NCBI GenBank assembly: GCA_010671905.1
Contig: JAAHII010000001.1
Location: 806,001-870,000, forward strand
Source: Leptolyngbya sp. SIOISBB
GTDB taxonomy: Bacteria > Cyanobacteriota > Cyanobacteriia > Phormidesmidales > Phormidesmidaceae
DNA: 64,000 bases
Direction: 5' to 3'
The position numbers and the translations under genes were made by a program. The notes below the pieces were generated by a model. That model was given only the letters and a program-made list of their open reading frames with translations. It searched no databases and was not told where the DNA came from. The stretch's first letter is position 1. Each line of letters starts with the position of its first letter. Of this stretch, positions 1 to 64,000 are shown piece by piece.

Positions 1-20
1 AAAAACGCCCGTGGGATTAA

Positions 21-55
21 AACAGGTTAGGCTACTGTTGCCTAGCCTGTTTTGT
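21..55 (+). terminator. Rho-independent terminator of an upstream plus-strand gene
   Basis: A 12-bp stem (21-32 pairing with 40-51, one G-T wobble) encloses a 7-nt loop and runs into a T-rich tail. The gene it would end lies left of the window. It could also act on the minus-strand gene that ends at 271, but the T-tract suits the plus strand better. Confidence 0.5.
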
Positions 56-270
56 TGTATGTTGCCTCGCCCGACACCAGCTCAAAACTGGATTTTGATT
101 TTTATCGGCAGATGTAACAGAAGGAAAAGAGATCGCCTCTCTAAGTGAATCGACTGTTAAAACCGACTCTTAGTCAGACTCTCTTGAAAAGGACACCCGC
201 TCTTGGGACGTTCCCACTCATCAAGCCATCCGCTTTACCAAGAAGGTGCCTGACTTAAAGTTTTGGCGAG

Positions 271-519
271 TTATCGGTCTAGGGACATATCAGGATTATT
301 GGCTGACGTCTCGGCTGTGGCCATCAAGCGGGGATACACCAACACAAAGAAAACCATCCACACCAGAATGGGCACGGCCACGATACCAGTGAGCCAGTAG
401 CGATGGAATAGTAGCCAACTGCCGCCGATGATACTAATGCCCGTTAGGACGATCGACCAGGGTTGGCACCACCAAGGTTTGTAATCCCACACAGATGACG
501 ATTGGGAGGAATGAGCCAT
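271..519 (-). CDS. DUF6737 family small membrane protein
   Basis: This 82-residue protein has two hydrophobic segments, at about residues 22-38 and 44-62, so it should span the membrane twice. The N-terminal core WDYKPWWCQPWSI, rich in Trp and Pro, is what I recognise as the cyanobacterial DUF6737 family. Function is unknown. It stands alone on the minus strand and diverges from dps. The family call rests on recall of the motif, and no partner or pathway can be inferred from the context. Confidence 0.65.
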   Translation of the reverse strand: MAHSSQSSSVWDYKPWWCQPWSIVLTGISIIGGSWLLFHRYWLTGIVAVPILVWMVFFVLVYPRLMATAETSANNPDMSLDR

Positions 520-838
520 ATGGATTGCGATCTCACTGCAACGTCATTTTAATGGGCATCAGGCATTGCTGTTGGCGCATTTCAAACGTTGCTACGAACG
601 CCTTGCCATCTCTAACCTCAAAACTCAACTCTGGCACTGTGACTGTAGCTGCGATTCGCTTGCCAGCAAGCCAAGTGGTTAATCTTAGCCCACTATCCCC
701 TCGACTAAAGCACTGTGAGAGTCGTCTGGCTAGCAGTCTTCATTCTGAGATGTCGCTATACTCCGAGATGCGATTATCGAGTCAACTGCTACCAGCAAGA
801 TACCGAGCAATCTATTGCAAGTCGTACTCATAACGAGT

Positions 839-912
839 ATGATTTAGGAGTGGATCGTGAAACGGTGCTGCGCTGATGACCGCTTCATAAAATCCGATAA
901 TGATTTAGGAGT
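839..912 (+). repeat. 13-nt direct repeat carrying two Shine-Dalgarno copies upstream of dps
   Basis: The 13-mer ATGATTTAGGAGT occurs at 839-851 and again at 900-912. Each copy holds a GGAG ribosome-binding core. The first copy sits 6 nt before an in-frame GTG at 857, the second 7 nt before ATG 920. The rest of the gap from 520 to 838 holds no convincing gene; it presumably carries the divergent promoters. Confidence 0.5.
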
Positions 913-919
913 ATTTCTC

Positions 920-1432
920 ATGGTGACAACCTCAACTAAGCCCACAGCCCGGTTTTATCCGACTCGTAACGACTTGTCCGCGTCTGTTCGAGAGCAAGTC
1001 GTTACGCTCTTAAATCAGAGCCTGGCCGCGACCCTTGACCTCAAAACTCAGACCAAGCAAGCCCACTGGAATGTCAAGGGCAAAGACTTTTATCAACTCC
1101 ATGAGCTGTTTGATGAAATGGCTGGAGAGCTTGAAGAATACGTTGATATGGTGGCCGAGCGCGTCACTGCGCTTGGCGGCACAGCTTTGGGGACTGCGCG
1201 GATGGCGGCTGATCAATCTGTGCTGTCGGAGTACCCAATTGATGCGATCAGTGGCGAGGATCACATTACCGCTTTGGCCGATCGCTATGGAGTCTATGCT
1301 GAGCATGTCCGGGCAGCGATCGACACCACTGACGAATTAGGGGATGCGGATACAGCCGATTTGTATACAGAAGTCTCACGCACGATTGATAAGCGCTTGT
1401 GGTTCTTAGAGGCCCATCTCATTAGTGGGTAA
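920..1432 (+). CDS. dps: Dps family DNA-binding/ferritin-like protein
   Basis: Dps proteins form 12-mers that oxidise and store iron using hydrogen peroxide and so protect DNA. From ATG 920 the product has 170 residues, the normal Dps length. The inter-subunit ferroxidase residues are all present with standard spacing: H49, H61 (+12), D76 (+15) and E80 (+4), within the stretch from QAHWNVKGKDF to EEYVDMVAER. I prefer ATG 920 because GGAG lies 7 nt upstream. An in-frame GTG at 857 with its own Shine-Dalgarno copy would add 21 Cys- and Lys-containing residues. The gene is monocistronic and is followed by two perfect hairpins. Confidence 0.9.
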   Translation: MVTTSTKPTARFYPTRNDLSASVREQVVTLLNQSLAATLDLKTQTKQAHWNVKGKDFYQLHELFDEMAGELEEYVDMVAERVTALGGTALGTARMAADQSVLSEYPIDAISGEDHITALADRYGVYAEHVRAAIDTTDELGDADTADLYTEVSRTIDKRLWFLEAHLISG

Positions 1433-1507
1433 CTGCTTTGAGCCTTGTGCCTTGGGGCCGTAGCTTTGTGCCGGTAGTTGCTGGGTACTGCTTTATCTTC
1501 AGAGTGG

Positions 1508-1566
1508 ACTAGAGCAGCAATGCTGCTCTAGTAAAAAGCGGCTCCAACAAAAATTGGAGCCGCTTT
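1508..1566 (+). terminator. Tandem perfect hairpins after dps
   Basis: Two perfect inverted repeats lie head to tail. Positions 1508-1519 pair with 1521-1532 (12 bp), and 1535-1547 pair with 1554-1566 (13 bp, loop CAAAAA). The second stem ends in TTT and looks like the functional terminator. The first may protect the mRNA 3' end, or the pair may block convergent transcription from 1694-1900. Confidence 0.65.
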
Positions 1567-1693
1567 CACAATAAATATATAGATGCAAATTAGCTTGGAA
1601 GTGTAACCGGGGAAACGAGAATTAGAAGGACAGATTATTAGGAATACAAGAAGCCAAGACCACAAAGATAGTGCAGACTTCAAGCAGAGAACC

Positions 1694-1900
1694 TTACTGA
1701 CCCATGCAATTGCTCGGAACTAAGCGTACTAAACCAGAGTCGAGGGACTCCATTAAAAGCTCTAGAACTTCAGCATCTCCTTCTGGAAGATAGCCCAACC
1801 GAGTTAATTCATTGTTGATAGCTTGTTCTAGATCAGGTGTTAATTGATGAATTGATAACACTCTGCTGACGAGTACGCGGATACTACTTTGAGGCTTCAT
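1694..1900 (-). CDS. Small conserved cyanobacterial protein, unknown function
   Basis: This 68-residue soluble protein contains a helical core (LTPDLEQAINNELTRLGY) followed by an acidic segment (EGDAEVLELLMESLDSG). It resembles short uncharacterised cyanobacterial proteins of the same architecture, but I can assign no function. Codon use and the amphipathic pattern support a real gene. It faces the STAS gene across an intergenic region with CRP-like palindromes, so both could share regulation. It has no membrane segment and no Cys cluster. Confidence 0.6.
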   Translation of the reverse strand: MKPQSSIRVLVSRVLSIHQLTPDLEQAINNELTRLGYLPEGDAEVLELLMESLDSGLVRLVPSNCMGQ

Positions 1901-1957
1901 AGTTCAAGCAACATTATAGAAATTTAATCAATCATCGGTGAAGTGCAACACCTTTGC

Positions 1958-2018
1958 TGTGATCACACATTTTTTTTAAGGTGATCATAGTGAGTTCGAT
2001 CAGGTGATTTTGATCACA
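1958..2018. promoter_or_regulatory. Cluster of CRP-like palindromes between divergent genes
   Basis: TGTGATCACA at 1958-1967 is a perfect palindrome. The stretch 2003-2018 reads GGTGA-N6-TCACA, one base from the CRP/SyCRP1 consensus TGTGA-N6-TCACA. A further GTGATCA lies at 1981-1987. The cluster is about 190 nt upstream of the STAS gene and 60 nt upstream of the minus-strand small gene. Binding by a cAMP receptor protein is inference; an adenylate cyclase is encoded at 19267-20904. Confidence 0.4.
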
Positions 2019-2211
2019 ACACTGTTTTGTGCCCAAGGATACTTTGCGTAGAAACACTTAACTGAAACTTTATATAACGGCGAGGCGTCATCAAGATTGT
2101 GACAAATCCGTACGAATGCAGTAGGCAGATCTAGCTGGCTGCCTTAACTTCAGAGCATCGGTTTACACGCCTCGCAAACCTGACACACGCCAACGACCTG
2201 GAGTTCTTATA

Positions 2212-2535
2212 GTGATGCAAAGTATTCAAACTGCTTTAACTATCGTTCAGCCCTGCGGTGCGCTTAATGCCACCAATGCCTATAGTCTGCAGACAGAGCT
2301 TTCTGAATATATTGCTGCGGACAACTCCGCCGGTTTGATGGTCGACATGAGCGGTGTCGAGTCGCTAGACAGTGCTGGTCTCGTTTCTTTGATCTCGGTA
2401 CTTCGGATGGCGCGTAATTTGAGTAAGCGCTTCTGTCTCTGTTCCGTTCCTCCCTCCATTCGAATTGTGTTCGAGTTGACACAGCTGGACCAAGTTTTTG
2501 AATTTGTCGATGAATTATCCGTCAAGGCTGCCTAA
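2212..2535 (+). CDS. STAS domain anti-sigma factor antagonist
   Basis: The 107-residue product is a single STAS domain of the SpoIIAA/RsbV type. Such proteins bind anti-sigma kinases or serve as output switches through a phosphorylatable serine. The core MVDMSGVESLDSAGLVSLI holds the typical D-S-A-G motif with the candidate phospho-serine. The start can be GTG 2212 or ATG 2215; GGAG at 2200-2203 gives 8-nt spacing to the GTG. No cognate kinase or phosphatase gene is adjacent, so the partner is encoded elsewhere. Confidence 0.85.
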   Translation: MMQSIQTALTIVQPCGALNATNAYSLQTELSEYIAADNSAGLMVDMSGVESLDSAGLVSLISVLRMARNLSKRFCLCSVPPSIRIVFELTQLDQVFEFVDELSVKAA

Positions 2536-2840
2536 CCGAGTCATCTTGGGCGGTTTTGAGGCGATCGCTCTGTTCTGCATATAAGCAAACTACTTTTATA
2601 CGTTTCAGCTACTTTCTGGTTTCGACTGAGCGTTCAGCTTTAGGGAATGATTTGCGTAGGAAGTTTGGTTGGCGAGCTGTTTAGGGGCTGGTCAGCCAAT
2701 TTTTATGGATTAGCAATATGACAATGACAACGATCGCTTTGTAGAAACCCCGCTTTTATCCGAACAGTGGGCCGTCACTTTGCTAAGGCAATGGGTAAAG
2801 GGCTGCAGGATTGTGGCGATCATTGCGCACTTAAGCCCAT
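2536..2840. other. Intergenic region, nothing recognisable
   Basis: This 305-nt stretch separates the convergent STAS and M16 protease genes. It contains a HIP1-type octamer near 2561-2570. No ORF, strong hairpin or repeat was recognised by eye. Confidence 0.5.
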
Positions 2841-4154
2841 TTAAGCGCGATCGGGAAAGATTTGTAGAGCGCCGTACGCCCGGGGAGATAAGTAGGTTTG
2901 AGCCGCAGATTGAATATCTTGGGGCGTCAGCCGCTGAATGATGGCTGGATAAATTAGGGCGTGATGCAATTGTCCCGTCAGCGTTTGATAATAGCCGTAC
3001 AAACCAGCCAGGTCACTCGGACTTTCGCTCCCAAAGACGTAACGATTGGCCACCTGGGTCTGTACCCGTTTTAGTTCGGTGACGGTGACGGGGGTTGCTT
3101 GCAATTGCTGTAAGTGTTGAATGATGGCCAACTCCACCTTCTCAATGTTCTTCGTCGGCAAGTTGGCCGCAATCGTAAAGACCCCTTGCTGCCAGTAAGA
3201 CATGTTGCTAGCGGCAATGCTGGTGACTAGCTGTTGCTGTTCCCTCAGATCTTGGACGAGGCGTGATAGACGGCCCCGCGCGAGAATCGAAGCCAGAACG
3301 TCTAAGACATCCGTGCGCTCGACTTCGGCTAGCCCAGGAACTCGCCAACTCAGAACTAATCGGGCTTGCTGCAAAGAAGCATCAACATAGGTGTGCCGTT
3401 CAATTTTCTGAAAGGGCGGTTCAGGGGCAGAGCGACGGACCTGAGTCGCTGGGTTACGGCTGTCGGGGCTGAGTTGACGACGTGCTAATGCCTGCTCAAA
3501 TCCTTGAGTGATGGTTTGGATTAACTGCTCTACAGGTAAGTTACCGACCGCTACGGCAGTGATCCGTTCAGGCTGATACCAGTACTGATGGAAATCTCGC
3601 ATTTGCTGAGCGGTGAATGATTCCACCACGTCAGTTGTGCCTAAAACGGGACGACGATAAGGTAACTTCTCAAAGGCAACCGCCATAGAGCGGGAGAAAG
3701 TTCGCCGCCGAGGGTTATCGTGAGCGCGCAAAATTTCCTCTAGGACAACGGAGCGTTCTCGCGCAAAGTCTGCTTTGGCCAAGCGCGGGTTAAGGACTAA
3801 TTCAATCTGCAGGGGGGCTAACGCCGCAAAGTCTTGAGGTGCACTGGTTAGATAAAAGTGTGTATAGTCTTGACTCGTGGCGGCATTCGTGACGCCTCCC
3901 CGGGCTTCGATACGGCGCTCAAACTCACCTGGTGAAAGCCGAGCTGTCCCCTTAAAAATCATGTGCTCAAGAAAGTGAGCCATGCCATTGATGGTGTCTG
4001 ATTCAATGGCTGAACCAACCCGAAACCAAAGACTCAAATTAACCGCATCAACGGGAGTTTGTTGCGCAATGATGGTGAGTCCGTTCTCTAATCGCCGTAC
4101 GGTGGGAACTGCCAAAGCAGATTGTAGAGGGTCGTCGGCGATCGCTACCGTCAT
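2841..4154 (-). CDS. M16 family zinc metallopeptidase
   Basis: The 437-residue protein is a processing-peptidase-like M16B enzyme. The inverted zinc motif HxxEH is intact as H60-F-L-E63-H64, followed by the usual MIFKGT. The distal acidic ligand is probably in VVLEEILRAHDNP, near residue 140. The second half (about 220-430) is the non-catalytic M16 fold. Cyanobacteria often encode active and inactive M16 subunits side by side, but here only the active type is present. No signal peptide is evident, so a cytoplasmic location is likely. The ATG at 4154 gives a full-length product. Confidence 0.88.
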   Translation of the reverse strand: MTVAIADDPLQSALAVPTVRRLENGLTIIAQQTPVDAVNLSLWFRVGSAIESDTINGMAHFLEHMIFKGTARLSPGEFERRIEARGGVTNAATSQDYTHFYLTSAPQDFAALAPLQIELVLNPRLAKADFARERSVVLEEILRAHDNPRRRTFSRSMAVAFEKLPYRRPVLGTTDVVESFTAQQMRDFHQYWYQPERITAVAVGNLPVEQLIQTITQGFEQALARRQLSPDSRNPATQVRRSAPEPPFQKIERHTYVDASLQQARLVLSWRVPGLAEVERTDVLDVLASILARGRLSRLVQDLREQQQLVTSIAASNMSYWQQGVFTIAANLPTKNIEKVELAIIQHLQQLQATPVTVTELKRVQTQVANRYVFGSESPSDLAGLYGYYQTLTGQLHHALIYPAIIQRLTPQDIQSAAQTYLSPRAYGALQIFPDRA

Positions 4155-4352
4155 AAAGCCGATGCTCCGAGTTTGCTATCAACTTTAACTATCTTAACGG
4201 CTGGGTCAGAAAAACTACTGCGATCCCCTAAGTTCTCAGAAGAAATATCCTTTCATGGCAATTACCAGTTAGGAGAATGCAACAAAAGTTTTTATCTGTG
4301 CAAGGCCATGACCGACAAGGGAACAACCCTGTAGAGAAATCTCAATCTTTCG

Positions 4353-4372
4353 TGCACATTGGTGCATTTTTT
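4353..4372 (+). terminator. Weak hairpin with T6 tail in the lysozyme leader
   Basis: TGCAC (4353-4357) pairs with GTGCA (4362-4366) and is followed by six T. No plus-strand gene ends nearby, so it could be an attenuator in the leader of the lysozyme gene or chance. Nothing else was recognised in the gap 4155-4516. Confidence 0.25.
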
Positions 4373-4516
4373 GGGGTTTCATGCGCTGTTGTCTGGTTTT
4401 CTGAACTAAACTTAGGCAGCGAATGAAATGAGACTGAATTCCTAGCAATTAACGCTTTTAATTGAGTTCTCGATTCCATCTAAATTTGTAGGCTGTGCAT
4501 TTCAGGAATAATCCCC

Positions 4517-5239
4517 ATGGGCACGTGGATTAAAGAAACGAGTAAGGCTATCTACCTGATGGAGGGTGGTTATTGGATTTCACGTCTGACTAAATATCCT
4601 TCTAAGACCAACCCCGACGAACAAGTCTTAAACATTCAAGCAATTCGCTCTTGGTTTACACGAGAAGATTATCCACGGGCGATGACGGTTGCTTTGAAGG
4701 AAACAACGGAACCGAATCCGAAGCCCGCACCGCCGCCCCCCCCACCGAGTGCGAGTCCAACGAGCACGGGGACTGATCACATCAACGCTGCTGGACTAGA
4801 ACTCATCAAGCACTTTGAAGGGCGAGAGCTGCGTGCCTATCAAGATTCCGTAGGCATTTGGACCATTGGGTACGGCCATACTTCCGCTGCTGGCCCGCCC
4901 CAGGTCAGAGCTGGCATGACCATTACTGAACAAGGGGCTGAGGATATCCTCAAGAAGGATCTCGAACTATTTGAGAATGGCGTGCGCGATCGCGTCAAAG
5001 TCAGTATGAATAGCAATCAGTTTTCCGCGTTGGTGGCTTTTAGCTTTAACGTCGGGTTAGGTGCCTTGGGCAGTTCCACCCTGCTCCGTAAGCTCAACGG
5101 TGGCGACTATCGGGAAGCTGCTGACCAATTGTTGCGTTGGGTCAAAGCGGGGGGTGCCACCTTGCCCGGCTTAGTGCGTCGTCGCGATGCGGAACGGGCA
5201 CTTTTCTTGGGAGAAGATTACAGACGATTTATTCGCTAG
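4517..5239 (+). CDS. GH24 lysozyme (T4-type endolysin fold) with N-terminal extra domain
   Basis: Residues about 88-235 form a phage-lysozyme domain that cleaves peptidoglycan beta-1,4 bonds. The catalytic triad has exact T4 spacing: E101, D110 (+9) and T116 (+6), in the segments HFEGREL and YQDSVGIWTIGYGHT. Residues 1-65 form a small unassigned domain, joined to the catalytic domain by a Pro-rich linker (residues 68-80). There is no signal peptide. No holin, spanin or other phage gene lies nearby, so this looks like a domesticated or host cell-wall enzyme and not a prophage remnant. Confidence 0.85.
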   Translation: MGTWIKETSKAIYLMEGGYWISRLTKYPSKTNPDEQVLNIQAIRSWFTREDYPRAMTVALKETTEPNPKPAPPPPPPSASPTSTGTDHINAAGLELIKHFEGRELRAYQDSVGIWTIGYGHTSAAGPPQVRAGMTITEQGAEDILKKDLELFENGVRDRVKVSMNSNQFSALVAFSFNVGLGALGSSTLLRKLNGGDYREAADQLLRWVKAGGATLPGLVRRRDAERALFLGEDYRRFIR

Positions 5240-5445
5240 CCTGTTGCCATTACTCTCAGATATGCCCCAATAGATATTGTCGTACCTGAACAATATCCGT
5301 TGGTTTTTTTGCTGGCTAGAGGTCTTTACTGCGAGTAGAACAGGTCAGTGATGATGGCTTCACGGTAAAAAATAACTGAAGCGCGATCGCGGAGCGCTAG
5401 GATCACAGTATGCCGTTTGGAGACTGGTAATCATCATTGCGATCT

Positions 5446-5820
5446 ATGGACAACCTGCCCCCCCTGACAACCGAGACCCTCTGGGACATTCTGAACGAAA
5501 AGCTGGATGACGATACGGTCAATCGCCTCGTATGGCATTACCTAGGCTATCGTTATGACCCGACGCAGGATAGTTGGGACATTAGCGCCGTTGAACCTAC
5601 CTGGGCAGCAAAATTCCCCACACCACCGAACTTTATCGATAGTCGTCCTGCCACAGTACAACTGACGCGATCAATTCCCAAGGCCAATAAACAGCTTTTG
5701 AAAGATTATTTAGGCTTTAAGGGGTACAGCGTTGACCAGTTGGTGCCGCGGCTGACTCGACGGGCAACCATGACGAACTGGTTACTGAGCGAGATGCAGC
5801 AACAAGGGCAATTAACATAA
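5446..5820 (+). CDS. DUF1823 family protein
   Basis: The 124-residue soluble protein begins LPPLTTETLWDILNEKLDD and contains NRLVWHYLGYRYD, which I recognise as the cyanobacterial/plastid DUF1823 family of unknown function. ATG 5446 is preferred; an in-frame TTG at 5437 would add three residues. It is transcribed alone and converges on the FIST gene. Confidence 0.75.
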   Translation: MDNLPPLTTETLWDILNEKLDDDTVNRLVWHYLGYRYDPTQDSWDISAVEPTWAAKFPTPPNFIDSRPATVQLTRSIPKANKQLLKDYLGFKGYSVDQLVPRLTRRATMTNWLLSEMQQQGQLT

Positions 5821-5880
5821 CGACTCTAGACGCTGGTCATAACGTCTTGAGCATGATTGTGGTGAACAGGACTCTAGCCT

Positions 5881-7131
5881 TTAGTTGAGGGCTGGACGAC
5901 AAATGCCAAACACAGACGTATAGCCATGCAAGAATGTCGTGCCTGCGACAGGGCCGATTTCGCCATTGCAGAAAAAGCCTCCCATTGGCAGGTCACCGAG
6001 AAACTCTTGGAAGAGTTGGGTATCAAAATTGGGTTTTTGATAGAGCCCCTCTCCTCGACCCATGCAAGCAAACATGAGTGCGCCGATTGGGGCCATTTCT
6101 GCCAGTTTGTGTTCGCTACGATAGCGGGTCAAGAGCGTCTCTAAATCATCTGCAGAGGTTCGAGCGTCGCGCAAATGAAATTGAATGCGCTGCCCCACGC
6201 GGACGCGATCGCCGACGGCCAAGGCCCCTATCCGGGGGTCCACCCCCAACAAATTGCGAATCAGAAAGTCGCCCGGCTGCAGATGTTCCTTAAAACCATC
6301 TTGGGCGATGCCGACATGCAGGGAATCCTGAGCGAGTTCGCGATCAGCCTCACTCAAATCTTGCAAAATGCCCTGCAGGGCGGCTAATGGTGTTTGCGTT
6401 TCGCCCCCAAAGTCATCACATTCTTCAAGTTCGAGCACAATATTGCGATCGCCTGCGGCAATGCGAAACGGTCGCCCAATCGGGCGACACCCCTGGGCCA
6501 CAATTGCCTCTAAAGTCACATTGCCCGACAAAGCCACCCCAACAACCCCTTCAGTTTGCAGCGTATCGTCCAAAAATAAACCACTCTGCCGTTGAAAGCC
6601 GCTACCGCTGGCTAAGCCCCCGACTTTAACGGCACCTGGGTAGGCAAAATCGAGCCCTTGCAACAGTTCGGTGATTTTGGCGGTAAAGGGATCAGCCAGC
6701 AAAATGAAACTGGGATGATCGGCTGGCGATACGCCGATCTTTTCGGCCCACGCATCAGGGGGACTGTCTAAATCTGGTAGGTCCGCTTCTGTTAAGGAAA
6801 ACGGGTGCACGTGCGCACCGGGTAGAGATGCCACACAGAGACTAAGTCCTGGACTTTGTTCGATCTCCTTGGCGGGACTGGCCGGGGGCGTACCCACAAC
6901 ACCGCCGCCGCTGCAACCAATCAAACAGGGGAGTGGCAAGGCTTCGTTGAGCAAGGGCAGCAAACGGGAAAATTCGCTAGCATAGGCGGCTGAGATAAAG
7001 ACTAGCCCCAGATCAGGTTGACTTTGCAACTGTTCCTGCACTTGAGCAACCAAGTCTTGGACGGCAGCCTCAAGGGAAACTTGGGTCGATAGGGCGCTGA
7101 CCCACTGCATGGATTGGCTGGTTTCAGGCAT
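5881..7131 (-). CDS. FIST N- and C-domain sensory protein
   Basis: The 416-residue protein has the FIST architecture, an N-terminal FIST domain at about 35-225 and a FIST_C domain at about 240-395. These are predicted small-ligand sensors, often tied to signal transduction. Diagnostic segments are LVFISAAYASEF, LIGCSGGGVVG and, near the C-terminus, GGFFCNGEIGPV. No kinase or output domain is fused and no signalling gene is adjacent, so it probably works in trans. ATG 7131 gives full family length. The ligand is unknown; amino acids have been proposed for the family. Confidence 0.8.
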   Translation of the reverse strand: MPETSQSMQWVSALSTQVSLEAAVQDLVAQVQEQLQSQPDLGLVFISAAYASEFSRLLPLLNEALPLPCLIGCSGGGVVGTPPASPAKEIEQSPGLSLCVASLPGAHVHPFSLTEADLPDLDSPPDAWAEKIGVSPADHPSFILLADPFTAKITELLQGLDFAYPGAVKVGGLASGSGFQRQSGLFLDDTLQTEGVVGVALSGNVTLEAIVAQGCRPIGRPFRIAAGDRNIVLELEECDDFGGETQTPLAALQGILQDLSEADRELAQDSLHVGIAQDGFKEHLQPGDFLIRNLLGVDPRIGALAVGDRVRVGQRIQFHLRDARTSADDLETLLTRYRSEHKLAEMAPIGALMFACMGRGEGLYQKPNFDTQLFQEFLGDLPMGGFFCNGEIGPVAGTTFLHGYTSVFGICRPALN

Positions 7132-7700
7132 GATTTCCCCCTTGTTGATAGTTGCACGTCCGTAATCAGGTGGCGATCATTGGGCAACGGGTACAAGCTT
7201 CAGTTTACCGATCGCGATTGCTGACTGCTGACCAGTCAGTCCGTTCAAGCCATCAGGCCGACTGGCTGACTCCAGTTGAGGTAGAGCACTACCATCAGCC
7301 TAAGCTGAATGTCAGGGATTATTCCAGATGCGCCACAAAACCAGTCTTAAGATCGGGGCACTTTGGCGCCGGAGTCGGATGCGATCGCCATGGCTATCGC
7401 ACTACCTTATCAACGGTGGCCAGCATGGGGTCAAAAACCGAACAAAGAGTGAGGATTTTTGCCCTGGAGCCTGGACTTAAATCAGCAGTAACTTGAGTGG
7501 ACTGTTGAATTTTCATTCCTTCATCAAGGAATATTGCAGGATTTTGGCTATAGCGGTTGCTGTGTAAACGTTTGCCATGATTTACACTGTTCTGACTGAC
7601 CTCAAAGGTTAAACTAGCCGAGAATATCTGCGCTGCTAATCCAACATCTGTCTAGTCAGCGACAGCGAATACATATCTAGGACGGTTTTGTAGGGTTCTT
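7132..7700. promoter_or_regulatory. Long cp12 upstream region with GTGTAAA-N12-TTTACAC operator candidate
   Basis: The 569-nt gap holds no convincing gene. A perfect 7-bp inverted repeat, GTGTAAA at 7562-7568 and TTTACAC at 7581-7587, encloses 12 nt. An overlapping AAACGTTT palindrome lies at 7566-7573. The centre is about 125 nt upstream of the cp12 start. The geometry would suit a LysR-type or similar dimeric regulator, but no identity can be given. Confidence 0.35.
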
Positions 7701-7931
7701 ATGAGCAATAACATTCAAGACAAGATTCAAGACGAATTAAAAGCGGCCCGTGATGCTTGTGACACTACCGGCGCTAGCTCTGCTGAATGTGCAGCAGCTT
7801 GGGATGCGGTTGAAGAATTACAGGCAGAAGCTTCTCACCAGCGTCAAGAGGACGGCTCTAAGAAGACTTCTTTAGAAGCTTACTGTGATGAAAATCCTGA
7901 CGCTGATGAGTGCCGCGTCTACGAAGATTAA
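7701..7931 (+). CDS. cp12: CP12, Calvin cycle redox regulator
   Basis: CP12 is an intrinsically disordered protein. When oxidised, in the dark, it bridges GAPDH and phosphoribulokinase and turns off carbon fixation. The 76-residue product has both regulatory cysteine pairs, C20/C30 and C62/C71. It also has the family signature AWDAVEEL (33-40) and the GAPDH-binding tail CDENPDADECRVYED. Length is typical of stand-alone CP12. It sits behind a long upstream region and ends at a terminator shared with the convergent flavodiiron gene. Confidence 0.95.
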   Translation: MSNNIQDKIQDELKAARDACDTTGASSAECAAAWDAVEELQAEASHQRQEDGSKKTSLEAYCDENPDADECRVYED

Positions 7932-7959
7932 GATGCGTGAGCCTGCCGTTAAGATTAGG

Positions 7960-8000
7960 AACCCCGCCGCTGCATAAATGAAGCGACGGGGTTTGGTTTT
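7960..8000. terminator. Terminator shared by cp12 and the flavodiiron gene
   Basis: A 12-bp stem (7960-7971 with 7982-7993, one wobble) is followed by a T-rich run on the plus strand. The flavodiiron stop codon begins at 8000-8002, so this hairpin lies directly between the two convergent genes and could stop both. Confidence 0.7.
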
Positions 8001-9724
8001 TAGTAGTACGTGCCGACCTTGCGATGGTGAACGGCAGTCACCCCATCGGGGTCGGATACTTTACCTTCTTCCACGGTGCAGTAGACAATCCAGTGATCAC
8101 TCACTTCCATGCGGCTGGTGACGGTGCATTCTAAATAAGCTAAGGCATCGCCTAAAACAGGAGAGCCATTTTGGGCCGGACGAGTCCGAATGCCGGCAAA
8201 GCGATCGCCCCCGGGTGGAAAGCGCTTTAAGAAATGCTTCATCAGGGCCGCATAGTTACCCTCTTCAAGAATGTTGAGCACGAAGGTATCACCCACCTGC
8301 ATCAGGGATTCAATCGCCCGGTCCTTAGCTACGGCAACGGTGAAACCTAAGGGTTGGAAGCTCGCTTGCGACACCCAAGATGCCAACATCGCGCTGGAAA
8401 CGTCTCCTTTCTGGGCGGTGATGATGTATAACCCACTGCTGATGCGGCCCAGGGCCTTCTCCATCTCCGCGTTCAAAGACTTGAGCTTTTTCAGCTTTTT
8501 CGCTTGAGCCAACACTTGGCCAAAGTCCGTACCCGCTTCATCGCAGAGTTGATAGACCGCTTCATCTGGGGTGTCTTTGACCCGAATCGGAGCAAACCCC
8601 ACGCGCAGTTCCAGGTCTTGGAAGCGGGTTGATAGGGTATCGATCGGTTCGTCATCGCCCCCATAAGATTCAAATAGACCGATGGCTTGCTTGTCACTCG
8701 CCGCTGCCAAAATCGTGCCGAGGGCAGCTTGGGCCACTTTGACACCAGAGGCCGGAGGCATGCCAATTACGAGGCCGCGGGCGCGGCCCACCAGTTCGTT
8801 GACTTCTTGGGGGTCGGCGGAGCGCATGTCCATCATTTCTACAGCAACGCCGGTTTTGGTGATGCCGCGAGCGATCGCTTGCGAGAGGCGATCGCTATAG
8901 CCATAGTCCGACGTGTAGAACAGAGCGACCAGTGTTTCCGACTGGCTCTTTTCTTGACTCCAGCGGCGGTAGCGCTCGGTCAGTTCCGTCACATGATGCC
9001 GCAGCAGCGGGCCATGCCCGGTCGCCACAAGGGTGACTTCGGGCAGCTTGTCCATCCGCTTCATCGCCGATAGGACAGAGCGCGCATTCGGAGCCATCAA
9101 ACATTCGTAATAGAAGCGAAAATCGGGAGAAATGGCTGTCAAGTCGGCATCGTACACGTCGTCGCTGCAGTAATGCAGGCCAAAGGCATCACAGGTAAAG
9201 AGCACCTGGCTCTTGTGGTCGTACGTAAAAATGGTGTCGGGCCAGTGCAGGTTGGGCGCATTCACAAACTCCAACACGTGCCCGTTGCCTAAGTCGAGTT
9301 GGTCACCATTCTTGACCTGCAGTCGTTCAAAGGGTTGGTGCACCAGGTCGTCGAGGAAAGCGAGGGCCACTTTAGCGCCCACCACCGTGGCGTTGGGGGC
9401 CAAGGCTAAAACGTCACGCACCAAACCGCTGTGGTCGGGTTCAGTATGGCTAATGACGATGTAATCAATTTCGCTCGGGTCGATCTGACCTTTCAGGGTC
9501 TCTAAATACAGCTCCCGAAACTTAGCGTGAGAGGTGTCGACGAGGGCGGTCTTTTCACCCCGAATCAGAAAGGAGTTGTAGGTGGTGCCATTTTGTAGGC
9601 CGAACTCAATGTCGAAGCGATCGCGATCCCAATCCAGCGATCTCATTACTGTGGTATCGGCAGCGATATTGGGCTCTACCTGCATAGTGAGGCGGGTTTG
9701 GACTTGGGGTGCGGCTGCGACCAT
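8000..9724 (-). CDS. flv3: Flavodiiron protein, diflavin type (Flv3-like)
   Basis: Cyanobacterial class C flavodiiron proteins reduce O2 to water with photosynthetic electrons. The 574-residue product has three modules: a metallo-lactamase-like diiron domain (about 30-260), a flavodoxin domain (about 265-405) and a C-terminal flavin reductase domain (about 420-574). The diiron motif H93-x-E95-x-D97-H98 is canonical, unlike the altered sites of Flv1. That, with the opening RSLDWDRDRFDIEFGL, points to the Flv3/Flv4 branch. I prefer Flv3 because no flv2 or sll0218-like gene is adjacent; Flv4 remains possible. GGAG precedes ATG 9724. Confidence 0.85.
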   Translation of the reverse strand: MVAAAPQVQTRLTMQVEPNIAADTTVMRSLDWDRDRFDIEFGLQNGTTYNSFLIRGEKTALVDTSHAKFRELYLETLKGQIDPSEIDYIVISHTEPDHSGLVRDVLALAPNATVVGAKVALAFLDDLVHQPFERLQVKNGDQLDLGNGHVLEFVNAPNLHWPDTIFTYDHKSQVLFTCDAFGLHYCSDDVYDADLTAISPDFRFYYECLMAPNARSVLSAMKRMDKLPEVTLVATGHGPLLRHHVTELTERYRRWSQEKSQSETLVALFYTSDYGYSDRLSQAIARGITKTGVAVEMMDMRSADPQEVNELVGRARGLVIGMPPASGVKVAQAALGTILAAASDKQAIGLFESYGGDDEPIDTLSTRFQDLELRVGFAPIRVKDTPDEAVYQLCDEAGTDFGQVLAQAKKLKKLKSLNAEMEKALGRISSGLYIITAQKGDVSSAMLASWVSQASFQPLGFTVAVAKDRAIESLMQVGDTFVLNILEEGNYAALMKHFLKRFPPGGDRFAGIRTRPAQNGSPVLGDALAYLECTVTSRMEVSDHWIVYCTVEEGKVSDPDGVTAVHHRKVGTYY

Positions 9725-9851
9725 CGAGCGCTCCTTAATTCTGAATCGACTTTAGCAATAGCAATGTTTCTTAACTTCTATTGTGCCGTATTGATCTCGA
9801 TTCAACAGTTAGGATCTTTTATCAGTCTTTTTGGTTTTGCTAACGATCCCT

Positions 9852-10973
9852 ATGGAAAGCGGCCAGTTCCCGATTACAGCGACCGCTGACGGCAGCGATA
9901 CGTTTTATTCTGACCGGTTTGGCGAATGGTTTCACAGTCGCAGCGGCGCTTATGAGGAAGCTCGCAGTATCTATGTACAGGCCACGCAATTGGTGGAGCG
10001 AGCACACTCTCAAGGCCAAATCACGATTTTGGATGTGTGCTATGGGTTGGGATACAACACAGCGGCGGCACTAGAAGCGATTTGGGGCAGACATCCTCAT
10101 CTGCCGATTCGTCTGATCGGGCTGGAACTGGATGAAACGGTGCCGAGGGCGGCGATCGCTCAGGGATTGCTGAAAGATTGGCCGCTGCCCGTACAGGCAG
10201 CATTGAGCGCGATCGCCACCAATCATCGGGTTGCTGGCGGCAGTCTTGGCCCTCACCCTAAATCCCGTTCCCAAGATTGGGCTGCTAGGCATAAATATCT
10301 CGGAACAGACCACAAAATGCTGCATTTCCCCCCTTCGTCCCCCCAACTCTGGGGGAAAACCGGAGTTCAAAGTCCCCCAGAATTGGGGGATTTAGGGGGC
10401 GAGCAGACTTTCAATGACGATTCACAAAACTTGTGTGTATCAGGTGGCCAAGATTGGGAGCGGGACTTTGAGCCCGCGTTTGCTTTAGACCAGATCAATT
10501 TGGCTGCCCATCTCCTCGTCGGCGATGCTCGTCAACAGATTCAAACCTTGGTGGAACAGGCTTTTCAAGCAGATGTGATCTTTCTCGATCCGTTTTCGCC
10601 GCCTCGGTGTCCTCAGCTGTGGACGGTGGAATTCCTCAGTTTGGTGGCGCAATGTTTGCATCCACAGGGGATACTCGCAACCTATTCTTGTGCGGCGGCG
10701 GTGCGGGCGGCGCTTAAATTGGCGGGATTACAGATTGGGTCATTGGTGGCTCCGGGTCGTCGTTGGCCCAGCACCCTTGCGAGTCATACGGCCCAAAATC
10801 TCCCGCCCCTCTCGCAGCAAGAACAGGAACATTTGGCGACGCGGGCGGCGGTGCCATATCGCGATCCTTCCCTGCAAGATGATGCGGCAGCAATACAGCG
10901 ACGGCGATCGCAGGAGCAGGCCCAATCATCCTTGCGGTCCACCGGGGAATGGCGGCGGCGATGGTTAGCCTAG
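9852..10973 (+). CDS. MnmD-like SAM-dependent methyltransferase with repeat-encoded insertion
   Basis: The product resembles the methyltransferase (MnmD) half of MnmC, which acts on 5-aminomethyl-2-thiouridine at tRNA position 34. Family signs are DTFYSDRFGEWFHSRSGAYEEA, the SAM loop ILDVCYGLGYNTAAA and the late motif DVIFLDPFSPPRCPQLW. No FAD oxidase domain is present, as in other cyanobacterial copies. From ATG 9852 it has 373 residues, about 70 more than I would expect. The excess maps to nucleotides about 10230-10490, where a dispersed repeat has been inserted without breaking the frame. The insertion lies between the SAM fold strands, so activity is uncertain. Confidence 0.75.
   Translation: MESGQFPITATADGSDTFYSDRFGEWFHSRSGAYEEARSIYVQATQLVERAHSQGQITILDVCYGLGYNTAAALEAIWGRHPHLPIRLIGLELDETVPRAAIAQGLLKDWPLPVQAALSAIATNHRVAGGSLGPHPKSRSQDWAARHKYLGTDHKMLHFPPSSPQLWGKTGVQSPPELGDLGGEQTFNDDSQNLCVSGGQDWERDFEPAFALDQINLAAHLLVGDARQQIQTLVEQAFQADVIFLDPFSPPRCPQLWTVEFLSLVAQCLHPQGILATYSCAAAVRAALKLAGLQIGSLVAPGRRWPSTLASHTAQNLPPLSQQEQEHLATRAAVPYRDPSLQDDAAAIQRRRSQEQAQSSLRSTGEWRRRWLA
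10291..10440. repeat. Dispersed C/G-run palindromic repeat (copy A), inside the MnmD-like gene
   Basis: This roughly 150-bp element contains nested complementary C5/C6 and G5 runs around a core near 10330-10398, with imperfect termini (ATAAATATC on the left, GTGTGTAT on the right). A related copy lies at 14087-14260. The 11-mer CCAAGATTGGG occurs on both sides, at 10271-10281 and 10448-10458, and may be a target duplication. The element is transparent in the host reading frame. Confidence 0.65.
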
Positions 10974-11083
10974 GACTATTGTGGCCTGAAAAATGCTGGT
11001 GTGAGGGAGATCGTCGTTATGCTAGTCGATATATAGAATGCTGATGTCATGCAGTTTGGGTCTGTAGTGCAGCCTGAGGCAAG

Positions 11084-11647
11084 GTGATGACGCTAACAAC
11101 AGCAAAATGGACGGTTGATGACTATCACCAAATGGCCGTAAGCGGTATCCTGGCGGGGCGTCGGGTGGAGCTACTGCAAGGAGACATTGTTGAGATGGCC
11201 CCTGAAGGACCGGAGCATGCCTATCTGGCCGATGATGCTAGCAAGTATCTGACTCAATTGCTGGGAGACCGCGCCCAAGTCCGCGACAGTAAGCTCATCA
11301 CCCTCGCCCCGGACTCGGAACCAGAACCGGATATCGCGATCGTGCGCTCTTTAGGAACGGTCTATCGTCAGCGCCATCCTTATCCTGAAGATGTCTTTTG
11401 GCTGATTGAATTTGCTCAGTCTAGTCTCGTAAAAGATCTCAAACCCAAGCGAGCTACCTATGCGATCGTGGGCATTCCCGAATATTGGGTGGTGAATCTT
11501 AAGGCGCGACAGGTCGTAGTGCTCTGTGACCCGGCAGCGGGCGACTATCAGAGCGAGCAAATACTTCAGAGCGGCACCATTGCCCCCCAAGCGTTTGCTA
11601 ATGTGGCGGTGTCGATCTCGCGATTGTTGGGACAATCTCACAATTAG
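11084..11647 (+). CDS. Uma2 family endonuclease-fold protein (DUF820)
   Basis: The 187-residue protein has the Uma2 restriction-endonuclease-like fold that is greatly expanded in cyanobacteria. Visible landmarks are the opening WTVDDYHQM, EPEPDIAIV, VFWLIEFAQSSL and GIPEYWVVNL. The usual EVADSSL is IEFAQSSL here, so the Asp next to the catalytic Glu is replaced by Gln. Biological role is unknown, and nuclease activity is inferred from the fold only. GTG 11084 or ATG 11087 follows a GAGG at about 11075. It is monocistronic. Confidence 0.85.
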   Translation: MMTLTTAKWTVDDYHQMAVSGILAGRRVELLQGDIVEMAPEGPEHAYLADDASKYLTQLLGDRAQVRDSKLITLAPDSEPEPDIAIVRSLGTVYRQRHPYPEDVFWLIEFAQSSLVKDLKPKRATYAIVGIPEYWVVNLKARQVVVLCDPAAGDYQSEQILQSGTIAPQAFANVAVSISRLLGQSHN

Positions 11648-11851
11648 TCCCATGGTTTACGGTGGCTTAACTCGTGAGTAATAAAGTTTGAGTTTTGCGT
11701 TGCCACAACTAGAGTTGGAAGCAAAATGCCCTCGGCTTGCTACAAGCAATGTTTGAACCCAGTCTTCAGTTTGTGACGCTTCAAAACTGAAACGAGATGA
11801 GTCTCTGAGCAGCCTGATAAGATTTGGATGCGGATAAAGCGAGGTGCCATT

Positions 11852-12070
11852 GTGTCTGAAGAATTGACTCCGGCAGAACAGCAAGAGCTAGAAAACCTGA
11901 ATGCGGTTATTCAAAAAGCGATCGCCGATGGGGTCTTGACCGAAGCTGAACGCAACGAAATCACCGCCGCTATGAAGGCAGATGGGCAAATCACCTTTGA
12001 AGAACTGGATATGGTGCGCCAACTGGTTAGCGACAAAGTCGCTTCGGGTGAACTCAAGACCGATCACTAA
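11852..12070 (+). CDS. Small acidic helical protein, unknown function
   Basis: This 72-residue, highly acidic protein is predicted almost entirely helical (LTPAEQQELENLNAVIQKA, then LTEAERNEITAAMKADGQI). The GTG at 11852 is chosen because GAGG lies 7 nt upstream; an in-frame ATG at 11828 would add eight basic residues. The two L-T-x-A-E repeats suggest a helical duplication. I do not recognise a named family, though similar short proteins occur in cyanobacteria. It lies just upstream of the IS1 remnant. Confidence 0.55.
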   Translation: MSEELTPAEQQELENLNAVIQKAIADGVLTEAERNEITAAMKADGQITFEELDMVRQLVSDKVASGELKTDH

Positions 12071-12110
12071 GCTGATAGCGATCGCGGGTCTTAAGAAAGT
12101 TATGTAACCA

Positions 12111-13067
12111 GGCTGTGCCTACTAAGGCTGGTTGCAAGAATATCCAGAGTATCGTGAAACATTGGATGGCGTGAGGCGGTCATGCGCTAGTGAAGCGTGG
12201 GTATTCTTGTGTAGAAATCGATATTTGACGAGCCATGAATTGCCCTTTCTGTGACCACCCGAAGTCCCATCAGCATGGCAAAACGAGTAAGGGCAGTCAG
12301 CGCTTTCGTGGTGCGGAGTGTCATCGAACCTTTCCGATACGCTGTACTACCGTCGTCAGGTCACGCCAGAACAGGTAGAAATGATGCTGCAAGCCCATGC
12401 TGAAGGCAGCAGTTTGCGAGGCCTTAGTAGAGTTGGGAAACGGGCTTACGGCACCGTCGTGGATGTTGTTCGAAAAGCCAGCTACAAAGGGCAACTCGTA
12501 CACAATGAAGTAGTGGCAGATGTCGATTGTGACCAGATCATCGCCGATGAGATGTGGTCATTTGTGAAAAAAAGCAGAAGCGATGCCAGACCTATGAGGT
12601 AGCCGTCGGAAACTGTTGGTTGGGCATCAGTCTGGCCCAAGGTAGTGGCTTGATAGTGAGCCTTCGGGTCGGCAAACACACCGATGAGTTTTTAGCAGAA
12701 CTGATTGCGAATACTGAAGGCAAAACTGACTGTCAGTCTGGGTATACCGATGATTGGGATGGTTATGAGAGAGTCTTGACCGATGAGATAACCCATATCA
12801 CGGGCACAGAGAATACGCAGCGATGAGAGCGGACTCACGGGATTGTGCGCCAACCAACCGGGCGCTGGCATCGACGCCAAAACAAGTTTGGCAAGCTCTG
12901 GGAACAAACAGAAGTGACTGCCCGCTGAGTGGTCAGCTATTTCAACTGGATTTGGCCACATAGTCGGACTAAGGATAGTGCGGCTCAACGGGCTGGATTA
13001 GCCTCTCAGCTTTGGGATTGGCATGATATCGCAACTTATCCCACGTTTTACTGAGGCACAACCAGCC
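12111..13067 (+). mobile_element. Degenerate IS1-family insertion sequence
   Basis: The boundaries are tentative. TGTGCCT at 12114-12120 is complementary to AGGCACA at 13054-13060, and GGCTGGTTG at 12126-12134 to CAACCAGCC at 13059-13067, so the ends carry scrambled, eroded inverted repeats. The interior is a single transposase gene with several lesions. No target duplication was identified. Confidence 0.5.
12235..13054 (+). pseudogene. IS1-family transposase, disrupted
   Basis: Reading across frames gives an InsA-like zinc finger (MNCPFCDHPKSHQHGK), a helix-turn-helix segment (LRGLSRVGKRAYGTVVDVV), and the DDE region starting DEMWSFVKKK and ending WHDIATYPTFY. Lesions are a frameshift near 12320-12340 and in-frame TGA codons at 12824-12826 and about 12929-12931. 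A frame change also occurs at the A7 run 12567-12573. That last one reads as a -1 shift, the kind IS1 elements use to make the fused transposase, so it may be original and not damage. The element cannot transpose on its own. Confidence 0.85.
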
Positions 13068-13231
13068 CTCTTGACTTTAAGCACTCGCTTCCTTCACCCA
13101 TGGACCAAAGTATTGCCCTAGAAAGACTTTTTTGTAGCGGACGCGCAAATTTTCGTGCCGTTTTAGCGAATCCCCTTTAGACTTTCTAGCAACTATGCTG
13201 ACAGCGCGAAAGTCTACTCACCGAGTCTCTG

Positions 13232-13825
13232 ATGTCCCTATCTGCCCAGTCATCCTTGTCTAGCGATCGCTCCACCGAAAAAGCTGACCTGCGCCGTCGT
13301 TTACTCAAGGCGCGACAGGCTATTCCCCCGCAACAGTGGCGACAAAAGAGCGATCGTATTTGTGCCCATCTGCAAACCTGGCCGACCTTTCAATCGGCCC
13401 GCTGCATCTTGACCTACTGCAGCTTTCGCAACGAACCTGACCTCAATTCCTTGATAGACAATCGCCGCTATTGGGGGTTGCCCCGCTGTGTTGGCAAGCA
13501 AATGGTCTGGCACCAATGGCAAGGATCGCAATTTCTGCAGACCGGCAAATATGGCATTACGGAACCGGTGCCCCAGGCACCAGAGATTCCCCCTGATAGG
13601 GTCGACTTAATCCTGGTGCCAGCCGTGGCCTGCGATGTGAACGGCTATCGCCTAGGCTATGGCGGCGGCTACTACGATCGCCTGCTCACCAAACCGCAGT
13701 GGCGACGGAAACCGACGGTGGCGATCGTTTTTGAATACGCTCGCTTACCTAAACTGCCAAGAGATGTTTGGGATCGCCCGATGCAAGGTATCTGTACGGA
13801 AACGGGGCTGTTTTTGAAAGGGTAA
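13232..13825 (+). CDS. 5-formyltetrahydrofolate cyclo-ligase
   Basis: This enzyme (MTHFS/YgfA family) uses ATP to convert 5-formyl-THF to 5,10-methenyl-THF, returning the storage form to one-carbon metabolism. The 197-residue protein has an N-terminal basic helix (KADLRRRLLKARQ) and the C-terminal signature DLILVPAVACDVNGYRLGYG followed by GGYYDRLL, which forms the nucleotide and folate site. Length is normal. ATG 13232 is the first start. It is monocistronic, directly after the IS1 remnant. Confidence 0.9.
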   Translation: MSLSAQSSLSSDRSTEKADLRRRLLKARQAIPPQQWRQKSDRICAHLQTWPTFQSARCILTYCSFRNEPDLNSLIDNRRYWGLPRCVGKQMVWHQWQGSQFLQTGKYGITEPVPQAPEIPPDRVDLILVPAVACDVNGYRLGYGGGYYDRLLTKPQWRRKPTVAIVFEYARLPKLPRDVWDRPMQGICTETGLFLKG

Positions 13826-13915
13826 AAAGCCTTCGATCACTTCTAGGGTGCGTCATCAATTAATCCCAGAAGCCTTGGGGGCAAAGCATTGCCGCGCCTG
13901 CATTCACTCCATAGG

Positions 13916-13974
13916 CTAGGGGCTGTCGTTCCTTTGCTGAAAGGGTTTGACCGCGACCGGATGACAGTCCCTAG
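13916..13974. repeat. 12-bp inverted repeat, CTAGGGGCTGTC type
   Basis: Positions 13916-13927 pair with 13963-13974 with one G-T wobble around a 35-nt loop. It lies 90 nt after the cyclo-ligase stop but lacks a T-tract, so it is more likely a small repeat element than a terminator. Confidence 0.4.
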
Positions 13975-14086
13975 GGTTCCGTCAAGTTTGTTTTGAGGCG
14001 TGAGAAACGTCTAGAAGCACTGTTAAACCAAGTCTAAGTTGAAAACTGGAGTTGTGCTGACTCGGGAAAACCTCTCCTCTCCTTCT

Positions 14087-14260
14087 CAAGGCTACTGTTT
14101 ATACACATCTCGTAAAGCCGCTCAAACACTGCATTGCCCCCCTTTGTCCCCCCCAATTCTGGGGGGAGGCCGAGTTCACAGTCCCCCAATTTTTGGGGAT
14201 GTAGGGGGCTAGGTCTCTGGAAACGACCAACCAGAAACTTATGTATAAGCGGCAGCCTTG
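14087..14260. repeat. Dispersed C/G-run palindromic repeat (copy B), intergenic
   Basis: This element has terminal inverted repeats: CAAGGCT at 14087-14093 against AGCCTTG at 14254-14260, continuing into TTATACACA and TGTATAA. The centre carries C6/C7 runs pairing with G5/G6 runs around CCCCAATTCTGGGG. Core and size match copy A at 10291-10440. Architecture fits a non-autonomous MITE-like element; no transposase is inside. The rest of the gap 13826-14438 has no gene. Confidence 0.65.
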
Positions 14261-14438
14261 GTAAGGAGAGGTGCCGCAGGCAGTGAGGTCAGGTCAGATG
14301 CTAAAACTCCACTCCAGAACCTGGATGAGGTGTATCCACGCTTTTCACGATTTCTCTATCTCTCATTTCTACGTTGACAGACCACTAGACTCTTGAGCGG
14401 TATGGCCAGTCAGATACCTGAACGCGCCAACTCCGAGA

Positions 14439-14732
14439 ATGATGACATCCTACGTCAGCGTTCAAGACTCGTTTACCATTAGCAAGTTGCCCACCGGTTA
14501 CCAGGCGTTAAGAATGCTGCTAGATCAAATTGTCTTTGTCGCTAAAGTTATTGGCGTGTCAGCGGTGATTGCGATCGCCCTCAAAACCCTGGCACCACGG
14601 CTCCCAATTCCGGCAACTTCGGCAGTGGGGCTGGCCATTGTCCTCTTGCCCTCAATAGTGCTCGGGGCTATTCTGACCTGGCAACTGTGGAACCTCAACC
14701 ATGCCGACTCTGCGCACCCTGGACACGATTAA
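14439..14732 (+). CDS. Small two-helix membrane protein
   Basis: The 97-residue product has two hydrophobic segments, about 28-46 (IVFVAKVIGVSAVIAIALK) and 60-82, and a His-rich tail (NHADSAHPGHD). I do not recognise a family. It overlaps the start of the DUF39 gene by 32 nt, which implies translational coupling and perhaps a membrane role linked to that enzyme. Two ATG codons (14439, 14442) are possible starts. Confidence 0.55.
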   Translation: MMTSYVSVQDSFTISKLPTGYQALRMLLDQIVFVAKVIGVSAVIAIALKTLAPRLPIPATSAVGLAIVLLPSIVLGAILTWQLWNLNHADSAHPGHD

Positions 14733-15888
14733 CGAAAAAATTCGCGCTCAGACCGTCGTCGTAGAAACGGCAGAAGCCTTCAAGCAAAAGGCGGCTAAGT
14801 CAAGCGTTGAAGCCGCTTTTGAGGCCGTAGACGTCGTGACCACCGGCACCTTTGAACCGATGGAATCGTCAGGGGCAGTGCTGAATATTGGGCACACGGA
14901 TCCGCCGATCAATATTCGCGAGTGCCTTTTGGACGGCGTTTCCGCCTATGCCGGGTTCGGTGCCGTGGACCTTTATTTAGGCGCCAGTCAGCCCATCGCG
15001 ACCACGGGTTTCGGCGACGGCACGCCCCAGAGAGAACGGGGCGGAGGGCATGTAATTGCTGACCTGATCGCAGGGAAGGCAGTGCCGCTACAAGCGACGG
15101 GACAGGTGACGGACTGCTATCCCCGCAGTAGCTTAGAAACCACCATTTCGCGCGATACGATCAACCAGTTTTATCTATTCAACCCACGCAACCTCTATCA
15201 GAATTTCATTGTGGGGGTGAATGGCGGCGATCGCCCTCTAGCGACTTACCTAGGGCCGCTCCAACCCAACTTAGGGAATGCCGTCTACGCCAATGCGGGA
15301 GCGCTATCGCCGTTGATGAATGACCCACATCTAAATATCGTAGGGATTGGTAGCCGCATTTTTCTCGGGGGCGGCATTGGCTATATCGCGTGGGAAGGGA
15401 CCCAACACTTCCCCTTGCAGAAGCGCTTGCCCAATGACACCCCGATCGGTCCAGCAGCGACAGTCGCGCTGATTGGCGATGCGAAGCAAATGCAACCTCA
15501 GTGGGTCAGAGGCTGCTATTTCAAAGGCTATGGGCCATCGTTAATGTTAGGGGTCGGGGTCGCGATCCCCCTCTTAAATGAGCAGGTGGCGCGTCATTGT
15601 GCCGTACAGGATAAAGATTTGGTCGCGCCGGTGATGGATTTCTCGATTCCGCGTCGAGTGCGCCCCACCTTTGGCCTGGTAAGCTATGCCCAGCTTAAGT
15701 CAGGGCGGATGACCGTGAATGGTCAGAAAATTCGCACGGCCCCTTTGGCGAGTATTTATCTCTCTCGTCAGGTAGCCGCAGAGTTAAAGGATTGGATTGC
15801 AGCTGGCAAGTTTGAGCTAACGGCTCCCGTCGCCCCATTGGCGCGAGATCGCACCTTTCTTGCCCAAGAAACCTGGAATCCACGTTAA
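14701..15888 (+). CDS. DUF39 homocysteine biosynthesis protein
   Basis: DUF39 proteins take part in an alternative route that makes homocysteine from aspartate semialdehyde and sulfide, as worked out in methanogenic archaea and some anaerobes. The 395-residue protein shows the family landmarks TTGTFEPMESSGAVLNIGH, SAYAGFGAVDLYLGASQ, RIFLGGGIGYIAWEGTQH and a late MDFSIPRR. The NIL/ferredoxin partner of the archaeal system is not encoded here. Start ATG 14701 lies inside the preceding small membrane gene. The stop abuts the convergent EAL gene with no spacer. Confidence 0.8.
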   Translation: MPTLRTLDTINEKIRAQTVVVETAEAFKQKAAKSSVEAAFEAVDVVTTGTFEPMESSGAVLNIGHTDPPINIRECLLDGVSAYAGFGAVDLYLGASQPIATTGFGDGTPQRERGGGHVIADLIAGKAVPLQATGQVTDCYPRSSLETTISRDTINQFYLFNPRNLYQNFIVGVNGGDRPLATYLGPLQPNLGNAVYANAGALSPLMNDPHLNIVGIGSRIFLGGGIGYIAWEGTQHFPLQKRLPNDTPIGPAATVALIGDAKQMQPQWVRGCYFKGYGPSLMLGVGVAIPLLNEQVARHCAVQDKDLVAPVMDFSIPRRVRPTFGLVSYAQLKSGRMTVNGQKIRTAPLASIYLSRQVAAELKDWIAAGKFELTAPVAPLARDRTFLAQETWNPR

Positions 15889-17550
15889 CTACGGCAACAG
15901 CTTCATGTCTTGACTCGGTAGTTGAACCTCCTGAGAATGTGTCGCTAGAAATTGATGGAACTCTTCTATCGGCATTGGTTTAGCCCAAAGATATCCTTGC
16001 CCGTAACGCACGCCTTTTTTCAGTAAACCCTGCTTTTGAAATTCAGTCTCAACCCCTTCGGCGACCAGTGTCACCTGCAGACGCCGTCCCAGGTCAATCA
16101 TGCCCTCTAATAAAGAAGTTGCATGTACCGGCAGTTCGCCATCAGTAATGAACCGGCGGTCAATTTTGAGATAATCAACCTTTAATTTTGAGAGGTAACT
16201 GATACCAGAATGACCAGTCCCGAAATCATCTAAGGCGATTTTGGCACCTTGATCCTGAATATCTAGCAAGGCCTTGGGGATATTGGTCTGGTTATCTTCA
16301 ATAAGGATATTTTCAGTGATTTCAAAAATTAAGTTTTTACTAATTTGATGATATTTTTTGAGGTGATTAACGATCCGACGGCTGTCATTTCCTGAAACCA
16401 ACTGAATCGGTGACAAATTGATTGAGAGATATAAATATGGATGCTCTATCAATAATTCATAAAGGTCTTCGATCGCCTTCTGAATTATCCAGTCTCCCAA
16501 CTTGACAATCAGCTTAGTCTCTTCAGCAACCGGAATAAATACGCCTGGAAACAATAAGCCTCGATCAGTATGCTGCCACCGAATCAAGGCTTCACAGCCA
16601 ATGCAACTGCCCGTTTCCATATCGACAACAGGTTGGTAATGCAGCCTGAATTCATCATTAAATAAAGCACGAGGGATATCCCCTTCTAAGGACTTTTGTG
16701 GTGGGAAGAAGCGACTACCGAAGAGGGCAATTAAGAGGCTCGAAGCGATCGATAGAGGGATGCCAAACTTCCAGAAATCTATCCATTTCCCCAACACCCA
16801 GGCTTTAGAAACATCCACAACAATAGTTATATCACTTGCTTCGAGTCGTCTTTCTAGCTGGATTCTGGAACGATCTGGAGTTTGGCTACTTAATACACCA
16901 TTTCTCGGCAGCAGACCAGTTCCGGCAATGATTTCTTGGTCGCTATCTAAGACATAAGCAATATAACCATCAGGTCCTAAATTTAAACTGTTAAGTCCTA
17001 ACCAGTAATTGAGAATTACCGGATTCACTAATAAGTTGACCTCGCCTTGGTCTTCAGTCGGCAGGGCAAATATTACAGACTGTTCCTGCATGACGGTAGT
17101 CGTCACAGGCCCAATAATCTGCATTTCTTCGCGCAAAGGATCAGAACGATTACTCTCGGATAACAACACGGGCGGCTCGATCACGCCTAAATTGGTAAGA
17201 TAAAGATATCCATCTTGATTAACGATGCCAATTTCTCGAAACCGGGGATCCTCATAAACAATTTTTTGTAACCGGCGAACATGGCTTTCATTGATACTCG
17301 TCTCATCAAGGTCATTTGTTAGGTGAGACTTGACATCTTCCAAGGTGATCTCAGCTGCCCTCATGAGACTGCTCATTTGGCGATCGCCCAACTCTAAAAC
17401 AGTTCTAAGGTTCTGTTTTTCATTGAAAATTGTATGAAAATATCCCAAAAAAAATAGCAAGAATTGAGGCAACAGCGCGACCGAAAAAATCCCCAATCGG
17501 ACTCGATTAGAGCGTTTTGACCAGTGATGAGTCAAACTCTTTAGACGCAT
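15889..17550 (-). CDS. Membrane-bound EAL domain c-di-GMP phosphodiesterase
   Basis: EAL enzymes hydrolyse c-di-GMP to pGpG. The protein (553 residues from ATG 17550) has a transmembrane helix near residues 20-37, an extracytoplasmic sensor of about 220 residues, and a second helix near 262-280. An EAL domain (about 300-540) follows. Catalytic landmarks are present: CEALIRWQHTDRG, the Glu of EITENILIE and DDFGTGHSGISYL. There is no GGDEF domain, so it is a dedicated phosphodiesterase with a periplasmic sensor. A TTG at 17562 would add four residues. Confidence 0.88.
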   Translation of the reverse strand: MRLKSLTHHWSKRSNRVRLGIFSVALLPQFLLFFLGYFHTIFNEKQNLRTVLELGDRQMSSLMRAAEITLEDVKSHLTNDLDETSINESHVRRLQKIVYEDPRFREIGIVNQDGYLYLTNLGVIEPPVLLSESNRSDPLREEMQIIGPVTTTVMQEQSVIFALPTEDQGEVNLLVNPVILNYWLGLNSLNLGPDGYIAYVLDSDQEIIAGTGLLPRNGVLSSQTPDRSRIQLERRLEASDITIVVDVSKAWVLGKWIDFWKFGIPLSIASSLLIALFGSRFFPPQKSLEGDIPRALFNDEFRLHYQPVVDMETGSCIGCEALIRWQHTDRGLLFPGVFIPVAEETKLIVKLGDWIIQKAIEDLYELLIEHPYLYLSINLSPIQLVSGNDSRRIVNHLKKYHQISKNLIFEITENILIEDNQTNIPKALLDIQDQGAKIALDDFGTGHSGISYLSKLKVDYLKIDRRFITDGELPVHATSLLEGMIDLGRRLQVTLVAEGVETEFQKQGLLKKGVRYGQGYLWAKPMPIEEFHQFLATHSQEVQLPSQDMKLLP

Positions 17551-17861
17551 TATGATAACCAATAAGAGATAAAATTATTTGTAAATGATGTTCAAGCTTG
17601 GGGGATATTCTTAGATTAAGCACCCATTCAGTTTAATTGATTTTCATAGGCTTTTGTCTGGTCAGAATATCCCAGTCGAAGAAAAGCTCACTAGCCGTAT
17701 TAACCGCAAGCAAATGTTGAAGAGACTCAACAAAGCGATAGGGGATTCTCTGAAATCTTAGTAAAGTTAGTTGATAATACTGACTAAACCAGCTCCCATG
17801 CCAATTTCTCATCAGACTGAATGCTCTCGATAGCCCTTAAAAGCGACTGATTTTAGCAAAG

Positions 17862-17887
17862 TCATGAAATTCTCAGCAATTTCATGA
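17862..17887. repeat. Perfect 10-bp AT-rich hairpin in a long gene-free gap
   Basis: TCATGAAATT (17862-17871) pairs perfectly with AATTTCATGA (17878-17887) around a 6-nt loop. It lies in the 830-nt gap 17551-18380, where no gene is supported. Confidence 0.5.
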
Positions 17888-18155
17888 GGCTATAGCAAGC
17901 TGCAGTTCGCTAAAAAGGGAGCATTCTGAACTAGCTTCAACATTATTTTGCCCACCTTGACAGCAGCAACAACGTATCGAGACCAGTCTTGGATTCTGGG
18001 CGACAGTGAACTTTCTGGTAGATCAGACCTTTGGCAAATCAAGACTACAGTGGTGTGGGATCACGCTTTAGTTGGCCGGATATCTACCGGCAAATCTACT
18101 GGTTGAATGAACTTTCCACCTCGCTCCTGCTAAGAAACTCCTCAACATCACAGTG

Positions 18156-18284
18156 GGGCTGCCGTGTAGAACAGCAGGGCCTGGCCAGTGAGCTATGGTC
18201 TGCAAGACTCTGTGACCCTAACGAACGGAAACACTTCACGGAAATTGCCTGGCTGTTGTTTAAGTCTTGTTCTACAGCCCTCAA
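18156..18284. repeat. Small inverted-repeat element, possible MITE or IS remnant
   Basis: TGTAGAACA at 18165-18173 is the exact reverse complement of TGTTCTACA at 18268-18276, and GGGCTG-like sequence flanks both. AACAGC and GCTGTT add inner pairing. The roughly 110-bp unit sits in a gene-free region. No transposase motif was recognised on either strand. Confidence 0.35.
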
Positions 18285-18380
18285 TGTTACGTGAGCCTTG
18301 ATTATTTTGCCTCAGAGGAAATATTTGTAGCTGGACCCAATTTAGGCAACGGTACTGATCATCAGCATTGCCCTTGGGCA

Positions 18381-19070
18381 TTACAGATCGAATGGAATGA
18401 TCGGAGTTTCACTGCGTAGGCGATCGCGATCAACAGCTGACAGCACTTGGTTTTCCGCTTTAGGCGACTGCAAACACTGAAGGACCAAATCTGCCACATC
18501 CAGGCGCGTGATGCTACCGGCCACTCGCACCTCTGTAAGCAAAATGCCTTTGCCGGTGGCCGGTTCTGATAGCAAACCACCGGGGCGCACAATGGTGAAC
18601 GGTAAACCACTCGCTGCCAGATGTTCTTCCGCTTTGGCTTTGGCGAGCAGGGCTGGACGCAAGGTTTCTAGCACTGGCTCGGGTAGGGCGATCGCACTGT
18701 CGCGCACACCAATCGACGACACCAACAAAAAGCGCTGGCAGGGTAATTCTTTAACTGCATCTATCAGGTGCCGATTGCCCAAGTAGTCTGACCGGGGCGC
18801 ATCTCGCTCCATACCTTTGCCGCCCAGGGTCGTTACCACCGCAAACGGGTCGTTGCCAAAACAGCGCACTGCTGAGACCACCGCTTCAGGGTCGAGGGCA
18901 TCGCCAACGTGCACTTCCGTCCCCAATGATTCGAGCTGAGATCGCGTGTCATCCGTGCGCAACAGTACCGCAACTCGGTAGCCTTGTTGAACTAAACCTT
19001 TGACGACTTCAAAGCCAACGCCACGGCTGGCTCCAGCGACGAAACAGTTGCGGGGATGAGAGGCAGACAT
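18381..19070 (-). CDS. Atypical SDR NAD(P)-binding protein (NmrA/SDR5-like)
   Basis: The 229-residue protein is a Rossmann-fold atypical short-chain dehydrogenase. The N-terminal nucleotide loop is GASRGVGFEVVKGL, followed by DALDPEAVVSAV, FLLVSSIGVRD and FTIVRPGGLLSEP. The classical YxxxK is replaced by LLAKAKAEEHL, as in SDR5 members. Such proteins serve as reductases or redox-sensing chaperones; the substrate is unknown. The first 26 codons and the upstream region are duplicated at 21262-21423, where the copy is truncated. It sits downstream, on the same strand, of a pentapeptide-gene remnant. Confidence 0.8.
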   Translation of the reverse strand: MSASHPRNCFVAGASRGVGFEVVKGLVQQGYRVAVLLRTDDTRSQLESLGTEVHVGDALDPEAVVSAVRCFGNDPFAVVTTLGGKGMERDAPRSDYLGNRHLIDAVKELPCQRFLLVSSIGVRDSAIALPEPVLETLRPALLAKAKAEEHLAASGLPFTIVRPGGLLSEPATGKGILLTEVRVAGSITRLDVADLVLQCLQSPKAENQVLSAVDRDRLRSETPIIPFDL

Positions 19071-19072
19071 GG

Positions 19073-19158
19073 TTACCTGATTGCATCGGTCAAGTCACAG
19101 TGTGTCACATCTACGTTGGAGAAGATACAACCTCTCAGGCTAGCCTAGCGAAATGAGG
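19073..19158 (-). pseudogene. 3' remnant of a pentapeptide-repeat membrane gene
   Basis: Read on the minus strand this fragment encodes FR*ASLRGCIFSNVDVTHC followed by DLTDAIR and a stop. It matches the last 24 residues of the intact gene at 21338-22141 with about ten differences and one in-frame stop. It ends 3 nt before the SDR start, the same spacing as at the other copy. It is therefore the trace of a duplicated pentapeptide-SDR gene pair. Confidence 0.75.
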
Positions 19159-19266
19159 TAGTTGAAGCGTGCTCAGCAATCGCCTGCTCTGCCATCGGTT
19201 TCGTGGCGCTGCGAGCAGGTATAAACCCACACCAGCAGACATCAATATGCGCTTTTGAGTATTTCA

Positions 19267-20904
19267 CTATCCAGTGGGGACGATCGCGCTTGCCGCGCGC
19301 TCGCGCATTAGGTAAGCCATCATCAGCCCCTTGCCCTTAATCGAGATTTCGCCCCGACAGTCAAACGTGTAATGTTCTTTGAGCGTTTCGTAGGTGTCTT
19401 GGGTGACTTGAATTTCGCCCGCAATGCCAGCCGATTCCATGCGGCTAGCAATGTTGACGGTGTCGCCCCAGAGGTCGTAGATAAATTTCTTTTGGCCAAT
19501 CACCCCGGCAATCACCGGCCCTGTGTTGATACCAATGCGCATGGTAAAAGGGCGATCGTGCTTTTGGCTAAAGGCAACGATTGCTCGTTGCATGTCGAGG
19601 GCCATTTCGGCCATGGCGATCGCATGATCGTGTCGATGCTCGGGTAAGCCCCCGACAACCATGTAGGCATCGCCAATGGTTTTGATTTTTTCTAATCCAT
19701 GCTTCTCTGCCAGAACATCAAAAGTTGAGAAAATTTCGTTGAGCAGTATCACCAACATTTGTGGCGATAGCTCAGTCGATAGTTGGGTAAAGTTCACAAT
19801 GTCAGCAAAGAGCACTGTGGCCTCAGCAAAGTGGTCAGCGATCGTACCTTCTTGCTGTTTGAGTCGGGTAGCAATGGGTTGGGGCAAGATATTGAGCAGT
19901 AACTGCTCCGATTTTTCCTTCTCGATTTCTAACTCTTGTTGGACTTTGGCGCGCTCAGCCATCGTCGCGGCCAAGGCAAGCGCCGTGATGATTAGTACGC
20001 AAATGTAAGCCTGCAGGGCCAACACGGCCTGCTCGGGCCGTTCAGAAAAATCAAAGAAAGGCCCAACGTTTTGAATAAAGCCCCACCCGGCAAAACTAGT
20101 GGTGACCATGATGGCGATCGCGGCACCGGTAACCCCAAGCCTAAACGCACCCCAAACAATAAACGGAAAGGGTAAATACTCTAAAGGGAACGGCGCAATA
20201 TCAGCCCGTACCGGGGCAGCAAACACGAACCAGCTCAACAACGACAGACCCGCGATCCACAATATGCCTAAGAACTTGCGATTGAGCGTACGGAACTGAT
20301 GAGACCACTCCGGCAACGTCAGAATGACCGGAAAGAGAATTAGCACACCACTAAAGTTACCAATCCACCAGTCAAACCAGACCGTCATGAATTCCTTCGT
20401 GATGTTAGGGGCTTGGAGGCAGCAAATGAGAATGCCCAAGGTCGCACTGACCGCCGCCGGAATGAATCCAGCACAAATGACCAGCAAGCCGACATCGCGC
20501 AGGTGATCGAAGCGGTGCGAGAAATTGGTTCGCAGTAGCAACCAAGAACTCAATAGCGCCTGCACCGTATTGTTAAGAGCAGACAGGAGACTGGTGAGGG
20601 GGTCGTGCACTCCCGAAAAGTGATTATTGAGCAGTGTCCCTAGGGCCACAGCAGGCCAAAACTTGAGTCCCATGAGAAACAGGATAAGTTGGCTGTAGGC
20701 AGCGGGAGGCCAAATGGGGTAAACGCGCAGATTGTCTGGTAGCGGAAACTTGAAAACGAGCTGCACTAACAGCCAGTAACCGACTGCCAATAAGGCGATC
20801 GCGCCCAAATATCTGAGTCCTTTTAGCTGCCGCGATGTCTCCCAAAACACTGGTCGGCGACGGGGACGCAGTGCATGTATCCACCAGGTTCTCTGCGGCG
20901 GCAT
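19267..20904 (-). CDS. MASE1 membrane sensor class III adenylate cyclase
   Basis: Residues about 28-310 form a MASE1 integral membrane sensor with roughly eight helices. A short coiled linker (KVQQELEIEKEKSEQLLLN) leads to a class III cyclase domain at about 350-530. The metal Asp residues are in LFADIVNFTQL and KTIGDAYMVVGG. The Lys (KIKTIGD) and Asp (YDLWGDTVN) pair specifies ATP over GTP. The transition-state Asn and Arg are in VNIASRME. The product is therefore an active-looking adenylate cyclase making cAMP in response to an unknown membrane signal. It is the only gene between two halves of a duplicated locus. Confidence 0.9.
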   Translation of the reverse strand: MPPQRTWWIHALRPRRRPVFWETSRQLKGLRYLGAIALLAVGYWLLVQLVFKFPLPDNLRVYPIWPPAAYSQLILFLMGLKFWPAVALGTLLNNHFSGVHDPLTSLLSALNNTVQALLSSWLLLRTNFSHRFDHLRDVGLLVICAGFIPAAVSATLGILICCLQAPNITKEFMTVWFDWWIGNFSGVLILFPVILTLPEWSHQFRTLNRKFLGILWIAGLSLLSWFVFAAPVRADIAPFPLEYLPFPFIVWGAFRLGVTGAAIAIMVTTSFAGWGFIQNVGPFFDFSERPEQAVLALQAYICVLIITALALAATMAERAKVQQELEIEKEKSEQLLLNILPQPIATRLKQQEGTIADHFAEATVLFADIVNFTQLSTELSPQMLVILLNEIFSTFDVLAEKHGLEKIKTIGDAYMVVGGLPEHRHDHAIAMAEMALDMQRAIVAFSQKHDRPFTMRIGINTGPVIAGVIGQKKFIYDLWGDTVNIASRMESAGIAGEIQVTQDTYETLKEHYTFDCRGEISIKGKGLMMAYLMRERAASAIVPTG

Positions 20905-21261
20905 GTAGACTCACCTCATTGTGAAAAATTAGCCCATATCAACGTTCTGGCTGCAAGTCCCCCAACATCATCGCTAGTGTCACCAAAATAGACGATGAAA
21001 CTGCGACTTAGGTATAAAGCGAAACTGATTTAATGTTTTTTATTCCAGTAGTTGCAGGTGATTGAATTTATCTACTCGCCGCGTCAGATTCTACAAGGTA
21101 ATTCACGCTGAAGGTGTCTGATTCCTGGCCGATTTCGTCAAATCAACCGGCTGATTTGAGGGAGCCGATTCGGGTTTGAGGGCAACAAAATCAGAGGATA
21201 AGGAGAATGAAGATCAAGACTGAACCTCATGATGGCTTTCCTTGCGGCAACAATCAACAAG
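20905..21261. other. Intergenic region with one perfect 8-bp hairpin
   Basis: TCAAATCA (21138-21145) pairs with TGATTTGA (21152-21159) around ACCGGC. Apart from this, no gene was recognised. It separates the cyclase promoter from the duplicated SDR fragment. Confidence 0.4.
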
Positions 21262-21335
21262 CCTTTGGTGACTTCAAAGCCAACACCACGGCTGGCAACA
21301 GCGACGAAACAGTTGCGAGGATGAGAGGCAGACAT
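21262..21335 (-). pseudogene. 5' remnant of the SDR gene
   Basis: From ATG 21335 the fragment reads MSASHPRNCFVAVASRGVG then FEVTKGL, nearly identical to the start of the SDR gene at 19070, and then diverges into unrelated sequence. Over about 109 nt around the start I count roughly 8 mismatches. It follows the intact pentapeptide gene by 2 nt. It is a truncated duplicate and unlikely to be functional. Confidence 0.8.
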
Positions 21336-21337
21336 GA

Positions 21338-22141
21338 TTACCTGATGGCATCGGTCAAGTCACAGTGTGTGATATCCGTGTTGGGAAAGCTGCACCCGGT
21401 TAAGTTCGCGTTGCGGAATGAGGTTGCAGAAAAGCGCTGTAGCGATCGCCCCCCATGCCACAAACTGCGTAAGGTTATGCCAATGGCGATTAGCGCAATT
21501 ACGGCCCAGAAGAACCCTGGTAGCCAATGGCCTGTGGTGAAAAGACTGCTGCCCGTCGTCCACGTCCAAAAGGCATAGCCATAAGCGGCGATCGCCCCCA
21601 AGATTCCACAAATTGCCTCCATCAAAGGCGTCTGCCAGCGCCAAGTCAAGATGCCCCCTAGTGACCCCAAAACAATTGCGCCACCAATAGCAAAATTGGC
21701 ACTGTTGTCTGCCCAACTGCCGACATAAAAGAACCCCATCAAGGCAGTAATAGCAATGCCCAGCATGAGCCGAGCCACTTTGGCACAGGGCCAAGATAGT
21801 GTTTGCAGACCAGCACTGAGGGTAGCGATCACCAAAACCATCGTCAAAATCTGAACATAGGTCCAAGCGGCGGCCCCCGGTTGTGTGCCCATTGAGGCAA
21901 ACACCAGCGAACTCACCGCGTGGAATAAGAGCACAGCCAATGGCCCGATCAGACATAGCAAGATCGCCCCGGTTCCCTGCGTCCCCACCCGACAATTCTC
22001 AAACTTGGCTCCCCGCAAATCAGCCTGGAGAAAATCACATCCGCGCAAATCACATTGCTGAAACTGGGCGTGTTGGAGCGATCGCCCTCGAAAACTCTGA
22101 CACCGCAGATCTTGATTGATAAAACTGAGGGGAGGAGACAT
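21338..22141 (-). CDS. Pentapeptide-repeat protein with central membrane domain
   Basis: The 267-residue protein begins with pentapeptide repeats (about 10-50, with LQHAQFQQCDLRGCDF). Six or so transmembrane helices follow (about 58-230), and it ends with a second short pentapeptide block (SFRNANLTGCSFPNTDIT). This split layout is common in cyanobacterial membrane pentapeptide proteins, whose function is unknown. Its 3' end is part of a duplicated segment whose other copy is the remnant at 19073-19158. It diverges from the glycosidase gene with only 15 nt between start codons. Confidence 0.8.
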   Translation of the reverse strand: MSPPLSFINQDLRCQSFRGRSLQHAQFQQCDLRGCDFLQADLRGAKFENCRVGTQGTGAILLCLIGPLAVLLFHAVSSLVFASMGTQPGAAAWTYVQILTMVLVIATLSAGLQTLSWPCAKVARLMLGIAITALMGFFYVGSWADNSANFAIGGAIVLGSLGGILTWRWQTPLMEAICGILGAIAAYGYAFWTWTTGSSLFTTGHWLPGFFWAVIALIAIGITLRSLWHGGRSLQRFSATSFRNANLTGCSFPNTDITHCDLTDAIR

Positions 22142-22156
22142 GGAGGAAATGAGGGG

Positions 22157-23038
22157 ATGAGGGTAAAACAGACAGCTTGGGGGTTGGGCGGTCTGGTGTT
22201 GTTGGCGCCGCTGTTACTGTATACCCGTCAACAGTGGCAGCGATCGCCGCGCGTCCCCTCCACTCAAGAACTTTTTGCCGGTGTCACCTATCAACGCCGA
22301 GTTGCCGATGAACCATGGCCTCAGGTGATCCACATCGTCACGCTGGATCTGACCACTCCCGGCATCGCGATCGTTGCCAGTGCGGGTAGCCCAGACAATG
22401 ATGAGATGGAAACCACCGCGCAAACAACGGCTCAGTTTCTAGAGCAAACGGCGACACAAGTAGCCGTAAATGCCAATTTTTTCTACCCCTTTGAAGAAAA
22501 GACCCCTTGGAATTTTCGTCCTCATGTCGGCGATCGCACCAACATTCTCGGTGCGGGCGTTGCTGATGGTGAGTCTTACTCGCCCTCCGAGGCCCACTGG
22601 CCAGCCCTGTGTTTTGATGGTGACAATCGTGCCCAGATTGCGGCTGGCGGTATATGTCCCGAGGGAACGCAGCAGGCGATCGCGGGCAATCAACAGCTCG
22701 TCGCTGATGGCGAACCGGTCCCCTTTGACTTTCGCGATCGGGCCTATGCTCGAGTGATGGCCGTGGTGAGTCGAGGCGGTGAAGAACTCTCCCTGGTGGT
22801 TGTCGACGGCAAACAGCCTCACTACAGCGAAGGGGCAACTTTAGCCCAGCTAACCGATATTGCCCTCAGCCTCAATGCCGATGCTGCCCTCAACCTCGAC
22901 GGCGGTGGCTCTACTACGCTGGTCATCGACACCCCCAACGGCCCCCAGCCACTGAACGCGCCCATCCACACCAAGTGGCCGATGCGGCTGCGTCCCGTCG
23001 CCAATCATCTCGGCATCCGGGCTCGGTCGCATGAATAA
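22157..23038 (+). CDS. Phosphodiester glycosidase family protein (NAGPA-like), exported
   Basis: The 293-residue protein has an N-terminal membrane anchor or signal (WGLGGLVLLAPLLLY). A phosphodiester glycosidase domain follows, related to the enzyme that uncovers mannose-6-phosphate and to bacterial YngK/exopolysaccharide homologues. Landmarks are VAVNANFFYPF and ALNLDGGGSTTLVI. It probably acts on a surface glycopolymer. ATG 22157 is chosen because GGAGG at 22142-22146 gives 10-nt spacing; the longer frame to 22055 would overlap the divergent gene. Confidence 0.82.
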   Translation: MRVKQTAWGLGGLVLLAPLLLYTRQQWQRSPRVPSTQELFAGVTYQRRVADEPWPQVIHIVTLDLTTPGIAIVASAGSPDNDEMETTAQTTAQFLEQTATQVAVNANFFYPFEEKTPWNFRPHVGDRTNILGAGVADGESYSPSEAHWPALCFDGDNRAQIAAGGICPEGTQQAIAGNQQLVADGEPVPFDFRDRAYARVMAVVSRGGEELSLVVVDGKQPHYSEGATLAQLTDIALSLNADAALNLDGGGSTTLVIDTPNGPQPLNAPIHTKWPMRLRPVANHLGIRARSHE

Positions 23039-23115
23039 AAGCCCAATCGAGCATGCACACAATAGCGATTCATCTTTGGCGGTTAGTCACTTTCCAATGT
23101 TGTTGGCGTGTCAAT

Positions 23116-23523
23116 CTACTGGCCGAGTTGAAAGACAACACCCAGATATTCGCGGTAAGAAGTAATTTTGTCACCACGCACCTCAAAGGCGATCGCGGCC
23201 TGATTTTCATAGGGTTCGGTGCCCATCCGACCCTGCGATCGCACCTCAAATACCACAGTCGTTTCATTACTGGTGATTTGCAGAACGGTTAGCGTCAATC
23301 CGCCAGGAAAGACTTTGGGCACAGCAGAGAGGAACGCCGCCACTTTATCCTTGCCCTGGTTCATACCCTTGAAAGGACCAGCGGGAAACCAGAAGGTAAA
23401 GTCATCACTGAGGTGGTCAAGAAACGCTTGCCATTCTCCCGTCGAGAGGCCTGCAGCATAGTCTTGAAAAGCCGCTTGGGCAACTTGTAAGGGCTCTGGA
23501 GTGATCGTAGTCATAGGATGCAA
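23116..23523 (-). CDS. SnoaL/NTF2-like fold protein
   Basis: The 135-residue protein has the cone-shaped NTF2/SnoaL pattern: an N-terminal helix (VAQAAFQDYAAGLSTGEWQAF), DDFTFWFPAGPFKG, then long beta strands ending KITSYREYLGVV. Members are small ligand-binding proteins, hydrolases or isomerases; no substrate can be named. Start is ATG 23523 or the internal ATG 23514. The SDR gene lies immediately upstream on the same strand, with about 30 nt between them, so the two may be co-transcribed. Confidence 0.75.
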   Translation of the reverse strand: MHPMTTITPEPLQVAQAAFQDYAAGLSTGEWQAFLDHLSDDFTFWFPAGPFKGMNQGKDKVAAFLSAVPKVFPGGLTLTVLQITSNETTVVFEVRSQGRMGTEPYENQAAIAFEVRGDKITSYREYLGVVFQLGQ

Positions 23524-23555
23524 AATGGCGACGAATAGCAGTTGAGCCTTTCAAA

Positions 23556-24248
23556 CTAGCTTTGGGGCGATCGCGAAAAGAGTCGGAAGTAAAAGGATTG
23601 GGCCGTTTCTTTAAGCGGAAATGCGAGGAATGTCAGAGGATTGATCGTGACGATGATATTGCGGCGATCGCGCTTGGCCCGAGCGATGACCCCTTTGGCA
23701 ACTCGCTCCGCCGACATGACCCCCACCGGGTTCAGGTTACTTTTGAAAGGACCGAGAATGATTTTGCGGATGGTCCAGGGAGCGTCTTGACGTTTGAGGG
23801 TAATCAAATCCCCAATGAGCCGCTTCGAAATCTCGTAGAGGGGGCTCAAGGCTGGCCCGACTTCTGCCTCGGAAGTATTCACCCAAATTTCTTTGCCGGT
23901 GGAATTCTCATGAACAGCCAGAAAGGCATCCATTAAAGCCAGTACCGAGAGGCTGTTGATTTCTAAAGATTTAGTGATTGCCGCTGCCGTCCTCTCCCCA
24001 TGGACATTGATGCCGTGATTGATGATCAAAATATCCACATCACGGAACAGCGACTGCAATTCAGCCTCTTGTCCCGACTGCCAGGGCAGCACCCGAATCT
24101 CTGTCGGAAAGTTGGCTTGGGGTGACGTGGTCAAGGCGATCAGCTTGGCGCCCTGACTCAACAGTTCCGCCATCAGCGCTCGCCCCATCGTGCCAGAAGC
24201 GCCAGTCACAGCAACAACTTTATTTTCAAATGACAGTGGTTTACCCAT
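23556..24248 (-). CDS. Classical short-chain dehydrogenase/reductase
   Basis: The 230-residue protein has the NAD(P) motif TGASGTMGRAL, the structural NHG motif (INHGINV) and an active-site YEISK that fits YxxxK, with a candidate Ser in VNTSEAEVGP. The substrate is not identifiable. ATG 24248 (MGKPLSFENK) is the natural SDR start; an upstream in-frame start at 24302 would add 18 unusual residues. The C-terminus is hydrophobic (TFLAFPLKETAQSFYFRLF), which may attach it to the membrane. The NTF2-like gene follows. Confidence 0.82.
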   Translation of the reverse strand: MGKPLSFENKVVAVTGASGTMGRALMAELLSQGAKLIALTTSPQANFPTEIRVLPWQSGQEAELQSLFRDVDILIINHGINVHGERTAAAITKSLEINSLSVLALMDAFLAVHENSTGKEIWVNTSEAEVGPALSPLYEISKRLIGDLITLKRQDAPWTIRKIILGPFKSNLNPVGVMSAERVAKGVIARAKRDRRNIIVTINPLTFLAFPLKETAQSFYFRLFSRSPQS

Positions 24249-24390
24249 CACTCTGTAGTCACGTAGACAACCTGGTAACGTCAGCATGAGGATGTCTCTC
24301 ATGTTAGCCGGGATTCAGCCTCGATTCTGCCGAAATAGCAGAGTGGAAATGTCATTGAGAAACTGCAGCGAGGAGCCCAGAGGGATAGCC

Positions 24391-24846
24391 ATGGTCGATT
24401 CTGTTTTGGCGGCAACCGCCCTAACCCCCTATTGCTGGCGGCTCTCGCCTGGGGACGATTTGAAGCAAAGTCTACAAGCGTTTACAGAATCACACGCGAT
24501 CGCGGCGGGGTGCATTTTAACGACCGTCGGCAGTTTGCAGCAAGCCAGCTTGCGATTTGCCGGACAGGAGCAGGCAACTTTGCTGACCGATCACTTCGAG
24601 ATTGTCTCGCTGGTCGGCACCTTGGCGCAGTCAGGACTACACTTGCACATGGCGATCGCGGATAGTCAGGGACGCACCCTCGGCGGTCACGTTATGCCCG
24701 GTTGCCTGATTTACACCACCGCTGAAATTGTCGTCGGGGCATTGTCAGGATTGGCATTTCAACGGCGACTGGATGACCGGACTGGATATCGGGAATTGGC
24801 GATCGCGGATTTAGGCGATCGGATTGATCCATCCACATATTGGTAG
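24391..24846 (+). CDS. PPC (DUF296) domain protein
   Basis: The 151-residue product is a stand-alone PPC/DUF296 domain, the trimeric fold found in plant AT-hook proteins and in bacterial proteins of unknown role. Landmarks are LRLSPGDDL-like RLSPGDDLKQSL, LTTVGSLQQASLRFA and the metal-site-like LHLHMAIADSQGRTLGGHV. ATG 24391 fits the domain start. The stop codon TAG (24844-24846) is formed partly by the first bases of an adjacent palindromic repeat, so the original C-terminus may have been altered. It diverges from the SDR gene. Confidence 0.8.
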   Translation: MVDSVLAATALTPYCWRLSPGDDLKQSLQAFTESHAIAAGCILTTVGSLQQASLRFAGQEQATLLTDHFEIVSLVGTLAQSGLHLHMAIADSQGRTLGGHVMPGCLIYTTAEIVVGALSGLAFQRRLDDRTGYRELAIADLGDRIDPSTYW

Positions 24847-24913
24847 GGGCGAGGCATTCTCGTTGTCAGGTTTTAGGTGATCCAGCACGCCCTTCAGAGA
24901 ATGCCTCGCCCCT
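24845..24913. repeat. 17-bp perfect inverted repeat, GGGGCGAGGCATTCTC type
   Basis: AGGGGCGAGGCATTCTC at 24845-24861 is the exact complement of 24897-24913 around a 35-nt loop. It belongs to the GTAGGGGCGAGGC-type palindromes common between cyanobacterial genes. It touches the PPC stop codon and ends 50 nt before the convergent DUF1499 gene. Confidence 0.75.
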
Positions 24914-24962
24914 GCAGTCGGTAAATCCGCGATGGGCGAAACCCCGATCGCCGTATGACGAA

Positions 24963-25484
24963 CTACGCCGACAACGCTGTCCGAATCGCTTCGATACGTT
25001 TCCGGTTAACTCCGAGATCCGACTGTCCCAAACGGGCCGCTGACCGTACGTGAATGGTACCGGGCTCTGAGGCAGGAAAGTAAAATTCCACATCATCCAC
25101 GAAGCCCATCAGCTTGCTAGTGAACTCTGCATAGAGGTAGCCATCAGTTTGTTCAATAATTTCGCTCCCTTCCTGCGCCTCCACAACTTGGCGCAATTTC
25201 GCCACCGCCGCAGCCATGTCGCTGTCATAGGTGAGGGGCGCGATCGCGTGTTCGGCATCTTCCTCACCCTGGCTGACGACGCAGTTGGGGCTGCCAGGAC
25301 AAGGTGCCAAGCGACCTTCGTTAACCCCGATGTTGCCAGGGCGAGAGCCACTAAAAAGAGCTTTGAATCCAGGTAGTGCAGCGATCATAGTTGAAGTTTC
25401 AGCGTGAGCAGTAGAGGGCAAGCCAAAGAGCAGTAGAGCTCCGAGGAGACTCGTGAGTAACCAGGTTTTGAAGACCTTAACCAT
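24963..25484 (-). CDS. DUF1499 family exported protein
   Basis: From ATG 25484 the 173-residue protein has a signal peptide (WLLTSLLGALLLFGLPSTAHA). A DUF1499 domain follows, with the family signature CPGSPNCVVSQ, LYAEFTSKLMGFVDDVEFYF and VRSAARLGQSDLGVNRKRIE. The function is unknown and the cellular site would be periplasm or thylakoid lumen. An upstream in-frame ATG at 25520 would place 12 polar residues before the signal peptide, so the later start is better. It is divergent from the DUF2358 gene. Confidence 0.82.
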   Translation of the reverse strand: MVKVFKTWLLTSLLGALLLFGLPSTAHAETSTMIAALPGFKALFSGSRPGNIGVNEGRLAPCPGSPNCVVSQGEEDAEHAIAPLTYDSDMAAAVAKLRQVVEAQEGSEIIEQTDGYLYAEFTSKLMGFVDDVEFYFPASEPGTIHVRSAARLGQSDLGVNRKRIEAIRTALSA

Positions 25485-25552
25485 AAGATGGAAATAAGAC
25501 CAAGGAATGACAACACTCATTCAGCAGTGTAACGGACGCAGAGGACGAAACT

Positions 25553-25990
25553 ATGGCGATCGCGCTAGATTATGAGCCAATTCTGAAAACCCTGCGGGCT
25601 GACCTGCCGACTCTATTTGAGCAAGATATTAACTACGACATCTACACCCGCGACATCTTTTTCAAAGATCCCGTCAATCAGTTCAGGGGCAAACTCAACT
25701 ACCGCATCATTTTTTGGACACTCCGGTTCCACGGCAAGCTCTTTTTCACGGATTTATATTTCGACTTACATGATGTGCGGGTCGAAAGTGACTTCACCAT
25801 TCGCGCTGATTGGACGGTGCGCGGCACCTTGAGACTGCCCTGGCAGCCGGACCTCTTTTTCAACGGCTACTCGCTCTATTCGCTGAATGAAGCCGGCCAA
25901 ATCTATGATCACCGCGATACCTGGGATCGATCGCCGGGGGCAATTCTCAAACAGTTTTGGCGCGGTTCAGACGAAAAAACTCCTCCGTAA
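25553..25990 (+). CDS. DUF2358 family protein
   Basis: The 145-residue soluble protein has the NTF2-like DUF2358 pattern seen across cyanobacteria and plastids: LRADLPTLFEQDINYDIYT, FKDPVNQFRGKLNYR and GYSLYSLNEAGQIYDHRDTW. No enzymatic role is established. The ATG at 25553 is 32 nt from the upstream limit of the divergent DUF1499 frame, leaving a compact shared promoter. Confidence 0.82.
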   Translation: MAIALDYEPILKTLRADLPTLFEQDINYDIYTRDIFFKDPVNQFRGKLNYRIIFWTLRFHGKLFFTDLYFDLHDVRVESDFTIRADWTVRGTLRLPWQPDLFFNGYSLYSLNEAGQIYDHRDTWDRSPGAILKQFWRGSDEKTPP

Positions 25991-26134
25991 GTTCCGAAAG
26001 GGCAGCAGTATTAAATACTCATAACACTGACTAAAAAAATGGAACATCCGCCAATTTTTTGAGTCAATACCCTCAAAGGCAGAGCGCGCTGCTGAAAATC
26101 ATTGTCAGAGCAACGATTTCCATCATTTATCTCG

Positions 26135-26160
26135 AAAAGCTTTCGCTAGTGAAAGCTTTT
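26135..26160. promoter_or_regulatory. Perfect 10-bp hairpin in the SLH-protein leader
   Basis: AAAAGCTTTC (26135-26144) pairs with GAAAGCTTTT (26151-26160) around GCTAGT. It ends about 48 nt before the ATG of the SLH gene. It may shape the 5' leader or end a small upstream transcript. Confidence 0.45.
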
Positions 26161-26208
26161 GACAGATTTTGCTGAAAATTTGCTAACTAACACGTGGGTA
26201 ACTTAATT

Positions 26209-27243
26209 ATGAGTCAGGTTTTTTATCGTTTGCTGCTCAACGGGACATCTCTAGCGACCCTCCTCGCCCTTCTCACCCCGCTACTGGGTTCCCTGACAGC
26301 TTTGTCTCTGCTTGCTGATCACAGTGCCGCCTCTACTCTTGAGGCTAATACATCTGAGGCCAATATGTCCTCAACGCAGGTGGCAGAACTGCCAGAAGAC
26401 CAACTTAAAGACGATGACGATGACGATGATGACGACGATGACGATGGCGGGGAGTACAATCGCGTAGAGACCGAGGTCATTCGCGAAACCACCACCACCA
26501 CTGTCACTGAGGTCACTTATACAGATATTTCAACGAACTATTGGGCTAGCGATTTTATCTATCGGCTGGCATCCATTAATATCGTTTCGGGATACCCCGA
26601 TGGCGAGTTTTTGCCCAACACATATCTGACCAAAGCCCACTATGCGGCAATGATCACGAGGGCCTTCGATAAAACTGCTGTTCGCGAAGTGGTCAATATC
26701 CGTAACGTCTCCCGGAACTACTGGGCCTACAATGTCCTTCAAGAAGCCTACGCTAAGGGCTTTATTGACTTGGCCGATGACGATACCTTTGACCCCGAAT
26801 CAACTCTGACCAAGTTGGAAATGTGGGTTATGCTGGCGCGATCGCTCGGCTATACAGAAGTGACCTCCACCACTAAAACAGTCTCAGAAATTCTGAGCGT
26901 CTTTACGGATGCCGATGAGATTCCAACGCAATATCGCGAGATCGTGGCGGCTCTGGTAGAACGAGGCATTTTGGTAAGCTATCCCTCTGTGACAGAACTC
27001 AAGTTATTTGAACGGGTCACGCGGGCAGAAGCATGCTCCTACATTTACCAGGCCATGGCCAGTATGAACTTGGTAGAAACGTTCTATTCCGAGTACATCG
27101 TGGACGTTGTCGGCCTCTTTGACGAGGTTGAAACCACGACGACCACAGAAACCACCATCGAAACGACGACGGAAACCGATACCGTGACGGTGGACGATGA
27201 CGATGATGATGATGACGACGACGATGATGACGATGACGATTAA
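26209..27243 (+). CDS. Three-SLH-domain surface protein with two poly-Asp tracts
   Basis: The 344-residue product has a signal peptide (about 12-40). A run of 12 Asp follows (about 68-79), then a Thr/Glu linker and three SLH domains (about 105-155, 165-215 and 225-280). A second Thr/Glu linker (TTTTETTIETTTETDTVTV) leads to a C-terminal run of 16 Asp at the very end. SLH domains bind cell-wall polymers. The acidic tracts should be disordered and could bind Ca2+ or other cations. Both tracts are encoded by GAY repeats that could vary in length. ATG 26209 is preferred over GTG 26194; no strong ribosome-binding site is visible. Confidence 0.8.
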   Translation: MSQVFYRLLLNGTSLATLLALLTPLLGSLTALSLLADHSAASTLEANTSEANMSSTQVAELPEDQLKDDDDDDDDDDDDGGEYNRVETEVIRETTTTTVTEVTYTDISTNYWASDFIYRLASINIVSGYPDGEFLPNTYLTKAHYAAMITRAFDKTAVREVVNIRNVSRNYWAYNVLQEAYAKGFIDLADDDTFDPESTLTKLEMWVMLARSLGYTEVTSTTKTVSEILSVFTDADEIPTQYREIVAALVERGILVSYPSVTELKLFERVTRAEACSYIYQAMASMNLVETFYSEYIVDVVGLFDEVETTTTTETTIETTTETDTVTVDDDDDDDDDDDDDDDD

Positions 27244-27288
27244 CGGCTATCCAAAAGGTTAGTCTTCAGAGTTTCTAAAGCTCCCTTC

Positions 27289-27333
27289 AACCTGTCGTTC
27301 TGTGAGTTCAACGACTCAACCGAGCGACAGGTT
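27289..27333. terminator. Nested hairpin after the SLH gene
   Basis: AACCTGTCG (27289-27297) pairs with CGACAGGTT (27325-27333), and an inner TGAGT/ACTCA stem lies inside. No T-tract follows, so termination would be atypical. It separates the SLH gene from the convergent microprotein gene. Confidence 0.45.
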
Positions 27334-27415
27334 CTGGGATCGACTAACTCATCGTTCTGGGCATCATCGAATCCGTGTCTTGCAGTATGCGGTTACCTGA
27401 CTGAATTCCCACACC

Positions 27416-27526
27416 CTAGCTAAAGCCCGCCAAGATCAACAGCACACCAGCCCCTAACGCAATTAGGACCAGCACTAGCCCAGCATTCGGACTCCCTTTC
27501 CAGGAATAATCCTTTTCTTCAGGCAT
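27416..27526 (-). CDS. 36-residue single-helix membrane microprotein
   Basis: A short reading frame encodes MPEEKDYSWKGSP followed by a 20-residue hydrophobic helix (about residues 14-34) and a stop. GAGG lies 7 nt before the ATG at 27526, a good ribosome-binding site. A charged N-terminus with one helix is the layout of small thylakoid subunits such as Psb and Pet proteins, but I do not recognise it as any of these. It lies between the SLH gene and the PIN/TRAM gene, on the same strand as the latter and about 110 nt downstream of it. Confidence 0.6.
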   Translation of the reverse strand: MPEEKDYSWKGSPNAGLVLVLIALGAGVLLILAGFS

Positions 27527-27635
27527 CGTGATACCTCGTCTCTGCATACCGCTATTCTGACATCCCTCAAGACATCAACATCCGATGCGAATCATTGGAT
27601 CACTCAAGCCAGTCCTCCAGCCCATAGAGACGGAG

Positions 27636-28718
27636 CTACGAAGCTAAGACCGAATCTTTCGGTCGCGCGAAAATCATGCGTCCAGCCGACGTTTGCAGGG
27701 CGCCGGTGACCACGACAACGATTTCGTTACCAATGTAGTCGCGGCCCTCTTCCACCACCACCATCGTGCCGTCATTCAAATACCCGACGCCCTGTTGTGG
27801 TTCTTTGCCCTCTTTCAAAATGCGTAAGCCCATATCGTCACCCGGTAAGTAACTAGGGCGAATGGCCTGGGCCAAATCGTTGATATTCAGGACTTCTACC
27901 TCTTGAAAGCTAGCCACTTTGTTGAGATTGAAATCGTTCGTTAGCAGCATGGCATTGAGCTCTTGCGCCAATCGCACTAACTTAGCGTCTACCGTCGGTA
28001 CGTCATCGTAGTCGATGGCCGAGATCACCACTCGACTGGCATAGGTTTCACGAATACGGTTGAGCACATCCAATCCTCGCCGTCCCCGAATGCGCTTTTG
28101 GTCATTAGAGGCATCAGCAACCTGCTGCAGCTCTTGTAAAACAAATTGGGGCACCAGAATCTGCCCCTCTAGAAAGCTGGTCTCTAGGAGTCCTTCAATG
28201 CGGCCATCGATGATGCAGCTAGTATCCAGCAGCTTCGTCTTAGAGGGTTTAAGAGTCCCTTCGGCCACCAAAGTTGATTCCATCGAGCCAGGGTTAATCA
28301 AGCGTAGTAGCGATCGCCCATGGGTATCCGCCAGATTCATCCCGGAGACGGCAAAAATGACGCTGCCCATAACTGCCAGCAGTGGCTTGATAAAGCCAAA
28401 CTCACTGGGAATCGGCAGTAAAAATAAGGGAGCTAGCATCAGATTGGCGATCAGCAATCCGATCACTAGGCCAATCGCTCGGCTCAACAACCGCTCTGGC
28501 GGCAACTCCCGCACCTGAGTTTCTAACCGTCGATAGCTGGTCTGCATCACCAGGCCGATCGCCGTCCCAAACAAGGCACCAAACCCGGCAGTGACGGAAC
28601 TTAGACCTTCGAGGCTACTAACTTCGTCCAAGGCGCCCGCAGGGAGTAGTTCTGGCGCATAAAAGCCAATCCCCGCTCCGGCAATGATGAATGAAATTAC
28701 GATGAGTGCATCTAACAT
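27636..28718 (-). CDS. Membrane PIN/TRAM domain protein (YacL-like)
   Basis: The 360-residue protein has four hydrophobic helices (about 3-20, 44-62, 84-104 and 110-128). A PIN ribonuclease-fold domain follows (about 160-275), with acidic residues in LLDTSCIIDGRIEGL, LQELQQV, VDAKLVRLA and LLTNDFNLNKVA. A TRAM RNA-binding domain (about 280-345) closes the protein. This matches the YacL family of Gram-positive bacteria and cyanobacteria, inferred to be membrane-tethered RNA-processing or RNA-binding proteins. Catalytic acids appear conserved. Confidence 0.88.
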   Translation of the reverse strand: MLDALIVISFIIAGAGIGFYAPELLPAGALDEVSSLEGLSSVTAGFGALFGTAIGLVMQTSYRRLETQVRELPPERLLSRAIGLVIGLLIANLMLAPLFLLPIPSEFGFIKPLLAVMGSVIFAVSGMNLADTHGRSLLRLINPGSMESTLVAEGTLKPSKTKLLDTSCIIDGRIEGLLETSFLEGQILVPQFVLQELQQVADASNDQKRIRGRRGLDVLNRIRETYASRVVISAIDYDDVPTVDAKLVRLAQELNAMLLTNDFNLNKVASFQEVEVLNINDLAQAIRPSYLPGDDMGLRILKEGKEPQQGVGYLNDGTMVVVEEGRDYIGNEIVVVVTGALQTSAGRMIFARPKDSVLAS

Positions 28719-28864
28719 GATGACAAGCCGCGATGGCTCAGAAAAAGGTATGTATTCATGTCTATGAGAGCGTCCTACATCTAAGGTACGACACCGGGCA
28801 ATCCAACTGTCAGCTTAAAGCAGCTCAGCCGCCAGCTTAAAGGGATTGCCGTCACCAAATCAAT

Positions 28865-28908
28865 ACGGCAACCCGTTCATAGCTTGACGGCAACCCGTTC
28901 ATAGCTTG
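28865..28908. repeat. Perfect tandem duplication of 22 bp
   Basis: The 22-bp unit starting ACGGCAACCCGTT is repeated exactly, at 28865-28886 and 28887-28908. Each unit contains a small ACGG/CCGT hairpin. A shorter repeat, CAGCTTAAAG, occurs twice just upstream, near 28811 and 28833. The rest of the gap 28719-29084 shows no gene. Confidence 0.7.
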
Positions 28909-29084
28909 AAAACTAACGGCTCAACCGCATTTACAACAGGATTCGCAGTAAATTTTCACACTCTCGTTACCCAGATCTCAGGGTTGATTAGACGCTGGAT
29001 TCGCCAATTGCTTAGTACAGAGGTCAGAGTGTAGCAGGGAAACCCTGACCACATCGCTCAAAATTCTGAGCCCCCTAGGCACCA

Positions 29085-32000
29085 CTACTCGGCATCGTCG
29101 ATCACGGCAGTGCGATCGAGCAGTAAGAGGTTGCGAAGGGCGTCGGTATCGAGTTCGGTAAGCCACTGTTCACCGGCACCGACCACTTGTTCCGCCATGG
29201 CTTTTTTAGACTCGATCATGTCGTGGATTTTTTCTTCTAGGGTGCCATTGGCGACAAACTTATGGACTTGCACGTTTTTGGTCTGGCCGATCCGAAACGC
29301 CCGGTCAGTGGCTTGGTTCTCGACCGCCGGGTTCCACCAGCGATCAAAGTGGAAGACATGGTTAGCCCGGGTCAGGTTCAGGCCCACACCGCCCGCCTTT
29401 AACGACAGGATAAAGAGGCGGGGGCCGCTGGGATCATGTTGAAAGCGATCGACCATTTCTTCGCGTTTGCCCTTGGAAGTGCTGCCATAGAGGAAGAGGG
29501 TTTCCTGACTAAATTTACGTTCCAGATGGGCCTGGAGATGTTTGCCCCACTCAGCAAATTGCGTGAAGATGAGCGCCCGATCGCCCTCATCCAATAACTC
29601 TTCCACCATTTCGTCGAAGCGCAATAGCTTGCCTGATCGCCCGGGCGCGAGGGTATTGACATCCTCTTTCAGAAACTGAACAGGATGATTGCAGATTTGC
29701 TTCAGCTTGGTCAGCAACCCGAGAATCTGACCGCGCCGTTGGACGCCTTCGGCGGCTTCGATATCGCGCATGGCCTTTTCGACCGTAGCCTGATAAAGCT
29801 GGGCCTGCTCGCTAGACAGACCGCAGAAAACCGTCATCTCTTGCTTTTCAGGCAAATCTTGAATGATGGTGCGATCGGTTTTAAGGCGGCGCAAAATGAA
29901 CGGCTGGACGAGCGATCGCAAGGTTTTGAGCGAGGCCGTATCGCCATATCGCTCGATGGGCATCGCAAACCGCTTTTGGAAAAAATTCTTCGGCCCCAGG
30001 TAGCCTGGATTCAAGAAGTCCATGATGGACCACAATTCTGCCAAGCGGTTTTCGACTGGAGTACCAGTGAGGGCAATGTGAAACTGGGCCTCAATTTGGC
30101 GCACCGCTTTTGACTGTTTGGCATCAGGATTTTTAATGTTTTGGGCTTCATCTAAAACCACGCCCAGCCAGTCCACCCGTTCCAAATCTTTCAGATCACG
30201 TTGCACTAGAGCATAGCTGGTCAGCACAATGCTCGCGCCTCGCGCCTTGCGGGCAAAGACTGCTGCGTGCGATCGCTTGTCGCCGTGGTGCATTAACACC
30301 TTCAGGTCCGGACCAAACTTCTGAACTTCCCGCTCCCAGTTGCCCAACACCGACGTCGGACAGACTAAAAGCACTGGTCCAGTCAGCAGATCACGTTCCT
30401 TCATGGTCAGTAAAAAGGCAATCAGCTGAATGGTTTTACCCAACCCCATATCGTCGGCGAGGCAGGCCCCTAACCCCCACTGTTCTAGAAACGTCAGCCA
30501 AGAAACGCCCCGCGCCTGATAAGGCCGCAGTTTGCCCTCAAAACCCTCTGGCTCGCTGATGGGTTCTAGCGATTGATTGCCTTCGGTCAGGGTAGAAATG
30601 AGATCCTGCAGAATGCCTGACGCCTCGAATTTGACGACGGGGAGCTTATCAATGACCTGGGTATCGCCAGTGCTGAGGCGCAACGCGTCTTCCACATTCA
30701 GCTCGATGGGGGTGTTACGCCGTTTAAAGAAGTCGCGGGCGGTGCGAATATCTTGGGGGCGCAGTTCCACCCATTGACCCTCGATTTCCAGCAGCGGCGT
30801 TTCCTGGGCAACGAGCTTTTCGAAGTCTTTTTGCGACAGCTTTTTACCCGCGAGGGCCAGCTCCCATTCCACGTTCAACAAACTCTTGAGGCCGAGGCGC
30901 TGGCGCTGTTTGCGATCGGGCGCGGCTGCCGAGACTTGGATGCCCAGGCGATTATCTTCGCTAGGCGATTCAAGACCGGGGGGCAGGGCGACCCCAAAAC
31001 CGCTGTCTCGCAAGCGCGGCAGGGTCATTTTGAGAAAGACAAAGGTCTGCGCCGGGTCGAGGGGAACACGACTGGGGCGGCGCTGCTGCAAACTGTCACG
31101 GACGGAGTCACTAAAGCGCGAGACGCGTCCGAGGCCCGCGAGCAGGGTCTCTTGCGGATTAGGGATGGTATGTCCGTCAATCACTGCTTGATCAACCGGA
31201 TAGTCCCACAGGGTGTCGGCAGGCACTAAAAACTCATCATCATCCCGCGATTGCAGATAATAACCGAGATGCCAAGAGTCATCATCGGTTTCCGGTGGTT
31301 CCAGCTTCAAGCAGACGCGAAATCGATTTTCGTCGACGCTGCTTTGCAGGGGCATTTTCCAGGTAGTGAGGGCATCTCGCAGCCGGGCGGCCGCGATCGC
31401 ACTACTTTCGAGCACAGCCGTTTGGTCGTTGCTCAGAGCCTCGAGCCATTCCCGCAACGGCAAATCGGGGCTCAGAATTTCGTTACTGCCGACCGGCTGG
31501 ACCTGCGATCGCACTTGAGCATCAACAATCTGCTGCATAAAGTCACAGAGTTGCTCGTTGCCAGCCGCCGGCAGGGGGATACTCAACCCCATAGTTTGGC
31601 CTTTGCGAGCTTTCGGCACTGGCTGATAGGTGCGACAACTGGGCGGCATCTGTTGGCTAAAGAGTTGCAGCCGCTGGGCATCCGTTTCACTGTCTAACAA
31701 GAGCTGCCACTGGGCCTGAGTGGTTTTCTTGGGGGTCATGGCGATCGCTGGCAGAAATTTCCCTCGGGCCTGTAAATCCAGACTCCAGCGGGCAGCGTGG
31801 CTCCAAAAGCGCAGGTCTTCGCCGATTTCCACCCCAGCCACGGTCCGTTGCCCCAAGGGCAAGTTTTCGAGAAACTGAGCAATTTCGCGGGGCGTCAGCC
31901 CCACCCCTTGAATTTTCCAAGGATGCAAGGTGATTGCATGGGCTGCCTCAGTCAAATCAGCAGCCGAATGTTGAGGCAGGCACGCTTCGGCAGTTAAAGC

Positions 32001-32270
32001 CGTTGGCAAGGACAAAATTTGGTCTACAGCCCGAGCAGGCTTTTTGCGACTGCGCTTAGCCCCACCATCGCCCATCGCGACCCAAAAAGGTTTGGGCACT
32101 CCCCCGATCGCTTTGAGGCGCTCCAGCAGTTCCGGCATTGCCATACAAAAAGGATGATCTTGCAGTTCCGGTTCTGCCGCTAAGGCACTGGCATCGAGCC
32201 GCTGCCACATTTCACCCCAGAGAAAGAACTGCTGGTTTTCCGGTAACCAGCTTCCGTGTACGATTGCCAT
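29085..32270 (-). CDS. SNF2-family DEAD/DEAH helicase-like ATPase
   Basis: The 1061-residue protein is a Swi2/Snf2-type DNA translocase. An N-terminal accessory region spans about 1-560. RecA-like lobe 1 (about 590-780) carries Walker A (LADDMGLGKTIQLIAFLL), DEAQ box II (VVLDEAQNIKNP) and motif III (LTGTPVENRL). Lobe 2 (about 830-1010) carries the motif V/VI region SLKAGGVGLNLTRA and DRAFRIGQTKNVQVHK. Such bacterial RapA/HepA-like proteins remodel nucleoprotein or assist transcription and repair; the exact role is unknown. Its ATG shares a CATG with the ATG of the divergent GNAT gene. Confidence 0.92.
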   Translation of the reverse strand: MAIVHGSWLPENQQFFLWGEMWQRLDASALAAEPELQDHPFCMAMPELLERLKAIGGVPKPFWVAMGDGGAKRSRKKPARAVDQILSLPTALTAEACLPQHSAADLTEAAHAITLHPWKIQGVGLTPREIAQFLENLPLGQRTVAGVEIGEDLRFWSHAARWSLDLQARGKFLPAIAMTPKKTTQAQWQLLLDSETDAQRLQLFSQQMPPSCRTYQPVPKARKGQTMGLSIPLPAAGNEQLCDFMQQIVDAQVRSQVQPVGSNEILSPDLPLREWLEALSNDQTAVLESSAIAAARLRDALTTWKMPLQSSVDENRFRVCLKLEPPETDDDSWHLGYYLQSRDDDEFLVPADTLWDYPVDQAVIDGHTIPNPQETLLAGLGRVSRFSDSVRDSLQQRRPSRVPLDPAQTFVFLKMTLPRLRDSGFGVALPPGLESPSEDNRLGIQVSAAAPDRKQRQRLGLKSLLNVEWELALAGKKLSQKDFEKLVAQETPLLEIEGQWVELRPQDIRTARDFFKRRNTPIELNVEDALRLSTGDTQVIDKLPVVKFEASGILQDLISTLTEGNQSLEPISEPEGFEGKLRPYQARGVSWLTFLEQWGLGACLADDMGLGKTIQLIAFLLTMKERDLLTGPVLLVCPTSVLGNWEREVQKFGPDLKVLMHHGDKRSHAAVFARKARGASIVLTSYALVQRDLKDLERVDWLGVVLDEAQNIKNPDAKQSKAVRQIEAQFHIALTGTPVENRLAELWSIMDFLNPGYLGPKNFFQKRFAMPIERYGDTASLKTLRSLVQPFILRRLKTDRTIIQDLPEKQEMTVFCGLSSEQAQLYQATVEKAMRDIEAAEGVQRRGQILGLLTKLKQICNHPVQFLKEDVNTLAPGRSGKLLRFDEMVEELLDEGDRALIFTQFAEWGKHLQAHLERKFSQETLFLYGSTSKGKREEMVDRFQHDPSGPRLFILSLKAGGVGLNLTRANHVFHFDRWWNPAVENQATDRAFRIGQTKNVQVHKFVANGTLEEKIHDMIESKKAMAEQVVGAGEQWLTELDTDALRNLLLLDRTAVIDDAE

Positions 32271-32877
32271 GCAACACTCAAATCAATCAACAAACTTTGC
32301 CGACTTAGCGCGATCGCCAGTGGATCTCCCAATTTACCGCCAAACGAAATCATCCCTCTCTATTTGTCTAGATCTGATGCGTCCCCAAGAGGTGGAAACC
32401 GTTCGGGCCATGCTGAATCAAGTAGTGCAAGTGGGCGTGAGTTATCCGCAATCGGAACCCCTAACCGTTGATGCGTTTACAACCTATTGGCTGAAGGGAG
32501 AAGCTTTCGTAGTGCGCCTCATAGACGATGCGGTAACGGCCCAGTCAACGGGCGAGAAAGTTGTGGGTGCTTTTTATCTTAAGCCCAATTTTCCCGGTCG
32601 CTGTAGCCATATTGCCAATGCTGGGTTTATTGTAGCGCCTGAACTGCAGGGGCAAGGGCTGGGGCGCTGGATGGGGGAAACGATGTTGCAGTTAGCACGA
32701 GATCGGAGCTATCGCGCTGTGATGTATAACCTAGTATTTGAAACGAACGTTCCCTCGTTGAAATTGTGGGAATCACTGGGATTTAAAGAAATTGGCCGCA
32801 TTCCAGCGGGCGTCTGTTTGCCAGATGGGCAGTATGTGGATGCCGTGATGCTGTATCGATCGTTAGTGGCTAGTTAA
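32269..32877 (+). CDS. GNAT family N-acetyltransferase
   Basis: The 202-residue protein has the GNAT fold. The acetyl-CoA loop is in APELQGQGLGRWMGE (Q-x-x-G-x-G type), followed by YNLVFETNVPSLKLWESLGF, the usual motif B. It resembles the L-azetidine/Mpr1-type and RimI-like stand-alone acetyltransferases; the substrate is unknown. The first ATG (32269) overlaps the helicase start, so the true start may be further in, for example ATG 32377, but the domain seems to need residues before that. The two genes are strictly divergent. Confidence 0.82.
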   Translation: MQHSNQSTNFADLARSPVDLPIYRQTKSSLSICLDLMRPQEVETVRAMLNQVVQVGVSYPQSEPLTVDAFTTYWLKGEAFVVRLIDDAVTAQSTGEKVVGAFYLKPNFPGRCSHIANAGFIVAPELQGQGLGRWMGETMLQLARDRSYRAVMYNLVFETNVPSLKLWESLGFKEIGRIPAGVCLPDGQYVDAVMLYRSLVAS

Positions 32878-33094
32878 AGGCTGGCAGGCTAGTTCTAATC
32901 CCTTCAAGGCAGGATGCCCAAAGGTGCTGAGGAGGGGGCTTTGAACGCAACATAACCGGGCGACCAAATTAACACCTGCGACCCAGCCTACGCTGTATGT
33001 TTCAAGTGCCAAAGTTAGGCCACTGAGAAGCTCCCTAGCCAAAGCGATCGCGGTAAATATGAGCGATCGCCTCAAGTGTCATAACCGGCTCACT

Positions 33095-34351
33095 TTAGGT
33101 GAAAGAATAGCCAAATTTCCCAAAATTGGTCAGCAAGGCAATGTTCATGTGTTCTAGCGTGCCAACCAACCAGGGCACCTCTTTACACATGTGCTTTTCG
33201 TGGTAATTGAACAGCACCGTCATCCGGTTTTCGAGCCAGGGTTTGACGGCCGAGCAGAACAAGACAACTCGCAACAACAACCCTACTGTCAAGGTATGGC
33301 CAGCGTCATTTAGGAGCTGCCAGAAGCGGCGAAAAACGGGCTGCTGACGACCTTGCACCACCAAAAAATTCAGCAATTTCTGGCAAGTCGTGATCACAAT
33401 AAATTCCGTTAACCGCTGACCATCAAAGTCGTTTAGGGTATCGCGGAGATACTGACGCAACGCTCGGCCAAAGTGATTATTCACATAGCGAGGATCGGCA
33501 TCTGCCAACGGCGACAATAAATATTCCAAAAACTCTTCCTTAAAGTCTCGGAAAGAGCGCACAGTCTTACTATAAGTTTGGAACATTTGGGCCAAATCAC
33601 GATGGCTACGGTTGCCCTCAACCTTACCAGTGTAGTAATCGAGCGCCTGAGATAACTCCTCTGATGAGAGTTGCGTCGGATTTTGAACCGTCTTTGAACC
33701 GCCCCGCTTTTGTTGATCACAGTAACGAGCGAGTTGCACACCTAACTTAGCTTCCGCCTCTTGACGCAACTTACCAACCTGGCTTTTCTGATGTTGGTCA
33801 CTATCCTTGGTCAGCAAACTACTGTCATATAAAAAGGGATACCGCTTCAACTGCTTGCCCACAGGCTGATCATCCAGAGGCAGAACAGCGTCTTCAGATT
33901 GATCATCGATTAGATTCGCAAACCGCCTCAGAGCCGCATATTGATCTGTTTGGGCAAATAGCCGACTAAGCTTGCGAATTGTCTGGGTCTCAGCAGTAGA
34001 TGCCGGTGCTGTCGGAATTTGCTCAAACAACTGCACCAGCGCCGGTACCGCCCAATGACTGCGGGGATCCGTTGACCAAGGATTCGCTAATGTATAGCTA
34101 CAACGGTTAAGCGTATATTTGAACTCTCGCTCAGCATGAGGACGATGAGCGAGCTCTACTAAAGTGTCCCAAATCGTCTCATCAGGGAAGTAATCCGCCT
34201 GGATAAAGAGCTGATGAAAATGCTGTAAGACCTGATCGGCATCTTGCTGCTGACGGCAATAGCGCAAGAAGTCGTAGAGACGATTTTCAAGATCGGCATT
34301 GGAGGCAGTCTGGTGACTAGACCAAGACTCGTAAGAATCCATAGGGCTCAT
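33095..34351 (-). CDS. Conserved cyanobacterial protein upstream of a neighbouring cpcG, unknown function
   Basis: The 418-residue soluble protein is mostly helical, with no signal peptide or membrane helix. The C-terminal half (about 240-418) is best conserved in character: FRDFKEEFLEYLLSPLAD, NNHFGRALRQYLRDTL and a tail GTLEHMNIALLTNFGKFGYSF. I recall similar uncharacterised proteins in many cyanobacteria but can give no name. It lies downstream of cpcG on the same strand, beyond a terminator, so it is probably transcribed on its own. A link to phycobilisomes is only positional. Confidence 0.65.
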   Translation of the reverse strand: MSPMDSYESWSSHQTASNADLENRLYDFLRYCRQQQDADQVLQHFHQLFIQADYFPDETIWDTLVELAHRPHAEREFKYTLNRCSYTLANPWSTDPRSHWAVPALVQLFEQIPTAPASTAETQTIRKLSRLFAQTDQYAALRRFANLIDDQSEDAVLPLDDQPVGKQLKRYPFLYDSSLLTKDSDQHQKSQVGKLRQEAEAKLGVQLARYCDQQKRGGSKTVQNPTQLSSEELSQALDYYTGKVEGNRSHRDLAQMFQTYSKTVRSFRDFKEEFLEYLLSPLADADPRYVNNHFGRALRQYLRDTLNDFDGQRLTEFIVITTCQKLLNFLVVQGRQQPVFRRFWQLLNDAGHTLTVGLLLRVVLFCSAVKPWLENRMTVLFNYHEKHMCKEVPWLVGTLEHMNIALLTNFGKFGYSFT

Positions 34352-34571
34352 GCTGGCAGATTACCCAATTCGGCAAGGAGACAAGAACAAAATGCGGTAT
34401 TCCGGATAAATCAAATAAGCTTAATCTTAGTTGCAAATTACACGCAGTCAGTGGAATTAATCAGTAGAGAGGGACACTTTTTGAGCTGTCTCCACCCAAT
34501 CATATCCTGAAGTTTTATCCACGTCTGCCACACACCGCCAAAACGATGAAACTGTGTACCTAAGGGTAAAA

Positions 34572-34599
34572 AATCAAAAAAAAGGGGGCTAATGCCCCC
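34572..34599 (-). terminator. Rho-independent terminator of cpcG
   Basis: On the minus strand GGGGGC-ATTA-GCCCCC (34599 to 34584) is followed by eight T and then more T-rich sequence. It starts about 25 nt after the cpcG stop. This is the clearest intrinsic terminator in the window. Confidence 0.85.
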
Positions 34600-34624
34600 A
34601 TAAACGAGTTCCCTTGAAGCAAAA

Positions 34625-35380
34625 CTAAGAAGCGGTCTTACGATATGGCACTTGTGCAAGACTGATATTTGCCGTTGTAACCCGCGCAGAAACCGCTACG
34701 GGCTGAACTTTGCGTGCCATCTCCAAGAAAAGCTGGGGATTGCCCGCAGTGGGCTGTTTTTCCTGAGGAACAAACCGTTTGACCTGAGCTTGCCAGATCG
34801 ACTGAGGAAAGCCCAAAACCGAGCGATAGTACGCGTCGTAACGAGGCAGCTTCACGTTGGTTGGGATCTCACCCTCTGAACGGCTTGCCAAGAACCGACG
34901 ACGTTGATAAGGAACAGCATCAAAACCGAAGTTACTGAGATACTCTTCGCTATCCAACAATTCGTCAACGAATCCTTGAATGCCCTTGGTAGCAACCACA
35001 ATAGACCAGGCAATTTTTTCGCGCTCATTGTAAACACTGCGACCCAAAATGCGCCCAACACAGTGTTCAACAAAGCGATAGTTATTGTTCTTTTCGTAAA
35101 AACTGTTGTAGAAGGTCTTAGAAAGCAGAAGACCCCGAATAAAGTCCCGAACGGTGATCTGCCCGTTGCGTAGCTGGGACTCTAGAAAGGCTTCGCGATC
35201 CCACTTGAAGGCATGGAAGAAAATCTGGCGATAAGCTGCCTCAATCAAGGCATCCATATCTGTGGAGTCCAAAAGGTTGTCGGCGCTAAAAGCACGGGGT
35301 TGCTCATCACCAGCAGCGTCAAAACCCTCGACTCGCGGGTTTTGAGTCGAAGGGGAATAATTCAACAATGGAATCGCCAC
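34625..35380 (-). CDS. cpcG: Phycobilisome rod-core linker CpcG
   Basis: CpcG joins phycocyanin rods to the allophycocyanin core. The 251-residue protein opens [19 protein letters not shown], the standard CpcG N-terminus. The PBS-linker domain (about 30-180) contains [19 protein letters not shown] and [20 protein letters not shown] choose GTG 35380 over the longer frame to 35428. It restores the family N-terminus, and GGAG at 35389-35392 has 8-nt spacing. The C-terminus is polar, with no membrane helix, so this is the core-attaching CpcG1 type and not the photosystem I-linked CpcL. Confidence 0.93.
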
Positions 35381-35606
35381 GTCTGAATCTCCGAATAACT
35401 GAGAATTATTTACAATCGTTAGCACCAATCATAGAGGATGGTGGCAAATCACCCAGGCAATCCTGAGTAAATTATCACAGAGCTTAACATTCGCTCAATC
35501 CTAGGCAGAGCAGTGTTTTCAAGGTCTTGACAAGACTTTTTGTGAAGCTCAAAGTTGGCATTCTTTGAGGCTGGATATCTAATGTTCAGATTTCGGTAAT
35601 GTTTCT

Positions 35607-36209
35607 TTACCAACCCAGGGCGGAATACTGAGCAGCCGGAATCACGAGCTCATCAAGTGTGCTGGCTGACTCTTTAACAGCAGCTTCAGGCTCGCCATCG
35701 AGGCGCGTTTCAAAGCAAAAAGAAGCGGTATTAGACAAGCCAATGACGGTACTGGTGCGAATGCGGGTCGTAGCGTCAATAAACGAAAACCGCTCGACAG
35801 AACTCATGGTGGAATAATCGGTCGTGAGGACTAAGCCATCCTGTTCGTCCACCCAATAGCGACCCACAACGGGAGCTGTTTCAGCGTAGCCTTGCTCGCG
35901 CAAGAGCTGCCCAATATTAGGATCATCGCCATCCGGGACCAGCACCAAAATGGTTGCCCCGGTCTGAGTTTGGCCTTCTTCGTCCCACTGCATAGAGCCT
36001 TGCCAACTGACAGCAGCGCCCCCGATCGCTCGAGCTGGATCAACATTATGCATCTGGCAAATCTCAGTGACTTTCGGATCAGCGGCATCAAGCACAGAAG
36101 CAGTGATTTCGAGTTGTCCGAGTTCGGTGCGGCGCATGGCCAGATGGTGAGTGGTGCGCTGGGAAAGCCAGCGACCCTCAGTCATCCGAAAGAAATCCAT
36201 CGCTTCCAT
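35607..36209 (-). CDS. cpcS: CpcS/CpeS-type phycobilin lyase
   Basis: Lipocalin-fold lyases of this family attach phycocyanobilin or phycoerythrobilin to Cys-84 of phycobiliproteins. The 200-residue protein has the family start MDFFRMTEGRWLSQRTTHHL and alternating beta strands, with VGRYWVDEQDGLVLTTDY and SSVERFSFID. It lies about 230 nt upstream of cpcG on the same strand, a sensible pairing for phycobilisome assembly. CpcS and CpeS subtypes cannot be separated with confidence here. Start is ATG 36209 or ATG 36200. Confidence 0.82.
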   Translation of the reverse strand: MEAMDFFRMTEGRWLSQRTTHHLAMRRTELGQLEITASVLDAADPKVTEICQMHNVDPARAIGGAAVSWQGSMQWDEEGQTQTGATILVLVPDGDDPNIGQLLREQGYAETAPVVGRYWVDEQDGLVLTTDYSTMSSVERFSFIDATTRIRTSTVIGLSNTASFCFETRLDGEPEAAVKESASTLDELVIPAAQYSALGW

Positions 36210-36293
36210 AACTTAATCCGTGGTTAATAACACTCATTTCAGGGCGGTATCGATATTGTAAAGGGGAGCGTGTGAAGAGGTGACAGAATCTTG

Positions 36294-38189
36294 GTGAATT
36301 TCCGTCTCGCAAAGCGACTGATATCGCCTCGTAACTGGATTGTTTGGAGCCTGTTGGGATGCCTTATGGTGCTGAGCTGTTGGGCGATCGCGCTCCCCGC
36401 CACGGCTCAGAATGAGGAAGTGACGCCCCCGCCCACCGAGGCCCCTAACGAGCCACCAGTAACCGAGCCCGCCCCCATCCTGGCACCCAACCCGCAAAAT
36501 CCAGTTATTAATCCCTTCCAAAATTGGACTCCCTCGGAAGTTCAGTCGATTTTTGCCGATAGCGATGAACTCGATCATGCCGCTATTCATTTAGATGGGC
36601 GCACACTCTTCGAGGTCGCGGCCCCACTCAATGATGAAGAGACCCTGAGCGCGGCTGAGCGGGCGACCACGATTGAAACCGAGTTGGAGCAGATTGCCGC
36701 AGAGTTTTTGCAGTCTGGCAATCCAGAAGTCCTGAATGTGTATTCCGAAATCGATATCGAGAGCAATCAGCCTGTCATTTATGTCAATGGTCAGATGCTG
36801 ATGACGGTGACCTATCTCGATGCGCGAATTAACGGTGCGAATAGCTTGACGTTACGCGCCCGGCAAATTGTTGATGATGTCGAAACCGCCCTGATTCGAT
36901 ATTACGAAGAGCGACAACCGGCGTTTTTGTGGCAGCAGGTCCGTTGGACACTCGCCACCTTGCTGATCACCCTGCTGGCTAGTTTTGCTATTAGCCACTT
37001 TTCTCACCAGATCAGTGCCCGCCGTCGCCGCTTAAAAGAACTTCCTTCCCCACCATCCCCATCGCCCGGCACGGAGTCAGTACAGCCAGCCGATGCGCCC
37101 AATGTCACGCGGCTGCGAACAACGTTACTGACCAAGCAGCAAATCAACAGTCTCGGCATTATCAGGGAATTGCTTCAGGTTTTGCAGGTCGTACTGTGGG
37201 CTGGCAGTGGTTTGTTGCTACTCGGTTTTTTCCCCCAGACGCGCTGGCTGCAACCCCTCGTGATTGATTTGATGCGGTTACCGGTCCGACTCATCGTCGC
37301 TGGTTTGGCCGCCTATGGCTTGATTCAACTCGCTAGCCTGTGGATCGATCGCCTGTTTCTGATGTTTCAAGGAGGGACTGGCACACATCTGGCGCGATCG
37401 CAGCGCTTAGTGTTGCGCTTATCAACCTTTTCTCAGGTGATCAAAGGGGTCGTTGCCGTGGTGATTGTGGGCATTACCATCCTAGTGGTGTTGAGCTGGC
37501 TGGGAGTCCGCGTTGCCCCTCTCATCGCCGGTGCTGGCTTAATTGGTTTTGCAATCTCGTTTGCGTCTCAGAGTTTGATTAAAGACATCATCAATGGATT
37601 TTTGGTGTTGGTGGAAGACCAGTATGGCGTCGGCGATGTGATCACCGTCGGCACGATGTCTGGCTTCGTGGAGACAATGAACCTCCGGATCACGCAGTTG
37701 AGAGCGACCGATGGTCAATTAATTACCATTCCCAACAGCCAAATCACAATTGTGCAAAATCTGTCTAAGGAGTGGTCGCGGGTCGACTTTATGATCCCGA
37801 TTGGGTTGACCGCCAACATCAACCAAGCGTTGAAACTCGTAGAGGATGAGGCCAATGCGATGCGGCGGGATGCCATTTGGGGGGCACTGATTTTGGAACC
37901 GCCCCTGTTACTCGGCGTCGATGATCTCACCCATGCGGGAGCCACCATTCGGATTTGGATTAAAACCCAACCATTGAAGCAATGGGATGTCGCCCGAGAA
38001 TATCGTCGCCGCTTGAAAATCGCCTTCGACACCGCCCAGATTCCGCTGGGGGTGCCTCAGCAAGTTGTACAGTTGTCAGGACCGCATGCCCCCAGCCGCA
38101 CCCTCTTGAATGGACAGGGCACCCCTGAATCGAGCCCCTACAGCACCCCGATAGAGGATAGCTCGATCAACCTGACACCCGATGCTTAA
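36294..38189 (+). CDS. MscS-family mechanosensitive channel with extracytoplasmic domain
   Basis: The 631-residue protein has a signal or first helix (about 14-36), a Pro-rich then soluble extracytoplasmic region (about 40-215), and five further helices (about 220-420). The MscS pore helix and beta domain follow: LIGFAISFASQSLIKDIING, GVGDVITVGTMSGFVETMN and RATDGQLITIPNSQI. It should act as a small-conductance osmotic release valve. GTG 36294 follows a GAGGTGA motif; a TTG at 36291 is in frame. It diverges from cpcS and is followed 27 nt later by an alpha/beta hydrolase, likely in one operon. Confidence 0.88.
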   Translation: MNFRLAKRLISPRNWIVWSLLGCLMVLSCWAIALPATAQNEEVTPPPTEAPNEPPVTEPAPILAPNPQNPVINPFQNWTPSEVQSIFADSDELDHAAIHLDGRTLFEVAAPLNDEETLSAAERATTIETELEQIAAEFLQSGNPEVLNVYSEIDIESNQPVIYVNGQMLMTVTYLDARINGANSLTLRARQIVDDVETALIRYYEERQPAFLWQQVRWTLATLLITLLASFAISHFSHQISARRRRLKELPSPPSPSPGTESVQPADAPNVTRLRTTLLTKQQINSLGIIRELLQVLQVVLWAGSGLLLLGFFPQTRWLQPLVIDLMRLPVRLIVAGLAAYGLIQLASLWIDRLFLMFQGGTGTHLARSQRLVLRLSTFSQVIKGVVAVVIVGITILVVLSWLGVRVAPLIAGAGLIGFAISFASQSLIKDIINGFLVLVEDQYGVGDVITVGTMSGFVETMNLRITQLRATDGQLITIPNSQITIVQNLSKEWSRVDFMIPIGLTANINQALKLVEDEANAMRRDAIWGALILEPPLLLGVDDLTHAGATIRIWIKTQPLKQWDVAREYRRRLKIAFDTAQIPLGVPQQVVQLSGPHAPSRTLLNGQGTPESSPYSTPIEDSSINLTPDA

Positions 38190-38216
38190 TCAGCCGCGAT
38201 CGCCCAGGTAACCATC

Positions 38217-39146
38217 ATGACTTTATCGACACATCATTCAACAAAGCCGGCGATCGCCCAAGCACGCTACTGGTACTGGCGCGGTTGGCGCATTCGTTAT
38301 CAGGTCATACCTGCGGTTAAGCCCCAGGCCGATTTGCCGCCGCTCTTGCTACTGCATGGTTTTGGGGCGAGCTTGGAACAATGGCGCGACAATGTGGCTG
38401 ACTTGGCCCAGCATCGGACTGTTTACACGATTGATTTGTTAGGCTTTGGCGACTCTCAAAAAGCCGCCACGATCTTTAATGTAGATCTGTGGAGCGATCA
38501 AATCCATGACTTTTGGCAAACTTGGATTGGCCAACCGATAACTCTGATCGGCCATTCTCTCGGGGCGCTTGTGGCATTAAACACCGCCGTGAGCACACCG
38601 ATAGTCGTGGATCGCTTAATCTTATTAACGCTACCCGCTGCCCGTGAGGAGTTGCTATCAGGATGGATGGAGACTCTGTCTCGCGGGGCAGAACGCTGGT
38701 TTTCAACGCCGCTCTTGATCCGCTCAATTTTTCAAATTTTTCGTCGTCCGGGCGTCATTCGTGCCGCGTTGAGGAGTATTTATCAGCGCCGCGATCGCGT
38801 TGATGAGGAACTTGTACGCCAGTTTGTCACCCCGACAGCCGACCGAGGGGCCGCCCGTACCCTGTGTTATCTGGTGCGATCGCGAACAGAAATTCAGTTC
38901 ACCCCAGAGACTAAAAAACTTGTGCCCCAACTGACGATGCCCACCCTGTTGCTGTGGGGGCAGGCTGATCAAGTGATTCCGTTAGCTTGGGGCCAGCAAA
39001 TCGCTCCGTCAAGTCCGCTACTGACCTTGCAGGTCATCCCAAAGTTAGGTCACTGCGCCTATGACGAAGAACCGATGTTCATCAATCAGCAAATCTTGAC
39101 CTGGCTAGACACGCCGCCCAAATCGGCCAACGCTGAGGCGGGGTAA
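38217..39146 (+). CDS. Alpha/beta fold hydrolase
   Basis: The 309-residue enzyme has the oxyanion HGFG (47-50), the nucleophile elbow GHSLG with S114, an acid in WGQADQVIP and the catalytic His in KLGHCAYDEEP. The substrate is unknown; the closest general class is the epoxide hydrolase/haloperoxidase-like group found in cyanobacteria and plastids. ATG 38217 lies 27 nt after the MscS gene, so co-transcription is likely. Confidence 0.85.
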   Translation: MTLSTHHSTKPAIAQARYWYWRGWRIRYQVIPAVKPQADLPPLLLLHGFGASLEQWRDNVADLAQHRTVYTIDLLGFGDSQKAATIFNVDLWSDQIHDFWQTWIGQPITLIGHSLGALVALNTAVSTPIVVDRLILLTLPAAREELLSGWMETLSRGAERWFSTPLLIRSIFQIFRRPGVIRAALRSIYQRRDRVDEELVRQFVTPTADRGAARTLCYLVRSRTEIQFTPETKKLVPQLTMPTLLLWGQADQVIPLAWGQQIAPSSPLLTLQVIPKLGHCAYDEEPMFINQQILTWLDTPPKSANAEAG

Positions 39147-39182
39147 GTCAGTTGACGTCAACATCGCTATCCTGACTAGGGC

Positions 39183-40314
39183 TCAAAAGTTGCGGTGGGG
39201 TGAAGCCGAACTGGTAGTCATCGAAAAACCGGTGTTAGGAAAAGCCTGGGCATTGCTTTTGTGATGACGGGTGCGCCAGCGTCTAATTGCGATCGCCTGC
39301 CGCTGAATAGGCGTTAAGTAACCGTCAATCGCGGATGGTTCGGTATCTTCAACCACAGATACTTGGGGCGCTTTGGGCTGATAGCTTAGACCTGGAGACA
39401 AATCATCCAAATGCTCTTCCAACAACAGTGCCCGCATGACTTGTTCTACCGAGGTGTAGCGATCGACGACATCAGGGCACAACATTTTGGTCAAGATCGA
39501 GGCAAAGTGATCGCTGACGCTCGCTAAGTGCCGCCACAAAATCGCGCCAGTTTTAGGATCAGAGTCAAATTCGACGGGGGTTTTGCCCGTGAGTAAAAAG
39601 AGGCAGGTCATGCCCAAGGCATAGATATCGCTGGCATAGGTGGGTCGCAAGGCCTGTTGTTCGGGGGGCGCAAACCCTGGGGTGCCCACAAATTGGGTAA
39701 TCGGAATGTGATAGCCCCCCTCGCCTAATTCTCCTAGGCACTCACGCACTGCCCCCAAAATCAATGAGTACCAAACGGCCATCGTCACCACAACGAATGA
39801 TATTGGGGGGTTTGATATCCCGGTGAATAATCTTGCAGCGGTGGATAAATTTAACCACGGGCAAAATTTCGCTCAGAAACTGTTTGACTTCGCGTTCCCC
39901 TTGGGGGCCAGCACGGCGCACTTCCCGAGTCAGCACCTGCCCAGGAACGTATTCCTGCACCAGGTAAAAGCCATCGTTAATGGTGAAATAGTCCAACAAT
40001 CGAGGAATTTGGGAATGACTCCCGACTTTAGCCATCACCTTGGCTTCCTTACGAAACCGGCGCTTGGCTCGCTCTAGCGATAGTGGGTTGCTGACCTTGG
40101 GGCAGAGCTGCTTGATAACACAGGGCGGACTGCCTGGAATGCCGCCATCTTGAGCCAGATAAGTTACCCCAAAACCCCCAGACGCTAGCACTTTAACAAT
40201 GCGATAACGTTCCCGAAACATATGTCCCGGCTGGTGGAGGTGACGACGGCGAGATTGGCGATTACTCGCGTCCCGATAGTCCGATAGTTTGAGAGGAGAA
40301 TCCTGGATGGTCAT
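39183..40314 (-). pseudogene. Ser/Thr protein kinase split by one extra base
   Basis: Two frames, 39742-40314 and 39183-39791, join into one Hanks-type kinase of about 375 residues. The first holds the Gly loop (LASGGFGVTYL), the Lys of CVIKQL, HRDIKPPNI and IDFG. The second continues with REC...VGTPGFAPPEQ, SDIYALGMTCLFLLTG and the C-lobe. The break falls exactly after DFG, at a run of five C (39752-39756, G on the coding strand). Removing one base restores IDFGAVREC. It is either a sequencing or assembly error or a real inactivation; unbroken homology on both sides argues for a recent event. It lies 50 nt downstream of the histidine kinase. Confidence 0.85.
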
Positions 40315-40364
40315 CGGAGTAGAAAAGGTGACTAAGCAATCTCAGCAAGCAGACCCTTCACAGG

Positions 40365-41510
40365 TTACACGGTTTTTTCGTGAAGTGGGGAAGGAGTGAC
40401 GGTAGGATGCGTAGCGGCGGCAGTCGGTAAGCAAAACCGGAAGATACTGCCCTGACCAGGGGTACTTTCCACTTCAATATGCCCAGCATGAAGTTCGATC
40501 AAACGACGACAAATCGTGAGGCCGATTCCCGTGCCACCAGAGGTGCGATCGCGGGAGCGATCGGCTCGCCAGAAGCGATCAAACACGTGAGGTATATCCT
40601 CGGTAGCAATGCCGGGGCCGGTATCTTCGACCGCCACCCAAATCTGGCTGGCTTTACTCCAAGCTTTGACCCGGACCGTTCCCTGTTCAGTATGACGTAG
40701 AGCATTACTTAAAAGATTCACCATGACCTGTTCAATTCTTTCGGCATCGGCCTGCGCCAGGGGTAACGCGTTCGGCAAATCAAGCTGAATCTGCACGGGC
40801 GCATCAGGTAGTTGTTGATCAACAAACCGCTGCACCACATAGCGCAATAAATCGGCGATATCCGTTGGTTGGGGGGCGATCGGCAAATAGCCAGACTCTA
40901 GCTGTGATAACTCTTGCAAATCATTGACGAGTCGCTGTAGTCGTTGAGTTTCTCGCGACAACCGTTCGTACACTGCTGGTTCGGCCGCGATCGTGCCATC
41001 AGCCATCCCTTCTAAATAGCCCTTGAGAATGGTCAGGGGGGTGCGAAGTTCGTGGGACAAGTCGCTGACAAGATCGCGGCGGCGCTGCTCCACACTTTGG
41101 ATATCCGCCGCCATGTGGTTGACGCTGTTGGCCAGTTGGTTCAGTTCCAGAAGTTCGTACTCCGGTAACCGCCGATCCAAATCACCGGCGGCAAAAGCAC
41201 CAGTGATTTCTTCCATTTCCAATAACGGTTCAATGATGCGTCGTGACAGCCAGTAGCTGAGGGAACTGGCTGAAATGCCTCCCAGTAAGGCAGCCCACAA
41301 TGTGCCTCGACCCCAGGCAAATTGAAACACGTCGACGAGTTGTCCCTGAATCTGAGCAGCCCGAAAGCTACTCCCTTCAATCCGGCGCAGGCGCAGCACA
41401 AATAGGCGAGGAGTGTACAACCAACCGACAATTGTCAAGGTCAGCATCCCGATCGCAAGGACGGTCAGATGAGCCCGAAACAGGCGGCTGCGCAATCTGG
41501 GTTTACTCAT
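40365..41510 (-). CDS. Sensor histidine kinase, BaeS-like
   Basis: The 381-residue protein has two helices (about 12-32 and 65-85) around a short external loop. A HAMP domain (about 88-140) follows, then HisKA with the phospho-acceptor in DLVSDLSHELRTPLTIL, and a HATPase domain with N box (NLLSNALRHTEQ), G1 (VEDTGPGI), F (IPHVFDRFWR) and G2 (GTGIGLTIC). The response-regulator gene overlaps its start by 4 nt (ATGA), so they form a coupled two-component operon. The signal is unknown. Confidence 0.92.
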   Translation of the reverse strand: MSKPRLRSRLFRAHLTVLAIGMLTLTIVGWLYTPRLFVLRLRRIEGSSFRAAQIQGQLVDVFQFAWGRGTLWAALLGGISASSLSYWLSRRIIEPLLEMEEITGAFAAGDLDRRLPEYELLELNQLANSVNHMAADIQSVEQRRRDLVSDLSHELRTPLTILKGYLEGMADGTIAAEPAVYERLSRETQRLQRLVNDLQELSQLESGYLPIAPQPTDIADLLRYVVQRFVDQQLPDAPVQIQLDLPNALPLAQADAERIEQVMVNLLSNALRHTEQGTVRVKAWSKASQIWVAVEDTGPGIATEDIPHVFDRFWRADRSRDRTSGGTGIGLTICRRLIELHAGHIEVESTPGQGSIFRFCLPTAAATHPTVTPSPLHEKTV

Positions 41511-42221
41511 ACGGTATCGGCTTCATCTTCAAACTTATAGCCCACTCCAATCACCGTTTTGATAAAAGTCGGTTGCGCTAAATCCGGTTCCACCTTCTTG
41601 CGGAGGCGGGCCACATGGGCATCGACAATACGTTCATCCCCAAAGAAATCATCGCCCCACAGCTTCTCAATGAGTTGCGGGCGGGTCCACACGCGACCGG
41701 GATAGCTGACAAAAGTCGCCAGTAGGTCAAATTCCAACGTGGTCAGGGAGAGCGGTTCAGGATCACTGCCGGGCTGCGATCGCAGCGCCTCCCGCTGTTG
41801 CGGATCAATCTGAAAATGAGGGCTTTGCAACTGGGGGGATCGGCCTCCTTGGCGTAGACTGCGGCGTAGCAGCGCCCGCACTCGCGCCACCAACTCACGG
41901 GGACTAAAAGGTTTGACTAAATAATCATCGGCCCCAGTGGAGAGCCCAATAATGCGATCGAGTTCTTCCCCTTTGGCAGTCACCATAAGGGATGTAGGGA
42001 TCTTTATCGCCGGGTTTCTGACGAATTTGAGCGCAGACTTCTAACCCGTCTAGCCCTGGCAGCATCAAATCCAGCACCACCACATCTGGCTGCAGGGTTT
42101 GCGCCATTTGTACCGCCTGGGTGCCATGGTGACAAAGATGCACAGTGAAACCTTCTTTTTCTAAATAGAGCTGGATCAAATGAGCAATTTCTTGTTCATC
42201 TTCAACAACCAGAACATCCAT
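41507..42221 (-). pseudogene. OmpR-family response regulator split by one extra base
   Basis: The frames 41925-42221 and 41507-41986 together form one 237-residue regulator. The receiver domain has acidic VVEDEQEI and the phospho-Asp in VVVLDLMLPGLDGLEV. The second part begins at VTAKGEELDRIIGL and has Lys in YLVKPFSPREL, followed by a winged-helix DNA-binding domain (RIVDAHVARLRKKVE). The break is at ATCCCTT on the coding strand (plus-strand GGG at 41988-41990); dropping one C restores DPYILMVTAKG. As with the kinase gene nearby, this may be an assembly artefact. It pairs with the histidine kinase. Confidence 0.85.
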
Positions 42222-42342
42222 AAAGTCACTCCAGCAGGGACGGAGGCCACCCGGAAGGCCTATTTGAGCTGTCTACTCATCGACGATAACGGCTCAATTC
42301 TAGCCCTATGCTAAAGGGCAGATGTGAATCTGTGGACTGCCC

Positions 42343-42930
42343 ATGCCCAAACTGCCGCCCAAAGACTATGTGGAATCGGTCGATTGGCCGCAGACGGTAA
42401 CCCTCCAGCCGATTGGCTGGGTGCGATCGCCTTACACCGAGCGACACGGTACGCCTCGGCAGTCACAACTCTCGACCACCCCAGCGGACTATGAACCCGC
42501 GATCGCCCGGATTGAATTATTTTCAGACGTGGTGCCCGCGATCGCCCTCAAAGATTTAGAGGACTTTGACTACCTTTGGGTGATCGCCTGGCTACATCTC
42601 AATCAACATTGGAATCCGACCGTGATGCCGCCTCGGGGACCTCGGGTGCGGCGGGGCACGCTGGCAACACGGGCCCCCCACCGTCCCAACCCCATTGGTC
42701 TCAGTGCCACCCGCATTCGGCAAATTGAGGGCACGGTGATTCACGTTGAAGGCATTGATTTTTTGGATCGCACCCCCGTTTTGGATATCAAGCCCTATGT
42801 ACCCTACTGTGATGCTTGGCCGCAGGCCAAAGCGGGTTATGTGGATGCAGCCGAAGCGGCGATCACGGCGGAAACGGATATTTTTGGCCAAGCGGGACAT
42901 CCCTTTCGTCAAGGGCCATCCTCCTCCTAG
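42343..42930 (+). CDS. trmO: TrmO, tRNA (N6-threonylcarbamoyladenosine-37) methyltransferase
   Basis: TrmO (TsaA/YaeB family) methylates N6-threonylcarbamoyladenosine at position 37 of tRNAThr using SAM. The 195-residue protein shows the family motifs LQPIGWVRSPYTERHGTPRQ, FDYLWVIAWLHLN and RAPHRPNPIGLSATRI, then DFLDRTPVLDIKPYVPYCD. It is the short form lacking the extended C-terminal domain of some bacteria. It diverges from the response-regulator operon. Confidence 0.92.
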   Translation: MPKLPPKDYVESVDWPQTVTLQPIGWVRSPYTERHGTPRQSQLSTTPADYEPAIARIELFSDVVPAIALKDLEDFDYLWVIAWLHLNQHWNPTVMPPRGPRVRRGTLATRAPHRPNPIGLSATRIRQIEGTVIHVEGIDFLDRTPVLDIKPYVPYCDAWPQAKAGYVDAAEAAITAETDIFGQAGHPFRQGPSSS

Positions 42931-43068
42931 GAGGGAACATTCGCCGATGCGCGGTTGACGTCTCTTGGCCAAGCTTGATCAAGAATGTTACGCCCTGAGA
43001 GGGGTGATTCTCACGATGGAAATTTCACGTTAAGGTAGCGATGTAACTTTTACACACTGACCCGATCT

Positions 43069-43560
43069 GTGATTAAGTCTCGTTGTCCGGTGCCGCCGGA
43101 ACAGTTACCCATCAACCAGTACGAAGATATGCGCGACTCCTGGTTTTACGCTTGGGGCAGCCGAGGTTGGGCTGGTTACGTGAAGCCCATCGTGATTTTG
43201 TGGGTGGTGAGTTGGCTGGTCACTGGGCCAATGGTTGGTGCCAGCTATGCCCCAGGGCGGTATCCGCTACCGTTTGGGTTGCTCGCCACAGCGGGGGCGT
43301 TGATTTTGCCCGCCCTAACGTTGATGCAACTTTATGTGGGCTGGCTCCATGTGGGTCAGCGTTTACAGCAAGCAGCAGTGCCCTACGAAGAGTCCGGTTG
43401 GTACGACGGGCACGTTTGGCCCAAGCCAGAAGACGTGCTGAACCGCGATCGCCTGATTATGGACTACCAAGTCAAACCGATCTTGCAGAGAGTGCGTAAT
43501 ACCTTGGCCCTGCTGCTAGGGATTGGAGTAGCATTAGTCATGGTTTGGAAAGTTCTGTAA
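43069..43560 (+). CDS. CGLD27 (DUF1230) family membrane protein
   Basis: The 163-residue protein matches CGLD27, conserved in the green lineage and diatoms. It has CPVPPEQLPINQYEDMRDSW near the N-terminus and two to three membrane helices (about 40-58, 70-92 and 145-162). Plant and algal members are thylakoid proteins linked by earlier work to iron limitation or photo-oxidative stress; the molecular role is unknown. The start is GTG 43069. The ribosome-binding site is weak. Confidence 0.85.
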   Translation: MIKSRCPVPPEQLPINQYEDMRDSWFYAWGSRGWAGYVKPIVILWVVSWLVTGPMVGASYAPGRYPLPFGLLATAGALILPALTLMQLYVGWLHVGQRLQQAAVPYEESGWYDGHVWPKPEDVLNRDRLIMDYQVKPILQRVRNTLALLLGIGVALVMVWKVL

Positions 43561-43600
43561 TCCGTTGCACTTATGACCTCCGTATGTCAGAGTCTTAGCC

Positions 43601-44554
43601 ATGACTAGGGCTAAACGTTATCAATCTCCTGAACTCGAAGTGCAGCTGCTCCGAGAAGGCATTATCGAGTCGGTGCATGTCGGTCATGCCGTAGTCTGCG
43701 ATAGTCGAGGCCGCATGTTATCCGTGGCGGGCGATGCCGAGACGGCAACCTTTATCCGCTCTTCTTTAAAGCCCTTTCAGGCACTGGCCGTGGCCGCCGC
43801 CGGTACGCTAGAGCGGTATGGGCTAGATGATCGGGATCTGGCGATTATGTGTGCCTCCCATCGAGGTCGGATCGAGCAGGTCCGCCAAGCGTTTCATATT
43901 CTATGGAAGGCTGAGTTAGAGCCGAATCAGCTGCAATGTCCCATCCCAGAAGGCAAAAAAAGCCCTTTAGAACATAATTGTTCCGGCAAGCACGCGGGCA
44001 TGCTGGCCCTGTGTCAACAGCGCAATTGGCCCTTAGAAAGTTATCTGCATCGTAATCACCCCCTCCAGCTGTTTATCTTGAATACGATGGCAGAGTTACT
44101 GGGCATGCCAGCCGATGAGTTTATTGGTGCCCATGACGACTGTGGGGCGCCAACCTATCTCATGCCGCTGCGCCAGATGGCCGTCCTGTTCGCAAAGTTA
44201 GCCTCTGGCGACAACTTAGAGATGGAGCGCATTGTGCGAGCCATGACCCATCACCCAGACTTAGTGGCGGGGCCAGAGGCCTTTGACACTCAGCTGATGC
44301 AACTAACCGAGGGCGCGTTAGTCAGTAAATCTGGGGCAGAAGGGATCCAATGTATTGGCCGCGTGGGCCAGGGCATGGGGCTCGCCATCAAAGTTCGCGA
44401 TGGCGCCAAACGTGCCAAGTCAGCGGTGGCGGTGCATTTGCTCAAGCAGCTTGGTTGGGTCTCACCCGATGTCGCGGAACAACTCGCCGAAAGCTATATG
44501 ATGCTGAGTCCGTACAAGCGGTTAGATGTACAGGGCGATCTCGATTTGATGTAG
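43601..44554 (+). CDS. Asparaginase, Rhizobium type II family
   Basis: The 317-residue protein belongs to the asparaginase family typified by Rhizobium etli AnsA, unrelated in sequence to E. coli AnsA/AnsB. Landmarks are LLREGIIESVHVGHAVVCDS, FIRSSLKPFQALAV, EHNCSGKHAGMLALC and DDCGAPTYLMPL. It should hydrolyse L-asparagine to aspartate and ammonia in the cytoplasm. It lies 40 nt after CGLD27 and may be co-transcribed. An amino-acid symporter gene follows about 200 nt later. Confidence 0.88.
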   Translation: MTRAKRYQSPELEVQLLREGIIESVHVGHAVVCDSRGRMLSVAGDAETATFIRSSLKPFQALAVAAAGTLERYGLDDRDLAIMCASHRGRIEQVRQAFHILWKAELEPNQLQCPIPEGKKSPLEHNCSGKHAGMLALCQQRNWPLESYLHRNHPLQLFILNTMAELLGMPADEFIGAHDDCGAPTYLMPLRQMAVLFAKLASGDNLEMERIVRAMTHHPDLVAGPEAFDTQLMQLTEGALVSKSGAEGIQCIGRVGQGMGLAIKVRDGAKRAKSAVAVHLLKQLGWVSPDVAEQLAESYMMLSPYKRLDVQGDLDLM

Positions 44555-44762
44555 GCGACGTCCAGTCACCTTAATCAAGCGCACCAGAGTATGAAGGTCT
44601 CGTACAAACTCTGTCTTGATAACCAGTGAAGTTTCTACAAGGCCGACTGACTTATCTACTGATATAGAGGTACCCATCTCAATTAGCTGGCTGAGTCCGC
44701 CTGTTACTGGAAATGAGCGCCCTCACTCTCTATAAACTCAGGTCGCTGTTGCGGAGATATTC

Positions 44763-46229
44763 TTGTTAAATTCGTCAACGTTGAATTTTACCCGCGCCCT
44801 AGATGCGATCATCAATGGCTTTGATCAGGCTTTAAACGCCAGCGTCAATCTTTTAGAAAGCACGCTCTTTTTTAGCCTCGGTGGCTTGCCCGTCATTATC
44901 CTTTGGTTACTGGTGGGGGCGACCTATTTCACCCTTCGGATGGGGTTGATCAATATTCGGGCCTTTAAGCACGCGATCGCGGTGGCTTTGGGACGCTATG
45001 ACGATCCGGATGAGCCCGGAGAGGTCAGTCATTTTCAAGCCATTGCGACGGCGCTCTCGGCGACTGTAGGACTAGGGAATATCGCCGGGGTGGCGATCGG
45101 CATTCAACTCGGGGGACCGGGAGCCGTCGTGTGGATGACCCTGGCAGGCTTTTTGGGCATGTCTAGTAAATTTGTCGAATGCACCCTCGCCCAGCAATAT
45201 CGCACGATCCGAGCCGATGGAACAGTCGCAGGTGGGCCGATGTACTACCTATCGCAAGGGCTCGACAAGTTGAGTCTTAAACCCTTGGGACAGGCTCTGG
45301 CATTTGGGTTCGCTCTGCTGTGTGCGGTTGGAGCGTTGGGGGCGGGCAATATGTTTCAGGCAAGTCAGACGCAGTCTGCGATCGCCCAATGGGTGCCTTT
45401 GATTGATCGGTATCCCTGGGTTTATGGGTTGATACTGATGGCTTTAGTTGGCCTCGTGATCATTGGTGGGATCCAACGCATTGGCACGGTCGCGGGAACG
45501 ATTGTACCGACGATGGCGGGACTGTATGTGCTCTCCGGTCTGTGGGTGATTTTGGTGAATTTACCTGCGGTGCCGGGGGCGATCGCCCTAATTACCCGCG
45601 AAGCTTTCAATCCGCAAGCGATTGAGGGGGGCATGGTAGCCGTAATGGTGCAGGGGTTGCGTCGGGGTTTATTTTCCAACTCAGCCGGGGTCGGATCAGC
45701 CGCGATTGCGCACGCTGCCACTCGCACTAAAGAGCCTGTGCGCGAGGGCATTGTGTCGTCATTAGAACCCTTTATTGACACCATTGTGATTTGCAATATT
45801 ACCGCGCTGGTGTGCGTCGTGACGAATGCCTATCAAACTGTGCCAGCGTCGGCTTTGGGCTTTGAACTCGTCGCGATCGCGTTTGGTCAAGCCGTGTCTG
45901 GCTTTTCGCTAATGTTGACGGGGGCCGTGTGTCTGTTCGCCTTTTCGACGATTATCTCGTGGGCTTACTACGGCGAGCAGTGCTGGCGTTATCTCACCGG
46001 TGATCGCTGGCCGCTGGCATATCGGCTAGTGTACGTGGCCGCGACCTTTGTGGGTACGGTAACTCAACCCAGTGCGGTGCTAGCGTTTAGCGACATGATG
46101 CTGTTTGCGATCGCCGTGCCCAATTTGCTGGGTTGTCTATTACTCTCCAATCAGGTGGCAATAGCGCTTAAAGACTACTGGCAGCGTCTCAACGCTGGCA
46201 AGATGCCAATTCATAGCATCAAAATCTAG
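44763..46229 (+). CDS. Sodium:alanine/glycine symporter (AGCS family)
   Basis: The 488-residue membrane protein has about 11 helices and the AGCS signatures ATALSATVGLGNIAGVAIGI and GPGAVVWMTLAGFLGMSSKF, then PMYYLSQGL and NSAGVGSAAIAHAAT. It imports alanine or glycine with Na+. The start is TTG 44763, supported by GGAG at 44753-44756 with 6-nt spacing; no ATG is well placed. Its position after an asparaginase suggests amino-acid scavenging, though they are separated by a likely promoter. Confidence 0.9.
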   Translation: MLNSSTLNFTRALDAIINGFDQALNASVNLLESTLFFSLGGLPVIILWLLVGATYFTLRMGLINIRAFKHAIAVALGRYDDPDEPGEVSHFQAIATALSATVGLGNIAGVAIGIQLGGPGAVVWMTLAGFLGMSSKFVECTLAQQYRTIRADGTVAGGPMYYLSQGLDKLSLKPLGQALAFGFALLCAVGALGAGNMFQASQTQSAIAQWVPLIDRYPWVYGLILMALVGLVIIGGIQRIGTVAGTIVPTMAGLYVLSGLWVILVNLPAVPGAIALITREAFNPQAIEGGMVAVMVQGLRRGLFSNSAGVGSAAIAHAATRTKEPVREGIVSSLEPFIDTIVICNITALVCVVTNAYQTVPASALGFELVAIAFGQAVSGFSLMLTGAVCLFAFSTIISWAYYGEQCWRYLTGDRWPLAYRLVYVAATFVGTVTQPSAVLAFSDMMLFAIAVPNLLGCLLLSNQVAIALKDYWQRLNAGKMPIHSIKI

Positions 46230-46306
46230 CCAGGTACATTGAGGCCCCGACTTAGACAAACCGCAACGAGCGATCGGCAATACTGTTCGGGCTAATCGTC
46301 CCCCAA

Positions 46307-46350
46307 TTTCTATGGAGTAATCCATCTTTTTCTATGGAGTAATCCATCTT
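46307..46350. repeat. Perfect tandem duplication of 22 bp
   Basis: The unit TTTCTATGGAGTAATCCATC plus TT is repeated exactly at 46307-46328 and 46329-46350. Each unit contains an ATGGA-GTAA-TCCAT hairpin. The same period (22 bp) and hairpin-in-unit pattern occurs at 28865-28908, with different sequence. Confidence 0.7.
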
Positions 46351-46400
46351 TTTTGAGTCGCTGTTGGGTAACTTAATCGAAAGGGCATCCTTATAAATTC

Positions 46401-46468
46401 CCTGTCGAACTCACCTCGCCTTTCCATACAAATGGATAAAGCGAGTTATTTCATTTCATTTCGACAGG
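46401..46468. repeat. Long imperfect palindrome
   Basis: Three nested stems share one axis: CCTGTCGAA (46401-46409) with TTCGACAGG (46460-46468), CTCGC (46415-46419) with GCGAG (46441-46445), and CCAT (46424-46427) with ATGG (46432-46435). It could be an RNA hairpin or a small mobile repeat. The flanking sequence to 46694 is AT-rich and gene-free. Confidence 0.55.
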
Positions 46469-46694
46469 TTTAGTTGAAATCATAAAACTTAGTAATCTCT
46501 AACAAATGTTTTAGATATTTTAGATTTAGATAATGTGAGATTTATCCTTTATCTAAGAGTTCGTAGCTGGCAAGCTATATTCGCTCTCGCATGTATCTGA
46601 CAACTACGACAACTACGTTTGATTGACCGGTAGCAGCGTTTAGGTGCTGCATAAATCTTGTTGCATGAATCAATGAATATTGCTAACGGAATAT

Positions 46695-49600
46695 ATGTCA
46701 GGCCAAACATCCCCCGATCAACAACGCGATCATTGGGATCGCGTCTGCTTAAACCAACTGCAAACTTTACTGTTAAATGCGATTAATCAGGCGGTCATTG
46801 CTACCGATACGGAAGGCCGTATCCGATTTTGGAATCGGGCTGCTGAAAATCTTTATGGATGGTCTCAGCATGAAGTCTTAGGTAAAGCAATTGTGACCGT
46901 GCAGCCGGCTTTTAGCGTTCGCCAGCAATTTGCGGTGATGCTAGCCAGTCTGCAAAAGGGGCAAGTTTGGTCAGGAGAGTTCCTCGTTCGCGATCGCCAT
47001 GACCGAGAGTTCACGGCCTTAATCAAAAATGCCCCGGTATACGGTGCCGCAGGCAACTTTGCCGGCATGGTGGGCATCTCTTCGGATATTAGTGAGTTAA
47101 AGGCGACTCAAACTCAACTCGTGCATCAAACTCAACAAGCAGAAGCGTTGAGCCGAGTCATTGATGCCATTCATCAATCCTTAGACTTAGACACCATCTT
47201 TTCGGTCTCGGCATCACACATCGCCGAGCTTTTGAATGCCCAAGTCAGCATTGTGCAGTATTTACCAGAACAACACTGTTGGATGCATCGCATCGTTTTC
47301 AATGCCGATCATGAACCCGCCATGAAAAACAAGGACCTGATTCCCGATCAGGACAATCCCTTTGCCGAACGGTTAAAGCAACTGGAAGTTATCCAAGTCA
47401 ACGATACTCGTACGATCGAAGATCCCGTTAATCGCCAACTAGCCAAAACCGATTCGGGGGCCTGGTTATTAACGCCAATTAGCCTGGGCGGACAGGTTTG
47501 GGGCAGTTTAACCCTTGCGCGACTGCATCAATATGTCGATTGGTCAACCGAAGACATTGACTTAGCCAAACGGGTGGCAGCCCAACTCGCGATCGCAATT
47601 GACAAAGCAGAAACCTATCAACAACTCCAGCAAGAGTTAGGCCTTCGGCAGGCTAACGAAGAACGCCTACGACAATACGAACATATCTTTGCCGCCACCC
47701 AAGACGCCATGGCCCTGTTGAGCCGCGACTACATCTATAAGGTGGTGAATCAGGTCTATCTTGATTGGAATGGTAAATCCCGTGCCGACATTGTCGGGTG
47801 CTCAGTTGCGGAACTCCTCGGAGAAGCGACTTTTCAGCAGGTGATAAAGCCCCGGTTCGACAAGTGTTTACGTGGGGCAGTCGTGCGATATAGCCAGTGG
47901 TTTACCTATCCAGATGGCGATCGTCGCTTTGTTCATGTTACTTACGCCCCCCTTTATCAACGATAGTGGCGAAATTTGTGGGGTCGTGGCGACGTCGCGC
48001 GAGGTGACCGACCTACAGCTAGCCCAAGAGACCTTACATCGTCAGGCCCACCAAGAGCGGGCCATCAACGACCTGATTAAGCTAATGCGTCAGTCTTTTG
48101 AGATGGACGCGATTTTTCCCCTGGCCTTAAAAGATATCTGCAAACTGCTAGAAGCTGACCACGGAGTGATTGCCCGATACGAAGCCACTGAGCAATGTTG
48201 GTACCACATTGCAGAACAACGAACGAATGACACCTTGTCCTCCTGTTTAGGTTTGCGGCTGCCCGATGTGGATAATCCGGTAGCGGCGGCCCTCAAGCAA
48301 GGCCAAATAATTTGCATTGACAACAAAACGACGCTGATTGACCCCACCTACCGACAACTTGTCCAACTATTGCCAGGGGCATGGCTGATTGTACCTTTGC
48401 AGATCAACGGTCAGATTTGGGGCAGCTTGATCTTGCGCCGGTTAACGCCCATCTGGGCACCAGAAGTGTTAGGACTCAGCCTCCGCATTGCCGATCAATT
48501 AGCGATCGGGATTCATCAAGCCGAACTGTTTCAAGCAGCCCATGCCGAACTCAAGAAACGCCAAGCTACTGAACAGGCCCTACGAGACCAAGAGTCGTTT
48601 TTTAAGTCGCTGTACGAGCAAGCCACCCTGGGGATTGCCTTTTGTCAATCTGATGGCCAGATCTTGCAGGCTAATGCCAGGTACTGCGCCATTACAGGCT
48701 ATAGCGAACCGGAACTGAAGTCGATGTCGCTCAATCAACTCATTTACCTTGATGATCGAAGTTTGCACCAAGATCTGCTGTTAAGAATCAGCCGTTACGA
48801 GCAATCAGCATTCAGTGTCGATGAGCGCTACCTACGTCGCGATCAGACGATCCTTTGGGTGCATTCAACAGCCTCCGCCATTCGCGATGAGCGAGGTAAA
48901 TTCGAGGTGCTGGCCGTCATCATTCAAGATATTAGCGTTCGCAAACAACTGGAGGCCGAACGGCAGCAGGCAGAAGCTCAGCTCCGTCACAATGCCTTGC
49001 ATGATGCCTTGACCCAACTCCCTAATCGCAACCTCTTGATGACTCAGCTAAAACGAGCTTTAGAACGGGTGCAGCGCCCGCCTCATCAGGAATTTGCCGT
49101 TCTGTTTCTCGACCTTGACCGCTTTAAGTTAGTCAATGACTCCCTAGGGCATTTAGTGGGCGACCAATTGTTGACCATTGTGGCCCAAACTCTCAGTCAG
49201 ATGGTGCGCCCAGGTGATTTGGTTGCTCGTCTGGGGGGGGATGAATTCGTCATCTTGTTGGAAGCTGTGAACGATACTTCAGAGGTGTTGTCAGTAGCTA
49301 ACCGGCTACTAAATGCTTTGCGACGCCCGTTTCTAGTGGCTCAGCGAGAGGTGCTGACCACGGCGAGCATCGGCATTGTCATCGGGTCCCTAGCCTACCG
49401 CAGCGCTACAGAGCTTTTGCGGGATGCTGATCTCGCAATGTACCGAGCGAAGGCCAACGGCAAAAATGGCTATGCCATGTTTGACCCAGTCTTACATGCG
49501 CAAGTCACTGACCGACTGCAACTGGAGCAAGATCTCCGACGGGCGATCGCGGAGCAGCAATTAGAGCTGTATTACCAACCCATCGTCAACCTGAGCAATG

Positions 49601-50331
49601 GGGCGATTTTTGGTCTAGAAGCGCTGTCCCGCTGGCACCACCCGCATCGAGGTCTCATTGCTCCCAGTGACTTTATCCCCATCGCCGAAGAAACCGGACT
49701 CATTGTGGAGATCGATCAGTGGGCGATTCAAACCGCGTGTCATCAAGTTAAACAATGGCAACGGCGCTATCCGGCAGTTCGCAATCTCAAGGTCAGTGTG
49801 AATCTATCCGCCCAAGATCTGCAAGTGCCCAACATTGTGACCAACATCAGCCAGGAACTAGCGGCGTCTGGGCTGGCGGGGCAGTATCTCGTTTTAGAAA
49901 TTACCGAAAGCCTGTTGATTGAAGACACGCCGCAGCTATCGCAATTGATTGCCCAAATTAAAGAATTATCAGTGCAGCTAGCCGTTGACGATTTTGGCAC
50001 CGGCTATTCGTCGCTGAGTTACTTACATCGCTTTCCTTTCAATGCCTTAAAAATTGACCAAGCGTTCACCTCCAACCTGCAGTTGGCCGACGTCAATCGG
50101 GAGATTGTCGAAACCATTGTGGCGTTAGGCGATCGCTTAGGCATGGTCGCGATCGCCGAAGGAGGAGAAACCCTGGAACAGCTAGAGCATCTGCGCCAAG
50201 TCGGTTGTGAGTATAGCCAGGGCTTTTACTTCAGTGAGCCCTTACCGGGTTGGAAGCTAGAACCCTTACTAGAAACTGCTTATCCTTTTACTCACAAGGT
50301 GCCGATATCTATCCCCCCACAGGCTTCTTAA
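46695..50331 (+). pseudogene. PAS-GAF-PAS-GAF-PAS-GGDEF-EAL c-di-GMP protein split by one extra base
   Basis: Frames 46695-47966 and 47872-50331 form one protein of about 1210 residues. Order: PAS (about 20-140), GAF, PAS, then after the break GAF, PAS, GGDEF and EAL. The cyclase site RLGGDEFVILLE is intact, and an inhibitory RxxD (RPGD) lies five residues upstream. The phosphodiesterase motifs GLEALSRWHHPHRG and DDFGTGYSSLSYL are also intact, so both activities are possible. The break is a run of six C (47947-47952); five C would restore VTYAPFINDSGEICG. It is an artefact or a real lesion. The start is ATG 46695. Confidence 0.85.
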
Positions 50332-50526
50332 GCTGTGCCAAAAATTCCAGGATGATTGTCCCACTGCTAAACTCGCATCAGTGTCGGCAATGCCTGCGCC
50401 AACGCCTCGAATCAAAACGCCGAATCAGCCCTCTGGATCGGCCCTAAAAGTGCCGTCACTGAGTCACTGAAACTGGTCATCACGTTGAGTAGGCAGCAGT
50501 GCTACAGGTTCTCAGAGATAAGTCTA

Positions 50527-51078
50527 TCAAGCCAGCAACTGATCCTTGGCCAGTAAGTAACTAGCAATCGATTTAGCGTCTACGCCTTCGCCGTTAATCA
50601 CAGCCTGTTCAAATTCTTCGGCGGTCAGATACACGACCTCAATGTCCTCATCTGCATCTCCAGCGGGTGGCTGTTCGATTTTTTCTAAATCAGTGGCTAG
50701 AAAGGCATAAATAAATTCGTCGGAATAGCCAGGGGCTAAGGGAAAATTGCCCAGCGAATGCCAGCTGTTGGCCTGGTAACCCACTTCTTCTTGAATTTCT
50801 CGCTGAATAGTTTGTAGAGGGGTTTCATCAGGTTCTACTGTGCCAGCAGGAAACTCTAGCAGTCGCCCTTGCACGGCAAAGCGATATTGGCGCACCAAAA
50901 CCAGCTTGCCATCTGCCGTTACTGGGATCGCTAACGCCCCGCCTGGATGACGAATACATTCCCATTCGCCTTCGGCCTTATTAGGCAAGCGAAGACTGTT
51001 AATTTCAAAGTTGAATTTACGACCTTTAATCAGCAGGCGTTGCTTCAGCAGTTGTGGCGGTTCGTTACCAAGAGGCAT
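50527..51078 (-). CDS. Nudix hydrolase, ADP-ribose pyrophosphatase-like
   Basis: The 183-residue protein has a perfect Nudix box, G-x5-E-x7-RE-x-x-EE-x-G, in the segment running from GTVEPDETP to REIQEEVGY. An ADP-ribose-type loop (LAPGYSDEFIYAFLATDL) follows. It probably cleaves ADP-ribose or a related nucleoside diphosphate. folK lies 87 nt upstream on the same strand, so they may form an operon. ATG 51078 gives a normal length. Confidence 0.88.
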   Translation of the reverse strand: MPLGNEPPQLLKQRLLIKGRKFNFEINSLRLPNKAEGEWECIRHPGGALAIPVTADGKLVLVRQYRFAVQGRLLEFPAGTVEPDETPLQTIQREIQEEVGYQANSWHSLGNFPLAPGYSDEFIYAFLATDLEKIEQPPAGDADEDIEVVYLTAEEFEQAVINGEGVDAKSIASYLLAKDQLLA

Positions 51079-51164
51079 ATAGGTTGATTCAAGCTAAGAC
51101 AACAGGCAGCAAAGGAAATGGCATGCTGCCATAAGTGGTGAGGATTAGCCTACCATATTCCCTT

Positions 51165-51680
51165 CTAGGGAGCTTTTAGCCAGGATTGTGCATCGGTGAG
51201 TCGGGTAATGCCGTCATCCGAAAGGGTGGCCCGAATATCGGCGATCGCCTGTCCCGATAAAGGATTGCACCATTGAGGCGCAATTTCAGCAAGGGGCACT
51301 AAGACAAACGCCCGTTCCCACATGCGGGGGTGAGGTAATTCTAAAATGGGGGTCTTGAGTTGCTGTTCACCCACTAGCAGTAAGTCTAAGTCCAACAAGC
51401 GGGCACCCCAACGCTCGCGCCGTACCCGCCCAAACTCAGTTTCAACCAAAAGCAAGAGCCGGAGTAGCGATTCGGGGCTGAGGTCGCTCTTGAGCAGCGC
51501 ACAAGCATTCAAGATGTCAGGCTGTGGCGGTCCCCCCACCGGGGCAGTTTGATAAACACTGGAGACCTGGGTCACAGCAACATTAGAGTGCTGATCCAGG
51601 GTCGCGATCGCGCCTCGCAAAATGGCCAGAGAATCTCCCAAATTGCTGCCTAGCGCGATCGCGCAACGATTAACGGCCAT
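51165..51680 (-). CDS. folK: 2-amino-4-hydroxy-6-hydroxymethyldihydropteridine diphosphokinase
   Basis: HPPK (FolK) transfers pyrophosphate from ATP to 6-hydroxymethyldihydropterin in folate synthesis. The 171-residue protein has the opening IALGSNLGDS and SSVYQTAPVGGPPQPDILNA. The catalytic RRERWGARLLDLDLLL and HPRMWERAFVLVPLAEIAP are both present. ATG 51680 is preferred over a TTG at 51692. With the cyclo-ligase at 13232 this window encodes two folate steps, but they are far apart. Confidence 0.92.
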   Translation of the reverse strand: MAVNRCAIALGSNLGDSLAILRGAIATLDQHSNVAVTQVSSVYQTAPVGGPPQPDILNACALLKSDLSPESLLRLLLLVETEFGRVRRERWGARLLDLDLLLVGEQQLKTPILELPHPRMWERAFVLVPLAEIAPQWCNPLSGQAIADIRATLSDDGITRLTDAQSWLKAP

Positions 51681-51898
51681 GTCAACCGACAAGAGTCAAA
51701 TACGAAATGTGTACCTCAAGCTTAGGCGATCTCGATCACGCAAAACTAGCGGTACTGACTCAAAAGCCCCTGACTGCAGCCAGCAGAAACGCCAAAGGCA
51801 AGGAGCCTCAGCCCCTTGCCCAAATGGGAGAATATCCCAGATATTGAATCGCCTCTAATTAGCTGCTGAGTCACAGACCAACGCGGAAAGCCGAGCGA

Positions 51899-52303
51899 TC
51901 ACTCAAAAATGAATTCGCTACCTGAGATGGCCCCGTCAGAAGCCGATGGCAAAAACTGTAATGAAGTCGTGTAAGGATTCATGAGGTCTGGGACCCGAAT
52001 GGTGGGATCAGACTGGGTTTGCTCTTCCATTAAATAGTTGTAGGCGTCAAACAGCGCATAGCTATCTTCCATCACAGCTTCTTCAGGGAAACTGCCAACG
52101 CCAAACATCGTGCTGAGTTGACCGCCCAACGAACGATTCTGGTTAAAAGAACCACCGTTGCTAAAGAAGATCTCGTTTGCCGCCTCTGGAATATAAGCTG
52201 AACGAGTCGTGGGCGGCTCATCGGCTTGGGCCGTTGATGCCATCGCAATCGCCGAGACGACAGCTGCAGTTACGGTTAAAGTTCGAACTAAAAACTTGGC
52301 CAT
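51899..52303 (-). CDS. Exported small protein, unknown function
   Basis: From ATG 52303, which has a GAGG ribosome-binding site, the 134-residue product carries a signal peptide (LTVTAAVVSAIAMASTAQA). The mature region is acidic and Phe/Asn-rich, about 105 residues, with no Cys and no recognised domain. It should be periplasmic or outer-membrane associated. It diverges from pyrE. No family is recognised with confidence. Confidence 0.6.
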   Translation of the reverse strand: MAKFLVRTLTVTAAVVSAIAMASTAQADEPPTTRSAYIPEAANEIFFSNGGSFNQNRSLGGQLSTMFGVGSFPEEAVMEDSYALFDAYNYLMEEQTQSDPTIRVPDLMNPYTTSLQFLPSASDGAISGSEFIFE

Positions 52304-52482
52304 CTCGCTTTCCTCACTCCAATAAATCGGCTCTATCAATGTCAGACTGATAGGTTCTAGGTTTGATGAGCATCTTGAGGCGTAAACTATGTTGGGTAAT
52401 TGGTTTAACTAGATACGCCTGTACGCACGTCATTTATAACGCAGTCCATAAAAAATGGCGCACTTTTCTTCACCTTGAATCT

Positions 52483-53100
52483 ATGACTTCGAGCCATCAC
52501 TCTTCTGTTTTAGCCTTGACCACGTTGCCATTGGCAGATTTGCGCGATCGCCTGCTCGATCTTTTTTGCGAAGTTGCTTATAAAGAGGGCGATTTCACGC
52601 TGTCTTCTGGGCAAAAAAGCACCTATTACATCAATGGCAAACAGGTCACACTGCATGCCGCTGGGGGGATGATGGTCGGGCGCTTATTGCTAGAGCGTCT
52701 ACCCGCCGAGGTAAACGCAGTTGCGGGTCTCACGTTAGGGGCTGACCCGATGGTCAGTAGTGTCAGTGTGGTAGGCGCTTACAGCGATCGCCCCATCACG
52801 CCATTGATTGTGCGCAAAGCGGCCAAAGGTCATGGCACCCAGGCCTATATTGAAGGGCCAACCCTGCCCCCTGGAGCCAGCGTGATCGTGTTAGAAGATG
52901 TGGTGACAACCGGGCAGTCTGCCTGGCAGGCCGTTGAACGCTTACGGGGTGCAGGCTACACCGTTGATACCATTTTGGCCTTAGTCGATCGCCAGCAGGG
53001 TGGTACCGAGTTCTATCAATCTCAGGGCTTGAATTTTGAGGCCTTATTTTCAATCGCTGATATTAAATCACACTACGCCCAACGACAAAATCGTCGTTAA
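52483..53100 (+). CDS. pyrE: Orotate phosphoribosyltransferase
   Basis: PyrE joins orotate to PRPP to give OMP in pyrimidine synthesis. From ATG 52483 the 205-residue protein has FTLSSGQKSTYYINGKQVT, GLTLGADPMVSSVSV, KAAKGHGTQAYIEG and the PRPP loop VIVLEDVVTTGQS. The frame is open to 52363, but that would add 40 residues of unlikely sequence. An EamA transporter gene follows about 90 nt later. Confidence 0.92.
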   Translation: MTSSHHSSVLALTTLPLADLRDRLLDLFCEVAYKEGDFTLSSGQKSTYYINGKQVTLHAAGGMMVGRLLLERLPAEVNAVAGLTLGADPMVSSVSVVGAYSDRPITPLIVRKAAKGHGTQAYIEGPTLPPGASVIVLEDVVTTGQSAWQAVERLRGAGYTVDTILALVDRQQGGTEFYQSQGLNFEALFSIADIKSHYAQRQNRR

Positions 53101-53191
53101 AGTCGGCTCGCTATCATGGGTAGCCGCTGCCGGTACTGGTGATGCGCTACCTACCTGGGCAACCGACTGTTGAGTGATTCAGGTGCCCATT

Positions 53192-54073
53192 ATGACTGTT
53201 TTACATACGCTACTAGCAATTTTGGCGGCATCGCTGTGGGGCTTTACCTTTGTCGCCATCAAAGTGGGACTAGGGGAGTTTCCACCCCTATTATTTGCCG
53301 CGCTACGGTTTGTTGTCGTAGCGTTTCCGGCGGTGTTTTTTGTCCCCCGCACCGGCATTGCCTGGCGGTGGATTGTGGCCGTGGGGCTAGCGATGGGCGT
53401 CTTTCAATTTGGCCTACTTTACATCGGCATGGAAATTGGGATGCCGGCGAGTCTGTCGTCTTTAGTGGTGCAATCCCAGGCGTTATTTACGCTGCTGTTT
53501 TCGACCTGGATTTTGCATGATGTACCACGTCGTCAACAGTGGTTGGGACTGGGTTTGGCGATCGCGGGCATGGGGGCGATCGCCCTGAGTCGTAGCGGTC
53601 ATGCTTCGATTTTGGGGCTCCTGTTAGTGCTGGGATCGGCAGCCGCCTGGGCGGTCGGCAATATCTGCATCAAACTAGCCAAGGTCACTAATGGCTTTCG
53701 CCTATTGGTGTGGATGGCGGTAATTCCGCCTCTGCCATTGTTAGGTTTGTCTGGGCTGTTGGAATCGGGACAGTGGTTGGCGTTGCGATCGCTGACACCG
53801 TTGGGCGTCGGCACGATTTTATATACGGGCCTAATCTCTTCACTGCTATGTTTTGGCTTTTGGGCGTATTTGGTGCAGCATTATTCACCTAGCCGAGTGG
53901 CCCCGTTTTCATTATTGGTGCCCATTTTTGGCATGGCGTTTTCGGTTGTGTTGCTGGGCGATAGTTTGAGCCAATGGGAGCTGGCCGGATCACTCCTCGT
54001 CTTCGTAGGACTTTGCTGCACCATCATGACGCCCACTCGTGCCCCTCAAGTCGCAGAGCCGACCTCCGAGTAA
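53192..54073 (+). CDS. EamA/DMT family transporter
   Basis: The 293-residue membrane protein has two EamA repeats of five helices each (about 1-135 and 145-285), with the typical openings LAASLWGFTFVAIKVGL and LGSAAAWAVGNICIKLA. DMT members export amino acids or metabolites; the substrate cannot be predicted. ATG 53192 is better than GTG 53174. It converges on the DUF4333 gene with 71 nt between stops. Confidence 0.87.
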   Translation: MTVLHTLLAILAASLWGFTFVAIKVGLGEFPPLLFAALRFVVVAFPAVFFVPRTGIAWRWIVAVGLAMGVFQFGLLYIGMEIGMPASLSSLVVQSQALFTLLFSTWILHDVPRRQQWLGLGLAIAGMGAIALSRSGHASILGLLLVLGSAAAWAVGNICIKLAKVTNGFRLLVWMAVIPPLPLLGLSGLLESGQWLALRSLTPLGVGTILYTGLISSLLCFGFWAYLVQHYSPSRVAPFSLLVPIFGMAFSVVLLGDSLSQWELAGSLLVFVGLCCTIMTPTRAPQVAEPTSE

Positions 54074-54144
54074 CCTGGAGCAGCCGGAATTTTCCACTGT
54101 GGCAACGGGTTCTCGATCTTGCTCCCTCAGTCACAAAGCCCAGC

Positions 54145-54846
54145 TTAATCGTCGTCGCCCGGTACCCGAGGCCGTTCGACTTCTCGGGTACCGGCAATTT
54201 TGGGGCGATCACCCCCCGTCGGAGCGTTCTCTTGGGTCGTGGTGTTAGTGGTCGCTGATTGCGCACTGGTGTCATCATCGGCATCCGAAGTACCAGCGGG
54301 ATTAGAGACCGTCGTTGCCGGGGCGATCGCTTCCCGTCGTTCATACCAGGTCAAGTTGCCTTCAGGGTCAACTTTGACCACCAAGGCAGTCACTTGGTCT
54401 GCCCCAACAGCGACACCACCCACAACTTCACATTCAAACTGCTCTCCCGGCTGATTGAGGCGATACAAATCGCCGCAGTCCACCGTGGCGCGTTTCGTAA
54501 AGGCCTGGGCAAAATCCTGTCGCAGGGTATCTTCGACCTTCCCCATATTCAAAATCACGCTAGAACTGGGAACATCCCACGTGATGCTGCCTTGGGCATC
54601 CTGCTGCACCACATTGATGGTAAATTCCCCCTCGGGTCGCAAATAGCCCACGCAGCGAAAGTAGGCCCCCGATTGCTTATACACATCCGGCGGACAGCGG
54701 ACTTCCGCCAACGACAGCCGCCGACTCTGACTTTCAATTTCCGCCTCAATTTCCTGTTCCACAGCGGTCATATCAAGCCGGTTAAAACAGCCCGTCAAGG
54801 TTAGGAGTCCGCCCGCTAGCAGTACTAAACGAAAAGTTGACCGCAT
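54145..54846 (-). CDS. DUF4333 lipoprotein with disordered tail
   Basis: From ATG 54846 the 233-residue protein has a lipoprotein signal with lipobox LTGC. Two DUF4333-like domains follow (about 25-95 and 100-170), each with a paired-Cys pattern (VRCPPDVYKQSGAYFRCVG and VDCGDLYRLNQPGEQFECEV). A Thr/Asp/Pro-rich disordered tail ends in GDDD. It is probably anchored to the inner leaflet facing the periplasm. A perfect 12-bp inverted repeat lies inside the coding sequence of the tail. Confidence 0.8.
   Translation of the reverse strand: MRSTFRLVLLAGGLLTLTGCFNRLDMTAVEQEIEAEIESQSRRLSLAEVRCPPDVYKQSGAYFRCVGYLRPEGEFTINVVQQDAQGSITWDVPSSSVILNMGKVEDTLRQDFAQAFTKRATVDCGDLYRLNQPGEQFECEVVGGVAVGADQVTALVVKVDPEGNLTWYERREAIAPATTVSNPAGTSDADDDTSAQSATTNTTTQENAPTGGDRPKIAGTREVERPRVPGDDD
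54159..54194. repeat. Perfect 12-bp inverted repeat inside a coding tail
   Basis: CCGGTACCCGAG (54159-54170) pairs with CTCGGGTACCGG (54183-54194) around a 12-nt loop. It encodes part of the disordered DUF4333 tail and lies between convergent genes, where it may act as a bidirectional terminator-like structure. Confidence 0.55.
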
Positions 54847-55103
54847 CTGCCTCTGTTGCTTAACGACTGATTTCCTTTCACTATACGCAGTCTTTCCCAG
54901 AAACAAGTAAAGACCGTCTTAACGAGGGTGTGTATAGCCTAAAGGCATTCAAGAAAGGTGGAGCCTGCCCGGAGGACTTGGGTGGATGGCATGAAGAAAG
55001 CTGATGAGGTGGGGGGAGTGGGTAAGTAAGGGAGTGGATGTATGAATGGGTGGCGGAGTACCCTCACCCCCTCATACTCTGCTACCATCCGGCTCTCCTC
55101 CTG

Positions 55104-55145
55104 TTCCCTATTCCCTATTCCCTGCTCCCTATTCCCTGTTCCCTC
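55104..55145. repeat. Heptanucleotide tandem repeat, TTCCCTA type
   Basis: Six consecutive 7-bp units (TTCCCTA, TTCCCTA, TTCCCTG, CTCCCTA, TTCCCTG, TTCCCTC) form a pyrimidine-only strand bias apart from A and G at unit ends. This is the STRR-type heptamer repeat known from filamentous cyanobacteria. It lies 80 nt upstream of ubiD. The stretch 54907-55103 before it is purine-rich then pyrimidine-rich and gene-free. Confidence 0.7.
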
Positions 55146-55225
55146 ACGGTAAAACTCCGAATTCTGTATTCCAAAGCTCGATTTCCTCCATAATGAAGCG
55201 AGGACGGCTTTACATTTCTTTAATC

Positions 55226-56737
55226 ATGGCAAAAGACCTACAAGCGTTTTTGAAGCTACTAGAAGACCGGGGACAACTGCGGCGAATCAAGGCCGCTGTG
55301 AATCCCGATCTGGAAGTGGCGGAAATTGCCAATCGACTGTTGTTATCCGGTGGCCCAGCGCTCTTATTCGAAAATGTGCAAGGTGCTGACATGCCGCTGG
55401 CTGTGAACGTACTCGGCACTCTAGAGCGCGTCTGCTGGAGTTTTGGCCTCGACTCACCGCAGGAGCTAGAAGCGATCGGGGAAAAGCTGGCGCTGCTGTA
55501 TCAACCCCGCCCGCCTAAGAAATTTTCCCAGGCGGTAGAGATGGGCAAAGCCCTCTTTGACGTGGTCAGAGCCAAGCCCGATCGCGACCTTTTTCCCCCT
55601 TGTCATCATGTCGTGCTCAAAGGCGACGATGTCGATCTGACCAAGCTGCCCTTGCTGCGGGTATACAGCGGCGATGCGGGTAAGGTCATTACCCTGGGGC
55701 TCATGGTTACCAAAGATCCAGAAAGCAAGATTCCCAATGTGGGGGTCTATCGCCTGCAGTTGCAATCCAAGAACACGGCGACGGTGCAGTGGCTCTCAGT
55801 CCGTGGCCCTAGCCGACATTTGCGTAAGGCCGCCGAGCGGGGCGAAAAGTTAGAGGTAGCGGTTGCGATCGGGGTCGATCCACTATTGATTCTCGCGGCA
55901 GCGACGCCCCTCCCCATTGATCTCTCGGAATGGCTATTTGCCGGACTCTACGGTGGTCAGGGGGTGAACCTGGCGAAATGCAAAACCGTCGATTTGGAAG
56001 TACCTGCCCTGTCGGAAGTGGTGCTGGAAGGCACCATTACCCCCGGAGAAACCGACCTGGATGGTCCGGCAGGCGATCACATTGGCTATTACGGCCCCCA
56101 ACGAGATAATGCGCCACTACTGCGGTTTCACTGCCTGACCCATCGCAAAAACCCGATTTACATGACGGCCTTTAGCGGTCGCCCGCCCAAAGAAGACGCC
56201 ATGATGGCCCTGGCGCTGAACCGCATTTACACGCCAATTTTGCGGATGCAGGTGCCAGAAATCATCGATTTCTTTTTGCCGATGGAGGGGTTGAGCTACA
56301 AGGCAGCAGTCCTGTCCATTGATAAAAGCTATCCCGGTCAGGCCCGGCGGGCGGCCTTCGCCTTTTGGACCGCGTTGCCACAGTTTACTTACACGAAGTT
56401 TGTCATCGTGGTGGATAAGTCGATCAATATTCGCGATCCGCGTGAGGTGATGTGGGCTGTGACCTCCAAGGTTGACCCTACCCGTGACGTCTTTATCCTG
56501 CCGGAAAATCCGTTTGACCGCCTCGACTTTGCGACGGAGAAACCCGGTCTGGGCAGCCGCATGGGCATTGATGCCACGACCAAGGTCTATCCGGAAACCG
56601 ATCGCCCCTGGAGTGATGAGTTAGTGCCTGATCCAGAGACGGCAGCGCTGGTCGATCGCCGCTGGGCCGAGTACGGTTTGGGTGATTTGAACTTGCAGGA
56701 TGTCGATCCCAACTTGTTTGGCTACGACATCCGATAG
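55226..56737 (+). CDS. ubiD: UbiD family decarboxylase
   Basis: UbiD enzymes use prenylated FMN to decarboxylate 4-hydroxy-3-polyprenylbenzoate-type substrates; in cyanobacteria this fits plastoquinone synthesis. The 503-residue protein has LQAFLKLLEDRGQLRRI, PPCHHVVLKGDD, NVGVYRLQLQ and LDGPAGDHIGYYGPQRDN. Late motifs TAFSGRPPKEDAMM and SKVDPTRDVFI are also present. ATG 55226 gives the usual length; the open frame back to 55046 runs through the heptamer repeat and is not credible as protein. The flavin prenyltransferase UbiX gene is not in the window. Confidence 0.9.
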   Translation: MAKDLQAFLKLLEDRGQLRRIKAAVNPDLEVAEIANRLLLSGGPALLFENVQGADMPLAVNVLGTLERVCWSFGLDSPQELEAIGEKLALLYQPRPPKKFSQAVEMGKALFDVVRAKPDRDLFPPCHHVVLKGDDVDLTKLPLLRVYSGDAGKVITLGLMVTKDPESKIPNVGVYRLQLQSKNTATVQWLSVRGPSRHLRKAAERGEKLEVAVAIGVDPLLILAAATPLPIDLSEWLFAGLYGGQGVNLAKCKTVDLEVPALSEVVLEGTITPGETDLDGPAGDHIGYYGPQRDNAPLLRFHCLTHRKNPIYMTAFSGRPPKEDAMMALALNRIYTPILRMQVPEIIDFFLPMEGLSYKAAVLSIDKSYPGQARRAAFAFWTALPQFTYTKFVIVVDKSINIRDPREVMWAVTSKVDPTRDVFILPENPFDRLDFATEKPGLGSRMGIDATTKVYPETDRPWSDELVPDPETAALVDRRWAEYGLGDLNLQDVDPNLFGYDIR

Positions 56738-56930
56738 CTTTAACTCAAACCTCTCTGACTCCATATGAGGCATACTCAGATGTCGAGGTCTGCTTACATT
56801 CATGAGATGCCTGGGGACCCTTTTGAAGCCGCATCTGCAGAATTCACCTTCAAGGCTACAGAAGTCACCTTGTGGTCAGCCTTAGAGGTTTGTTGAAGAT
56901 GGGATCCTGCTGTAGAAGCGTATTTGCACG

Positions 56931-58217
56931 ATGAAAATCAACATTCTCACGGTTGGCTCACGGGGCGATATTCAACCCTACTTAGCACTTGGGGTGGGGC
57001 TGAAAGCAGCAGGATATGACGTTCGACTCACTACCCATGCAATTTTTGAGGCGTTAATCACGCACTACGGTTTGGACTTCTTTCCCATTGGTGGCAATGT
57101 GCAAGCCATCATCCAGGGTGAAGCAGGACAAACCGCCATAGAAGCGGGACGGAATCCGATCACGGTGCTGCAGGAATTAACGAAGGCCTTAGAACCGTTG
57201 ATGGCAGAGTGTTTAGAACAGTCTTGGCAATCTTGTCAGGATGCCGATGCGATCATCAGTAGCGGGACGGCCTTTTGGGGAGACGACATTGCACAGCGGC
57301 TAGAGTTGCCCTCCTTTATTGGTCTCTTACAGCCAGTTACCGTCACCAGACAATTCCCTCACCCCCTAGCGCCCACGGTGAATCTGGGCGGTATGTTCAA
57401 CTGGCTCACCTACCAGTTTCTAAATCGGTTTTATTGGCAACTATTTAAACCCACGATCGCCCCCTGGAGACAAGCACACCTCAATTTGCCTCCCTACCAA
57501 AGCTGTCCGTTTCTAAGCGATCGCTGGCGTCAGTTGCCCAAACTATATGGCTTCAGTTCCACAATTGTGCCCCAGCCTGCAGATTGGGACGCTTCTTGCC
57601 ATGTGACCGGCTATTGGTTCTTAGATGCACCTGATGATTTTACGCCTCCTGCCGACCTCGTCGATTTTCTGGCGGATGGCGAACCGCCGGTCTCAATTGG
57701 TTTCGGTTCCATGTCTAGCCGCGACGCTGAAGCCATTACGGCAATGGCCTTAGAGGCATTGCAGCAAACTGGGCAGCGGGGTCTTCTGCTGACGGGGTGG
57801 GGCGGCATCACCCAGACAGATTTGCCCGATTCCGTATTCAAACTAGAGGCTATTCCCCATGCCTGGCTTTTCCCAAAAATGAAGGCCATTGTGCATCATG
57901 GTGGGGGGGGGACAACCTCTGCCGCTCTCCGCTCAGGAGTTCCTAGTGTGGTGGTGCCGTTTTTTGCCGATCAACCCTTTTGGGGCGATCGCACCGTTCG
58001 TTTAGGGGTGAGTGCCGCCTCGATTCCCAAGCGATCGCTATCGACAGCTCGATTGGGTGATGCCATTCGACAGGCGGTTGATGATGAGTCTTTAAGAGCG
58101 CAGGCAAAGCACATTGGTCATCTCTTGCAGGCAGAAGATGGCGTCGCTGCCGCGATCAAAATTATTACCCACCAGCTTGATCGGGTTGATCGCCATGAAT
58201 TCGAACGACTGGGATAA
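56931..58217 (+). CDS. GT1-family glycosyltransferase (UGT-like)
   Basis: The 428-residue protein has a GT28-like N-terminal lobe (INILTVGSRGDIQPYLALG) and a C-terminal UDP-sugar lobe with VSIGFGSMSSRD and a HHGGGGTTSAALRSGVP motif, followed by FADQPFWGDR. It resembles sterol 3-beta-glucosyltransferases and macrolide or zeaxanthin glucosyltransferases. The acceptor could be a lipid, carotenoid or sterol-like compound. It is monocistronic. Confidence 0.87.
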   Translation: MKINILTVGSRGDIQPYLALGVGLKAAGYDVRLTTHAIFEALITHYGLDFFPIGGNVQAIIQGEAGQTAIEAGRNPITVLQELTKALEPLMAECLEQSWQSCQDADAIISSGTAFWGDDIAQRLELPSFIGLLQPVTVTRQFPHPLAPTVNLGGMFNWLTYQFLNRFYWQLFKPTIAPWRQAHLNLPPYQSCPFLSDRWRQLPKLYGFSSTIVPQPADWDASCHVTGYWFLDAPDDFTPPADLVDFLADGEPPVSIGFGSMSSRDAEAITAMALEALQQTGQRGLLLTGWGGITQTDLPDSVFKLEAIPHAWLFPKMKAIVHHGGGGTTSAALRSGVPSVVVPFFADQPFWGDRTVRLGVSAASIPKRSLSTARLGDAIRQAVDDESLRAQAKHIGHLLQAEDGVAAAIKIITHQLDRVDRHEFERLG

Positions 58218-58461
58218 CCAGCCTCTGGATATTGCCCGTGAATGATTGCTCCGGACAGTCCGCAGCTGAAGCGCTTTGGTTGGCAATGAGCATCAATTCA
58301 AAGTGTCCTAGCTCAGTCTTCCGCTGGCATCGTAGAACAAGACCATCAACGCTGAGGGGGCAGGGTTCGCCATGGGAGGTCTACCAATAGTCTTAATGAC
58401 GTCTTGAGCGATCGTGTGCTCGACCCAGCAATATTCACTCATCGGGGTTGAGAAAACCAGA

Positions 58462-58494
58462 CAATAAAAATCCCTCCACGCTGGTGAAGGGATT
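58462..58494 (-). terminator. Rho-independent terminator of gltA
   Basis: Read on the minus strand, an 11-bp stem (58494-58484 with 58479-58469, one wobble) closes a 4-nt loop and is followed by TTTTATT. It starts 74 nt after the gltA stop. The gap 58218-58461 shows no other feature. Confidence 0.75.
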
Positions 58495-58567
58495 GGAGTT
58501 CCTGAAAATCGTCACTGAATATAATATGCGTCTTAATCACCGAAGTGCCTATGGGGGGAGGCACCCC

Positions 58568-59746
58568 TTAGGGGTGTTTCCCATTCGTCACATCACGGTC
58601 CCAAATCTGGGGACGATCATGCAACGCCACATACTTTTGGTTATGGGTGCCAGTGTAGATTTGGGTGGGACGAAAAATCCGATTTTCGCGAATCTGTTCT
58701 TTCCAATGGGCAAGCCAACCCGCCACCCGAGCGATCGCAAATACCGGGGTAAACAAGTCAGTCGGAATGCCCAACCGCCGATACACTAGGCCAGAATAGA
58801 AGTCCACATTGGGATAAACCCCTTTGCCCCCCAATCGCTCGGTAACCACCTGTTCGAGCTCTAGAGCAATGTCGTAATACTCATCACTGCCAAATTTCTC
58901 AAAGAGCTGCTCGGCCAACTTTTGCAAAATCTTGGCCCGAGGATCTTTGACTTTATACACCCGATGCCCAAAGCCCATGATCCGCTTTTTCTCTTTCATG
59001 CGGTTGTCGATATAGGGGCGCACATTCTCCACGCTGCCGATCGCTTCGAGCATATCAATGACTTCTTCGTTTGCCCCACCGTGCAGTGGGCCGGCCAAGG
59101 TGCCGACGGCTGAAGCCACCACGGCATAGGGATCCGTCAGGGTAGAGGCCGTCACCATGGCGGAAAACGTCGAGGCATTGATGGTGTGCTCTGCATGGAG
59201 CGTTAGACAGATATCAAAGATGCGGGCAGCTAGAGGGTCCGGCACCTGCTCATTCAGCATGTATAAGAAGTTCGCGGCGTAGTCCAAATCGTCGCGGGGC
59301 TGGACGGGGTCGTTGCCCTTGCGCATGAGCTGAAAGGCCGCCACCATGGTGGGAATTTTGGCCATCAGCCGCACTACAGCATTTTGGATGTAGAGCGGAT
59401 CATTGAGTGCCCGCTTGGAATAAAACAGCCCTAACGCCGCTGCACAGGCTTGCAGTGCATCCATCGGGTGCCCCCCCTCAGGAAAGCACTTCATCATGTC
59501 GCGAATGCGATATTTCAGTCGCCGATGGTGACGGATACCATACTCAAACTCTTCCAGTTCTGTTTTGGTGGGCAGCCCGCCCCAAATCAACAAATAGGCA
59601 GTTTCCAAAAAGGTGCTTTGCTGAGCCAAATCCTCAATGCGGATGCCGCGATACTCTAGAAGACCTTGTTGACCATCGACGTGGCTAATCGCTGATTGAG
59701 TTGCTGGAATCCCCTCCAAACCGGGCTTGTAGTCACAAACTGTCAT
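58568..59746 (-). CDS. gltA: Citrate synthase
   Basis: The enzyme condenses acetyl-CoA and oxaloacetate to citrate. The 392-residue protein has the type II citrate synthase motifs GLLEYRGIRIEDLA, FPEGGHPMDALQA, the catalytic His of LHAEHTINASTF and GPLHGGANEEVIDML, then GFGHRVYKVKDPRA. ATG 59746 fits the usual N-terminus; an upstream ATG at 59767 is possible. The stop codon TAA is exactly the loop of a perfect CACCCC/GGGGTG hairpin (58562-58576). Confidence 0.93.
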   Translation of the reverse strand: MTVCDYKPGLEGIPATQSAISHVDGQQGLLEYRGIRIEDLAQQSTFLETAYLLIWGGLPTKTELEEFEYGIRHHRRLKYRIRDMMKCFPEGGHPMDALQACAAALGLFYSKRALNDPLYIQNAVVRLMAKIPTMVAAFQLMRKGNDPVQPRDDLDYAANFLYMLNEQVPDPLAARIFDICLTLHAEHTINASTFSAMVTASTLTDPYAVVASAVGTLAGPLHGGANEEVIDMLEAIGSVENVRPYIDNRMKEKKRIMGFGHRVYKVKDPRAKILQKLAEQLFEKFGSDEYYDIALELEQVVTERLGGKGVYPNVDFYSGLVYRRLGIPTDLFTPVFAIARVAGWLAHWKEQIRENRIFRPTQIYTGTHNQKYVALHDRPQIWDRDVTNGKHP

Positions 59747-60131
59747 TGTTGTATCGCTCCCATACATTGACTGACGCCGTTGATTGCCAAATCTCAGCCG
59801 CACATCACCTGCATAATCCTCACGACTTCCATCTATGGGAGGCAATCTCAGTCGGATACGGCACTGTTGCTTTAGGCAAGTTTTGCTTCAGACCTTTCAT
59901 TAGCAGAATTCGAACCTTGCAGTCTGTTTAGTTCGCAACTTCTGAACTATATGAGAATGATCGGTCAGCCTTAGCGGTGTCTTAAACGTCCCTCTATTAT
60001 GGGGCGTCGAGTAGCCTTAAGAACAGAGAATCATGAAGCTGGGAGAGCGCAGTTGCATCTCCCTCCCTGGAAGCACCTGGGGATAAAGTTTTCAATACGG
60101 TACTAGATAGAGCCATCGTCGTAGCCGTACT
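59747..60131. other. Intergenic region, nothing recognisable
   Basis: This 385-nt stretch separates gltA from the upstream same-strand pentapeptide gene. It must hold the gltA promoter. No ORF, strong hairpin or repeat was recognised. Confidence 0.4.
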
Positions 60132-61268
60132 TCAATTCCTCGATCTTTGTACGGGTGGACACTCTTCGATGATTTCGTCGGAGAATATGGCTCCCGCCGC
60201 TTCTGGATCGAATTCTTCTGGAAATTGAGTGTTGACGTCGTAAATAGCTCTTTGAAAATTCGTGTTGCGAATAACAGCCTTACTTAAGTCGCTTCCTCTG
60301 ATGTCCGCCCCTTGAAGCCGTGCATCGCTTAAGTCAGCATAGCTAAACTTAGCCAGAGCTAAAATACTATTTGTAAAACTTGATTCTTTTAAATTCGTCA
60401 AAAGTAAATCTGCAGAGCAAAAAAATGAGTGATTAATACTAGCTTTCTCAAATTCAGCTCGGACTAAATTCGCACCTTCAAATACGGTCTCATTAAGTGT
60501 GGCGCCTGAAAAATCACTACTTATATCTGAGTTGCTGAAATTCATTCCAGTTAAATCTAGTTCTGAAAAGTCAGCCCCATATGACTCCAGTCCGATGGCT
60601 GATGAGTAAGGTGCTAATAAATAAATTCCCTGAATTGACACAGGAAAATTGTCTAAAAAAAGTGTTTCGAGACTGTAAACAACACTTTCAAAGGAAGCTC
60701 CATCAAAATTTAACTCCCGCAAGTCTGTTCCCACAAAGCTTACTCTGAGAAGAGTCGCATCTTTAAAGCTGGTGCCTGATAAATCAGCATCTCTGAAGGA
60801 AACGCTACTTAAACTTGCTTTGTCGAAAGATGCTCCGCTTAGATTTGCGTCTCTAAAATAAACACCTTCGAAGATAGTCTTCTGAAAATTGCTGCTATTT
60901 AAATCAGCCTCGTTCAAAGTGGCTTCATATAAATATGAATTTTCAAAATTAGCTAGGGCTAAATTCGAGCCAGAAAGGTCAGAGCCTAGCAGTGTAGAGT
61001 TCATGAAATCTACACCAGACAAATTCGAATCAAGAATTGTAGACGCGAAAATTATGGACCCTGCAAGAGATGCTTCACTTAAATCAACTTCGGAAACTTC
61101 AAGCCCAACAATCTCACAGGATAGACATTCCTTCGTTCTGACTATCTGATTCCATTCGTCCTGTGAAATAACCTCGATTGGGACTAAATCACTACGAACA
61201 CTTCTTGCCAAAAAGGAGCACACAAATACGGAAAAAGCCACGGTGATGCAGTATTTGAATGAATTCAT
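60132..61268 (-). CDS. Exported pentapeptide-repeat protein, AT-richer than neighbours
   Basis: The 378-residue protein has a signal peptide (YCITVAFSVFVCSFLARS), a short mature N-terminus with CLSCEIVG, and then a long pentapeptide array (about 55-355). The array repeats A(D/N)LSG-type units (DSNLSGVDFMNSTLLGSDLSG). Such arrays form right-handed beta-helices. A loop at about 190-235 interrupts the array, which suggests two stacked helices. Base composition and codon use are clearly more AT-rich than flanking genes, hinting at acquisition or fast drift. Function is unknown. The caspase-fold gene lies upstream on the same strand. Confidence 0.85.
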   Translation of the reverse strand: MNSFKYCITVAFSVFVCSFLARSVRSDLVPIEVISQDEWNQIVRTKECLSCEIVGLEVSEVDLSEASLAGSIIFASTILDSNLSGVDFMNSTLLGSDLSGSNLALANFENSYLYEATLNEADLNSSNFQKTIFEGVYFRDANLSGASFDKASLSSVSFRDADLSGTSFKDATLLRVSFVGTDLRELNFDGASFESVVYSLETLFLDNFPVSIQGIYLLAPYSSAIGLESYGADFSELDLTGMNFSNSDISSDFSGATLNETVFEGANLVRAEFEKASINHSFFCSADLLLTNLKESSFTNSILALAKFSYADLSDARLQGADIRGSDLSKAVIRNTNFQRAIYDVNTQFPEEFDPEAAGAIFSDEIIEECPPVQRSRN

Positions 61269-61410
61269 GCAACCCTTTCTCCCTCATGACAGATCGCATG
61301 CAGATTAGAAGGCCACTCACGGTTGGTACGCGAGAGTTAACAGAATGTGGCGATCGCTCATAGCGACAACAGCGAGAGTGAGCGGCAGCGATCCTTCTAC
61401 ACTAATTTGA

Positions 61411-63438
61411 TTACTGCGCTTGCCAACGCTGAATCTCTTCTTGGGCTGCTCCATAGGCTGGTGTATTTTCGGGCACCAAGTTAGCGGCGGCAATGGCTCC
61501 GCCTAGGTCTCCTTGGGCAGCGCGGGCACGGGCGATCGCGAGAATATCTTCGCCCCACTGCTGCATCCGATTTTGGGCGTCTTCATACCCCGGTTGTCCC
61601 GGCTCAATCTGTTCTAATGTGCGAACCGCATCGTTGTAGCTACTCGCTTGACCCGGCTGCAGCGAGTTTTGAGTTTGGCTAATTAAGTCTTGATTGACGA
61701 TCTGCTGTTCCCAGCCTTGAATGCGCTGAGCCGCCAAAGTTGTGAGTTCTGGCTGATCTTCAGGTACCAAGCGAGCCGCCGCGATCGCTCCATTGATATC
61801 GCCACTGGCCGCTCGTCCTTCTGCCAAATCGAGAATTACCCCACCCCACCGTTGAATGTCGGCCTGGGCCTGCTCATAGTAAGGGTCTTCAGGGGGAACC
61901 TGTCGCGCCTGTTCGATGGCATCGTTAAACATCGAGGCTGAAGCAGGCTGAATAATTTGACGTGCACTGTTCAGAATACTTTGGTTACGAATAGCCGCCT
62001 CAGCGACTTCACTATTAGCTTCCTGCAGCAGTGATTGATATTGATTGTTTTGCAACTCGGGGGGTACTTGGGTGAGCCAAGCGCGGGCTTCCCCATAGCG
62101 CTGGCCCTCGATCGCCTCTTGCGCCCGTTGTAAAGCCGTTTCACCCCGTTCAATCGGGTCTTCCTGTTCCGGCGGGGGCACTGCGGCTGGTGTTTCCGCT
62201 TCTACCGCTGCCGGATTGTTGTCAGCCCCCGCCTCTGGCTCGGCTGGTGTGGCTCCGTCTTCTCCAGAGTTAGCTGGGGGTATCGCCTCACCCTCGGGGT
62301 CGTCATCGACAACGTCAGCAGACGGGTTACCAGCAGTCTGCTCACCATCGCCAAACAGCATCGGTTGGAATCGGAAAAATACTACAGCCAAAAAGGTGAT
62401 CGCCGCCGCTAATGCGCCCCACTTCCAAAGGCCACTTAAGCCACCAGCGACTGCTGATTCATCTTCTGCTGAGGTCGGCGGTCGCGGCACAATCGCCCCT
62501 GCCTGCGGCGGCTGGGCATCTTGGGCGGGCGGCGTAGTTTCTAACGGTAACGTCGGAGTCTCCTCGGTAGAAGGTTCGCCCTCAATTTCAAAGGAGGGTG
62601 AGGGCGGTGGGATGGCACCCGGAGTCCCCGGTGGCACAAATGCCAATTCTTCGCTCCCCACTGCGGTGAGATTTTCGGTGGGCGATAGATTGGCCAACCC
62701 GGCAGCCGGTACAACCATCATGAACTTTTGCGTTGGGGGCACCACCATGACTGGGTTTTGCGGGGGACGGCAGTGATGATCGCACAGTTCGGGCACGCGA
62801 TCGCTCAGGTAAGATCCCAGCTGCGACGCGGTCACGCAGCCGTGATACCGCAAGCCCTCAAGCAGGGCCTTCGTAAAGAGCCCGTGACGCACATATAAGG
62901 TTTCGTGGGAGAACTGTCCAGGCTGGCAGGATAAAAAGGTGGTAATGCCATAGTCTTTTGCCAGGGTCAGGGTCTGGGCACCGATATCGTGATGTCCAAC
63001 AGCTCCTTGACTGCGATTCATATCCATTGCGAGGACAATTTGATCCGTCTTTGCCTGACTCAAAATAGTGAAAATTTGCGAGATCGCGATCGCGGTTTCC
63101 GACAAGTGGGTCGGGTCTGAATCCAGCGTCATCCAATAGTCTTGGCCTGCTTCAGCCAAGGCACAGCCGCTAAAAAAGACCCAGAGTAAGTCTCCCGGCT
63201 GCACGCGATCGCGGCACAAGGTTTGCAATTGATGTTCAATCTCTTGCCGCAGCGGCATGTAAGCATGGGGTTCAATCGCCGCCGACAAGTCAGTGAGCAA
63301 CGTACAGTGATCGACTGGGACGCCAATCTCATCCACTAAGAAGTTGCGGAGTTCTACAGCGTCAGGCTGCGCATACATCAACGGCTGCAGCGCTTTGTAT
63401 TGATTAATTCCGATGAGGAGAGCCCATTGATTTGCCAT
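61411..63438 (-). CDS. Caspase-fold protein lacking catalytic residues, membrane anchored
   Basis: Residues 1-235 form a caspase/metacaspase p20-like domain (MANQWALLIGINQYKALQPL). The catalytic His position, normally SGHG, reads SGC-A (C92), and the catalytic Cys position, normally D-x-C-x-S, reads DMNRS (N141). The protease is therefore probably inactive. A Pro/Thr/Glu linker leads to a helix near 340-362, then an acidic Ala/Pro linker and a C-terminal region of two roughly 80-residue repeats (DLAEGRAASGDINGAIAAA and AIARARAAQGDLGGAIAAA). The layout suggests a membrane scaffold or pseudo-enzyme. Confidence 0.85.
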   Translation of the reverse strand: MANQWALLIGINQYKALQPLMYAQPDAVELRNFLVDEIGVPVDHCTLLTDLSAAIEPHAYMPLRQEIEHQLQTLCRDRVQPGDLLWVFFSGCALAEAGQDYWMTLDSDPTHLSETAIAISQIFTILSQAKTDQIVLAMDMNRSQGAVGHHDIGAQTLTLAKDYGITTFLSCQPGQFSHETLYVRHGLFTKALLEGLRYHGCVTASQLGSYLSDRVPELCDHHCRPPQNPVMVVPPTQKFMMVVPAAGLANLSPTENLTAVGSEELAFVPPGTPGAIPPPSPSFEIEGEPSTEETPTLPLETTPPAQDAQPPQAGAIVPRPPTSAEDESAVAGGLSGLWKWGALAAAITFLAVVFFRFQPMLFGDGEQTAGNPSADVVDDDPEGEAIPPANSGEDGATPAEPEAGADNNPAAVEAETPAAVPPPEQEDPIERGETALQRAQEAIEGQRYGEARAWLTQVPPELQNNQYQSLLQEANSEVAEAAIRNQSILNSARQIIQPASASMFNDAIEQARQVPPEDPYYEQAQADIQRWGGVILDLAEGRAASGDINGAIAAARLVPEDQPELTTLAAQRIQGWEQQIVNQDLISQTQNSLQPGQASSYNDAVRTLEQIEPGQPGYEDAQNRMQQWGEDILAIARARAAQGDLGGAIAAANLVPENTPAYGAAQEEIQRWQAQ

Positions 63439-63735
63439 GAATTGCCCTTCACCTTGACTCGTTACGAACAGTGATGCCGCCCCAGTAAATACGATCGCCC
63501 CACCCCGTAGACACCTCCGTCATCACTGAGCTCTACCGAAGACGATCTGAGACGATGCCTATTCTAACGACGAGTCTGATTTTCGGAACTTTCGCCGACA
63601 AAGATTAAGACAAAAACATAATTTTGGCGCGCTTAGGATTGACGACTTTTCTAACAATCGCTAGATTTAAGGCGCTTTAGACTACGCTGCATCGTACCTT
63701 ACACCCCATTCGCAGCGCGGGGAGGAATCGTGACC

Positions 63736-64000
63736 ATGACATCTTGGCGTTATTCTCTAGGGTTTTGGAGTCGACAACTACTGACCCGGTGCCTAACGAC
63801 TCGCTGGAGCTTCTCTATCAAACTGGGAAGCATCACCGCGATCGCGTTAGCGACCGTGCTCAGTGCCCCACTGGTGGCCCAGGCCTACACGTCACGGGTG
63901 ACGCTGTTTGTGACCCGCAACCAAGACGACAGCTATGCAACATTTTTGCGGCAGTGTGAGGCGATCGCTCGGGCGGGCGTGCAGCGCAGCTTTGATGCTG
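63736..64000 (+). CDS. Secreted protein, 5' part only (runs off window)
   Basis: From ATG 63736 the frame is open to the window end (88 codons). It encodes a long signal-peptide-like N-terminus, with basic residues then LGSITAIALATVLSAPLVAQA, and a mature start TSRVTLFVTRNQDDSYATFL. GGAGG at 63721-63725 has 10-nt spacing; a GTG at 63730 is an alternative start. The product is probably periplasmic or surface protein; the visible part matches no family I know. Confidence 0.6.
   Translation, partial: MTSWRYSLGFWSRQLLTRCLTTRWSFSIKLGSITAIALATVLSAPLVAQAYTSRVTLFVTRNQDDSYATFLRQCEAIARAGVQRSFDA

Follow-up and report, generated by a model that had tools for sequence, protein, structure and literature searches.

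How did a MASE1-type cyclase gene come to lie between a pentapeptide-repeat gene and an SDR-like gene in the filamentous cyanobacterium Leptolyngbya sp. SIOISBB, with a fragment of each neighbor left on the opposite side? Within the 64,000-nucleotide stretch of DNA that we analysed (the window), all three genes are on the minus strand: the whole SDR-like gene (18381-19070; NAD_binding_10, PF13460, by domain match), the cyclase gene (19267-20904; MASE1 and Guanylate_cyc, PF05231 and PF00211, by domain match), which orthologue comparison places at another site in relatives, and the whole pentapeptide-repeat gene (21338-22141; PF00805, by domain match). An NAGPA-domain gene on the plus strand (22157-23038; domain match and synteny) is the divergent partner of the pentapeptide gene both here and in relatives. 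Sequence comparison recognizes two minus-strand relics: a pentapeptide-gene 3′ relic of about 31 codons with one internal TAG (19073-19168), on the side of the whole SDR gene, and an SDR 5′ relic of about 25 codons (21262-21335), on the side of the whole pentapeptide gene. The complete copies left in the locus are one each of the pentapeptide, SDR, and cyclase genes, and the arrangement is as an earlier note had described it, with the SDR gene whole and the pentapeptide gene a fragment on one side, the reverse on the other, and the cyclase between.

The relics belong to a pair of direct repeats on the minus strand, delimited by repeat alignment and genome BLAST. The left copy (B; 18994-19173) comprises the pentapeptide 3′ relic, the SDR leader, and the SDR start, and is part of the whole SDR gene, while the right copy (A; 21259-21438) comprises the pentapeptide 3′ end, the leader, and the SDR 5′ relic, and is part of the whole pentapeptide gene. 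The ungapped alignment of the two copies, offset by 2265 nt throughout, shows 81% identity over 180 nt, and in BLAST against the whole 8.3-Mb genome the copies match each other (83% over 166 nt, E=6.3e-44), which confirms the direct repeats proposed earlier at 18997-19158 and 21262-21423. The earlier estimate of about 93 percent identity over the first 109 nt is close to the 104/114 (91%) measured over the SDR start and leader together; past the pentapeptide part of the repeat, only 7 of the next 24 nt match between A and B. Read on the minus strand, either copy runs from the pentapeptide-gene 3′ end through the stop and two bases into the SDR start, and both repeats thus trace to a single ancestral junction, as expected of an insertion or duplication scar. 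That the resemblance is a chance similarity or an assembly artefact is scarcely credible given this E value within the genome, the location of the window within a 7.9-Mb contig, and the many sites at which the copies differ, as a single segment entered twice in the assembly would not.

Between the repeat copies lies an insert of 2.1 kb, in which the cyclase is the sole gene-sized reading frame recognized. An insert flanked by direct repeats could also reflect a target-site duplication made by a transposable element or site-specific integrase that carried the cyclase as cargo. The usual target-site duplications are far shorter than 166-180 nt, however, and a repeat of this length is far too long by comparison. 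No recombinase was recognized in the insert, where short reading frames were listed and the family scan covered the larger ones, and BLAST against the whole genome returned the two repeat copies and nothing further above chance (next-best match E=2.4). With neither a recombinase in the insert nor repeated ends elsewhere in the genome, we rejected a mobile-element target-site duplication as very improbable.

The two halves of the repeat have diverged unequally. Compared with the right copy, the SDR start (18997-19070) has 6/74 mismatches and the leader (19071-19110) 4/40, while the pentapeptide part (19111-19166) has 20/56; the SDR and pentapeptide parts differ significantly (Fisher p=1.3e-4). 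This contrast bears on the earlier proposal that the locus was duplicated in tandem and that either copy lost the gene kept by the other. If the pentapeptide-SDR pair had been duplicated in full and the cyclase had then taken the place of the inner SDR gene and the inner pentapeptide gene, exactly the observed anatomy would result. Yet a single duplication leaves, for each part, a functional copy opposite one that drifts freely, so that the two relics should share one age and their divergence values should be alike. The similar divergence of both relics expected under one-step tandem duplication with reciprocal loss is not what we observe, and a single event is disfavored because the SDR and pentapeptide relics have diverged to very different degrees. 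An intact duplication was also not found among the relatives examined. Tandem duplication thus stands as one of several possible histories, and we consider the full duplication with subsequent replacement unlikely. The pentapeptide part may be the older one; alternatively, the leader and SDR start were homogenized by gene conversion, which could mimic unequal divergence of the relics. In addition, the SDR relic in A appears to be decaying, as its conserved Gly at codon 13, present in 6/6 relatives compared, is replaced by Val.

The junction itself can be compared with the corresponding loci in relatives. SDR orthologues occur at 68-78% identity in seven other genomes of the family. In the congener G004 (locus L104), the pentapeptide gene is upstream of the SDR gene in the same orientation, 254 nt apart and without a cyclase, and this is the one relative in which the junction genes are adjacent with no insert. 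The synteny check suggested in the earlier note, that the cyclase be absent where the pentapeptide and SDR genes adjoin, is thereby borne out, although the 254-nt spacer of G004 has no similarity to the leader. As G004 is the only relative with the SDR gene beside the pentapeptide gene, the ancestral adjacency of the two rests on this genome together with the leader remnants. Among the relatives' SDR loci examined, we found no case of this cyclase between pentapeptide and SDR genes, and therefore none of the layout named earlier as grounds for refutation, in which unrelated sequences would flank such a cyclase. In G001 and G005, the SDR gene adjoins HcyBio without a cyclase, and no pentapeptide orthologue was detected in either genome at E<=1e-20 (weak matches, E ~1e-7 or higher). 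In the window, SDR and HcyBio are separated by an EAL-domain gene (15889-17562) with a G+C of 43% and a GC3 of 0.43, versus 0.56-0.61 in the neighbors compared, and an AT-richer 0.8-kb stretch (44%) lies beside it. An NAGPA match is present in 11/13 pentapeptide loci of relatives (the match in L054 is short) and absent beside the pentapeptide gene in L104 of G004 and in L115, where the pentapeptide gene is at a contig end. The pentapeptide gene of G003 (L114:6054-6850) is interrupted or frameshifted, matching in two pieces with one TGA inside.

The cyclase has a different usual position. Because related catalytic domains recur in many proteins of this genome (20 matches), we defined a cyclase orthologue as a full-length match at E<=1e-130. 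Orthologues are found in 17/63 family genomes, this one included, and the window cyclase is a member of the family's MASE1 cyclase orthologue group, as it matches over its full length in both domains and its tree is in keeping with the relations of the genomes. We compared the surroundings in five of the 16 other orthologue genomes (G003, G004, G012, G011, and G018). In 5/5 of these loci (L109, L110, L111, L112, L113), the cyclase is followed by a PadR-type regulator in the same orientation (the G003 protein matches PF03551 and PF10400); a GIDE-domain gene lies further downstream in 4/5, and 3/5 have a divergent acetyl-CoA synthetase gene upstream, about 1.9 kb away in G011. The cyclase-PadR-GIDE order (L109-L113) is a candidate second-messenger and regulator neighborhood in these cyanobacteria. 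None of the PadR, GIDE, or acetyl-CoA synthetase genes is beside the window cyclase. The insert, in other words, has another home in relatives, as expected of an insertion or duplication scar.

In this genome, that home is vacant. The PadR orthologue is found at C1:5605887-5606417, with the GIDE and RPE65 genes kept in conserved order, and neither a cyclase nor a remnant was detected across the 19.5 kb examined. The PadR site of G001 is also without a cyclase and has an intervening gene in common with this genome; in G005, PadR and the same intervening gene are found, with no GIDE gene before the contig end. Searches for a cyclase remnant at the PadR sites of this genome, G001, and G005 gave nothing beyond chance-level matches (E 2.7 or more), and no cyclase orthologue at E<=1e-130 was found in G001, G005, G002, or G008, the latter two being fragmented assemblies. 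At the cyclase-less PadR site (L160:6522-9290), the genes between PadR and GIDE resemble PEP-CTERM-type surface-protein genes, judged by reading translations; one of them is apparently split into two frames, and relatives of the 6522-7523 gene occupy the corresponding site of G001 and G005.

The sequences on either side of the window cyclase do not point back to this site. Upstream, a 354-nt stretch (20905-21258; G+C 44%) is unlike the upstream regions of five orthologues, and the 93 nt that separate the cyclase stop from the left repeat (19174-19266) match only copies of this locus among the loci compared. In 10 comparisons of the 5′ and 3′ flanks with those of five orthologues, none scored above the best of 100 shuffles. 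We thus rejected the idea that flanks were carried along from the old site, and since the flanks match no orthologue flank, the ends of the insert are not traceable.

Taken with the cyclase-free adjacency in G004, the usual place of the cyclase elsewhere in relatives supports the integration or duplication scar proposed in the earlier note, and we conclude that the locus is a real rearrangement scar, produced by an ordinary class of event. As to the origin of the insert, it is fairly probable that the native cyclase moved to the pentapeptide-SDR junction, of which two partial copies remain. In the cyclase tree, this genome groups with G003 with moderate support (84/90), and in the PadR tree, it groups with G001 and G005 (96/92) and then with G003 (80/75); the two agree once the cyclase-less G001 and G005 are set aside. 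These trees would fit a native gene that moved and would also fit a gene that was lost and later regained from a congener. The latter sequence of events also fits because G001 and G005, the sisters in the PadR tree, are without the cyclase (E<=1e-130). Other observations also count against relocation: no genome compared outside this clade shows tight pentapeptide-SDR adjacency, the cyclase flanks match those of no orthologue, the pentapeptide gene is paired with NAGPA in most loci of relatives, and in the SDR tree, G008, which is assigned to another genus, groups with G001 and G005.

The same data bear on horizontal acquisition, in which congener DNA carrying the cyclase, a pentapeptide relic, and an SDR gene recombined with the resident pair, one end being exchanged by homology and the other joined illegitimately. 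Such an origin accounts for a pentapeptide part that is more diverged than the SDR part, and it agrees with the absence of the cyclase from G001 and G005. It would also agree with a weak third-position excess in the left pentapeptide part, where third codon positions hold 11/22 differences (one-sided p=0.08, not significant), a weak hint that this part may have diverged partly as a working gene. The donor arrangement, however, is absent from the loci examined, the cyclase has a neighbor-like G+C (52%) and GC3 (0.61), and its tree is compatible with vertical descent, although a congeneric donor would look the same in both of these last respects. We regard acquisition from a congener as possible but somewhat doubtful.

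Under relocation of the native gene, the ancestor would have carried the pentapeptide gene directly followed by the SDR gene. The cyclase would then have left its place beside PadR, and recombination would have joined it into the pentapeptide-SDR junction, leaving two partial junction copies, for example if one end was joined illegitimately and the other arose through a homology-driven crossover or a partial tandem duplication. The unequal halves could reflect the combination of two junction alleles or paralogues that had already diverged, or later gene conversion of the leader and SDR start. With one genome of the species compared, partial tandem duplication, homology with illegitimate joining, and a donor allele are all candidate routes. 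Partial tandem duplication and insertion-duplication scars occur in bacterial genomes, and this locus resembles them in having an insert framed by direct repeats that are cut-down copies of the genes on either side; unlike them, it has unequally diverged repeat halves, and its insert is a gene whose place in relatives is known. Homology-facilitated illegitimate recombination, according to the summary of one report, was described for incoming linear DNA in experiments (PMC3240628). Integration of this kind, homologous on one side and illegitimate on the other, could likewise leave a partial duplication of the homologous stretch, whereas here only the end product is seen, and neither a donor nor an intermediate was found in the loci examined. 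Of the other literature matches listed, one set held no paper bearing on this locus and another included two papers on c-di-GMP signalling.

Although the gene fragments look like debris, the putative leader in left copy B (19071-19110, minus strand), which overlaps the pentapeptide relic, is an exception and probably still serves SDR expression. By alignment, these 40 nt before the SDR gene are 36/40 identical in G001, with chance-level identity further upstream, and the third codon positions of the window and G001 SDR genes are only 44% identical. Weighing against a leader signal, 36-nt windows inside the SDR coding sequence, which is under protein constraint, also reach 92%. A 26-nt core (<=3 mismatches) occurs in 2/6 genus genomes, solely at A, B, and the G001 SDR start, and a reversed control pattern gave zero matches in the same search of the six genomes. 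The MAG locus L039 is 18/20 identical at 20-40 nt upstream of the start and 10/20 in the near half, and L041 keeps 10/20 and 12/20 positions; by eye, the leader is not clearly kept in G005, G004, G003, G002, G012, or G008. The leader seems to derive from the end of the pentapeptide gene, as pentapeptide genes of G061 and G003 without an SDR gene beside them end in similar codons (likewise in G002, within a short contig). Counted by eye, 3/11 codons differ between the G001 and window leaders, none synonymously, and a short reading frame in the leader starts with ATG in G001 and with GTG in the window and L039. No known RNA family of the Rfam type matched in 17500-22300 at E<=0.5, no sigma-70-type promoter was found in 18300-22300 (3.2 expected by chance), and no CRP-type site, for which the motif is TGTGA-N6-TCACA, was seen by eye in the leader.

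As the G001 genome lacks the pentapeptide gene, these alignments suggest a retained leader. We tentatively raise the possibility that the last ~12 pentapeptide codons doubled as a cis-acting leader of the SDR gene and persisted in several lineages after the pentapeptide gene itself had gone, namely in the left copy of the window, in G001, and, more weakly, in L039. If true, the rearrangement copied the leader, such that one copy still encodes a protein tail and the other is a leader only, possibly in the form of a short coupled reading frame.

Neither the relocation nor the leader is a new kind of system. Rather, the locus allows one to trace how a signalling gene lies outside its conserved cyclase-PadR neighborhood and is joined at a new place without a recognizable mobile element. 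Both the former and the present site can be seen, as can a relative's junction that has no cyclase, and a short conserved leader may have persisted after its encoding gene was lost.
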